From: a virus
IMG/VR virus record: IMGVR_UViG_3300050124_000011
Span: 1-37,808 of that record
Reading direction: 5' to 3' (one strand)
Length of the DNA stretch: 37,808 nucleotides
Part shown: in pieces, positions 1 to 37,808 of the stretch
How the letters are laid out: each line of letters opens with the position of its first letter
Numbering within the stretch: position 1 is the first letter of the stretch
Translations under genes and position numbers: made by a program
The notes under the pieces: generated by a model
Database searches by the model: none
Seen by the model: only the letters and a program-made list of their open reading frames with translations
What the model was told of the DNA's origin: nothing

Positions 1-311
1 GCCTTTACGGTCTGCGTGGTCGAAACTGTGATCGGCGTGGCGTAAGTGCTGGTCGTGCCGCCCGAGCAGAGGTTGGCTGATTCAGTGGGCGTAGTGCCAT
101 CTGTCGTATAGCAAAGGACCGCGAGAGAGGTCGCAGTGGAGATCGTCACCGTCTGCGTGGAGGTGTAGGTTCCCGCCGCGGGCGAGAAGGTGGGCGTGGC
201 TGCTGTGGAAGAACCGCCCATGCCCGCAGTAGCCGCTGTCCATTGGCCGATGGTGTACTGGCCGAAGGCAGGAGCCGCGAGAAGTCCGAGAATGAAAATT
301 AGTCTTTTCAT
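1..311 (-). CDS. Secreted chitobiase/HEX-C-domain protein, putative tail fibre (3' end outside window)
   Basis: This partial gene runs off the left edge, and 103 residues are visible. It starts with a Sec signal peptide: basic MKR, a hydrophobic stretch to about residue 15, and a likely cleavage after AFG (residue 17). Residues about 40-103 match the chitobiase/beta-hexosaminidase C-terminal-type module (CHB_HEX_C), with the signature SPAAGTYTS...QTVTIS and YTTDGTTPT. That family is a beta-sandwich found in secreted carbohydrate-active and surface proteins. The start codon overlaps the stop of the tail-fibre gene as ATGA and there is no clear Shine-Dalgarno site, so translational coupling is likely. 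A role in surface or glycan binding is inferred from the domain and the position. The visible part contains no catalytic domain. Confidence 0.75.
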   Translation of the reverse strand, partial: MKRLIFILGLLAAPAFGQYTIGQWTAATAGMGGSSTAATPTFSPAAGTYTSTQTVTISTATSLAVLCYTTDGTTPTESANLCSGGTTSTYATPITVSTTQTVK

Positions 312-3300
312 CGTGCCGTCACGTTAAAAGTAACCGCGCCCGGGGTTGAGATCGTTGTCGCAGTCTGGTTGCAAATCTTGTAATTCAAGTATCCTGCCGT
401 TGGCCACGTGTCTAAAATCAAGCCCCCCGTGCTTCCCCATCCCGTCGCGGCGCTGGTATCCGCGCTGGGTGTAATGACGAAAGTCATAGCGGTGGTGACG
501 CTGGCCATGGCCACCTGCACCGTACTGTTGCAGGTATTGGCCGAGACAGACCCAGTGCTGGTGGTAAAGGTTGTGGGAGCTATCTGGATCACCGCGCCTG
601 CCGCTGACGGTGTCGCTGCTGGGAGGTTCGCCGCTAGTACAAGCCCGCTCGTCAGCGTGAGGCAATCGCTTCCTGTTGTGCCTGCCGTGCAATTGGCTGG
701 GGTGTATGTCAATGCCGTCGTCACCTGCGAGGATGTCAATGTGCCGCCGTAGGTCTGTGCTGAGAACCATGTTGCAAGGTCAAGCGCAACGGGATCAATT
801 GCGCTTCCGGTCGGCTGCCAAGAGTAGACGAAATAATGGCCGGTGGTTGTGGGGCTAGCAATGAAGGCCGTAGTTCCCGCTGCGCTCTGGTAAGGCGCTG
901 AACCCACCGCGCCCCCCGCTGTGTTCGTAGCTGTGACTGCCGCTGTCGCGTTAGCGACTGCCGTGGTGCTTATTACCGCAACCACCTGAGCCGCTGATGC
1001 CGCTGCTGGAGCCGCACTGCCCGCCCAATACTCCAAGCCAGTGAACGGAGTCGTGCCGCTTACCGCTGTGCCAGTTGCCGCGTAGTAGGTTGGGCTCCAG
1101 GCCGTGCCGCTGTTGACGGTACCAGAGCCACTCCCGCTAGGCGTTGCCCATGTATTGTCGCCGCGTAGATAGGTAGTGGACCCAGGCGTACCCGTTGCCG
1201 CGAGATCGGCTATCGCAATCAGCGAGCTAGTCATTGCCGATTCGTTCACGCCGTCGCCTGTCGCCGGAGCCGCTGCGTGGAGGATGCCCGCCGTGATGGT
1301 CGCTGGCATCTTAAACACGTAGGCCGTTCCGCCTGTAACCGGGGCTGCGAATCCTGCGGAGTTTGCGGGGAGTGCAGGGATAATGCCCGTACCTGCTGGC
1401 AAACTCAATGCGGAGGGTGTCGTGCCGGTAAGCTGAACGCTCGTGAACGTGCCTGCTGCTGGAGTCGTTGCGCCAATGACCGTTCCGTCGATCGTGCCGC
1501 CCGTAATGGCTACAGAGGCGGGGTTGTAGGGATTGGCGACTGAGATCGCACCGCTGGAATTGCTGATCGTGGTCCCATCCGGCTTCACGCCGCCCAGGGT
1601 AGACGAGGTTGCTGTTGGCAGAGTATACGCTGATGGCACCGCGCCGCCGTCTATGATCGACGTGCCCGCAGTATTGCCCATCACGGCCAAATGACCTACC
1701 GTTGCTCCGCTACCGGGGCCCGTGACTGGATTGGTCAGTGTGGCTTGCTTGCCGTTCAACTGCGACTGAATGCTGCTCGTAGGGTCCACGTAACCCATCA
1801 CCGTGGGCGTCACGCCGTCCAGCGTCTTGTTGGTAAGCGTCTGCGTGTCTGTGGTGCCGACAATGGTTCCAGAGGGTGCTGTGAGCGATGTGCCCCAGGC
1901 TGAGCCGGTAGAAACGCCAATTCCCGTACCAGGGTAAGTCATGCTGCCGCTCGGCATACAACTACCGCCAGAACTGGTGAGGCATTTGAGTTGGTGCGCA
2001 GTAGAATCCAGATACAGACGGTCGTAGGTGGATGCTGGATTGGCCGGAGCCGCTATCTCCAGCGCGTCCTGAAAGCTGGTTCCCGCTCCGCCGTTGAAGC
2101 CTGTGCCGCTGCCGCCCCCAGAAACACAAGGTGATCCCGTATCTTCTAAGCTGCCTATCGTGTCCGCGAATTCAACGCAATCCCCTAGAGTAGTCGTTGG
2201 GGAATTCAACCCAGCAATAGCTTGAGGCATTCCACCATTACTGTACATCACCCAGCGGTTGCCGTAGGCGCTGGACGGCCATAGCCCGTAGTACCCCGAG
2301 CCGCAATCGCTACAGGGTTCTGAAAGCGTTCCTTGAGTGAAAAGCCCCCAATTAAGATTCACGCCATTAATGGGAGAAGGTCGAAAAGAAATAGGTGTTA
2401 TGCTATCAGTTACGTCAAGCACATCGAGAGTTCCAGCACTAGTAGCATTCGGCTCTAAACGCCAATCTTTTCCACCGCTAATTTTAACTGGAAAATCAAT
2501 GTAATCGGGGATGTGGGGCGTACTGATGGTCGGGCCTATGATGCCCCCTGAATTTATGGTTAATATGTTCGTCCGGGTACGGGGATTTGTACCCGCTGTT
2601 TCCGTGTCCACAGTAAAAGCTGAATCAGTAAACTCTTCGCATAATCCGGGTAATGTAATATCGTAAAGATTCACCGTTGAGCCAGACACCGCCTTGCCGT
2701 TAACGCAAAAATCCCATACGTTTCCCACATAGGGAGCCCCATAACTAAAGGCGAGCGTATAATCTGGGTCTTGCACGGTCGTGGTCGGTCCCGACGTGTT
2801 GATATAACATCCGTGAAGCCCTGCCGGTTCATAAATATCGCACAGTTGGCTGTCTACGAAAGTCCCTGAAGAATAAGCCCCACCGGGAAATCCCCAGCCG
2901 TCCATGATGTTGTCGTGAGTGTAAACATGGTAGCAAGTGGACGTGCAATCAAAAATCGTGCCATTCGATCCCTCAAAATCTACACTCTCCACGGTAAGGC
3001 CGAGAACACTTGTCAGGACAAATGCAGGATTTGAACCGCCAGCCACCGGAGCAATTGATCCTCCGTGAAAAGATATTGTCGCCTGCCCTGAATTATCTAT
3101 TACGCTTCCGATTTGATTCCCTATGAAGGTCTGAGTCGTGACTGGGAACGAATCCCCATTCCCCTGAATATTGACTGTGTTAAAAGTGTTACTCTCGTAT
3201 ACACCCTCGTAGCTTCCGATGTTGAGAACGCTCGGTGAGAAAATATAGAGGTCGTAACTGCCAGAAACAACATTAGTGACCACGCTTGTATTGTTATCTA

Positions 3301-4069
3301 GCTTGACATGAACGGACCCGTCTACGAAAATGCCTTTCGAGCTGGCAACTGAATTCATATCGAGGCCACAATTATCGACCTCAACCGCGTTGTTTGTATT
3401 CCCGACCGCGATATGAATGATACCCCCCCCACCATTTTTTAGAACAACCCCCGCCGCGCACTGAAGACTGACGCCGCTGGTTGTGATGTTAAAAAGATAG
3501 CCCCCAATCGGCCCCGTCATGTTATTTGTGACAACGTAAGTCCCCGGAGTTGAAAGGGTATTCGTTGATCCGCTCGTAAGAGGCCCGATGAGAACAGGTC
3601 CGACTGTCACGCTGCTCGGAAAAATCACGTTCTCGTTGACGATGTTCGTTGCCGCCCCTGCTGCTGTGGTTGCGCCCGTGCCACCCTGTGCGATTGTGCA
3701 GGCTCCGCTAACGCCGCATCCTGAACCGGTGGCGCCGATTGAAACAGCCTGATCAGCATAGGTCAGCGTCCCGGTGTATTGGCTCCAGTAAACTACCGTC
3801 ACGCACCCCGGTGCAGTATAGGCGTAAGCGTGACCAAACCCATCCGTGTATACAGGCTGCGAGATTGCGCCGCCGGTAGCGGTGGAATAAAGTTGTGCCT
3901 GCCCACTATAGGCAGTTCCACACGCAGATTGAGCGTAGACATTTACCTTTGCGCCTGCGATAGCCTGCCCTTGCGCGTTCTGAAGGCTAAAGTCCAAACG
4001 ACCATAGGTTTGGCAGAGGGCCAGCGGCGCTCCGATAAGAAACATGATTACCCAAATGAAACGCCGCAT
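308..4069 (-). CDS. Tail fibre/tail spike with N-terminal signal peptide and beta-helix
   Basis: The product has 1253 residues. The ATG at 4069 is chosen because AGGAGGG lies six bases upstream, and longer reading would run into the endonuclease gene. Residues 1-20 form a Sec-like signal (MRRF, then hydrophobic WVIMFLIGAPLAL, then CQ). Residues about 22-120 look like a transthyretin/carboxypeptidase-regulatory-like beta-sandwich with a TDGFGHAYAY turn, typical of phage fibre N-termini. GGTGATTAAGAATN near residue 130 is a common fibre repeat. Residues about 150-420 are rich in short beta-strands, like pectin-lyase beta-helices. The remaining 800 residues are Gly/Ala/Thr/Ser-rich fibre repeats. 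A receptor-binding or depolymerase role is inferred; I cannot see catalytic residues with certainty. Confidence 0.85.
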   Translation of the reverse strand: MRRFIWVIMFLIGAPLALCQTYGRLDFSLQNAQGQAIAGAKVNVYAQSACGTAYSGQAQLYSTATGGAISQPVYTDGFGHAYAYTAPGCVTVVYWSQYTGTLTYADQAVSIGATGSGCGVSGACTIAQGGTGATTAAGAATNIVNENVIFPSSVTVGPVLIGPLTSGSTNTLSTPGTYVVTNNMTGPIGGYLFNITTSGVSLQCAAGVVLKNGGGGIIHIAVGNTNNAVEVDNCGLDMNSVASSKGIFVDGSVHVKLDNNTSVVTNVVSGSYDLYIFSPSVLNIGSYEGVYESNTFNTVNIQGNGDSFPVTTQTFIGNQIGSVIDNSGQATISFHGGSIAPVAGGSNPAFVLTSVLGLTVESVDFEGSNGTIFDCTSTCYHVYTHDNIMDGWGFPGGAYSSGTFVDSQLCDIYEPAGLHGCYINTSGPTTTVQDPDYTLAFSYGAPYVGNVWDFCVNGKAVSGSTVNLYDITLPGLCEEFTDSAFTVDTETAGTNPRTRTNILTINSGGIIGPTISTPHIPDYIDFPVKISGGKDWRLEPNATSAGTLDVLDVTDSITPISFRPSPINGVNLNWGLFTQGTLSEPCSDCGSGYYGLWPSSAYGNRWVMYSNGGMPQAIAGLNSPTTTLGDCVEFADTIGSLEDTGSPCVSGGGSGTGFNGGAGTSFQDALEIAAPANPASTYDRLYLDSTAHQLKCLTSSGGSCMPSGSMTYPGTGIGVSTGSAWGTSLTAPSGTIVGTTDTQTLTNKTLDGVTPTVMGYVDPTSSIQSQLNGKQATLTNPVTGPGSGATVGHLAVMGNTAGTSIIDGGAVPSAYTLPTATSSTLGGVKPDGTTISNSSGAISVANPYNPASVAITGGTIDGTVIGATTPAAGTFTSVQLTGTTPSALSLPAGTGIIPALPANSAGFAAPVTGGTAYVFKMPATITAGILHAAAPATGDGVNESAMTSSLIAIADLAATGTPGSTTYLRGDNTWATPSGSGSGTVNSGTAWSPTYYAATGTAVSGTTPFTGLEYWAGSAAPAAASAAQVVAVISTTAVANATAAVTATNTAGGAVGSAPYQSAAGTTAFIASPTTTGHYFVYSWQPTGSAIDPVALDLATWFSAQTYGGTLTSSQVTTALTYTPANCTAGTTGSDCLTLTSGLVLAANLPAATPSAAGAVIQIAPTTFTTSTGSVSANTCNSTVQVAMASVTTAMTFVITPSADTSAATGWGSTGGLILDTWPTAGYLNYKICNQTATTISTPGAVTFNVTAR

Positions 4070-4077
4070 GATCCCTC

Positions 4078-4800
4078 CTAATACCTGTTCGTAGCGCCGC
4101 ATGAATGGCGCTTGCTTCGTTCTCTTGCGCAGAGCATTATGCCGCAACCATGGCAAGGTAGTTCCTTCCGCGGAGGGGCACCACGATTTATCTGTCTTAC
4201 AGCAGCAGCCCTTATCTTTGTCCGTGTTTCCTCAGAATGTCCGCGTTTATGGTGTCCCGCTGCATAAGCAGCCTTAAGGCTTTCTGATTGCTTCTGGCGT
4301 GTTTCTTTGGAGGCAATTCTTCCGCGTATAGCATCCGCTTGGCGTTGTCTCCATTGTTCGGTTCGAGGATGTCCCTTGCGCCCTGTCATCTTTGCTGAAT
4401 AATTCTCTTTGAATAAAGGGTTAGACCATTTCTCTTTCATCATCTCGCTATGGCGAAGGACCCATTCCGCTGATTGATGGTGAAGGCCGCGCTTACCTTT
4501 GTTATATGGGATGCGTCCAGACGGACCCTCGCCGCCATCAGTGAGATTGCGCAGGCAGCCTGTTTTCCTATCAATTCTTCCGTACAAGGAAATGAGCCTT
4601 TTTTCTTCCTCCCACGCTGAACATTCAGACAAATTTTCGGCAACAAAAATGATGAGGGACTTATCCTCAGGAGGTCGAACCCGATGATATTTACTGAACG
4701 CCCTCATCTTTTTCCCTTTGCCTACATAGTAGGGAGTTCCAACATTCCCATACTTTGATCTTTTCGCCCTCAAATACATGTACACATAGAAGTTATCCAT
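4078..4800 (-). CDS. Free-standing GIY-YIG homing endonuclease with NUMOD3 repeats
   Basis: The product has 240 residues. The GIY-YIG nuclease domain occupies residues 1-95, with YVY (5-7) and YYVGKG (24-29) as the two core strands, a catalytic-type Arg at 33, a Glu cluster at 64-66 and the NLTDGGEG loop at 85-92 seen in phage GIY-YIG enzymes. NUMOD3-type DNA-binding repeats follow at about 98-107, 138-162 and 184-202. A C-terminal CxxC-x4-C-x9-C cluster (C216, C219, C224, C234) probably binds zinc. Enzymes of this family nick or cut DNA to copy their own gene into new sites. It sits between two virion genes, and no intron or intein is visible around it. Its stop codon is nine bases ahead of the tail-fibre ATG. 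Confidence 0.88.
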   Translation of the reverse strand: MDNFYVYMYLRAKRSKYGNVGTPYYVGKGKKMRAFSKYHRVRPPEDKSLIIFVAENLSECSAWEEEKRLISLYGRIDRKTGCLRNLTDGGEGPSGRIPYNKGKRGLHHQSAEWVLRHSEMMKEKWSNPLFKENYSAKMTGRKGHPRTEQWRQRQADAIRGRIASKETRQKQSESLKAAYAAGHHKRGHSEETRTKIRAAAVRQINRGAPPRKELPCHGCGIMLCARERSKRHSCGATNRY

Positions 4801-4806
4801 ACGTAC

Positions 4807-4835
4807 ATTATAGCACTAGGCAAACAAAGTTACAA
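4807..4835 (-). promoter_or_regulatory. Promoter for the homing endonuclease gene
   Basis: On the minus strand there is TTGTAA, a 17-base spacer and a perfect TATAAT. The -10 ends six bases before the ATG at 4800, so the expected transcription start falls at or next to the ATG and the mRNA would be leaderless. No Shine-Dalgarno sequence is present. The promoter overlaps the last codons of the upstream virion gene. Confidence 0.6.
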
Positions 4836-5592
4836 CAAGCCCAGTAGTGCCATCGCCGCCGGTCATTGAGAGCACTTTCGCCCGCAAGAATTTTCCCATA
4901 ATGAATGAATATTCCGCGCCCGATTGTGTAACCGAGCTGCTGACAATCGTGGCCAGGTTTCCACTTGCGGCCACTACTGCTGTCGCCAGACATCCTTGCA
5001 CGTTCGCAAGGGTGTAGTATCGCGCATCCTGGTCAACGTTTGCCGCCTGAAGCACGACGACTGCGGCGCTGGGCAATGTTCCGCTCCAGACCGCTTCCGC
5101 AAAGAGGCAGCGTGAATTATCGGAATCATCAGGCGTGAAGGTCTGTGCTACCGGGATAGAGGCGGCGCCGGACGTGACAATGTCAGGATATTCATACGGC
5201 CACACGACGAGCGAACCATGAGCGACGGCAATCGAAAGGCTAGTCGTGTTCGCGTAGCTGATTGTCCCCGCGCCAGTTGAGTCAAGCGTGACTGCGGTAA
5301 CGATTGCCGGATCGGTGTTGAATCCAGTTTGCGTCAATCCGCGGACGCCCATCACGGCCCCAACTACGGGAATAGGCGCAACTCCGGTCACATAGTCAGT
5401 GCCGCCCCCGCCAGAGCGAAGGACGACAGTAGCTGTTCCGTGTGTGCCATCCCCGGCGATATGCGTTATATCGAACAGGAACGGCTCAGTGTGCGCGTCG
5501 AGATTACCAAACAGGTAGATCGGCGTAACACCGGTCTGCATCCGAAGCGTGTTCTTGTACGGTGGGCCAAATGCAGTAGTTTTGTAAAGCAT
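4816..5592 (-). CDS. Virion structural protein, beta-rich, function unknown
   Basis: The product has 258 residues, and its ATG follows AGGAGG at good spacing. The sequence is dominated by short Val/Thr/Gly/Ala beta-strands with few charged residues, typical of phage decoration, tail or fibre-base proteins. I recognise no named domain. A stretch near residues 140-225 (PVAQTFTPDDSDNSRCLFAEAV onward, read in parts) resembles a jelly-roll-like shell. It lies between the putative ejection proteins and the fibre module. That position makes a fibre-attachment or tail accessory protein plausible, but this is inference from position only. Confidence 0.65.
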   Translation of the reverse strand: MLYKTTAFGPPYKNTLRMQTGVTPIYLFGNLDAHTEPFLFDITHIAGDGTHGTATVVLRSGGGGTDYVTGVAPIPVVGAVMGVRGLTQTGFNTDPAIVTAVTLDSTGAGTISYANTTSLSIAVAHGSLVVWPYEYPDIVTSGAASIPVAQTFTPDDSDNSRCLFAEAVWSGTLPSAAVVVLQAANVDQDARYYTLANVQGCLATAVVAASGNLATIVSSSVTQSGAEYSFIMGKFLRAKVLSMTGGDGTTGLVVTLFA

Positions 5593-5624
5593 AAATCCTC
5601 CTGTGCTACAATCTGGTTGTGTTT

Positions 5625-7385
5625 CTACTTCTCATCGTCGGATTCCTTTTTTGGCTCTTTGTTGTAGATACCGCTGACTGCCGCAGTTGGGCGGAAGAGG
5701 GGCGGAAGTTCAGTACCAAGTCCTCTTCCGGCATTGTAAAGACCCCACCCAGCCGTTGACTTGACCGGAACAGTATCAGCCAATAAAGGAATCATCCCCG
5801 CGTATGGGTGCCCTGTCATATAACCTAAGCCCCCAATACCTGATTCAAATGCGCGGCGTCCAATTTGGGTCAACGGAGCGGAGCCGGTATCGGCCCTTTG
5901 TGCTGCACGATTCGCCAAGCGCAGCGATCCTTGGAAGATTTGGTTCTGCGGCTTCGCCTCTGGTATCACGTCTGTCAACATGCCGCCAAGACGCCCGACC
6001 TGCTCCTGCCTCACATCATTCAACCCAATCGGCTCTTGCGAGTTCCACCGCGCCTGTTTTGCGATTGAGCGCTTGAGACTAAACACATCATTGGGCGTGT
6101 AATAAGGCTTCCCTGGAACAGTTGAATTGCTCATCGGAGGCGGTTGTTTCCTCCATACTCCATTGAATTGACCAGGGCCGCCGCGTTCTCCGGGAATTTC
6201 CCCCATGTATTGTGCTTGTCCCATCCCTGGATGATCCCCAAACTCTGTCTGCCTGATTCCCGTATCAGCAGAGGCCAGCCTTCCTGGAAACTCCCCTTGC
6301 ATACCTGGAGCCATAGGCGTGCTCAATGTTGGGGCTTGGAGTTGCAGTTGGCCAGGTCTGTTCGCTTGTGTTAAACGAATAGGTTCAGAAGGTCTACCTT
6401 CGATATACGGAGAGTCCGCCAACGGTACTTCTTGTACTGGAGGAGCTAGAAAACCCCTAATTGGAGAGGGCAACCTTCCACTAGGAGGGCGCGACATCAT
6501 GCGATAGCGATATTCTCCTATCAGCGGACTAGCCCCCGTAGCACCCGGCCCCTCCTGTTCTGCTTCATAGACTGATAGCGGTTGCTCAAGTTGACTGCGC
6601 ACACTTGTCTCTGGAAAACCCACTCCTTTCGCCGTCGCCGTATCGTAGAGATTCCCTAGTTTTGCCCCAGCGCGCGCATTTACGCCTTCTGCATTTCTTG
6701 CCAAACCACCCATCGTCCAAGCCGGTTTTCCTCCACCAGCGAGATAACCACCTGCCGGGTTCGCGCCGTGGCTGAAATCTGGCTTTGTTGCCCCAACCGT
6801 TCGATTCAGGATACCTTCGCCGGAGCGCTTCAATCCGCCCGTCACTGCGTCAGAGATTGGCCGAGTGATCCTTCCAGCCGTGTCTCCCATAACCATCGGG
6901 GCAACCTGCAACGCAGTTCCGGCCAGCGTCCCCATTGCGCCCGGATTTGTTGCCACATCGCCAATCCTACTCAGGTAAGATTCATCTGGAGTTGAGGCCG
7001 GTGCTTGCTCGCTGGCACGCATCATGCCAGGACCAGCGAACGGAATTGCTGAGATTGCATGGACCCCCGCCTCGGCAGGATTGCCCGCGCGCAAGGCATC
7101 TACACCCTTACCGAGTTCGTCGGTACTTCGCATAAATCCGCGTCCAAGCCCCTCGGCTAATGCTACGGGAGGATAGCTCTCGATGGCTGAACGGATGGGA
7201 TGTTCTTGTCGTTCTGCTTCTTCTTCCTTACCAATGCCAAAAGTATGGCCGAGGCTTTCAAAGAAGCTGGGCGGTTCAGCGGAAGAGGATAAGGGTCTAC
7301 CTTGAGCATCGTATTCAACGCCTGTCGGGGTTGGAGGCAGAGGCTTTCCCTGAGCGTCATACTCTATTGCTTGGGCGGCTGCCAT
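5625..7385 (-). CDS. Putative internal virion/ejection protein
   Basis: The product has 586 residues, and its ATG follows AAGGGATC and an upstream GGAGG. Its N-terminus carries two copies of a short unit, EYDAQGKPL (residues 8-16) and EYDAQGRPL (23-31), followed by a proline-rich linker. A Gly/Ala/Met-rich region at about 75-200 could form amphipathic or membrane-active helices, and a Pro/Gln-rich low-complexity middle follows. The position between the hub and the fibres, and the composition, fit the large internal core or ejected proteins of podoviruses. No lytic transglycosylase motif is visible. The start overlaps the end of the preceding gene by 22 bases. Confidence 0.65.
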   Translation of the reverse strand: MAAAQAIEYDAQGKPLPPTPTGVEYDAQGRPLSSSAEPPSFFESLGHTFGIGKEEEAERQEHPIRSAIESYPPVALAEGLGRGFMRSTDELGKGVDALRAGNPAEAGVHAISAIPFAGPGMMRASEQAPASTPDESYLSRIGDVATNPGAMGTLAGTALQVAPMVMGDTAGRITRPISDAVTGGLKRSGEGILNRTVGATKPDFSHGANPAGGYLAGGGKPAWTMGGLARNAEGVNARAGAKLGNLYDTATAKGVGFPETSVRSQLEQPLSVYEAEQEGPGATGASPLIGEYRYRMMSRPPSGRLPSPIRGFLAPPVQEVPLADSPYIEGRPSEPIRLTQANRPGQLQLQAPTLSTPMAPGMQGEFPGRLASADTGIRQTEFGDHPGMGQAQYMGEIPGERGGPGQFNGVWRKQPPPMSNSTVPGKPYYTPNDVFSLKRSIAKQARWNSQEPIGLNDVRQEQVGRLGGMLTDVIPEAKPQNQIFQGSLRLANRAAQRADTGSAPLTQIGRRAFESGIGGLGYMTGHPYAGMIPLLADTVPVKSTAGWGLYNAGRGLGTELPPLFRPTAAVSGIYNKEPKKESDDEK

Positions 7386-8821
7386 GATCCCTTACCTCCA
7401 TTTCCTTGAGGATTCCAGTTGTAGCCGGAAGGAACACCAGCTGGCCGCTGTGGCGATGCGCCAGGCGCTGATTGATTGCCACCTCCCTGTGTTCCTTCAT
7501 CGATGCTATTCAAAATAGTGCGCGCACGCTGCACGATAGCCCTATGTTGCTTCGGATCATCCGAATCGATTAACTCGCCTGCTGCCTGACTCAAGGCCTC
7601 CTGTTTGACGTTCAATTTTTGTGAAACAGACTGTACAAGAGATCGTATCTGTTGGCGTTGAGACGGCGTGATACTATTAGCCTTCGATGGGTCTGTTTGC
7701 CACTTGTTTACGCTAGCCTGGAGTGATTGCCAGTTAGAACGACCTCCCACAATGCGCGAAATTTCAGCCTCATTCATGCGTAGGCCTGACCCTTGACCGC
7801 CAGCCATGATGGTGAGCAATTCAGGAGCCATGAGGGCGTCAGCCTGTGGAGAGTTCTGATTGATGGTATCTTGCAAGCGGCCCATACGCATAGTCATTTG
7901 CGAGATTGGATTAGTTAGTTTGTCAAGTTCTCCTTGATTGTATTGGAAACTCCTGTCGGCTCGCGCATCTCCGCTTTTTCCTGCGGCTTCCTGTTTAATG
8001 GTTATAGACTGTGCTCCTTGACCACGGCTGATGACATTGTTTAAAGACCCGGCCAATTGCGCGGCATCTGCAGAAGGCATTCCAGCTTTGAACTGGCCTT
8101 TAGGAAGATGATATTGATCTGCGATTTTATCCCATATTGCATTGCGGGAATCAGCATCTTGTTGTGTCAAGGGTTTTGCAAGAACTTGCTGATATTCTTG
8201 CGCTGTCCCATTCGGATTCTGTTGATGCCATAATTCAAAATCCGATGTGGCAAGAGGATTGTATGCGCGATAAGTCTGCGCGCCTTGCAGTGCCTCTTCG
8301 CTCGCGGTTTTTCCTGGCATCTCGGCTGCTTCTTCGCTGAAATTCGCCGCCTGCGCAGCTTCCAGCCCGCGCTTGCTGGCCGCGTCCTGCTCAGTCACGT
8401 CCTGCTGTTGGAGACCGGCGAGTTGTTTTGCGCGGATTGGGTTCGCTTCAGGTCCGATGCCTGACTGACCAAGCGAGTGTGTGATGAGTTCTGTTTCGCC
8501 CGGCGCAACAATATCTCCGGCCACACGTCCAGCAATACCTGCTACGTGGCGCAAATTCTGCCAGAACCCCTCCGGCTTCTGAAGCATCTTCGACTGCAAA
8601 TCCTGTTCCTGCTGCTGGCGCGGGCTGGTGACAATTGGCCTTAATTGTCCCATTCCCTGCGTATTTGTCGAGCCAAGAGCGGGCAGTCCACCCAGTGAAG
8701 GCAAGCCGCCCGAAGGCGGACTAGCATCCGGCTTGCCACCCATCAGTGGAAGCATCGGCGGCTGACTGCCCATCGTGCGCTTAAGGTCATCAGGACTCGG
8801 AATGATTGATGTGAGGCCCAT
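7364..8821 (-). CDS. Putative internal virion protein, helical
   Basis: The product has 485 residues. The first 70 are Pro/Gly/Met-rich and look disordered. The rest is mostly Gln/Ala-rich helix, including a long predicted helical region around residues 130-450. I recognise no conserved domain. The ATG at 8821 overlaps the stop of the preceding gene (TAATG) and follows GGAGGGGGG. Together with its neighbours on both sides it resembles the set of two to four ejected core proteins encoded after the hub in P22- and T7-like phages. This assignment rests on order and composition, not on homology I can name. Confidence 0.65.
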   Translation of the reverse strand: MGLTSIIPSPDDLKRTMGSQPPMLPLMGGKPDASPPSGGLPSLGGLPALGSTNTQGMGQLRPIVTSPRQQQEQDLQSKMLQKPEGFWQNLRHVAGIAGRVAGDIVAPGETELITHSLGQSGIGPEANPIRAKQLAGLQQQDVTEQDAASKRGLEAAQAANFSEEAAEMPGKTASEEALQGAQTYRAYNPLATSDFELWHQQNPNGTAQEYQQVLAKPLTQQDADSRNAIWDKIADQYHLPKGQFKAGMPSADAAQLAGSLNNVISRGQGAQSITIKQEAAGKSGDARADRSFQYNQGELDKLTNPISQMTMRMGRLQDTINQNSPQADALMAPELLTIMAGGQGSGLRMNEAEISRIVGGRSNWQSLQASVNKWQTDPSKANSITPSQRQQIRSLVQSVSQKLNVKQEALSQAAGELIDSDDPKQHRAIVQRARTILNSIDEGTQGGGNQSAPGASPQRPAGVPSGYNWNPQGNGGKGSWQPPKQ

Positions 8822-9351
8822 TATCCCCCCCCTCCTGCTGCCGCTGCCTGTTCCGCATTTTTCTGCATTTGCATATAAATCTGCCAGCCGGGGGTAATTT
8901 GATTAGCGGCATCCAAATCCTTTGCTTGCACCCCAGCCTCACCCGTTTGGGCAGCCGTGTTCATGCCATAAAGTTTGCTTAGATCGCCCGCAGCTGTGGA
9001 TTGCTGATTGAGCTTCACGTCAGCATTGTTGGCGGCAATTTTCTCGCCCACCATCGCATTGCCTTTATCGCGCTGTTGTGCAGCGGCATCGAGGGCGCCG
9101 GAGAATCCCTTTGGGTTGCGTGTATCTGCGCCCATCTTTCCCACAGCGCCAGTCAATCCAGCCGTAGCGCCACCCGTACCAGCCAAACCCGCCGTCACCT
9201 GTGCGCCAACGTCACGCTGGCTCATGCCTTGCGGATTGTCCATTTGCCGGGTTAAAAAGGGGGTAAGATTGGCATTTATGCTACCGGCAGTTGAGCCGTA
9301 TCCAGCTGCTGCCTGCCCTGCTGTATTGGCTGCTACTTGAGAATCACGCAC
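8821..9351 (-). CDS. Putative small internal virion protein, Ala/Gly-rich
   Basis: The product has 176 residues starting at a GTG, which overlaps the preceding gene's stop by eight bases. Ala, Gly, Gln and Asn dominate, with repeated AGLTGAVGKMG-like segments and a C-terminal Ala/Gly tail. The pattern (residues about 40-110, DNPQGMSQRDV and NPKGFSGALDAAAQQRDKG) resembles gp14/gp7-type internal proteins of podoviruses, which form part of the ejection conduit. No enzyme motif is visible. It is probably co-translated with the GNAT-like gene before it. Confidence 0.65.
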   Translation of the reverse strand: MRDSQVAANTAGQAAAGYGSTAGSINANLTPFLTRQMDNPQGMSQRDVGAQVTAGLAGTGGATAGLTGAVGKMGADTRNPKGFSGALDAAAQQRDKGNAMVGEKIAANNADVKLNQQSTAAGDLSKLYGMNTAAQTGEAGVQAKDLDAANQITPGWQIYMQMQKNAEQAAAAGGGG

Positions 9352-9745
9352 GAGTCGCCACCGTCCAAGGGGACCAGCCGGAGCGGTTTTTGCTCCACCC
9401 CAACTGATTCAACCGTTTCTGGAAGCGCCGCTCTACGGTCTCAGGTATGCGGGCCTCAATATCATCTAATCCGTTTTGCCATGCCGCGCGGAGAACTTCC
9501 GGCTGCATCTCATTCATCACATCAACTTTATCACGAGGGGATGCGTCCGGTTTCAGCCAGAGATAGGTCTCTGCTGTGATGCGCAGAAAACACGCGCCAA
9601 TTACCGCCCCATTATCGTCGATCGTAACCTTCCGCACCAAAAAAAGAGGGTGATTTAGCTCAGGTAATGCATAATCCATGCCCATCGCGGCGTGAATCTG
9701 CTCAATTTCTGCGAAATCCTCCGGTTTTGCGTCTCGCACCATCAT
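9344..9745 (-). CDS. GNAT-fold acetyltransferase-like phage protein (T7 gp13-like)
   Basis: The product has 133 residues. The order RDAKPEDFAEIEQIHAAMG (residues 4-22), then NHPLFLVRKVTID, then GAVIGACFLRITAETYLWL is the beta-alpha-beta start and central strands of the GNAT fold. Small GNAT-like proteins of about this length occur beside the internal virion proteins of podoviruses, for example the gp13 family of T7-like phages. The typical acetyl-CoA pyrophosphate loop (Q/RxxGxG/A) is not clear, so it may be a structural rather than catalytic version. Its ATG overlaps the upstream stop as ATGA. Confidence 0.7.
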   Translation of the reverse strand: MMVRDAKPEDFAEIEQIHAAMGMDYALPELNHPLFLVRKVTIDDNGAVIGACFLRITAETYLWLKPDASPRDKVDVMNEMQPEVLRAAWQNGLDDIEARIPETVERRFQKRLNQLGWSKNRSGWSPWTVATRA

Positions 9746-10317
9746 GACTGCCTCGTTTGCTGTTTGCCGAGCCCCTGGCCGGCGCTTTGGCCGCTGTTTG
9801 GCGCTGTACCGCTGCCTGTTGAGGGTAAAAGCGTTAGTTGTGTGCTGCCCGCCATTGTGAATGGTCCGCCGGGGGCAATCGTTGCCGCCGAGGGCGGGCC
9901 GCCGGGGTTCTGAGCATAGGAACGTACATGATAGCTGTACGGGTGCCCTGTAGCGTCTTTTGTTGGCAGTGAGAACGGCTCTGGGGTGCGGCTTGTGCCG
10001 TGGTCTTTAACGATTGGCTGGCTAAATACAGGCTCACCGGAAGTCGAAGCCGCTATTTCTGAGAAATACTTGACCCCGCGCTGCAAACGCCCCCCATGCG
10101 AGATGGAAACGTGCATCATTTCCCCCGCAGTGGTCACAGAGACCGAGTCCGGTGGCTTTGGCGCCGGAATTTCGCCAGTTGCCGATACTCCGGCATTTTG
10201 GGCAACCTTATTCACAGCATCTATGATATTTTGTAGAAGTTGGCCGTGACGCGGATCTTTGGCGAAAATCTCCGCCAAAAGGCTGCTGCCGTCGAGTTGG
10301 CCGCTAGGTTGTGCCAC
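9742..10317 (-). CDS. Virion-associated protein with a possible fibronectin III-like region
   Basis: The product has 191 residues. I chose the GTG at 10317, which overlaps the TAG of the hub gene (TAGTG) and has GAGGGA just upstream; the longer ATG form would overlap the hub gene by about 70 bases. A short helical N-terminus is followed by beta-strand-rich sequence at about 55-150 (VTTAGEMMHVSISH, then SYHVRSYAQNPGGPPS) that reads like one fibronectin III-type beta-sandwich. The C-terminus is Gly/Gln/Ser-rich and looks flexible. It is probably a tail-associated structural protein; the exact role is unknown. Confidence 0.65.
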   Translation of the reverse strand: MAQPSGQLDGSSLLAEIFAKDPRHGQLLQNIIDAVNKVAQNAGVSATGEIPAPKPPDSVSVTTAGEMMHVSISHGGRLQRGVKYFSEIAASTSGEPVFSQPIVKDHGTSRTPEPFSLPTKDATGHPYSYHVRSYAQNPGGPPSAATIAPGGPFTMAGSTQLTLLPSTGSGTAPNSGQSAGQGLGKQQTRQS

Positions 10318-13300
10318 TACTTCCCTCGTATAGGACTCCAAGCATCTGCCTGGGCTACCAGCGTAATGCGAGACAGGTTGAAATAGCATCCCTCGCCGTA
10401 GGTTGAAATCTCAACAAACATTCTCTGCCCTAATTCATCCAGCGGGCCTTCAATATCATTTGTCGCCGGATCGGAAAGCGTTACGCCTCCCGGAACAGTG
10501 AACGGATACGGCGCATTAAGCACGTTTTGGAAGAATTCGATGCTCAGAGTGCCGCCGTTGATGCTACCGTTACCGGAAATCAGCAGATCATAGTACACAT
10601 ACCGTTTGTTGTGCATCCCAAAGACTGGATTTTCCTTTGCTTTGGCTTGGTCTACAAAACCATACGTGCAATAGCTCGACCTGAACGGAACGCCATCATC
10701 AGCACCAGCTGTATACGAGCCAAGCGTATAGATTTTGCTCGATTGGATGCCATTGCAGAACATCAGCTCGGAGAAAAGCTCGCTGCGCTTACAGATTGCC
10801 ATGTAAGGACTGGGAATCGACCATAGCGAACATTTGCGCCGCATGTCATGAACTGCTAACTTTCCCATAAGCGTGACGTGCAGCGGACTGGCGTTCATTA
10901 GCTCTTCGATGGTCCCAATGCCATCATAGTTCACAAACAGAGTGACGTTATTCCCCCCGGTACCATCATTTTCCTCAAATTCGGGGCACCATTGATTCGG
11001 CGTGGCCATCGGGCAAGCGATTACAAACCGATTATTAGCGGTATCATTGCGCAGGCAAAGAGATTGTGCATAAGGCCAATTGATAGCCTGCCAAATGTCT
11101 GGATATTCTAGTTGTATCGGAATCGGCTCGCCACCGTTGAAAAGGAAAAATCCATTCTGGCAGGCCATCGCAGCCCATTTCTTGCCCACGTCGAAAGCAT
11201 TGATTCCGCAGGCGCCGGCTACGTTCGACACTTCCTTAAACGGGTTCCAGCTTTGAGGTTCCTGGTTGGGCGTGTTCGCAAGGTAGCCAAGGGAGCTTTC
11301 CTTAACCACGTAAAGCAGATCATTCATCTCAAATGCGCCATTGGCCGGCTGCGCATTGACTGTGGTTGTATCCGCGTTGCCTGTCACTTGGTCGAAGGAA
11401 TCAAAATCATCTTTATAGCCGATTTGGAGCGCAGTCAGATTCGTCGGGGCCAGCGTCGGATAAATCTCGATGCGATCGATCTCAATATCCGCATTCGCCG
11501 CTAATCCGGAGGCCCAAACGCGCAATAGCACGTCTGGGGGGATATTCAGCGTCGTTGAAGTAAGCAACGTCCCGGTATAGGTTGCCATATTGGAAGTCAT
11601 GGCGCTCAAAGCCAGCGTAAAACTCCCGTAGGTTTGGCCGTAGCCGCTTCCGGCGTTGTAGCTGGTCAGATCGATTACCAGAGAGCCTGCGATCGCGCTG
11701 GAGGGCGTTCTGCACGTTACGCGCACACTGTAGGGTGTCTGGTTTTGGAGAATGGCGACATAGTGCCAATCCTGGTAGGCTGACTGCGTAATCATGCCCA
11801 GAACAGCCTGCGTCTCGCCTGTGGCGTTCAGGATATAGTAAGAGTTCCCAAAGACAGGCGATATCAGCAGATCAGGCGGACTATTTGAGGGGCTGCTGGC
11901 CGGATCAAGCCCCCAGCCTAAAGGCAGCAGATTTCCGCCTGGATTCGGATTGTATCCACCATCGAAGCTGAGATTTAGAAAGTTCTGGATTTTGTTGCGT
12001 ACCCGGCCATAGACGGGGCGCCCAGCATACTGCGCGCACCATGCCGCATCGCCCAATTCTCCCAGCGCAAAGAGGTTATTCCCTTGAATGTCAATCTCTT
12101 CCGCATTGAGTAGCACATTATCCGGAAAAGTGAACTTTGCCGAGGTCGTCTCATTGTCGTTGATGATGAGTGAAGAGGACAGATACGTGATGCCGTTATA
12201 GACAAATTGCACCGGGGTAGGAATGGTGTAGTAGCTCGCGCCCGGCTGTCCTTCCTGCCCTGCTTCGGTGAAGGCGATGCCGCGCGCAATCACGTTCGGA
12301 GGCCCGATGGGGATGTTGCTCACCAGGATATAGTTCGTATTCTCGTTTGTGTTGAACTGCACTGGGGGCGCTGGGCAGGTCCAAAAACCATTTCGGGTGA
12401 TAAAAAAAACTGTCCCTTTGCGCGTTCCTGTTCCTACCACAACTGAAGAGGAGCCAACCAGCGTAATGTAGCCGCCGCCAGAATTGCCGTAAATAGGATT
12501 ATCCGCCGCGTTGCCAAGGGTCAATGCGCCCGGATCAATCTGGAATTTAGTCCCCGAAGTAGTCGCCTGAGCGACTTCCGCTTGCGTTGAAAACGTCTGC
12601 GCGCCGAAGCCGGCCACGGTAAAAGTGCCAGAGCTTGTCCCCGTAACCGTGGCAATCTCCGCATCGGTAACGTTGAAGATGCCATTTCCGTTCAGCGTTC
12701 CAGTTACGGTGACTAATTGGCCCGCGGCTGGAGGTGTAGAAGTTGCACCCGAGAGCGCCCAACTGTAGGTAGCGATCCCAGCAGCCATTGAAGTCTGTGA
12801 GATCGAATAGGAGCCGGAATTGAGTGCGTTCACGATAGGCCAAGTATTGTCCCATGCCGGGACCGGATCGCCTGAAATTGTGACCGCATCACCCGTTTGT
12901 ACACCGGGAAGGGGAAGCGAAGTTGTTAGGGTGGCTACAGTCAGGCGGTATTGTCCCGGCTGCGCATTGGAACCGCCGCCGATATTGCTATAGCTTGAAG
13001 ATGCTACATTGAAGGTGAAATAGTAGCGCTGGTCGCCTCCTCCCGGAGGAGTGCCAATTCCTGTTCCTGTTACCAGTTGGGTTCCGTTCGCAACAGGCAT
13101 ATTCGTCCCACTCACATAGACATAGACCGGGAAAAGAGCCTGCTGTATAGCTTTGGCAAGATTTGCATCTACGCCCGTCTGATGCGTATAAGCGTTCAGA
13201 TAGTAGACAGTGACCACGTTTCCAGAACTAGTCGAGCCCGGCCCGGCGCTCCAGAGTATGTCGTCCAATTGGCTCTGATAGCCCTGTGCGGAATTCCAGA

Positions 13301-15431
13301 AAGGAAACTGCGTGATGCCGTTGGGGGAAGCCACAACCGGATAAGTATATTGTGAGGCTGCTTGGGCGGTCGTGCTTCCGCTACCCGTCACCGTAGTCTC
13401 TGCAATCTCAAAGGCGGTCGGCCCTAAACCTGTGCCAAGTACGTTGAATAGCTTTCCATTCAGCGCATAAAGAGGATCTGTAGAAAGCGCATTTATGACA
13501 ATGACCTCGCCCGCCGTGAGCGTATTGGTTGCCGTAAGCGTGAGGATGCCGGAGGAATATGAATAGGCTGTGATGGAAATTGAATTACTTGCGGCTAATG
13601 TTCCACTGAAGGATGGGGGCGCGCCTGGGCCTACCTGCGAAACGCGATCATTCCATCCAGTCTGTGCGGGGGTTGTGCCCACAATCTGTTGAGGAGGATA
13701 GCTGCCTTGTAGAAGATCAGAAATTGCAATGTATTGGCGCGAGTTGGCTGTGAATGAACTGGCGAAACTATTAGCCGGAGGCCCACCAAATAGGGGAACC
13801 AACACGCCGGGATTCGTGCTCACATATTCAATCCAAAACTCGCCTGACGCATCGAGAGCCACATTGTAGATGTTGCCGAATGCATCTTCATAGGTAGCGA
13901 TGAAATTAAAGTTCTCTTGTGTCGGCAGAAAATCTGCCTTGAGCGTCACATATCCTATAAATACTTCAGCCGCGTTGTTTCCTGTTGCGGTTAGGCGCAC
14001 CCCAAAAGTTGTATTGTTGAGGTCTGAATAAATCCATGTTCCTCCAAATAGATCATTGATGCCGCCAAGCGAAAGCGTGGTTACAGAGCCTACATTGAGC
14101 GCAACCGATTCAACATTCCCGACCGGGACGCCCGCCTTGAGCATTTGCACGTTGAGGGTACTGGCTGCGGAGGCATAACCTTTGATAGCTAAAGTGAATC
14201 CTTGCGGCGTTACCGTCGCGGGAAGCGAGAACCCGAACTGCTTAATATCAAGTGCGTCTGTTGCGATTGCACCAGAATAGTAAACAGTGACCTGCAACTC
14301 ATTCACGTTGACGGTTGTGGTTCCAGTTGTTGATGCAAAGAGGTTCACTTGAAGCGTGGAAAGCGTCGAAGGCGTCCAGCTTGAATACCCCCACAAAGAT
14401 CCGTTGCCGCCTTCCGTATAGACAGTGGGACTAGTTGTGAGCGTAACAGCATCAGTAACATTGCCTACCGAAAGCGCCACCTGAAATGAGGGAGCGGCCC
14501 CGCTATAATCCGCATTGAACGAAATCCCCACTCCGGTAATGGTTGCTGTGCTGGGTATCCATAATCCCGTGATGGCTGCGCTCAGGGTTTGCGCGGTTGG
14601 GCTAGAGCCAGAAGGAATTACGGCGTACCAGTTTGTTATATGCGCTGTCAGTGTTACCGGTGCGGATCCACGGCTACCCCATTCTATGTTGACTTCAATC
14701 TGGACACGAACGGTACTGAGATTGGTGATGCCAGAAATTAAGATCGGAACAGTAATTGGCCCAAAAGGGTTACTCCATTGGTAAACTGTTGTCCAGGTCA
14801 CTCCGCTGTCTATAGAATAATTCAGGTTGACGTAACCAACATCAGATACGATCATGCCGCTCGCCACTGCTACATAGAGAGTCGCAGAAGTGGCTGGAGT
14901 TGAATTAAAACCAAGCAGTGTCGTTGTTTTATCAACATACTGATCAGTAGATGTCGCGGTTGCGTTCACAGAACCATTTGTCTGATTCGGTGTCACGTTG
15001 CCGCCGCCTCCCGATGAGAGCGAGACGGTTGCAAAGGCGCTATTACTGTCGATATTGGTAGGATTCGTCCATGCTACGCCGCCACCAACAGATGAACCAT
15101 TTGAGGTTGCCGAAGATGCGGAAACAGACGTAAACAGGTTGGCTGTTGCATATACGCCTGTATTTAGCAATGCATTGCCAGGGTTTGCCCAGACTGATCC
15201 ACCAATCGATGTATCTACTGCGGAACTACCCGGAGACGGTCCCACAGAGTTGCCTGAATAGGTAAAGGGGTTCACGAGCCCCTGCCGAGAGAAGACGGAG
15301 CCGACAGCGTAATCGCAATTGGTATTTCTAGGGCTGCCACCTTCAGGGGTGTCATGAGGCTGAGTAAGCGTCACAACACCCGCAAAGGTTTCCAGCATAG
15401 CCGACATGCGGCCTTTAAGGTCGTGGCCCAA
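10317..15431 (-). CDS. Very large gp10-like tail hub/DNA stabilisation protein with beta-domain insertions
   Basis: The product has 1704 residues. The start is a TTG at 15431 with GGAGGAAACC immediately before it; an in-frame ATG at 15407 is the alternative. The N-terminus (TPEGGSPRNTNCDYAVGSVF, residues 28-47) and the C-terminal 600-700 residues (repeated propeller-like blades such as GKKWAAMACQNGFFLFNGGEP) resemble the P22 gp10 type of packaged-DNA stabilisation/tail hub protein, which is usually about 470-700 residues. The roughly 900 extra residues between them are Ig-like and FCCH-like beta-domains, for example near residues 615-680, 825-880 and 890-945. It probably closes the portal channel and anchors tail parts. 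Confidence 0.72.
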   Translation of the reverse strand: MGHDLKGRMSAMLETFAGVVTLTQPHDTPEGGSPRNTNCDYAVGSVFSRQGLVNPFTYSGNSVGPSPGSSAVDTSIGGSVWANPGNALLNTGVYATANLFTSVSASSATSNGSSVGGGVAWTNPTNIDSNSAFATVSLSSGGGGNVTPNQTNGSVNATATSTDQYVDKTTTLLGFNSTPATSATLYVAVASGMIVSDVGYVNLNYSIDSGVTWTTVYQWSNPFGPITVPILISGITNLSTVRVQIEVNIEWGSRGSAPVTLTAHITNWYAVIPSGSSPTAQTLSAAITGLWIPSTATITGVGISFNADYSGAAPSFQVALSVGNVTDAVTLTTSPTVYTEGGNGSLWGYSSWTPSTLSTLQVNLFASTTGTTTVNVNELQVTVYYSGAIATDALDIKQFGFSLPATVTPQGFTLAIKGYASAASTLNVQMLKAGVPVGNVESVALNVGSVTTLSLGGINDLFGGTWIYSDLNNTTFGVRLTATGNNAAEVFIGYVTLKADFLPTQENFNFIATYEDAFGNIYNVALDASGEFWIEYVSTNPGVLVPLFGGPPANSFASSFTANSRQYIAISDLLQGSYPPQQIVGTTPAQTGWNDRVSQVGPGAPPSFSGTLAASNSISITAYSYSSGILTLTATNTLTAGEVIVINALSTDPLYALNGKLFNVLGTGLGPTAFEIAETTVTGSGSTTAQAASQYTYPVVASPNGITQFPFWNSAQGYQSQLDDILWSAGPGSTSSGNVVTVYYLNAYTHQTGVDANLAKAIQQALFPVYVYVSGTNMPVANGTQLVTGTGIGTPPGGGDQRYYFTFNVASSSYSNIGGGSNAQPGQYRLTVATLTTSLPLPGVQTGDAVTISGDPVPAWDNTWPIVNALNSGSYSISQTSMAAGIATYSWALSGATSTPPAAGQLVTVTGTLNGNGIFNVTDAEIATVTGTSSGTFTVAGFGAQTFSTQAEVAQATTSGTKFQIDPGALTLGNAADNPIYGNSGGGYITLVGSSSVVVGTGTRKGTVFFITRNGFWTCPAPPVQFNTNENTNYILVSNIPIGPPNVIARGIAFTEAGQEGQPGASYYTIPTPVQFVYNGITYLSSSLIINDNETTSAKFTFPDNVLLNAEEIDIQGNNLFALGELGDAAWCAQYAGRPVYGRVRNKIQNFLNLSFDGGYNPNPGGNLLPLGWGLDPASSPSNSPPDLLISPVFGNSYYILNATGETQAVLGMITQSAYQDWHYVAILQNQTPYSVRVTCRTPSSAIAGSLVIDLTSYNAGSGYGQTYGSFTLALSAMTSNMATYTGTLLTSTTLNIPPDVLLRVWASGLAANADIEIDRIEIYPTLAPTNLTALQIGYKDDFDSFDQVTGNADTTTVNAQPANGAFEMNDLLYVVKESSLGYLANTPNQEPQSWNPFKEVSNVAGACGINAFDVGKKWAAMACQNGFFLFNGGEPIPIQLEYPDIWQAINWPYAQSLCLRNDTANNRFVIACPMATPNQWCPEFEENDGTGGNNVTLFVNYDGIGTIEELMNASPLHVTLMGKLAVHDMRRKCSLWSIPSPYMAICKRSELFSELMFCNGIQSSKIYTLGSYTAGADDGVPFRSSYCTYGFVDQAKAKENPVFGMHNKRYVYYDLLISGNGSINGGTLSIEFFQNVLNAPYPFTVPGGVTLSDPATNDIEGPLDELGQRMFVEISTYGEGCYFNLSRITLVAQADAWSPIRGK

Positions 15432-15443
15432 GGTTTCCTCCGA

Positions 15444-16100
15444 TTAAGCCCTGACCCATTCCGCCTCAAACTCCACAATATCGCTTACCACGGTACTTGG
15501 GAGTGCGCCGGCAGCGAGTTCGATCAGCGCGTATTGAGTTGAGACGACAGCAGCATCGACGGTGAATATCTGAATAGTTCCGTTGGCTTTGTTGTAGCCG
15601 TAAATCCAGCCGGAACCTGAGATACTTTGAAGCCAAAGCGTATCCGGCCCAATGATCTGGACCGCGTTGCCTGTCTCTGCCGCGCTCCCTACATTGGCAT
15701 GAGTGAAAGCCACCGTAAAGGAAACGGTTGTGCTCACAGATGCTACCTGGAGTGTCAAGCCATTAAGGAATGGCGCCGTAGTCAATCCAGAGAATGTCAC
15801 CCACTGACCTGCAACGAGGCTGTGTTTTGCCGTCACCGTTACCACGTTTGATGTGAGCGCAATATTGGTAATTGTGAAAGAGGCCGGCTGCGTAAAATGC
15901 CCGACTGCAACATTCTGTGCAGAAGTATCTTGAAATGGAGTCAAGGCTTTTGAGGTTGGACTCCAGTTGGGCAATAAACCGCCAGCAACGTAATCACCTG
16001 CCGCAAAACTGAGGAGTCCATGCTCGTAGGTTCTGGTCGCGGTGAGGTCCAGACCATAAGGTGCATTGTAGAGAGTTTTTGTCAAAACTGCGGTTGCCAT
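15444..16100 (-). CDS. Beta-rich virion protein with an FCCH-like domain
   Basis: The product has 218 residues, with AGGAG before the ATG. Residues about 75-150 form one unit with the pattern ITNIALTSNVVTVTAKHSL, GQWVTFSGL, then FLNG and SAAETGNA. The same pattern is found inside the giant hub protein encoded next. Units of this kind are often annotated as ubiquitin-E1 FCCH-like domains in phage structural proteins. The flanks are also beta-rich. It lies between the adaptor candidate and the hub gene, so it is probably a tail or head-decoration component. Confidence 0.7.
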   Translation of the reverse strand: MATAVLTKTLYNAPYGLDLTATRTYEHGLLSFAAGDYVAGGLLPNWSPTSKALTPFQDTSAQNVAVGHFTQPASFTITNIALTSNVVTVTAKHSLVAGQWVTFSGLTTAPFLNGLTLQVASVSTTVSFTVAFTHANVGSAAETGNAVQIIGPDTLWLQSISGSGWIYGYNKANGTIQIFTVDAAVVSTQYALIELAAGALPSTVVSDIVEFEAEWVRA

Positions 16101-16109
16101 GTTTTTCTC

Positions 16110-16934
16110 CTAGTAAAGTGCGTTGGGCCTTCCGGCTGCTCCAGCTTTTCCGTTTCCGTAGGGCTGGCGTTGATAGTCGATCATCTGACGGTCTCGCGTG
16201 ATTTGCTGCCTGAGTTTGAAGATGGATGCCTTTGCATCCAAGCGGGCATCGGCTAAAGCCGCGCCGCCGAGACGAGAGCAATGCAGCGCCGCAATCTTAT
16301 CTGCGACAGCTTCCTGGCAATCAAGAATTGGGACATAGGTCGTTTCCCAGTTGATTGACGAGAAAGCCAAATCGGCAAAGGTGAGAACGTAACGCAGGCG
16401 AATGTCCATATAGCCAGTCGCGCCATGCATCCAAATACCATCGGTGCGCCATTCCCACTCGCCTAATGCTTGCACCTGGTTCTGCGGAGCCAGCGCGCCC
16501 TCTGATTGCCGCATCTTATGAAAGGGATAGTTTGACCCACTCTGACGTTCCCACATTTCCAGTGGGTAAAGCAGATTTCCGGGGAGCAGGACGTTTGGCC
16601 AGTTCAGCAGACCATCAAAGAAGCCTGTGAATTGCAGCGATGTCTGCACTGCAGGATTCATTGCCCCTACGCCCCACTCTGAGTTGACCGGCGGTAGATT
16701 GTAGATGATGTAATTGTCGGCAATCAGTGTTGGCTGCCCCATGATTCGCACATCGCGGTAGGTATCGCGGATGGATGAATTCATGAAGTTCTGGAGGGTA
16801 ACACTCGAATCAGTGAGGATCTGGCCCTCGCCAGGCCTACCCGTGGCACCAGCCTTATCGTCGTTTACCTTACTGCGCGCAAGGTTGGCGATAGTTTCCA
16901 GAGAAGGGTACGCATTGTTCCCGCCAATCGGCAT
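16110..16934 (-). CDS. Putative head-tail adaptor (neck) protein
   Basis: The product has 274 residues. The ATG at 16934 is preferred because GAGGTGG lies five bases upstream; a GTG two codons earlier is inside that site. Residues about 10-60 read as helices (LETIANLARSKVND, then SVTLQNFMNSSIRDTYRDVR), followed by a beta core and a helical C-terminus with AVADKIAALHCSRLGG. The helix-beta-helix layout and the position after the capsid and before the gp10-like hub correspond to the P22 gp4-like ring that extends the portal. There is no motif that proves this. Confidence 0.6.
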   Translation of the reverse strand: MPIGGNNAYPSLETIANLARSKVNDDKAGATGRPGEGQILTDSSVTLQNFMNSSIRDTYRDVRIMGQPTLIADNYIIYNLPPVNSEWGVGAMNPAVQTSLQFTGFFDGLLNWPNVLLPGNLLYPLEMWERQSGSNYPFHKMRQSEGALAPQNQVQALGEWEWRTDGIWMHGATGYMDIRLRYVLTFADLAFSSINWETTYVPILDCQEAVADKIAALHCSRLGGAALADARLDAKASIFKLRQQITRDRQMIDYQRQPYGNGKAGAAGRPNALY

Positions 16935-16952
16935 GTCCACCTCATCTTACAT

Positions 16953-17028
16953 CCAAGGGCTTTGCAGGGCTGACAGTTGATGGAGACCATCCTCTATGCC
17001 ACCGATAAATGACCCGCTCTGCCCTTGG
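16953..17028. repeat. Widely spaced perfect 8-base inverted repeat between genes
   Basis: CCAAGGGC at 16953-16960 pairs exactly with GCCCTTGG at 17021-17028, with 60 bases between. The whole element lies in the noncoding gap (16935-17035) ahead of the adaptor gene. In the minus-strand transcript it could fold into a large stem-loop in the leader. There is no T-run, so it is not a standard terminator. Confidence 0.4.
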
Positions 17029-17035
17029 AAGATTG

Positions 17036-17866
17036 TTAGGCCGCTTCCTCTTTAGGCGGCCTGCCCGGTCCTCGTTTTTCTGAAAACTTCTGTTCGATCC
17101 AGCGTTCAAGCTTTTCATCGTCCGTTGGAGCGCCGCAGTGAATGCAGATACGCGCGGTCGGCTGAATGCTCTCGCCGCAGGCACCGCAATTCACCTTGTT
17201 CATTTCTGCCTGGTCAGGCACCAAATCTGTACGATGCCAGGAATAGGAGAGTTTCTTGCCGGCAAGCCGGAACTTGTTGAAATGTTCGACTGCAGCATGG
17301 CTGATTCGGTTGGCACGGCCAGCCGCCTCGTTCACTCCGCCAGGACCGGCTTCGATTTTGGCCAGTTCTGATAATTCGTTCTGGAAAGTTGTCTCCATTC
17401 GCTTGCGGGCTGCCTTGAGTTCCTGTGAAGTTGGCGGATTGTTCGTACTCCAGAAGACCCCGAAGTTGTTCAGGTTCCCGCCCACGTTGAGCGCGTTCAC
17501 ATCCGAAAAGTTCTGATCGGTTCCGGGGTTTCCCGGCGCAAGCATACGCGTGGCTTCGCGGTATCCGTTAATCCACCGCACGAGCCGGTTGCCGTTCTCG
17601 TCACGGTAGCTCTCTGGAAAGGGATGCGTGATTGAATTGACCAGCGTATAGGCCTCATCCGTCGGACACGCCCTAATAAGCATATGCGGATGGTTTGGGA
17701 AGCGCGGCTCGTTGAATTCAAGCGGCGCTACATTGTAAACATAGATTGGTGTTGACGACGGAGCAAAGTTCTCCTGAATTTCGGTGATATTAACAGGAAA
17801 GAACTGCTCATTGACGGCTGCAGCATGTCTCGCGGCTATTTCCGGTTTGTATTCGATGGCTTCCAT
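17036..17866 (-). CDS. Conserved virion-module protein with C-terminal zinc ribbon and AT-hook
   Basis: The product has 276 residues, with AGGAGACTC before the ATG, which overlaps the preceding stop (TGATG). Residues 1-150 are a globular region I do not recognise, with PIYVYNVAPLEFNEPRFPNH near 39-58. Residues 155-215 are helical. C227, C230, C241 and C244 form a CxxC-x10-CxxC zinc ribbon. The C-terminus contains RGPGRPPK (265-272), an AT-hook-like minor-groove-binding motif. A zinc ribbon plus AT-hook in a gene between capsid and tail adaptor suggests a DNA- or protein-contacting role near packaged DNA, but this is inference. Confidence 0.7.
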   Translation of the reverse strand: MEAIEYKPEIAARHAAAVNEQFFPVNITEIQENFAPSSTPIYVYNVAPLEFNEPRFPNHPHMLIRACPTDEAYTLVNSITHPFPESYRDENGNRLVRWINGYREATRMLAPGNPGTDQNFSDVNALNVGGNLNNFGVFWSTNNPPTSQELKAARKRMETTFQNELSELAKIEAGPGGVNEAAGRANRISHAAVEHFNKFRLAGKKLSYSWHRTDLVPDQAEMNKVNCGACGESIQPTARICIHCGAPTDDEKLERWIEQKFSEKRGPGRPPKEEAA

Positions 17867-18579
17867 CAGTTGAGTCTCCTTTGGGATTGCATAGTGCGGT
17901 TGCGGTGCATCATTGTGACGAGTGCCGCGTTGAAGTTGCGCTCAATAGAACGCTGTTTATCTTCAAGCCATGAGGTATGAAGATTCGGATTGATTTTGAT
18001 GGAATCGTAGGCATCACCGATAGCTTTGGTGCGTTCCATTTCTTCCTTCTCGTTCTGTTCTCGCATGAAGCGCATTTTGCACTCATGCGAAAGCAGCAGA
18101 GAGGCCTTGATAACAGGCACCATCATTTCTACAATCTCCGTCGATAGCGGAAATGCCTCGATGTAGAGTTTACCTTCATTGAAGATTTTGGCGCACAAGT
18201 TAAGCGCAATCTGATAGCTGCCGTGGTAGGGATATTCGCCTAAAATCTGAAGTCCGGTCTTTGGGCAACAATTCTCAGAGTAAAATGCTACGTCTGACTG
18301 CGGACGAATATGCGGCATTTCAATGCACATACCAGCATCTACCCATTGCAAGAGCATCCAATGTGGCAGACCATCGGCAAGCAACTCATCCCGATAGCCG
18401 GTGTGCGTTTCGCCCATTGTCTCAAACTCTCCACCGCGGCGGATCGTCTCCGTTTGCGCCCAGGCGAGTTTGAAGCGGGGCTGGCGGTAGCGATTGAAAC
18501 CGCCAGCCTCTGTGAGTCGGCGTTGGAAGTGCTCAGGCGGCTTTAGGCGCTCCGGCGCGGCGCTGTGGGCCAGTTGCAT
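17866..18579 (-). CDS. Unidentified conserved-looking protein of the head module
   Basis: The product has 237 residues. The ATG directly follows the TAG of the co-chaperonin gene, with GGGGG upstream as a weak ribosome site. The N-terminal half is mixed alpha/beta with many aromatic residues (FNRYRQPRFKLAWAQTET, residues 28-45). Residues about 150-225 are strongly helical and charged (HECKMRFMREQNEKEEMER), possibly a coiled coil. I do not recognise the family. It is tightly coupled to the zinc-ribbon gene downstream, so the two products may work together. Confidence 0.65.
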   Translation of the reverse strand: MQLAHSAAPERLKPPEHFQRRLTEAGGFNRYRQPRFKLAWAQTETIRRGGEFETMGETHTGYRDELLADGLPHWMLLQWVDAGMCIEMPHIRPQSDVAFYSENCCPKTGLQILGEYPYHGSYQIALNLCAKIFNEGKLYIEAFPLSTEIVEMMVPVIKASLLLSHECKMRFMREQNEKEEMERTKAIGDAYDSIKINPNLHTSWLEDKQRSIERNFNAALVTMMHRNRTMQSQRRLN

Positions 18580-19029
18580 CTAACTAACCCCCAATTTGAA
18601 GTGGCACTTCTCGATCAGTTTGAGATCGAAAACGCTGCAAAGGGTGAATGTGCCCTCATCTAGTTCAATGTCTTCAGTATTGAACCCGCTGAATGTCACT
18701 ATGTCGCCAGGAACTACTAATTCTTTCATAGGAAAGGACTTTCCTTCCACGATGTAGAACTTGGCAGTTGTCACAACAACACCCCGGTTTGCCGACTTGC
18801 GCGCGGATTCTGGAATGAAGAAACTGGTTCCGGCAAAGGTGGTTGCCTCTGCATTGCGCCGGATGAGCACGCGGTCGAAGATAGGCAGCGGATCATCGTA
18901 GACGCGATCAATATCAACGAGGGATAGCTCCGGCTCTAAAACAAGCGTCTGCGCTTCCTCACTGGCAGGTTCAGTGTCCAGTTTTGTTCGCCGGTCAATT
19001 ACTTCCATCGGTTCATGTTGCTTTGACAT
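18580..19029 (-). CDS. Phage-encoded GroES-like co-chaperonin (Cpn10)
   Basis: The product has 149 residues, with AGGAGACC before the ATG. Residues about 48-140 align along their length with GroES: PIFDRVLIRRN matches PLHDRVIVKRK; the segment AGTSFFIP falls where the GroES mobile loop contacts GroEL; ANRGVVVTTAKFYIVEG matches the conserved RGEVLAVG strand; VVPGDIVTF matches VKVGDIVIF; DEGTFTLCSVFDLKLIE matches the C-terminal strand. A 45-residue acidic N-terminal extension is not in GroES (97 residues). T4 gp31 is the known precedent: it replaces GroES so that the host GroEL can fold the phage capsid protein. This gene lies immediately downstream of the capsid gene. Confidence 0.82.
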   Translation of the reverse strand: MSKQHEPMEVIDRRTKLDTEPASEEAQTLVLEPELSLVDIDRVYDDPLPIFDRVLIRRNAEATTFAGTSFFIPESARKSANRGVVVTTAKFYIVEGKSFPMKELVVPGDIVTFSGFNTEDIELDEGTFTLCSVFDLKLIEKCHFKLGVS

Positions 19030-19088
19030 TTGGTCTCCTTGTGTTGCGGGGCTGTATTGCTACAGCCCCTTTGTTTTCAGTTAGTTGG

Positions 19089-20456
19089 CTAGATAGTTGG
19101 GCTGCTGGCGCCGTAAACATACAACTGATGTCTCGGCGCACTACAGGCCATGTTGAAGGACAGTTCATAGGCAAACTGATTGGTGGTCAGCCAGCCATTG
19201 TTTGAAGGATCGGGAACCGGCATGGTCGTGTTGCCGCCGCCGAAATCGTACAGTTGCAGCGGAACCAACTCGCCGAGATACCAGTCGGCAGTGAGCAGCA
19301 TGTCGATGCGGCCAAGAGGCTGGACATAGCTAAGATGCACATCCCGGCCACCAAAGGTGCCCTGGAAATACTTCTTGCTCACATCCGGCACTTTGCCGGT
19401 ATTCCCTTCATTTGAGGACTGTTGCAAGACGATCTGCTTGTTATAGTAGTTCGTCTGCGCAACTGCGAAAGCCTGGTCCTCGCCAAAGAGGTAGATGCCG
19501 GAATCCTTGGTCTTATTGGAGCCGCCCATCGCGCGTCCGAGCAATGCTTCGATGCGCTGAGAGAGGCTTGCGGTTACAGCGCCCCCGTTCAGGTTGATCG
19601 ACGGCGAAGAAACGCGGCTGGGGTAGGTGGCGCGGTTGACGCCGGCCTGGTACCCGGAGGTTGCCGAGTTGATCCAAGCAGTTGTGCCGTAGATTCCTTC
19701 ACCGGTAACGCCCGAAGAGCCGGCGATCATGATATAGTCGCCCGCTAGAACGGTCGTTGCGAGAGAGGTTCCATTGGTGAGAGTGCTGGAGTTTGCAGCC
19801 AGTCCCCCAAGAAAGTAGAGCGTGGACGTCACTGGGTCATTCACGCTGATAGTGGCATACCCGCGTACAGTTCCGCCCTCGCTGGGGAAGAACTGCACCA
19901 CCTGGTTATCCGTGAAAGCCATCGCACGCACACCGGTGATGGAACCGGGGCCGGTGGTGACGATGGTAGCTGTGGTGGGGATCTGCGTGATGGCGCCCGA
20001 AGAGTCGCCATACATCAGACCTTCGATACCAGCCATGGCGCTGTCGAGTGAATTCTTCAACTCTTCAGCTTTCAAGGAAATAAGCCCGCGTTTCTTGCCG
20101 TTGGTGGCAAGCTGCGAAAGGTGGGTTACCTCGTTGACGGCATAGTGCCAAAGGGGCGAGAGAGTGAAGTCCTGCCACACGGACGAGTTGCCGCGTCCAA
20201 GAGAGTTGCCGTCGCCGGTGCCCTGGGAGATATAAGCGCCACCCTGGACACGGAACGGAACGCGGAAGGAAGGACGGGCCACGGAACTTTGGCCGCCGAC
20301 AGCGCCCGCGAGGGTTTGAAAGGATACAGGAATCTTGGTAAAGCGTTCCTGTGCAAGCGAATAGAGCGTCTTGCTCATGGGGATGAGCGATGGGATTGTG
20401 GTTGCAAACGCTTCTACTTCTACGGATTCTACGGCTGCTTCTGTGCCGAGTGCCAT
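19089..20456 (-). CDS. Major capsid protein
   Basis: The product has 455 residues. The ATG at 20456 is preferred because GGGAG lies seven bases upstream. A helical N-arm (IPMSKTLYSLAQERFTKIPV) precedes a Gly-rich loop at about residue 75-95, a long spine-like helical region (KAEELKNSLDSAMAGIEGLM) and a beta-rich C-terminal half, as in HK97-fold capsid proteins. Position supports this: it follows portal and a Gln/Asp-rich scaffold candidate, and precedes a co-chaperonin. It probably has its own promoter and a structured leader (see 20621-20629 and 20571-20599). Confidence 0.85.
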   Translation of the reverse strand: MALGTEAAVESVEVEAFATTIPSLIPMSKTLYSLAQERFTKIPVSFQTLAGAVGGQSSVARPSFRVPFRVQGGAYISQGTGDGNSLGRGNSSVWQDFTLSPLWHYAVNEVTHLSQLATNGKKRGLISLKAEELKNSLDSAMAGIEGLMYGDSSGAITQIPTTATIVTTGPGSITGVRAMAFTDNQVVQFFPSEGGTVRGYATISVNDPVTSTLYFLGGLAANSSTLTNGTSLATTVLAGDYIMIAGSSGVTGEGIYGTTAWINSATSGYQAGVNRATYPSRVSSPSINLNGGAVTASLSQRIEALLGRAMGGSNKTKDSGIYLFGEDQAFAVAQTNYYNKQIVLQQSSNEGNTGKVPDVSKKYFQGTFGGRDVHLSYVQPLGRIDMLLTADWYLGELVPLQLYDFGGGNTTMPVPDPSNNGWLTTNQFAYELSFNMACSAPRHQLYVYGASSPTI

Positions 20457-20570
20457 GTGAATTCTCCCAAACGGCACAATTGCGCGCCGTCAGTTGACGT
20501 GTTACGGTCTCTACGTCTGGAGAATCTTCCTATATGGCCGACACTTTTTACCGAGGCGTGACCTCGACGA

Positions 20571-20599
20571 GCCGGGAGATTCTGCCGGTCTTTCCCGGC
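20571..20599 (-). promoter_or_regulatory. Nested, mutually exclusive hairpins in the capsid gene leader
   Basis: In the minus-strand transcript, GCCGGGA can pair with TCCCGGC (seven pairs, 15-base loop). The first five bases can instead pair with an internal CCGGC to give a tighter GCCGG-GAAAGA-CCGGC hairpin. The element lies about 115 bases upstream of the capsid start codon, with a further CGAGG/CCTCG hairpin at 20552-20566. No T-run follows, so a leader or stability element is more likely than a terminator. Confidence 0.4.
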
Positions 20600-20620
20600 T
20601 GCCATTAATCTCTACGCAAA

Positions 20621-20629
20621 ATCATAGCA
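20621..20629 (-). promoter_or_regulatory. Extended -10 promoter ahead of the capsid gene
   Basis: On the minus strand, TGCTATGAT combines an extended TG with a TATGAT -10 (five of six matches). No good -35 is visible 16-18 bases upstream, which extended -10 promoters can tolerate. It lies in the gap between the scaffold stop (20634) and the capsid start, and would give a leader of about 158 bases. Separate transcription of the capsid gene fits its high expected demand. Confidence 0.45.
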
Positions 20630-20633
20630 CAAC

Positions 20634-21914
20634 TCAACGCCAATTCACGAAATGCCCTGATTTGGTCCAGCCGCGCCCCTTAATGAAGTTCAATTGCGCG
20701 GTATCCGCATCTGGCTTATTCCAATCGATCTGTGCATCGGGCGGCTGGGCAGTGATTTTGAGAGGCCCACCGCCGGGAGCCGTCTTAGGCTCGCCAGGTT
20801 TGACTATACCAGTGCCATTCTGCGCGGCTCCGCCCTTAGGCGCTCCGTAAATGCTCTTCGCTACCTCGAATGCCTTATCTTTGGCTCGCCGGTTGAATTC
20901 CGCTGCAGCATAGCTGGATACCGTATCGTGGGTACGGCTCTTGTTGGAATAACGCAGGTCGATCTGCTGTCGATACGTTTGATCGGCGTTCATTTCCTCA
21001 ATTACAGCGTTTTCGAGGGTCGTCTTGTAATGCGCCTTCTGAACATCGTTAAGCTTGTACTGCTTGGCGTATTGATCGACTACCTGAGCGACCGGCTGGC
21101 TGATGGCGGCATTGGTTTTGGCTGCGACCGCATCGCGGAAAATCTTCTCTTCGCGTGTATTCAGTTCCGTCTCGCGCTGCTTTATCTTGTCAGCGCCCGG
21201 ATTCTGGGTAGTGCGGGCCTGCTGAACCTGTTTCGCATTGGCTGCCTGCCCCTTGAACCAGTCGGCAATCTCTTTTACCAGCGCTTTGGAACGCGCCTCA
21301 TCCGGTTCCGCCAGTGCAGCGTCTAGGAAGCGCCCCAAACCAGCATTTTCGAGCATTGCCACGGCATGAGGTCCAACTGCCTCGTTATAGGCAGTCTGGT
21401 TCGTCTGCGAGAGTTTGTCCAGGTAGTGCGGCGCCAGCGCTGCAGCACCTTCGGGAAAATCCTTAAACATTGCGTCCAGGACTTCAGGATTGCCCTCTTT
21501 GAGAGCTGCGTCTTGCTGGTCGTATGTCTGGAGCCGTTGTGTGGCCTGAGTGATGCCCTCCACTCCGCCAGCAGCCTCAATCAACTGCTTAGCCGTAGTA
21601 GCCTCTTGTGGCGTCTTGAAGGAACTCTGGTAGCCTGTCGCAACCCGAAAATGGGTGTCCGCAAGTTGCTTGAGCAGCTTCGCGTCTTCAGGAGAGGTCG
21701 CGGAAAGCCTACGCACCGCATCACGGATGGCTTTGCCGGTTAATGCTTCCGGCGGCTGCTGCTGGCCCTCAACGCCTGTCTGCTGCTGTTGACTTTCTTG
21801 ATTCTCAGGCGAAATTTCTATGTTTTGCCCCGCATCGACACCGGAATCCTGTCCAGTATCCTGCGTTGCATCAGTTGCTTCGAGTGAGGCGAAATCTACT
21901 GCTGAATCAGCCAT
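20634..21914 (-). CDS. Putative scaffolding protein
   Basis: The product has 426 residues. The ATG at 21914 is chosen because AGGAGA is six bases upstream and because the longer form would overlap the phosphatase gene by over 100 bases. The first 80 residues are Asp/Gln/Ser/Glu-rich and probably disordered. Long amphipathic helices follow, with coiled-coil character at about 220-330 (RETELNTREEKIFRDAVAAK). The C-terminus carries Gly/Pro/Lys-rich sequence. Highly charged helical proteins between portal and capsid genes are typically scaffolds that shape the procapsid. No sequence motif proves it. Confidence 0.75.
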   Translation of the reverse strand: MADSAVDFASLEATDATQDTGQDSGVDAGQNIEISPENQESQQQQTGVEGQQQPPEALTGKAIRDAVRRLSATSPEDAKLLKQLADTHFRVATGYQSSFKTPQEATTAKQLIEAAGGVEGITQATQRLQTYDQQDAALKEGNPEVLDAMFKDFPEGAAALAPHYLDKLSQTNQTAYNEAVGPHAVAMLENAGLGRFLDAALAEPDEARSKALVKEIADWFKGQAANAKQVQQARTTQNPGADKIKQRETELNTREEKIFRDAVAAKTNAAISQPVAQVVDQYAKQYKLNDVQKAHYKTTLENAVIEEMNADQTYRQQIDLRYSNKSRTHDTVSSYAAAEFNRRAKDKAFEVAKSIYGAPKGGAAQNGTGIVKPGEPKTAPGGGPLKITAQPPDAQIDWNKPDADTAQLNFIKGRGWTKSGHFVNWR

Positions 21915-21924
21915 TAATGGTCTC

Positions 21925-22545
21925 CTAGGATCCGCCGAAAACCGCTTCTTCGACATTTCCGAAGATCGGCTCGATTCGGTGTTGTTTTCCGTTGAAGTAA
22001 ATTGCGGCCACTCCCCCAGGCTTGACGCTATCGCCAAACTCAGGCTCTATATCGTGAGCGCCTTCCGTGAAGTTCACCAGTGCTGTGACATTGCTGGTAT
22101 GCGCGATGTAGACAGTCAACCCGCCATCATGCGCCATTTCAAGGGATGCTTGCCAGAAAGCAAATTGCCGCTCTTCAAAATCATTTAGCGACTCTCCTTC
22201 TGGCATACAAACCTCTGGATTACTGACAAACAGGCGTAACGCGTCCCCGTTCTCATCTTTTGGCAGGCCAGTAAAGATGCCTAGCCGCCAGGGGAATAGC
22301 CCGCGATGCTGAAAGACCTGTAATTTGTGCGGCCCGGCGATAATATCGGCAGTAATAAAGGCGCGGAGCAAGGGCGAAGAGATTATATGTTTGATCGGCT
22401 CTTTGCTCAGGAATTTAGCCGCTGCTCGAGCCTGCACTAGCCCTTTATCGTTCAAGGGCGGATCTGACCATGAGCGATATCGCCCATCGGCGTTTGTCGT
22501 CGTCTCGCCGTGCCTTACGAGATAGCCCACGATCCGGTCTTTCAT
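21925..22545 (-). CDS. Histidine phosphatase-family (phosphoglycerate mutase-like) protein
   Basis: The product has 206 residues. It carries the family signature LVRHGET (R11, H12, G13, E14; H12 would be the phosphorylated residue), SSPLLRAFITADII (R61 in the conserved position) and a late His in YIAHTSNV (H149). These make the phosphate pocket of the family. Where many members have a general-acid Glu in an LxExxxG motif, this one has LFPWRLG (83-89), so the acid is not obvious. The ATG overlaps the portal stop as ATGA, and the scaffold gene follows within ten bases, so it belongs to the head operon. Its substrate is unknown. Confidence 0.85.
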   Translation of the reverse strand: MKDRIVGYLVRHGETTTNADGRYRSWSDPPLNDKGLVQARAAAKFLSKEPIKHIISSPLLRAFITADIIAGPHKLQVFQHRGLFPWRLGIFTGLPKDENGDALRLFVSNPEVCMPEGESLNDFEERQFAFWQASLEMAHDGGLTVYIAHTSNVTALVNFTEGAHDIEPEFGDSVKPGGVAAIYFNGKQHRIEPIFGNVEEAVFGGS

Positions 22546-25019
22546 AAGCGCCGTTTCGTCCTCGTTTTTAGTTCCATCATCGGCGTGCGTTGAATTGTTT
22601 CCGTCTCCTGCTCGTCGGGCTGATTGGCAGCTTGTAGGTCGCTCTGTATCCCTGCTGCCTGTTGAAGCAGTTGTGCCTGCTGTTGCGGCGTAAGTTTACC
22701 CGTCATGCTCAACTTCGGCGGCGGTGCCTGGGCCTTGCTGAGTTTGCCGGCCATATCTTTATGACCCTTCCAGTAAAGAAAGACATTCTGCCACTTCTTC
22801 CAGTTCTCGCCCTCTGGAGGCTCTTTCTCAGACTTGCGCCGAAGTGAACGGCCATCCGACTCGCCCATCCAGCTAAAGACCGTAGCCGAAATTGTGGCGT
22901 GATCCTCAGATTCATCCTCAGCAACCGGTACGCTGGGCAGATACTGCGGAACTTGCTCAAGTTGCTTCTGGAGCGCGGCTACTTGTTGCTCGAGCTGTTC
23001 GCCCTGCTGTAATTCTTCTTCGGCCAGCATTTCTCCGGATTGCACAGCTGTACTGGCAAGCTCCTTAGCCTGCTCATGCGTCTCATTCAATTGGGTTAAC
23101 TGGTCTGTGAGTTTTTGCCAGTCGGGATTGATAAGCGGCTCGGAATCCAGCAACCGCTCAATATCTTCAAGCGCCCCGTCTTCCCAGTTGGCTTCATCCA
23201 CGGTGATAATATCGTCGAGTGACAAAGCCTTGACGATTTCGCGCGTATTGGATGGACGGGCGACTACGGCAGCAACTTCCTGATTCTGCATGGCCATGTC
23301 CAGCACTTGCAATACCTTGGCTTCGCGTTGAGCTCCACTCTCCGGGATAGCATTGATGTTTTCGGGGCGGCATTTCGCGTTGCCTTTCAAATTCTCAGGA
23401 TTTACCGTCACATCGCCATATCCGGGGACGGTATCGCTGATTTCTCCAGTCCCGTTCTCTGCGCAACACTTGGCCGCCTGCCGAATTGCCGTTGAAAACA
23501 TCATATTTGCCACAATCCATGCGGCGCCAAGCCGTTCGAGCGCTTGCTGCAAACGAATCTGAGTAGCGCCAACCGTATTATCCGAACCTTCTCCTGAACC
23601 GAATAGCGCCGGCGTGCAACCATCGATTGATTGAATCAGAGGCCCGACATACCACTGGAACATCTCGTACATGCCCGGCTGTGGAGTGGGAACAGGCGTT
23701 TGCGTCACTAAATCGGTAATTGGCCGCCCTTCTGGCACAGCCACAAACTCGAAGCGGCCAGGGCTGGCTTGCAACTGCGCCTGTGCTTCCGCGTTGAATG
23801 CCTGGTCGTCCATCACGGTCACGCTAATGGCTGTGCGTACAAACTTGTCCCAAAGGTCTGCCCAGATGTTGATGCGCTTTTGGATGGGAATATCTGAAGA
23901 GCCAAGCGCGCGCCGGTTCTGACCAAATCCGCGGCAGAACATGCCCAGCGCCAGATGGTCGTCCATGCTCTCAGTCCAAGCGCAGGTTAATTCCTTGCCG
24001 TGAAGGATGCAAAACACGCCTTCGGGGAATTCTTTCAGGAGCCATTCGCGCTGGGGCGGGGTGATTTTGTCATCAAAGTACATTCCAGATCTAAACCACA
24101 TATATCCGACAGTTGACTCACGGATTCCCGAAGTCCCCGTAATGTACTTTCCAACAATTCCGATTCTTGTATTGATTCGGGCAATGCGTTCAAATTCCAA
24201 CTCACCTGCTGTCCCCCATGACGGCTTGATCTTATCACCCATCCAGGGGTATTTGGCTCGTTCGATTGCATAGTCGCTCTCCTCAAAAACTTGAAAGTAG
24301 CTCATTTCATTGAGCCGGTCATTCATCATGGGCGCTTTAGTTTCCAGCACGCCATGCAGACTTGTAATCTCTCGCGTCCGGATAGATCCATCCTCATTCA
24401 GCCCGAACGCTTTATCGGCTACCGTGCGCGTCCAGAAAACGCCGCGGGGATCAGTCCATGCAAGGCCCGCCGTTGAGCGCTGGAGCGAAATTGAGTCATT
24501 CGTCTCATACCATAAGTGCTTGTATTTATTGGATTCATCCGCACATGCCACGTCTATCGGATTCTTGCTCTTGTTGGGCGTGAAGTTGACCTTGATCTGT
24601 CCGCGACAGAGAGCCGATGTGCTGATATCGCCTTGAGCACTCAGAATATTGGTTGCGTACAGATTGGCGTCATTCGTCTCTGCCAGGCCGTTCTTGTTCT
24701 TGCCTGCATCAGCGCCAATGATGTTCCAGCCGCCATTCTGGCCGCCCTCAAGATACTGGTAGCCGCGGTCCATGTGCCGCTCTTCCCATACTTGGAGTAC
24801 AGAGAAGCGCCGTGCAGCCTCATCCGCCTGCGAACACGATTCAGCTAAAGTTATGAAAACATTGACTAATGTGGGATCAACCGCCTCAATGTCCTTGGGT
24901 TTCCAGACCTTCGCGCTGGTGATGATCGACGGCGCTAGCTCACCAGGGGCATACTCCTGGGCCGCCTGCCCGGTCTCGCCCTCATCACCAGTCGGAGGAT
25001 TCTGGACTTCAGTTGCCAC
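22542..25019 (-). CDS. Portal protein, P22-type
   Basis: The product has 825 residues, beginning with a GTG that has GAGG six bases upstream. A helical N-terminal clip/wing region (ADEAARRFSVLQVWEERHMD at residues about 59-78) is followed by mixed alpha/beta sequence with many Trp and Tyr. A helical hub at about 460-540 carries GSGEGSDNTVGATQIRLQQA. The long C-terminal helical segment at about 640-690 (repeated Gln/Glu/Leu) resembles the barrel of P22-like portals. P22 portal is about 725 residues. The gene order terminase-portal-scaffold-capsid supports the call. The product would be the dodecameric DNA channel at one capsid vertex. Confidence 0.8.
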   Translation of the reverse strand: MATEVQNPPTGDEGETGQAAQEYAPGELAPSIITSAKVWKPKDIEAVDPTLVNVFITLAESCSQADEAARRFSVLQVWEERHMDRGYQYLEGGQNGGWNIIGADAGKNKNGLAETNDANLYATNILSAQGDISTSALCRGQIKVNFTPNKSKNPIDVACADESNKYKHLWYETNDSISLQRSTAGLAWTDPRGVFWTRTVADKAFGLNEDGSIRTREITSLHGVLETKAPMMNDRLNEMSYFQVFEESDYAIERAKYPWMGDKIKPSWGTAGELEFERIARINTRIGIVGKYITGTSGIRESTVGYMWFRSGMYFDDKITPPQREWLLKEFPEGVFCILHGKELTCAWTESMDDHLALGMFCRGFGQNRRALGSSDIPIQKRINIWADLWDKFVRTAISVTVMDDQAFNAEAQAQLQASPGRFEFVAVPEGRPITDLVTQTPVPTPQPGMYEMFQWYVGPLIQSIDGCTPALFGSGEGSDNTVGATQIRLQQALERLGAAWIVANMMFSTAIRQAAKCCAENGTGEISDTVPGYGDVTVNPENLKGNAKCRPENINAIPESGAQREAKVLQVLDMAMQNQEVAAVVARPSNTREIVKALSLDDIITVDEANWEDGALEDIERLLDSEPLINPDWQKLTDQLTQLNETHEQAKELASTAVQSGEMLAEEELQQGEQLEQQVAALQKQLEQVPQYLPSVPVAEDESEDHATISATVFSWMGESDGRSLRRKSEKEPPEGENWKKWQNVFLYWKGHKDMAGKLSKAQAPPPKLSMTGKLTPQQQAQLLQQAAGIQSDLQAANQPDEQETETIQRTPMMELKTRTKRRL

Positions 25020-25362
25020 TCAGAACCTCGGTCGGTTTCGTGGTTGGCACTCTTGCTGGATATGGTTCGGGGACTACGACAGCCGTGGGCGCCGTCTCAG
25101 TGTACGGAACAAACGGCTTGAGCGGCTGGCCGTCTGATCCCACCGGCCCGACTCCATACGAACCAGGATAGTCGGTTCCGTCGCTGCGCTGCGTCCAATT
25201 CTCGTACCGAGCAGTGCCTGAACCATCAGAGTTAGCAAAGATTTTATCTTCGATAGCCTGAAGACGGTCGTCAAACTTGCGCAACGTTTCAATCAGAGTG
25301 ATAATCGGCTCTTCACCCTTTTTTGGCGTTTCAGCGATATTGAGACTTTTGATTTTGCTCAT
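25009..25362 (-). CDS. Small protein upstream of portal, unknown function
   Basis: The product has 117 residues, and AAGGAGATGCA precedes the ATG. Residues 1-45 are helical and charged (ITLIETLRKFDDRLQAIEDK), a likely short coiled coil. Residues 45-117 are Pro/Thr/Gly-rich and look disordered. It overlaps the portal start by 11 bases. I recognise no family. Position suggests a head-assembly accessory protein. Confidence 0.6.
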   Translation of the reverse strand: MSKIKSLNIAETPKKGEEPIITLIETLRKFDDRLQAIEDKIFANSDGSGTARYENWTQRSDGTDYPGSYGVGPVGSDGQPLKPFVPYTETAPTAVVVPEPYPARVPTTKPTEVLSGN

Positions 25363-25371
25363 TGCATCTCC

Positions 25372-25566
25372 TTAATTGGCGACTCTTGCGAATCTGCCAA
25401 TGAATTCGTTGACTACTCGAATCAATTTGTTGCACCTTGCGCCCATTGCTTCAAACTCGCTCTCAAGGCGTTGGTACTCGACTTGCCGCTCTGCATCTCT
25501 CTTCCGCAGCATGTTGTTGTCGTGCTCCAGATCGTCTAGGCGCTGCGTTACTGTTCTGGTCTCCAT
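25372..25566 (-). CDS. Small coiled-coil protein
   Basis: The product has 64 residues. The ATG at 25566 is chosen because GAGGAG lies five bases upstream; longer readings lack such a site. Almost the entire sequence is a heptad-like helix (RLDDLEHDNNMLRKRDAE, then YQRLESEFEAM). No named family. It could be a small oligomerising head or assembly factor; this is inference. Confidence 0.6.
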   Translation of the reverse strand: METRTVTQRLDDLEHDNNMLRKRDAERQVEYQRLESEFEAMGARCNKLIRVVNEFIGRFARVAN

Positions 25567-25663
25567 TGGTCTCCTCGTCGAGCATCGGGCAGCCATTGCG
25601 GTAGACGCGTTCCCAGTTCTCGCGGAACTCTGGGGTGATAGGTTTTTGCTTCTCGAAGTCCAT
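25463..25663 (-). CDS. Possible small protein overlapping the coiled-coil gene
   Basis: The reading frame has 66 residues. Residues 1-36 (EFRENWERVYRNGCPMLD) look like real protein and fill the gap between the neighbouring genes. The remaining 30 residues overlap the coiled-coil gene in another frame and look like a shadow. The overlap of about 104 bases is unusual here. A weak AGTAGG site precedes the ATG. It may be a true gene whose C-terminus is dispensable, or one ancestral gene split by a frameshift. Confidence 0.4.
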   Translation of the reverse strand: MDFEKQKPITPEFRENWERVYRNGCPMLDEETNGDQNSNAAPRRSGARQQHAAEERCRAASRVPTP

Positions 25664-25668
25664 TACGC

Positions 25669-25959
25669 CTACTGCAACCCCGGAATCTGCAACGGCGCGG
25701 CAGCAGTTGCTTCCTTGCCACCCATCTGGTCTGCACCGCCGCCCATTCCGCCCATCGCCATCTCAACATCTTCGCCAGTGTAGCCCATCTGCGAAAGCTG
25801 GTCTACGAGCTTCATGGCTTCGGGATCGTCTTGAATGCTAGGCTTACCCGCGTTCGGGTCGGCACCAGGATCGGCAGGCGGTGCGGCTGGTGCTGGTTTG
25901 GCTTGAAACGCCTGCATCTGGTTCGGGTACGGCTTACCATCTTTACCTGGAAATGCCAA
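25669..25959 (-). CDS. Small Gly/Met/Pro-rich protein with UBA-like segment
   Basis: The product has 96 residues, starting at a TTG that has GGAGG six bases upstream. The N-terminal 40 residues are Pro/Ala/Asp-rich. Residues about 44-70 (AMKLVDQLSQMGYTGEDVEM) match the shape of a ubiquitin-associated-type three-helix bundle, including the MGY turn. The C-terminus is Gly/Met-rich. The start overlaps the preceding gene by 17 bases. Function unknown. Confidence 0.55.
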   Translation of the reverse strand: MAFPGKDGKPYPNQMQAFQAKPAPAAPPADPGADPNAGKPSIQDDPEAMKLVDQLSQMGYTGEDVEMAMGGMGGGADQMGGKEATAAAPLQIPGLQ

Positions 25960-26278
25960 TTGGTGCCTCCTCTGTCTTGAATGGTCCTTTAACTGCTTCG
26001 GTCTCTTTGGGTGGGTTCGCTCTGCGCTGCGCCTTAAATGCTTCTATGCCTCGGGGTTGGAAAGTAACAGGCTTCATGTCCGGCTTGACTTCGCGCTGGA
26101 TGGCCGGCTTCGGCTTGGTAATCCCGATTAGCGCTTCCTGCAGTTCATCGTTCCGGCGCTGCTTCTGGGAGAGTTGCGCGCGCAGATAGTCAATCTCTTC
26201 TTCGAGGTGTATCCTGTGGCGTTCCCATGGCCATACCCACAAGCGCCCGGTTTGCTTATCCCATTCGGGAGAGTTCAT
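25943..26278 (-). CDS. Small Trp-rich coiled-coil protein
   Basis: The product has 111 residues. The ATG at 26278 overlaps the preceding stop as ATGA; a GTG at 26290 is less likely because its ribosome site would be too close. Residues about 10-52 contain GRLWVWPWERHRIHLEEEI and a charged helix. The second half is Lys/Pro-rich and looks flexible. No family recognised. It is part of the chain of small genes between terminase and portal. Confidence 0.55.
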   Translation of the reverse strand: MNSPEWDKQTGRLWVWPWERHRIHLEEEIDYLRAQLSQKQRRNDELQEALIGITKPKPAIQREVKPDMKPVTFQPRGIEAFKAQRRANPPKETEAVKGPFKTEEAPIGISR

Positions 26279-26508
26279 TCGGCGTTCCACCCTTCTGGAG
26301 CGATCAAGTCGGAGATTATCCCGCGTAGGTGATAGAGAAAGTTCTCAACCCTTCCGCGTAGGGTTTTGCGGTAGGCCATTTCCCGTTCCTGGGCTACTTT
26401 GCATCGAAATGCCCACTCGGCAGGCCCTGGAAAAGTGGGTGAGAGGTTTACGAAGGGTGTTGAGAGCCTTCCAGGATATGAGGTTTGCGTGTTCATGGTC
26501 TCATTCAT
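26275..26508 (-). CDS. Small unidentified protein after the terminase
   Basis: The product has 77 residues, with AGGTGAG before the ATG. The first 30 residues are Pro/Thr/Ser-rich; residues 32-77 are helical and basic (RCKVAQEREMAYRKTLRGRV). It begins four bases after the terminase stop and ends in an ATGA overlap with the next gene. No function can be assigned. Confidence 0.55.
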   Translation of the reverse strand: MNETMNTQTSYPGRLSTPFVNLSPTFPGPAEWAFRCKVAQEREMAYRKTLRGRVENFLYHLRGIISDLIAPEGWNAE

Positions 26509-26512
26509 AATC

Positions 26513-28126
26513 TCACCTAATATTAGATTTCCAACTCGGCGGCATAAACTGCCGCTTCGGCTTCTTCTTCGCCATCGTATGCTTGAACGCCATCATCATG
26601 CGCTCGACCGGCTCGGCAGCGTCCATGTTTTCAGAATATACCTCTTCCGCGCTCTTCTTGCGTGGACTCAACATGGATTTTAGCAAATAGCGCCCCGCAT
26701 CGCCTAAATCCTGCTCAATCTTCGCCGTGCTCAAGTCCGTCTTCAACACATCGTCAAGGTTCTTGGGGTCGCGCACCAGCGCCGGGATGGCGTTCAACCA
26801 CTCCGGACATTCACTCGATACCAGCACCGCATCATCGTACTGGAAGCGGTTGCCATCCTTATCCACGCCCCAACCTTTACCCTTGGTTGCCTTGAACAGC
26901 GCGCCCATCATGCCGTATCCGCCCTTACGGTCATTGTCAGCCTTGATCGCGCCGGGCAGCCCATTCAGCTTCAGCCGGCGTGATTCTTGTGATCCAATCG
27001 AATTCGGATCGTCCGTAACCTCTTCCGGAGAGAGGAAGAAGGCTTTATGCTTGGGCCGCTCACTAACCGGCGTAGAATCAGCAATATCCTGTGCCACATC
27101 TGGCGCCTCCTTCTCGTTGATAATCATCTCGCGGTATAGCACCGTTACATTGATCTGCCGCTCTAAGTCCCAATCCAAGAACTGTTTAGCCTCGCTCGGC
27201 TTGAGCGCGATACGGTATGCCCACAACGTCACGCACCAGTGAGCCTTGCCCCAATCCTGCGCGAACCAGTGTGTTGCCCATGGCTTACGCATCTGCTCTA
27301 CCAGGTCAGGGTTGATACGCACAGACTCCAGATCGAAGCTGTTGGCGAAGTAGGCACCCTCCAGCGAATCCCAGTCGCCCTCCCAGTCCGCCTTGCGTAT
27401 TACTTCATCGTCAGTTGCGAGCTGGCGCGTATACGGGCCACGCGTAGATGCATACGCCTTGCGCTGCTCATCTGTCCACGAGTAGTAATCCTTGACGCTG
27501 TATCCATCATCCTTGAGCGACGCGCGCACCCATTCCACGTTATCCCATGGGTTCATCTTCAGGAACGCGTAATCAGCAGGGTCTTCATCGCGGTTAACTT
27601 CATGTAAATGGAACCATTTACGCAACTCTTGAATGCTGGCGCCGCGCATATTGAAGATCAGCACCGTCTTGGCAGCATGACCCGTAGTTGACCGGCAAGC
27701 CTTGCGCATCTCGCGGATCTCGCGGCCAGAGAATTGCTCGGCCTGGTCAATCACCAGAAGATCGTAGTTACCTGAGCGGAACGCCTCAATCACACTGTCA
27801 TAGTTCTCCGCATATTTGAAGTCTAAGCGCGACTTACCAATGCGCAACATGGCCGGCGGCGAGGCCTTCAATCCTTTTTCGACCCATGGGAAATCTCTGC
27901 GTATAGGCTCTAAATGGAATGGCACCAACTGCTTAACCCAGGTGCGCATAATGAGGCACGCAGTCAGGCCAGGCCACTCGTGCATGAGCGTAATCAGGCA
28001 ACGATCGGCGCCTGAGCTCTTAGCAGAGCCGCGGCCACCACCAGCGCCGATGACTACAGCGCGCGATGTCTTGATGAGTTTAAGTAGTGCGGATTGTTTA
28101 GGTTGCAGTCGTACTTTAACGTCCAT
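26513..28126 (-). CDS. terL: Terminase large subunit (TerL)
   Basis: The product has 537 residues from the ATG at 28126. A glycine-rich Walker A lies at residues 28-38 (GAGGGRGSAKSS). The Walker B strand YDLLVIDQAEQF is at 121-132, with Asp-Gln where Asp-Glu is usual. TVLIFNMRG (about 153-161) is the coupling segment. A C-terminal RNase H-like nuclease follows: FAQDWG near residue 285 supplies the first Asp, and FQYDDAVLV, SSECPEWL and DPKNLDD supply later acidic positions. The enzyme pumps DNA into procapsids and cuts it. The start overlaps the end of the 30-residue membrane peptide gene, so coupling is likely. Confidence 0.9.
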   Translation of the reverse strand: MDVKVRLQPKQSALLKLIKTSRAVVIGAGGGRGSAKSSGADRCLITLMHEWPGLTACLIMRTWVKQLVPFHLEPIRRDFPWVEKGLKASPPAMLRIGKSRLDFKYAENYDSVIEAFRSGNYDLLVIDQAEQFSGREIREMRKACRSTTGHAAKTVLIFNMRGASIQELRKWFHLHEVNRDEDPADYAFLKMNPWDNVEWVRASLKDDGYSVKDYYSWTDEQRKAYASTRGPYTRQLATDDEVIRKADWEGDWDSLEGAYFANSFDLESVRINPDLVEQMRKPWATHWFAQDWGKAHWCVTLWAYRIALKPSEAKQFLDWDLERQINVTVLYREMIINEKEAPDVAQDIADSTPVSERPKHKAFFLSPEEVTDDPNSIGSQESRRLKLNGLPGAIKADNDRKGGYGMMGALFKATKGKGWGVDKDGNRFQYDDAVLVSSECPEWLNAIPALVRDPKNLDDVLKTDLSTAKIEQDLGDAGRYLLKSMLSPRKKSAEEVYSENMDAAEPVERMMMAFKHTMAKKKPKRQFMPPSWKSNIR

Positions 28127-28208
28127 CGTGTGCTGTATCTCTACTAAGCCAGAACCACACAACCACCAGAACAATAACAATTACCGTGCTGCCAATCAGA
28201 CTAAGCAT
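28116..28208 (-). CDS. 30-residue single-pass membrane peptide between terminase genes
   Basis: The ATG at 28208 has GGAGAG nine bases upstream and starts five bases after the small terminase stop. The 30-residue product is one strongly hydrophobic helix (IGSTVIVIVLVVVWFWL, residues 5-21) with a charged tail, SRDTAHDGR. The reading frame ends eleven bases inside the large terminase gene. It may be a small membrane protein, such as a holin-like or anchoring peptide, or a leader that couples translation of terL. Its size prevents firm assignment. Confidence 0.55.
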   Translation of the reverse strand: MLSLIGSTVIVIVLVVVWFWLSRDTAHDGR

Positions 28209-28213
28209 TGCTC

Positions 28214-28600
28214 TCACTCTCCATCTGAGCCAATGTGCTCGATTATCAACTTAACTGGGCCATCACCATCAGCGCCAGTATGCGCTAATTTTGCCCCGTA
28301 TTCTTTCGGTAGCGCTTTCTCTGCGAACCATTGCGCATAGCTCACCTTGACAGCAACAGCGCGAGCATTATCCGCATTACATGAATCCACATCAAGTTCA
28401 ACAGATTCAAGCCTTTGCATTGCCTGAATACGTCTCGCCCGCGCGCACTTGGTCCAGAACTCTTCATTCTCTGTCAATCTTTCATTAATTGCAGCGCGAG
28501 AGGGTAAATCTTTATCTTCTTCACAAATCCTACGCAATGAACGATTTATGAGCCGCTTTGCGATTGTATCTTCGAGTTCAGGCGTCCATTTAATCGTCAT
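28214..28600 (-). CDS. terS: Terminase small subunit (TerS)
   Basis: The product has 128 residues. The N-terminal 60 residues contain a helix-turn-helix (RSLRRICEEDKDLPSRAAIN). A long helical middle follows (FWTKCARARRIQAMQRLESV), then a C-terminal tail, HTGADGDGPVKLIIEHIG, that is characteristic of phage small terminases of this kind. The protein recognises packaging-start DNA and regulates the large subunit. It is the first gene of the late transcript, with a strong promoter about 36 bases upstream; its ribosome site AGAAGG is rather far (13 bases) from the ATG. Confidence 0.8.
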   Translation of the reverse strand: MTIKWTPELEDTIAKRLINRSLRRICEEDKDLPSRAAINERLTENEEFWTKCARARRIQAMQRLESVELDVDSCNADNARAVAVKVSYAQWFAEKALPKEYGAKLAHTGADGDGPVKLIIEHIGSDGE

Positions 28601-28635
28601 GGTTTAAATTATACCTTCTGTTCCTGATTGGCGTG

Positions 28636-28664
28636 ATTATAGCGCATCTTTCCTGCAGCCTCAA
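28636..28664 (-). promoter_or_regulatory. Late promoter ahead of the terminase genes
   Basis: On the minus strand: TTGAGG (28659-28664), exactly 17 bases, then a perfect TATAAT (28636-28641). Transcription would start near 28629, about 29 bases before the small terminase ATG. A second TATAAT follows at about 28613-28618 but lacks a -35. This looks like a sigma70-type promoter for the whole structural module. Confidence 0.65.
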
Positions 28665-28748
28665 GTTTATCTATATATAAAGATATAGCCCTAAATACCA
28701 CGATATGATACTTGGTGTAATTATTTAGACGTTTTTATACGATTGTGC

Positions 28749-28778
28749 TTGACAGTGATTATTGTATTGCGCTACCTT
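28749..28778 (+). promoter_or_regulatory. Probable early promoter, divergent from the late promoter
   Basis: A perfect TTGACA at 28749-28754 is followed after 18 bases by TACCTT (28773-28778), a poor -10. The weak -10 suggests activation or repression rather than constitutive use. The AT-rich stretch between the two divergent promoters (28665-28748) includes TATCT...AGATA, an imperfect inverted repeat at 28669-28686, which may be an operator. Confidence 0.45.
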
Positions 28779-28803
28779 TACATCATGCAAGGGAGGAAAC
28801 AAA

Positions 28804-29001
28804 ATGACACCCCAAACACTCGCCCGCGACTGGCTCACCGCGAAGCAAGCCGCTGATTACCTTGCCGTGGATGTGCAGTATGTTCAGAAACTCTTCCGCG
28901 AAGGCAAGCTAACGGGATGGAAGGGCCAAGGGCAAAACGGCAAGATCCACATCTCGGCGGTAAGTATTGAGAAGTTCACCGAAAAACAGGAGGCGCAATA
29001 A
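28804..29001 (+). CDS. Excisionase/MerR-type helix-turn-helix DNA-binding protein
   Basis: The product has 65 residues. The ATG at 28804 has GGAGGAAAC upstream; the longer form has no ribosome site. Residues 9-45 (WLTAKQAADYLAVDVQYVQK then LFREGKLTGWK) match the small winged helix-turn-helix of the excisionase family (HTH_17 type). Members bind DNA as recombination directionality factors or as small regulators. It is the first gene of the rightward early transcript. No integrase is in the window, so a regulatory role is at least as likely. Confidence 0.75.
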   Translation: MTPQTLARDWLTAKQAADYLAVDVQYVQKLFREGKLTGWKGQGQNGKIHISAVSIEKFTEKQEAQ

Positions 29002-29183
29002 TGAACCAAGCGAAGATCTTTTGGCCGAATGTGGATGCTGCGGCTGATGCCCTGCGCCAACGGCTGCAACGTGCAAAGATGTTAAAAGCCTGGGCGCTGT
29101 TGCCAAACGCTACAAAAAACAAGTGGCGTGAATATGCGCGAATTGTAATCGATGCCGCGTTCAGGAAGGTGGACGCCCAATGA
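29001..29183 (+). CDS. Small basic helical protein, unknown function
   Basis: The product has 60 residues. The ATG overlaps the preceding stop (TAATG) and has GGAGG upstream. It is almost all helix with a basic Ala/Arg/Lys face (DALRQRLQRAKMLKAWALL). It is clearly translated in the same operon as the helix-turn-helix protein. No family recognised. Confidence 0.6.
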   Translation: MNQAKIFWPNVDAAADALRQRLQRAKMLKAWALLPNATKNKWREYARIVIDAAFRKVDAQ

Positions 29184-29422
29184 TCCCAGAACGCAAACGC
29201 GAACTCGATCGCGCATGGTACGACACTGGCTACGAGGAGCTCAGCATCGGCTTCGGCACCATGCCTGACCGCGACTATGTGCACGCACACACCTACAGGG
29301 CATCAGCGGCGCGCGGCATCGTCAGCGGCTGCCTACTGAGCGCGGCAATGTGGGCCGTGCTGTTCATAATAGCTGGCTGTCTACTGGAGCAGCCGCTCGC
29401 CTGGTTTATCGCTAGGTGGTAG
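29180..29422 (+). CDS. Small membrane protein, single transmembrane segment
   Basis: The product has 80 residues. Residues 1-45 are polar and charged; residues about 46-69 (GIVSGCLLSAAMWAVLFIIA) form one transmembrane helix, leaving a short C-terminal tail. The ATG overlaps the preceding stop as ATGA. A hairpin terminator follows at 29497. Function unknown. Confidence 0.6.
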   Translation: MIPERKRELDRAWYDTGYEELSIGFGTMPDRDYVHAHTYRASAARGIVSGCLLSAAMWAVLFIIAGCLLEQPLAWFIARW

Positions 29423-29496
29423 TATTCAAACAGTTTCCCGCACCATAACCGCAACACGCCCTCGCTCCACTCCCGCGTCACCCCTCCGCACACAAG

Positions 29497-29530
29497 AATC
29501 GCCCGTCCCCTGGTTAGGAGATGGGCGATT
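29497..29530. terminator. Hairpin terminator between convergent transcripts
   Basis: AATCGCCC at 29497-29504 pairs perfectly with GGGCGATT at 29523-29530, with partial pairing inside the loop. It lies in the 124-base gap where the plus-strand early genes (stop 29422) and the minus-strand cassette (stop 29547) converge. T-runs are weak on both sides, so termination may be partial or bidirectional. Confidence 0.5.
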
Positions 29531-29546
29531 TGCCGTGCAGGGAGAG

Positions 29547-29999
29547 CTACTGAGTCTGCGCGAACGAGATCGAACTGGCCAGATCAACTGCCACAGACGG
29601 CGTAATCGTGGCCGCGAGAGCCTGGCCTGTGCTTGCGCTGGTTGTCGCATAGCTGATTGCCAGTGGGATAGACGCGCTCTCGACCCAGCCTGACGGCAGC
29701 GGTATGGCCACAATCAATCCAGTAGGATCCACAACGGGCGACACGTTAGGATCGTTGGAGGTGACGATTGCGACGAAATCCGGCGCGAGTACTGAACCCG
29801 CAGGGGCCAGCGTGCCGGTATAGACAAGAGTGTTTCCGCCTGTAGTGGAAAGCATGGTAATTTCCTTGAAAACAATGGTTTGTGAGAGTTTAGGGGCAAG
29901 CTCGCGGCGAATCTCATGCAGAACTTGATTATTCTCGCGCAGCTCGTGGAGGATGTGCTCGAGCAATTCTTCGGGCGATTGATGGTTGTGCCTAGACAT
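29547..29999 (-). CDS. Coiled-coil plus Ig-like domain protein, reverse-oriented cassette
   Basis: The product has 150 residues, with GGAGACTT before the ATG. Residues 8-38 are a charged amphipathic helix (PEELLEHILHELRENNQVL). Residues about 50-140 form a beta-sandwich of the bacterial Ig-like kind (NDPNVSPVVDPTGLIVAIPL and alternating strands). Such small Ig-like proteins are common in phages as surface or carbohydrate-binding parts. It is transcribed against the surrounding early genes, together with the membrane protein before it. Confidence 0.65.
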   Translation of the reverse strand: MSRHNHQSPEELLEHILHELRENNQVLHEIRRELAPKLSQTIVFKEITMLSTTGGNTLVYTGTLAPAGSVLAPDFVAIVTSNDPNVSPVVDPTGLIVAIPLPSGWVESASIPLAISYATTSASTGQALAATITPSVAVDLASSISFAQTQ

Positions 30000-30032
30000 G
30001 GGAAGTCTCCAACGTCATATTACCGCAAGCGA

Positions 30033-30179
30033 CTACAGGCTATGGCCGGCCAGAATCACGGACAGCACCCAAAACGCCAGACCAGCCGCAATTAGATTAA
30101 CGCGCGGCGGCGCCGGATTCCAGAACGCCGCCAGGGCGAAACAAACGAACGCGAACACAAGCAAGATCATAGTAAGCAT
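30033..30179 (-). CDS. 48-residue membrane protein with two hydrophobic segments
   Basis: The ATG at 30179 has GAGGTGCC upstream. Residues 3-19 (TMILLVFAFVCFALAAF) and 29-47 (LIAAGLAFWVLSVILAG) are two hydrophobic segments joined by WNPAPPRVN. Small proteins of this plan (hydrophobic, Pro/Arg/Val/Asn turn, hydrophobic) are frequent in tailed phage genomes without assigned function. It precedes the Ig-like gene by 33 bases and is likely in one transcript with it. Confidence 0.65.
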   Translation of the reverse strand: MLTMILLVFAFVCFALAAFWNPAPPRVNLIAAGLAFWVLSVILAGHSL

Positions 30180-30197
30180 GAGGCACCTCTACCGCTG

Positions 30198-30229
30198 ATT
30201 GTATGCCTACCCGCACGCCGGCTGGTCAA
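30198..30229 (-). promoter_or_regulatory. Weak candidate promoter for the reverse cassette
   Basis: On the minus strand TTGACC (30224-30229) precedes TACAAT (30198-30203), but the spacing is 20 bases instead of 16-18; CATACA at 17 bases is an alternative -10. It lies just upstream of the 48-residue gene and downstream of a terminator, so some promoter is needed here if the cassette is expressed on its own. Confidence 0.3.
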
Positions 30230-30245
30230 ATGCGCTCACGGGCGC

Positions 30246-30272
30246 AAAAATAGGGCCAGCCGAAGCTGACCC
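30246..30272 (-). terminator. Rho-independent terminator on the minus strand
   Basis: Reading the minus strand, GGGTCAGC-TTCG-GCTGGCCC forms an eight-pair stem (one G-T pair) with a UUCG tetraloop, followed by TATTTTTG. This is a textbook intrinsic terminator shape. It would end minus-strand transcription coming from 30273 and beyond, and so insulates the reverse cassette at 29547-30179. Confidence 0.65.
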
Positions 30273-30286
30273 AAACCTTGTTGGCT

Positions 30287-30688
30287 TTACTGTGAAGTTG
30301 TGCGAGGGTAGCCGATGCTAGCTGTCAAGGCGTCGCACTGGATAAGGAGGGTTGGCTTCCCCCCGCATTTGCAATCATAGCGCACTTGTGGTACATTCGC
30401 AACTGTCAAGGAGTACGAAACTGGAATTCGCCCCGAAAATTCGGTTTGTCGCGTTCCCGCATTCTTGCGCCCTGACTGCGCTCCGTTCATTGAGATCATC
30501 CGGCGGATGCTTGGCGCACCAGGATCAGAGTTCACCCCAAGCGACATTTGAATCAAGGCTATTACAGAAATTGACGACGGAGCCGGTCGAACAGCATCAG
30601 GGAACGATTGAACACCGAAACGCAGACCATTCGCTGACAGCGTAGACTCTGCGGCCCTGACGTGTAGCAATTGGGGGCACTGACACAC
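30287..30688 (-). other. 600-base stretch (30180-30787) without a confident gene; possible minus-strand ORF
   Basis: Between 30180 and 30787 I find no gene I trust. The best minus-strand frame (133 codons, GTG start at 30688, stop at 30287) ends 14 bases before a good minus-strand terminator, which supports transcription in that direction. Its ribosome site is poor and the composition is not convincing. On the plus strand, codons from about 30378 to 30551 read as a plausible peptide (VKEYETGIRPENSVCRVPAF then CAPFIEIIRRMLGAP) but have no start codon. The stretch may be a decayed gene, a minus-strand RNA, or a real but atypical gene. Confidence 0.3.
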
Positions 30689-30787
30689 CCTCAGTTCTAA
30701 ATCTGTGATGGATTAGATTCTTTCGTAATGCCCGAACAGAGACACGCCCTGTTTGGCGTAGCCACGTTTACGTAAAGGAGAGGTTAA

Positions 30788-30901
30788 GTGCTGTGTAAAT
30801 GCTGCCGTGAGGATTTCCCAAAGAATTGCTCAACATGCACCATGTCCTATGGTGGTGGTTATTCCGCCATCTGTGCAATTCAACTATGGCGCCAACTCTG
30901 A
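30788..30901 (+). CDS. 37-residue Cys-rich peptide, possible zinc knuckle
   Basis: The GTG at 30788 follows GGAGAGG by four bases. The product begins MLCKCCREDFPKNCSTC: cysteines 3, 5, 6, 14, 17 and 29 could bind one zinc ion. The ribosome site is next to a perfect palindrome TTTACGTAAA (30767-30776), which could be an operator or block the site. No family recognised. It begins the second block of rightward early genes. Confidence 0.5.
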   Translation: MLCKCCREDFPKNCSTCTMSYGGGYSAICAIQLWRQL

Positions 30902-30914
30902 ATATCAGGAAGCA

Positions 30915-30989
30915 ATGGCACGTGACCGCAGCCAAAATGAGGAATGCGATGCGATGTGCGACCTACTAATCGAAGAGGCGCAATCGTGA
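30915..30989 (+). CDS. Small acidic peptide, start uncertain
   Basis: The 24-residue product from the ATG at 30915 (AGGAAG a few bases upstream) reads MARDRSQNEECDAMCDLLIE and ends in a GTGA overlap with the next gene, which supports translation of this frame. The same frame is open back to 30807 and the extended sequence looks protein-like (PSVQFNYGANSEYQEAMARD), so an upstream start at 30849, inside the preceding gene, is possible. Confidence 0.4.
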   Translation: MARDRSQNEECDAMCDLLIEEAQS

Positions 30990-31186
30990 GCAGCGCGCCG
31001 CCGTATCTAAAGGAGTTACACGCACAACTCGCGCGCAAGAAAGCCGCCCAGCGCGAACGCGAGCGCAAAGAGTGGTTGACTACGCCCTTCGCGCGCTCAT
31101 TGAGCGCAGAAGACCGCGAGCGCATGATGCGGACGTTTGCAGACACGCTGGCGAGACGGGGCGCGCCGAGAAAAAAAGTAGTTTAG
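30986..31186 (+). CDS. Small strongly basic helical protein
   Basis: The product has 66 residues from a GTG that overlaps the preceding stop (GTGA). The sequence is rich in Arg, Lys, Glu and Ala (QLARKKAAQRERERKEWLTT) and helical throughout, with a basic end, RRGAPRKKVV. A nucleic-acid-binding role is possible. An in-frame ATG at 30944 lies upstream but lacks a ribosome site. No family recognised. Confidence 0.55.
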   Translation: MSSAPPYLKELHAQLARKKAAQRERERKEWLTTPFARSLSAEDRERMMRTFADTLARRGAPRKKVV

Positions 31187-31228
31187 CATTAAACTATCGT
31201 TGACACGTTTCCGCTAATCCGCTAATGT
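31179..31228 (+). promoter_or_regulatory. Repressor-gene promoter with dyad and tandem operator-like repeats
   Basis: TTGACA (31200-31205), 17 bases, then TAATGT (31223-31228) form the promoter. Two perfect tandem copies of CCGCTAAT (31211-31218 and 31219-31226) cover the spacer and half the -10. Just upstream is a perfect dyad TAGTTTA-GCAT-TAAACTA (31179-31196). The layout suggests binding sites for the XRE protein encoded next, giving self-control. Read on the minus strand the dyad is followed by CTTTTTTT, so a weak minus-strand terminator is an alternative for that part. Confidence 0.55.
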
Positions 31229-31234
31229 GGGTGC

Positions 31235-31486
31235 ATGAGACATTACACCGAAGGCGAAATCTTGAAGCACCTACGGGAGAAGGCAACACCCCGTCAGGGT
31301 CAGACGCAAAAAGCGGTTGCGGAGAAGTTAGGATTTAGTCCGCAATTTATCAATGACGTACTCGCGGGCAAGCGCAGTCTTACTGAAAAATTGATTGATT
31401 CGCTTGGATTTAAGACGGTTGATTGCCCCTATGTGCGCAAACCACAGGCAGAACAGATTCAGGCAACCGAGAAGGCGGAGGCGTAG
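31235..31486 (+). CDS. XRE/Cro-type transcriptional regulator
   Basis: The product has 83 residues. Residues about 20-58 (QGQTQKAVAEKLGFSPQFIN then DVLAGKRSLTEKLIDSLGF) form the five-helix XRE DNA-binding domain, with QKAVAEKLG-FSPQFINDVL as the helix-turn-helix. The C-terminus is short and polar, so there is no ligand or cleavage domain. The promoter -10 ends six bases before the ATG and no Shine-Dalgarno site is present, so the message may be leaderless. It probably regulates the early genes around it. Confidence 0.8.
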   Translation: MRHYTEGEILKHLREKATPRQGQTQKAVAEKLGFSPQFINDVLAGKRSLTEKLIDSLGFKTVDCPYVRKPQAEQIQATEKAEA

Positions 31487-31488
31487 AC

Positions 31489-31899
31489 ATGTCACATATG
31501 GAATTTGTTCAGAATTTGCGGGATGTTGCAGACTTTCTTGAAGCCCATCCTGAAATTGGAACCCCTGAAACATCTACGATTTGGTTCCACTGTTGGCACC
31601 AAGGCAAAAACGCAAAACAAGAGTTAGCGAAGATAGCTTCGATTCCGGGTGGTTGGGATAAGGATGTCGAGGAAGGTGTGATGGCGTCCTATCGTCTCAA
31701 TCGAGATTTTGGTCCATTGCGTATCAGCGTATCAGCGTGGAGGAGCGATGTCTGCGAAAAGTTTCAGGTCGGCACGAAGGTTGAGCCTGAGCATGTTATT
31801 CCCGCGCAAGAAGAGCAGATCGTTCCTGAGCGCGTGGTGCCTGTTTTCGAGTGGAAATGCCCCAGCCTACTTGCACCCGAAGAGAGCGTGTCCGCATGA
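31489..31899 (+). CDS. Unidentified early phage protein
   Basis: The product has 136 residues, and the ATG at 31489 has GGAGG upstream. Residues 1-50 are helical (FVQNLRDVADFLEAHPEIG), then WFHCWHQGKNAKQELAKIA, a central beta part (LRISVSAWRSDVCEKFQVGT) and a segment repeating VIPAQEEQIVPERVVPVFEW. This VxPE...P repeat followed by EWxCP resembles the end of small uncharacterised proteins in many actinobacterial and other phages. No function known to me. Confidence 0.65.
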   Translation: MSHMEFVQNLRDVADFLEAHPEIGTPETSTIWFHCWHQGKNAKQELAKIASIPGGWDKDVEEGVMASYRLNRDFGPLRISVSAWRSDVCEKFQVGTKVEPEHVIPAQEEQIVPERVVPVFEWKCPSLLAPEESVSA

Positions 31900-32102
31900 C
31901 CCACACATCGCGCACAGACGAGGACGGCCACGGCTGGGCACCATCGCACGACTACGGTGCCGACGCGGATGCGGGCTGGGATGCTTACCGTAACTCACCG
32001 CAGTACGCAATCGATAAGGAGAAGTGGGCTGTGTTGGAGATGATGGCTGAGGCGCTGAGTATGCCGAGGGGCGACGTATTCAATAAGGAGGATGTATGCT
32101 GA
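31896..32102 (+). CDS. Small acidic protein, unknown function
   Basis: The product has 68 residues, with its ATG overlapping the preceding stop as ATGA. It is acidic, with HDYGADADAGWDAYRNSPQY in the middle and a helical second half. It overlaps the ssDNA-binding-like gene by seven bases and therefore sits in the replication part of the operon. No family recognised. Confidence 0.55.
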   Translation: MTHTSRTDEDGHGWAPSHDYGADADAGWDAYRNSPQYAIDKEKWAVLEMMAEALSMPRGDVFNKEDVC

Positions 32103-32764
32103 AATACCCTGCGAAATCTACCGGAAGCGACTTTGAGCCGGTTCCTGCTGGCACACATATTGCAATTTGTGATATAGTGGCCGATCTCGGAATACAGCCC
32201 GGAAGTGGCATGTATCCCAAACCAAAGCGGCAGGTTTTTATCCGCTTTGAATTTCCCAACGAACGCATCGACTACGAAAAGGACGGGAAGAAGTTAAACG
32301 GCCCCGCCATTCTCGGCAAAACCTATACTGCCAGCATGAACGAAAAAGCTAACCTACGCCATGATCTTGAAAGCTGGCGCGGAAAGTCTTTCACGGATGA
32401 AGAGGCGGAGCAATTCGACGTGTCCGCTATTCTTGGCAAAGCCTGCATGATTAGCATTTTGCACGTCGAGAAGGGTGAGAAAACCTATGCCAACATCACC
32501 AGCCTGGGCAAGTTGATGAAGGGCATCGATGCAAAAACGCTCTTACCGGAAATACCGCCCATTTATTACGGCCCAGACAATGACAGTTCTTACCAACAGC
32601 TTCCTGAATGGATACGGAAGAAGATCGACGGCCAGATCATCAACGAGCCAAAGCCGGAAGCAAAACAGACTGGAAACGAGCTTTCAGATGGCTCTTTCAT
32701 CACCGACGACGACCTGCCGGCAGAGATGGACGACAATTTCAACGACGACCAAATTCCATTTTGA
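32096..32764 (+). CDS. OB-fold ssDNA-binding-like protein with SSB-type acidic tip
   Basis: The product has 222 residues, with GGAGG before the ATG. The core starts with PVPAGTHIAICDIVADLGIQ (16-35), then RQVFIRFEFPNE and a later strand, GKACMISILHVEKGEKTYAN, a pattern shared by many phage early replication proteins with an OB-like beta-barrel. The C-terminus is acidic and ends DDQIPF (217-222), the same tip as bacterial SSB (DDDIPF), which docks replication and repair partners. A role in coating ssDNA and recruiting host enzymes is inferred. Next genes (zinc protein, Gp157) fit a recombination/replication group. Confidence 0.72.
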   Translation: MLKYPAKSTGSDFEPVPAGTHIAICDIVADLGIQPGSGMYPKPKRQVFIRFEFPNERIDYEKDGKKLNGPAILGKTYTASMNEKANLRHDLESWRGKSFTDEEAEQFDVSAILGKACMISILHVEKGEKTYANITSLGKLMKGIDAKTLLPEIPPIYYGPDNDSSYQQLPEWIRKKIDGQIINEPKPEAKQTGNELSDGSFITDDDLPAEMDDNFNDDQIPF

Positions 32765-32773
32765 GGTAACGCT

Positions 32774-33004
32774 ATGAAATATGCAATCAATCCTATAAAT
32801 CCTCCAAATCTTTGCCTGAATTGTAACGAGCAGGTTCGGAGGCCAAAGAGGTTCTGTGACGATCGCTGCAATGCGCAGTTCGGCTACGGAACCGTCATTG
32901 ACCAGCGCGGTACTGCTCAGGTGCAGGCTGCACGGCAACAGCACGGCGTTACTGCCGAAGCTCTCGAATGGAAGAGGAAACGTAATGTCCAACAATCCTT
33001 CTGA
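32774..33004 (+). CDS. Small zinc-binding protein
   Basis: The product has 76 residues, with GAGG upstream of the ATG. C14xxC17 and C28xxxC32 (CLNC, FCDDRC) form a small treble-clef or zinc-knuckle-like site near the N-terminus, followed by a basic helix. Its last seven codons overlap the start of the Gp157 gene. Proteins of this kind are common in phage replication operons; the exact role is unknown. Confidence 0.6.
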   Translation: MKYAINPINPPNLCLNCNEQVRRPKRFCDDRCNAQFGYGTVIDQRGTAQVQAARQQHGVTAEALEWKRKRNVQQSF

Positions 33005-33530
33005 TAAACTCACGCTCTACGATCTTAGCTTTGAAGGTCTACAAATCTATGACCTTCTGGTTGAGAATGAGGGTGAATTGACGCCGGAACTTGAACAGCG
33101 TCTTAATGCGATCATGCAGTCTGGGCCTAGGGTGGTGGAAGCAGCCGCAATGGTTACGCGGAGCCTGGAAGCCAGTGCGGACGCGTGCGCGAACGAAGCG
33201 CAACGGCTGGCACAGCGGGCCAGCAGATTCCACGAAAACGCAAAGCAACTCAAGGAACGCATGACGATGGTGGTTGATCTTGCTTTCAATGGCAAGATCA
33301 AAACAGACAAATTCACCATCTACACCCAAGCTGCTGCCGATAATGTGATCTTCGACGTGGCAGAGGGCCATGACATTGAGGAAATTCTGCAAGCAAATCC
33401 GGCGCTGGTACGCATGAAGCTAGAGCTAGATAAGATGGCGCTCAAGGAACGATTTAAGGCGGGTGAAGCGATACCGGCGGCAATCACCTTTGAGGTAACG
33501 CCAGGGAAGCGCAGCCTCAGAATTAAATAA
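32985..33530 (+). CDS. Gp157 family protein
   Basis: The product has 181 residues, and AGAGGAAA precedes the ATG at 32985. The order LTLYDLSFEGLQIYDLL, then a long helical middle with NEAQRLAQRASRFHENAKQL, then a basic and beta C-terminus with KIKTDKFTIYTQAA is the pattern of the Siphovirus Gp157 family (PF05565), which occurs in phage early regions beside ssDNA-binding or recombination genes. In streptococcal phages it has been linked to phage resistance, but its activity is unclear. Confidence 0.82.
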   Translation: MSNNPSDKLTLYDLSFEGLQIYDLLVENEGELTPELEQRLNAIMQSGPRVVEAAAMVTRSLEASADACANEAQRLAQRASRFHENAKQLKERMTMVVDLAFNGKIKTDKFTIYTQAAADNVIFDVAEGHDIEEILQANPALVRMKLELDKMALKERFKAGEAIPAAITFEVTPGKRSLRIK

Positions 33531-33555
33531 CCTCCGTGCGCGGTAAAGCACGAAG

Positions 33556-33593
33556 CGCGGCGGTCAGTGACACGGGGAGTACAGACCGCCGCG
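33556..33593 (+). repeat. Perfect 10-pair hairpin between Gp157 and the next gene
   Basis: CGCGGCGGTC (33556-33565) pairs exactly with GACCGCCGCG (33584-33593), with an 18-base loop. It fills the 90-base noncoding gap upstream of the 33621 gene. No T-run follows, so it is likely an RNA stability, processing or attenuation element, or a protein-binding site in DNA. Confidence 0.5.
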
Positions 33594-33620
33594 ATAACCC
33601 GCACCAAGAAAGAGACGCAA

Positions 33621-33989
33621 ATGAAGAATCAAGAAGCACAATCGCTCGCAGAACTCGGCCTGAGCGCCGAACAACTGGTAGCAAAACAACGCGAGGTGGA
33701 CGCGATCCTCCACCCAACCGGCAGCGCGATTGGAACGCTTGCGGAAACTGGCATCGCGCTGCCAGTCAACCGCAAGCCACGCGCAGACAAGGGCAAGCCG
33801 CGCCCGGTAAAGGCTGCAGAGTCGGCGCCGGTTGCTGGCATGTTGACGCTGAAGCAGGTCGCGCACATTGACAAGTTGCGGATGGAGATACATGACGCGC
33901 TGGTCGTATTAGACAATGCTACCGCTGCCGAAAAAGTAGCAGAGCTTGCCTACTATGCCTACCTGGACTCGATCACCGCGAAGGCTTGA
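33621..33989 (+). CDS. Helical early protein, unknown function
   Basis: The product has 122 residues, with GAAAGAGACGC before the ATG. Residues 1-35 and 75-122 are helical (LAELGLSAEQLVAKQREVDA, then LTLKQVAHIDKLRMEIHDAL). A basic, Pro/Arg/Lys-rich linker with VNRKPRADKGKPRPVKAAES lies between, which could contact DNA. No family recognised. The next gene starts two bases after its stop. Confidence 0.6.
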   Translation: MKNQEAQSLAELGLSAEQLVAKQREVDAILHPTGSAIGTLAETGIALPVNRKPRADKGKPRPVKAAESAPVAGMLTLKQVAHIDKLRMEIHDALVVLDNATAAEKVAELAYYAYLDSITAKA

Positions 33990-33990
33990 C

Positions 33991-34305
33991 GTGCGAGCTA
34001 AGCAAGCGTCTCCGGCACAGACTGCCTTTGATTTCGCGCCGGAGACGCAAGGTGAGCCGGTAGCCCCACCAGTACCGCCGGACGCGTCCACGGTCCAATA
34101 TGAGCCAACCGGCCGAAAATTAAGCGCAGAGCAGCATTGGAGTTACGCGGCGATGGCCAGGGATATGCAAGGAGAGCTAATCACACGAGCACAGGAATGG
34201 CCACGTGAATCGTGGCAAGCGCAGGAATTGATTGAATTATCCGCACTTTGGAAGAAAAACGCCGCTTATCATGAGGCTAATGGCAACAGATTAGGGGGTT
34301 TATGA
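33991..34305 (+). CDS. Unidentified early protein with disordered N-terminus
   Basis: The product has 104 residues from a GTG at 33991, with GAAGG upstream. Residues 1-35 are Pro/Ala-rich, then come ASTVQYEPTG and a helical part containing QHWSYAAMARDMQGELITRA. The hexapeptide ASTVQY also occurs in the 34766 gene product. No family recognised. The following gene overlaps by ATGA. Confidence 0.55.
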   Translation: MRAKQASPAQTAFDFAPETQGEPVAPPVPPDASTVQYEPTGRKLSAEQHWSYAAMARDMQGELITRAQEWPRESWQAQELIELSALWKKNAAYHEANGNRLGGL

Positions 34306-34568
34306 CGCAGCTAGAGCTTGAATTACGACCGCAAACACCGCCAGCGTTCAACCTTGTCGGCCACGTGTTAGCTGTGATGCAATCAGGTCGCTGGCTCACC
34401 CCTTACGAAATTCAGCGCGAAATATTGGCCAAAACAGGAGAATGGCACTCCGATAGCAGCCTCACCGCCCGCCTGCGCGATGCCAGGAAACAACTCTATG
34501 GCGGTCACACAATCGAACTGCGCAAGCGGGAAGGAACGAAGAGCTATGAATACCGTCTTGCTGATTAA
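34302..34568 (+). CDS. Small winged-helix DNA-binding protein
   Basis: The product has 88 residues. The order GHVLAVMQSGRWLTPYEIQR, ILAKTGEWHSDSSLTARLRD, then a beta wing GGHTIELRKREGTKSYEYRL is typical of a winged helix-turn-helix domain, like many small phage regulators and replication-associated proteins. The ATG overlaps the preceding stop as ATGA. It may be a regulator or a replication accessory protein. Confidence 0.65.
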   Translation: MTQLELELRPQTPPAFNLVGHVLAVMQSGRWLTPYEIQREILAKTGEWHSDSSLTARLRDARKQLYGGHTIELRKREGTKSYEYRLAD

Positions 34569-34764
34569 GTCCATCCGCAAGGGCGGACCGCATTACAACC
34601 CGCGCCGGATCATGTACGCGCAACGCTACGGCATAACAGGAGATTCGCGCAAGTATCGCGGGCTAAACCTGAGAATATTAAACCAGTTGGACGCATGCGT
34701 AGATGAATCAGCACGGCGAGTGCTGCTTGGCCAGGGTCGCCCGCGCAACACGAAGGGAGAATGA
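34546..34764 (+). CDS. Small basic protein, unknown function
   Basis: The product has 72 residues. The ATG at 34546 has AAGGAA upstream, and the gene overlaps the winged-helix gene by 23 bases in another frame. Lys/Arg content is high (RKGGPHYNPRRIMYAQRYGI) and the C-terminus is helical. A nucleic-acid-binding role is possible but not shown. No family recognised. Confidence 0.55.
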   Translation: MNTVLLIKSIRKGGPHYNPRRIMYAQRYGITGDSRKYRGLNLRILNQLDACVDESARRVLLGQGRPRNTKGE

Positions 34765-34765
34765 A

Positions 34766-35884
34766 ATGCTGACAGAGAAGCAGAAGAAAATCGTAGAGAA
34801 AGCGGTCGTTAAGTGCGACGGAAGTCAAGAAGAATGCGTCTACGCCGCCGTAGAAGCCGTACTCGCCGCGCAACCCGCAGCGCAGCCGTTCAGCGTGACG
34901 CTGGATGAGGCACGGAATGTGTGGCGCGCAGTTCTTAGAGGGCTAGGCGGTAGAGCAGCGCAGATCAATCCATACGATCTGCAAGCTGTTATCAATGCAG
35001 AACTTACCAAACGCCCCGCACCGCAGGAAGCGTCCACCGTGCAGTATTACTGCGCAAATTGTGGGCACGTGTCCAGGCATCACGATGGCGGTGCGGGGCA
35101 GTGTATTGGTCACGCAGGATGCACCTGTATGCGCTTCGCAGCGCAGGAAGCGCCCGCACCATCCGAGCAGGTGGGCGAGTTGGTGGAGAAATGGCCATCA
35201 TCAACTTGCGCAGAGTGCGGGAAAGTGATGGAGGGTGGGCGTATACGGAAATGTGAACGCGGCGGCGAGTGTAGCTGGCACATTCCCCACGCAATACATG
35301 CTTATATCAAAAGACTCGCCGCCGTGCGCTCGCACACTGAGTCCGTACCGCCCACATCGTCCGCGCAGAATCGCCGTGGCGACACTGGTCGCACAGAAAA
35401 GCGGGCGACAGATACACCGTCCGCACAGGATGTAGTCGTCTCCGTCGAGGATGGTGCGCCGTCCTTTACTCCACGCACCGTTAACCAAGCACCGTCCGCG
35501 CAGGAGAGCGAGTTGGTAGAGATCGCAGATAAGGCTTATAACGGCGTGAATGGCTGCGATCCAAGTTTTCATTACTGCGATCTTCGCGCCGCACTCGCCG
35601 CCGTGCGCCCGCAGATTGAGGCCGAGCGGGATAGGGCGTGGAAGAAGGCTGTCATGGAAGCATTTCCTGACTTTAACGAGTCTGTATTGCTGCGCATCCA
35701 CCAGTGTCTCACTCCAGCGCAGAAGCCGGTAGAGCGGGTGGTCGTGTGTGTGCATTTACTTGACGACTCTTTCGACGGATTTGATGTGCGCGTGAATGAC
35801 CAACTAATAGCTCAATTCACAGGGAAGCACGAAGCCGAACGCTATGCCGCTGGCCTTCGCGCAGAGATCGGAGAGAAGAAATGA
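34766..35884 (+). CDS. Modular Cys-rich protein with two zinc-finger-like units
   Basis: The product has 372 residues, with AGGGAGA before the ATG at 34766. Residues 1-84 are helical. The first zinc-like unit has C96, C99, C113 and C119/C121; the second has C148, C151, C163 and C169. Between and after these are flexible links with repeated SAQ or AQEA units (for example near 125-135, 200-205, 225-230 and 250-255). A helical and beta C-terminus follows from about 255. It looks like a patchwork of short modules joined by similar linkers. No named family. Confidence 0.6.
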   Translation: MLTEKQKKIVEKAVVKCDGSQEECVYAAVEAVLAAQPAAQPFSVTLDEARNVWRAVLRGLGGRAAQINPYDLQAVINAELTKRPAPQEASTVQYYCANCGHVSRHHDGGAGQCIGHAGCTCMRFAAQEAPAPSEQVGELVEKWPSSTCAECGKVMEGGRIRKCERGGECSWHIPHAIHAYIKRLAAVRSHTESVPPTSSAQNRRGDTGRTEKRATDTPSAQDVVVSVEDGAPSFTPRTVNQAPSAQESELVEIADKAYNGVNGCDPSFHYCDLRAALAAVRPQIEAERDRAWKKAVMEAFPDFNESVLLRIHQCLTPAQKPVERVVVCVHLLDDSFDGFDVRVNDQLIAQFTGKHEAERYAAGLRAEIGEKK

Positions 35885-36087
35885 GCCAGATACAGAAATG
35901 GAGTATGGCAGAAGAAAGCGTCAAGCAAAACCCTAGCGGCAAGTGGGTTAAGTATGCCGACCACCAGCGGTGCAAGCAGGAGCTACTGAAGATGCTCAGG
36001 GAGTGGAGTGGCACAGGCATAGCAGATTGTCACTGTTGGAATACCGACTTGCGTAAGCGTACGGACGCAGCACTGGAGGAGAAATGA
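35881..36087 (+). CDS. Small protein with DLRKRTDAALEEK tail
   Basis: The product has 68 residues, with its ATG overlapping the preceding stop (ATGA). Residues 27-45 are helical (HQRCKQELLKMLREWSG). The last 13 residues (DLRKRTDAALEEK) nearly repeat the end of the next gene product. Three cysteines (31, 50, 52) are present. Function unknown. Confidence 0.55.
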   Translation: MSQIQKWSMAEESVKQNPSGKWVKYADHQRCKQELLKMLREWSGTGIADCHCWNTDLRKRTDAALEEK

Positions 36088-36398
36088 GCACGGAAAAAGC
36101 ATTCATAAAGTTCGACCCATACATGGATGAGTGCGATGTAAGGCACAAGCAAGTGAAGATGGTGACTACTCGCACTGAGCAAACATGCTTCTGCCCTGTC
36201 GGTAAGGTTCACCCAATACCAGTAGGCACTCGCGCGCGTTTTGAGAAGGCGCTGGTTGAGGGAGCATGGCAACGCTATTACACCTGCATTGCGTGCTGTG
36301 AGTACGGGTTAACCTTTGACCATAAGGCACCACAAGGATGCAAGGGTCACCATAGCGATCTCTGCAAGCGCACGGACGCAGCTCTGGAGGCGAAATGA
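36084..36398 (+). CDS. Cys-rich small protein, zinc ribbon-like
   Basis: The product has 104 residues. C35 and C37 (CFC), plus C68, C71 and C72 (CIACC), lie on both sides of a beta segment, HPIPVGTRARFEKALVEGAW. This order, with a basic or aromatic stretch before the second cysteine pair, is frequent in small uncharacterised phage proteins that bind zinc. Its last 13 residues (DLCKRTDAALEAK) match the preceding product at 11 of 13 positions. The start overlaps as ATGA. Confidence 0.6.
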   Translation: MSTEKAFIKFDPYMDECDVRHKQVKMVTTRTEQTCFCPVGKVHPIPVGTRARFEKALVEGAWQRYYTCIACCEYGLTFDHKAPQGCKGHHSDLCKRTDAALEAK

Positions 36399-36616
36399 CT
36401 TGGAAGGGTATGGTAGTTCTAGCGCTTGTACTTCTTATTATGGTCGGTTTGTTGAACGTTTTGCGTGGTTGCCTCGCGGAAGACAGCAGGGCCGACGTGC
36501 AGGAAAGACAAGACTGGATGAACTTTGTCATACAACATCATTGCAGCGTTATTCCAACGCGCTGGTATGAAGCGAATCGCTGGCAGTGCGATGGTTTTCA
36601 AGTCGAGCATAACTAA
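36395..36616 (+). CDS. Membrane-anchored or exported small protein with DWMN...HxC motif
   Basis: The product has 73 residues, with an ATGA overlap at its start. Residues 6-25 are one hydrophobic segment (MVVLALVLLIMVGLLNVLRG in part), a signal anchor or signal peptide. The exported part contains DWMNFVIQHHC (40-50) and later RWQCDGF (63-69). The pattern W..F...H.C...W.CD.G is shared by a widespread set of small secreted or periplasmic phage and prophage proteins without known function. The gene at 36903 carries a second copy of DWMN..IQH..C. Confidence 0.6.
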   Translation: MTWKGMVVLALVLLIMVGLLNVLRGCLAEDSRADVQERQDWMNFVIQHHCSVIPTRWYEANRWQCDGFQVEHN

Positions 36617-36639
36617 CTGTAAAAATAACTGGAGGCGAA

Positions 36640-36906
36640 ATGATGGAGTATCCGATACCGAAACGCTGGATAATATTGTATGCCCGCGCCTGCGATCCTG
36701 ACGATGTGAAATACTCAGCCGAGACGTGCACTATCCTCGAAGAACTTGGCATAGCCGAGGGCCGGGTTGCCGAACTGGAGGCCGATAATGCGCGGCTTAA
36801 GGCTCCGGTAAGCGATGAGGAGATGGCTTCTATTTGGTTTCACGGCAGGAAAGATTTCTTCGCGCAGGTTATCGCATCCCGTACAACGATGAAGGAGCAG
36901 AAATGA
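36640..36906 (+). CDS. Coiled-coil-containing early protein
   Basis: The product has 88 residues. GGAGGCGAA precedes the ATG at 36640. The middle (GRVAELEADNARLK, residues about 40-53) is a short leucine-heptad helix; the ends are polar and aromatic (IWFHGRKDFFAQVI). It may dimerise. The ribosome site is an exact copy of the one before the 36395 gene. No family recognised. Confidence 0.55.
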   Translation: MMEYPIPKRWIILYARACDPDDVKYSAETCTILEELGIAEGRVAELEADNARLKAPVSDEEMASIWFHGRKDFFAQVIASRTTMKEQK

Positions 36907-37235
36907 CCAAACTCAGCATTATCGTTTTACTTACCGCAATCTGTTTTCTAGTGGGATGCCCACGGCCACCTCAACCTGCGGCTTTACATCCTGTGGGCGC
37001 GGCTGACTGCCATCCTACAGAAGCAGCGGCAACCATCGTAGACGACTCCAAACCTGTGCAACCGGAAGATCTTAAGCCTTGGTGGATGACACACAGCGCC
37101 CACTGCCCCGACAATATGCGTAGGGTAGAGCCCAGCATCAGAGAGTCGAATGCCAAGACCACGATGTTAGCTAGTTCTGACGACTGGATGAACTGGCGAA
37201 TTCAGCACACATACTGCATACCGGATGGGATGTGA
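36903..37235 (+). CDS. Phage-encoded lipoprotein with DWMN motif
   Basis: The product has 110 residues, with an ATGA overlap. The N-terminus is a lipoprotein signal: MTK, hydrophobic LSIIVLLTAICF, then lipobox L16-V17-G18-C19. The mature part is polar and Pro-rich, with C36 and C68, and ends with DDWMNWRIQHTYC (93-105), matching the membrane-anchored product of 36395 (DWMNFVIQHHC), then stops five residues later. It lacks the W.CD.G end of its relative. A function at the cell envelope, such as superinfection exclusion, is possible but not shown. Confidence 0.65.
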   Translation: MTKLSIIVLLTAICFLVGCPRPPQPAALHPVGAADCHPTEAAATIVDDSKPVQPEDLKPWWMTHSAHCPDNMRRVEPSIRESNAKTTMLASSDDWMNWRIQHTYCIPDGM

Positions 37236-37238
37236 ATT

Positions 37239-37580
37239 ATGAAGACGCGCACAACAGCAAGCGAGCGCATACCGAAAACGCTAAGCAAAGGCGAAGAGGC
37301 GTTCGCGCGTCAGTGTGAAGTAGAATGGTTGACGCCGGAGCGGGAATTTATGTTCCATCCTACGCGCAAATGGAGATTTGACTTCGCATTCCGGTTTGCC
37401 AAACTGGCCGTCGAAGTGGAAGGCGGCGTAAATGGCCGGCATCAGCGCATTGGTGGATTTACGGCTGATTGCGTCAAATATTCCGAAGCTGCCGTTCTGG
37501 GCTGGCGCGTTATTAGGGCCACTACAGCGCAGGTGATGAGCGGACAGGCGATCATATGGGTACTGAAGGCGCTGAAATGA
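37239..37580 (+). CDS. PD-(D/E)XK nuclease, VSR/DUF559-like
   Basis: The product has 113 residues. FMFHPTRKWRFDFAF (37-51) contains the catalytic-type Asp48; AVEVEGG (57-63) gives Glu59 and Glu61, the (D/E)xK-like part; DCVKYSEAAVLGWRVIR (77-93) has the Asn/Lys-Gly-Trp ending typical of the VSR/restriction fold. Similar small phage nucleases with HPTR.WRFD are common and often annotated as endonucleases or Holliday-junction-like resolvases. The exact DNA substrate is unknown. The next gene overlaps as ATGA. Confidence 0.75.
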   Translation: MKTRTTASERIPKTLSKGEEAFARQCEVEWLTPEREFMFHPTRKWRFDFAFRFAKLAVEVEGGVNGRHQRIGGFTADCVKYSEAAVLGWRVIRATTAQVMSGQAIIWVLKALK

Positions 37581-37789
37581 CCAAACCTAAGCCCATCCAC
37601 TTCCCATCCACGACCGCCTACTACTGCGAAGATTGCCGTGAGATAGGAAACAACTCGCGGCAGTGCGCTTGCTGTGCGTCCAGGTCCATCACGAGCGTCG
37701 CATGGGCGCTGAACCCACCCCAGGGGCCGACCGTGACGCCGGAGCGCGTACAGAGGACGCTGGATGCGCTGGAGGACTCGCTTAAATGA
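37577..37789 (+). CDS. Small zinc-ribbon protein
   Basis: The product has 70 residues. The cysteines in YYCEDCREIGNNSRQCACC (residues 15-33) form a CxxC...CxCC zinc ribbon. The rest is polar with a helical C-terminus (VTPERVQRTLDALEDSL). The start overlaps the nuclease stop (ATGA), so the two may be made together. Function unknown. Confidence 0.6.
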   Translation: MTKPKPIHFPSTTAYYCEDCREIGNNSRQCACCASRSITSVAWALNPPQGPTVTPERVQRTLDALEDSLK

Positions 37790-37808
37790 GCGCAGACACA
37801 ACCGGCGA
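37786..37808 (+). CDS. Start of a further early gene, cut by the window edge
   Basis: An ATG at 37786 overlaps the preceding stop as ATGA, as in most gene junctions here, and the frame (MSADTTG) stays open to the end. GGAGG lies about ten bases upstream. Nothing more can be said. Confidence 0.45.

Follow-up and report, generated by a model that had tools for sequence, protein, structure and literature searches.

A predicted Sec signal precedes the P22-type docking domain of a tailspike in a probable acidobacterial phage

The stretch of DNA analysed here (the window; 37,808 bases, the whole of an IMG/VR virus record) encodes a tailspike whose P22-type docking domain follows a predicted signal peptide, and the gene coupled to it encodes a second product that also begins with a predicted signal. 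Export of the spikes is strongly supported. The signals, the domain, synteny, the clade of signal-bearing relatives, glutamine at position +1 and cysteine parity can all be read from sequence. We lean slightly towards an account in which the spikes are exported by Sec, cleaved, oxidised in the periplasm and then docked onto virions, either at lysis or later; the cleavage, disulfides, docking and timing in this account are steps that we infer.

Two coupled genes begin with predicted export signals

Sec signals with a signal peptidase I (SPI) site were called using a rule-based scorer, which picks up 11 signals in a set of 12 textbook examples from E. coli. The spike precursor begins MRRFIWVIMFLIGAPLALCQTYGRLDF and carries, by this scorer, a tripartite signal with a positive n-region, a hydrophobic h-region and an AxA-type site; the predicted cut falls between MRRFIWVIMFLIGAPLALC and QTYGRLDF, at ALC/Q. 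The second product begins MKRLIFILGLLAAPAFGQYTIG, with a predicted cut between MKRLIFILGLLAAPAFG and QYTIG. The original prediction of Sec signals on both products was borne out, with scores of 11.05 for the spike (reached by 6 of 500 shuffles) and 12.45 for the second product (reached by 0 of 500). Across the 40 window open reading frames of at least 80 aa, signals were called only in these two genes and in a lipoprotein-like gene at 36903–37235.

Both start sites were also found as proposed (Table 1): AGGAGGG lies ahead of the spike ATG, where it overlaps the stop codon of the upstream endonuclease-like ORF (4080–4078), and an ATGA overlap joins the spike stop to the start of the second gene. 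A wrong start for the spike was rejected, as the ribosome-binding site is strong and the sequence upstream of MRRF, for which conservation was sought in the homologues L005 and L006, is not conserved. We also rejected the spike as a lipoprotein (SPII substrate): the lipobox [LVI][AST][GAS]C is not matched by the L-A-L-C of the window, which has Leu at −1, and conservation of this cysteine does not extend to L005, L006, L026 or L077.

Table 1 Features of the window, in window coordinates.
Feature	Position	Strand	Remarks
Second signal-bearing gene	1..311	(-)	Cut by left window end, 103 aa visible; CHB_HEX_C_1 / Fn3_assoc domain
Predicted signal peptide of second gene, MKRLIFILGLLAAPAFG	261..311	(-)	Cut before Q18
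ATGA overlap, spike stop/second gene start	308..311	(-)	Couples both genes
Tailspike/fibre gene	308..4069	(-)	1253 aa; predicted Sec signal and head-binding domain, followed by a body rich in Cys (22 in the mature form)
P22-type tailspike head-binding (virion-docking) domain	3731..4012	(-)	Residues 20-113
Predicted Sec/SPI signal peptide of spike, MRRFIWVIMFLIGAPLALC	4013..4069	(-)	Cut before Q20
Shine-Dalgarno AGGAGGG	4073..4079	(-)	Ahead of spike ATG at 4069
Homing-endonuclease-like ORF	4078..4800	(-)	phrog_314 match, 2e-8
Signal-less gene	4816..5592	(-)	258 aa; directly upstream of spike or docking-domain gene in syntenic relatives examined
Capsid	19089-20477		Podovirus-type late gene, from size, order and resemblance
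Scaffold	20634-22037		Podovirus-type late gene, from size, order and resemblance
Portal	22542-25019		Podovirus-type late gene, from size, order and resemblance
Terminase	26513-28180		Podovirus-type late gene, from size, order and resemblance

The domain behind the spike signal has the fold of P22-type head-binding domains

An AF2 model of the docking domain had a pLDDT above 90 across most of residues 1–94. The only matches in a PDB profile search were the head-binding domains of the Pan3 and Pam1 tailspikes, with weak E values (0.011 and 0.11), and structural alignment gave Z scores of 9.5 for Pan3, 8.4 for Pam1 and 8.1–8.4 for P22 head-binding domains; by the same approach the fold is also common to CnaB and transthyretin-like extracellular domains. 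The domain aligned in register with P22 gp9, with a score of 18.9 versus a maximum of 15.6 among 100 shuffles, and its matches in a viral library were the N-termini of pectate-lyase-type phage spikes. The window protein shares with P22-type tailspikes (P22 gp9, Sf6 gp14, Pam1 and Pan3) the head-binding fold, a long spike body and the position of the spike gene. P22 gp9, however, lacks a signal peptide, whereas the window docking domain is preceded by a Sec signal and has gained a pair of cysteines (mature positions 31 and 70). Residues 130–480 of the spike body gave a single-sequence model with a pLDDT of 35, and the spike matched no Pfam beta-helix family; the sole relative found for residues 130–720 is the near-identical L078 contig.

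The second product does contain the CHB_HEX_C domain assigned to it from the sequence (CHB_HEX_C_1, PF13290; 44.5 bits, cut-off 22). Its relatives are ORF17 of the cultured phage Tunturi_1 (64% identity across 72 aa), L019 and L068, and it is probably an exported, glycan-binding protein of the spike cassette.

The signal is a part added to the docking domain

In profile searches, the domain behind the signal turned up at 16 loci in viruses and in three MAGs of Acidobacteria. The signal-bearing docking domains (window, L005, L006, L026 and L077) form one clade with support of 97/96; L026 was reached without bias, through its neighbouring 258-aa gene, and is signal-bearing too. The signals of these five, including MRFFLIFALSATLAHA in L005 and MKKILALLLFAAPLAA in L006, are dissimilar in sequence and keep the signal type. 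Distant relatives of the docking domain (L007–L019) are signal-less, and in alignments their start Met (MAIARDDRWL..) falls at the mature Gln1 of the window protein (QTYGRLDF..) or no more than one residue away from it. The original prediction raised the question of whether the signal is kept beside the same domain; it is present in this clade and absent in the distant relatives. Judged by these alignments, the signal is a part added to the docking domain.

The loci fall into three architectures. In the split form (I), to which most of the relatives outside the signal-bearing clade belong, the docking-domain gene has no signal and is coupled to a Cys-rich spike gene that has one; among the 15 viral loci that were informative, the rule called a signal on the next gene in 13, and in the exceptions (L066 and L067) that gene looks signal-bearing by eye. 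The form that is fused with a signal (II) is found in the window, the near-identical contig L004, L005, L006, L026 and L077, and the form fused without a signal (III) in L012, L016, L018, L075 and L076. Loci resembling the split form are held by a Granulicella MAG (L021) and an Acidobacteria MAG (L022), and the gene order in the former (GNAT-like, small, 258-like, docking gene) resembles that of the window by eye; an acidobacterial host is therefore probable for this soil phage.

Over 3 kb upstream of the spike gene, L004 matches the window exactly. The two differ at only two positions in the first 878 spike residues and then diverge abruptly at residue 879 (window 308–1435; L004 10635–13300) into completely different C-termini. 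This is likely to be an exchange of tips, the pattern that swapping of the receptor-binding end would be expected to leave. In several signal-bearing spikes (L057 7561, L019 8576, L068 7515, L070 7522 and L005 657), a motif that resembles Q-x-[IV]-[ND]-P-x-x-Q-I-x-W-P stands directly behind the cleavage site and is a candidate docking peptide.

Glutamine at +1 and paired cysteines accompany the signals

We assembled a non-redundant set of 42 signal-bearing spike-type genes. AxA-Gln occurred at residues 12–30 in 39 of them; control stretches gave 6 of 42 and 8 of 42. On the host side, sampled in one Granulicella MAG (318 kb; L032–L047), AxA-Gln was found in 18 of 34 signal-called proteins, compared with 2 of 34 in the control and 13 of 194 other proteins, which suggests that at least one acidobacterium has a preference akin to the Q-rule, with Gln directly following the signal peptide. 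The Q-rule as published concerns Bacteroidetes and does not name Acidobacteriota (PMC5837995), and Q-rule signals are known in P. gingivalis phages (PMC10367356). There, as here, cleavage at the predicted SPI site would leave Gln at the new N-terminus, in line with exported proteins of the host; the Q-rule genes of Bacteroidetes phages are of unknown function, whereas those described here encode acidobacterial phage tailspikes.

The median Cys content of the mature proteins was about 1.9–2.0%, versus 0.56% in signal-less fibres (p about 5e-7) and 0.54% in other virion proteins (p about 1e-7), an enrichment of about 3.5-fold for which the p values are a guide only, as the sequences are related. 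The Cys count was even in 28 of 33 complete mature proteins (p=3e-5, which overstates the independence of related sequences). Docking domains have two or four cysteines in the exported form and mostly one in the signal-less form; P22 gp9 has 8 Cys without export. A high and even number of cysteines would be as in disulfide-bonded exported proteins.

Cultured phages carry similar gene blocks

The podoviruses Tunturi_1 and Tunturi_2 (PP887698 and PP885685; host Tunturiibacter) were described in a paper whose main text is silent on signal peptides (PMC11924767). In Tunturi_1, ORF12, 13, 14, 16 and 17 are signal-bearing spike-type genes in one block (ORF14 when counted from a start internal to the annotated one), and among them are the gene annotated as tail spike and one for a virion structural protein; Tunturi_2 has the same block by gene order. 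Tunturi_1, and by gene order Tunturi_2, resembles the window in this block of signal-bearing, Cys-rich spike-type genes; a docking domain of the window type was found in neither. The same rule called no signals in the tested fibre and tail genes of Tunturi_3, Tunturi_4, crAss001 and P22, and we therefore rejected the idea that the trait is general to phages of Bacteroidota or to all phages of Acidobacteriota. A tblastn search of isolated phages returned no relatives of the spike, the second product, the MCP or the portal.

Where exported spikes would act

In the account towards which we lean, the ribosome would make signal, head-binding domain and spike as one Sec precursor, the translocon would export it and SPI would cut at ALC/Q, leaving as the new N-terminus the free edge of the P22-type head-binding domain. 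The spike would fold in the periplasm, where its paired cysteines would form disulfides, and would dock onto spike-less virions at or after lysis, once the compartments mix; the coupled gene would add another exported protein of the spike cassette. This course of events would accommodate every observation. A difficulty is that in the split form the docking domain would be cytoplasmic and the spike exported, so that both must meet after lysis. P22 tailspikes are known to bind in vitro to particles that lack them. The common view is that tailed phages complete their particles in the cytoplasm, and we found no tailed-phage precedent for assembly outside it and no virion or supernatant proteomics of these phages; nor did we find a report of Sec signals on tailed-phage spikes, a weak negative, as the search covered open-access papers only. 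Secreted endolysins (fOg44 Lys44, Ms6 LysA with Gp1 and the SAR endolysins; reviewed in PMC6116005) are likewise late phage proteins that use host Sec, but they are lysis enzymes, whereas here the signal sits on receptor-binding, virion-type proteins.

It is possible, if less likely, that the spikes are exported and cleaved but act off the virion as soluble depolymerases, lectin-like coats or decoys, which might clear or mask surface glycans, prevent superinfection or shield the progeny against debris. Any exported protein could have such signals, +1 Gln and cysteines, and such roles fit the CHB_HEX_C domain of the second product, the annotation of Tunturi_2 ORF14 as a pectin lyase and the presence of three or four such genes consecutively in some phages. 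The window spike, however, retains a virion-docking domain, which would be of little use to a soluble protein, and the genes are coupled to the docking gene and lie where spike genes are placed. The domain is present as a single copy in each of the seven viral records that have it and no further spike-type gene that could serve as a replacement was recognised in the window, which together favour use on the virion; since the domain follows the predicted cut, assembly outside the cytoplasm is also favoured above a role that is solely soluble.

The original prediction had offered two uses for the hydrophobic N-termini, export or anchoring in the tail. Export is favoured by tripartite but unconserved signals, AxA-Gln, even and enriched cysteines and a signal-less sister form. 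An uncleaved N-terminus serving as a tail-anchoring virion segment is unlikely: the segment does immediately precede the docking domain, but signal-less relatives have that domain without it, its sequence is not conserved, and the AxA-Q sites and even cysteines would be left unexplained. Short hydrophobic stretches can arise by chance, but it is very improbable that both signals are accidents, or the result of misplaced starts, in ordinary fibre genes with cytoplasmic products, given their recurrence in 42 genes with a fixed +1 Gln, the strong ribosome-binding site and coupled start, and the absence of calls in the fibre and tail genes tested in Tunturi_3, Tunturi_4, crAss001 and P22.

In our judgement it is evenly balanced whether, in many tailed phages of Acidobacteriota, the receptor-binding spikes reach their mature form outside the cytoplasm, by Sec export, periplasmic disulfide formation and docking only at or after lysis. 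If so, the site of spike folding changes and disulfide-stabilised spikes become possible; the spikes would form a common pool, open to exchange, which might coat the dying cell as well, co-infecting phages could share them, and they could act on the host surface before lysis. Maturation of spikes outside the cytoplasm would be very unusual in a tailed phage; the signal-bearing arrangement recurs across many related phages. Cultured carriers exist (Tunturi_1, and Tunturi_2 by gene order), so the idea is directly testable, and the match of +1 Gln to host preference offers a sequence handle for spotting exported phage proteins.

Genome context

The product of the signal-less 258-aa gene is possibly a docking platform. 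In the window, the homing-endonuclease-like ORF is an insert that separates this gene from the spike gene, and it is absent at loci L005, L006 and L026. Elsewhere in the window, a GroES-like gene (18580–19029, (-); Cpn10, 4e-9) adjoins the capsid gene, and a histidine-phosphatase/phosphoglycerate-mutase-like gene (21925–22545, (-)) has the portal on one side and the scaffold on the other. A GNAT-like gene (by eye; 9344–9745, (-)) lies within the virion module; its position is kept in L005, L006, L026 and the Granulicella MAG locus, and an annotated acetyltransferase is in the matching position in Tunturi_1 and Tunturi_3. The small lipoprotein-like gene (36903–37235, (+)) lies in the early region, and its product contains MTKLSIIVLLTAICFLVGC.
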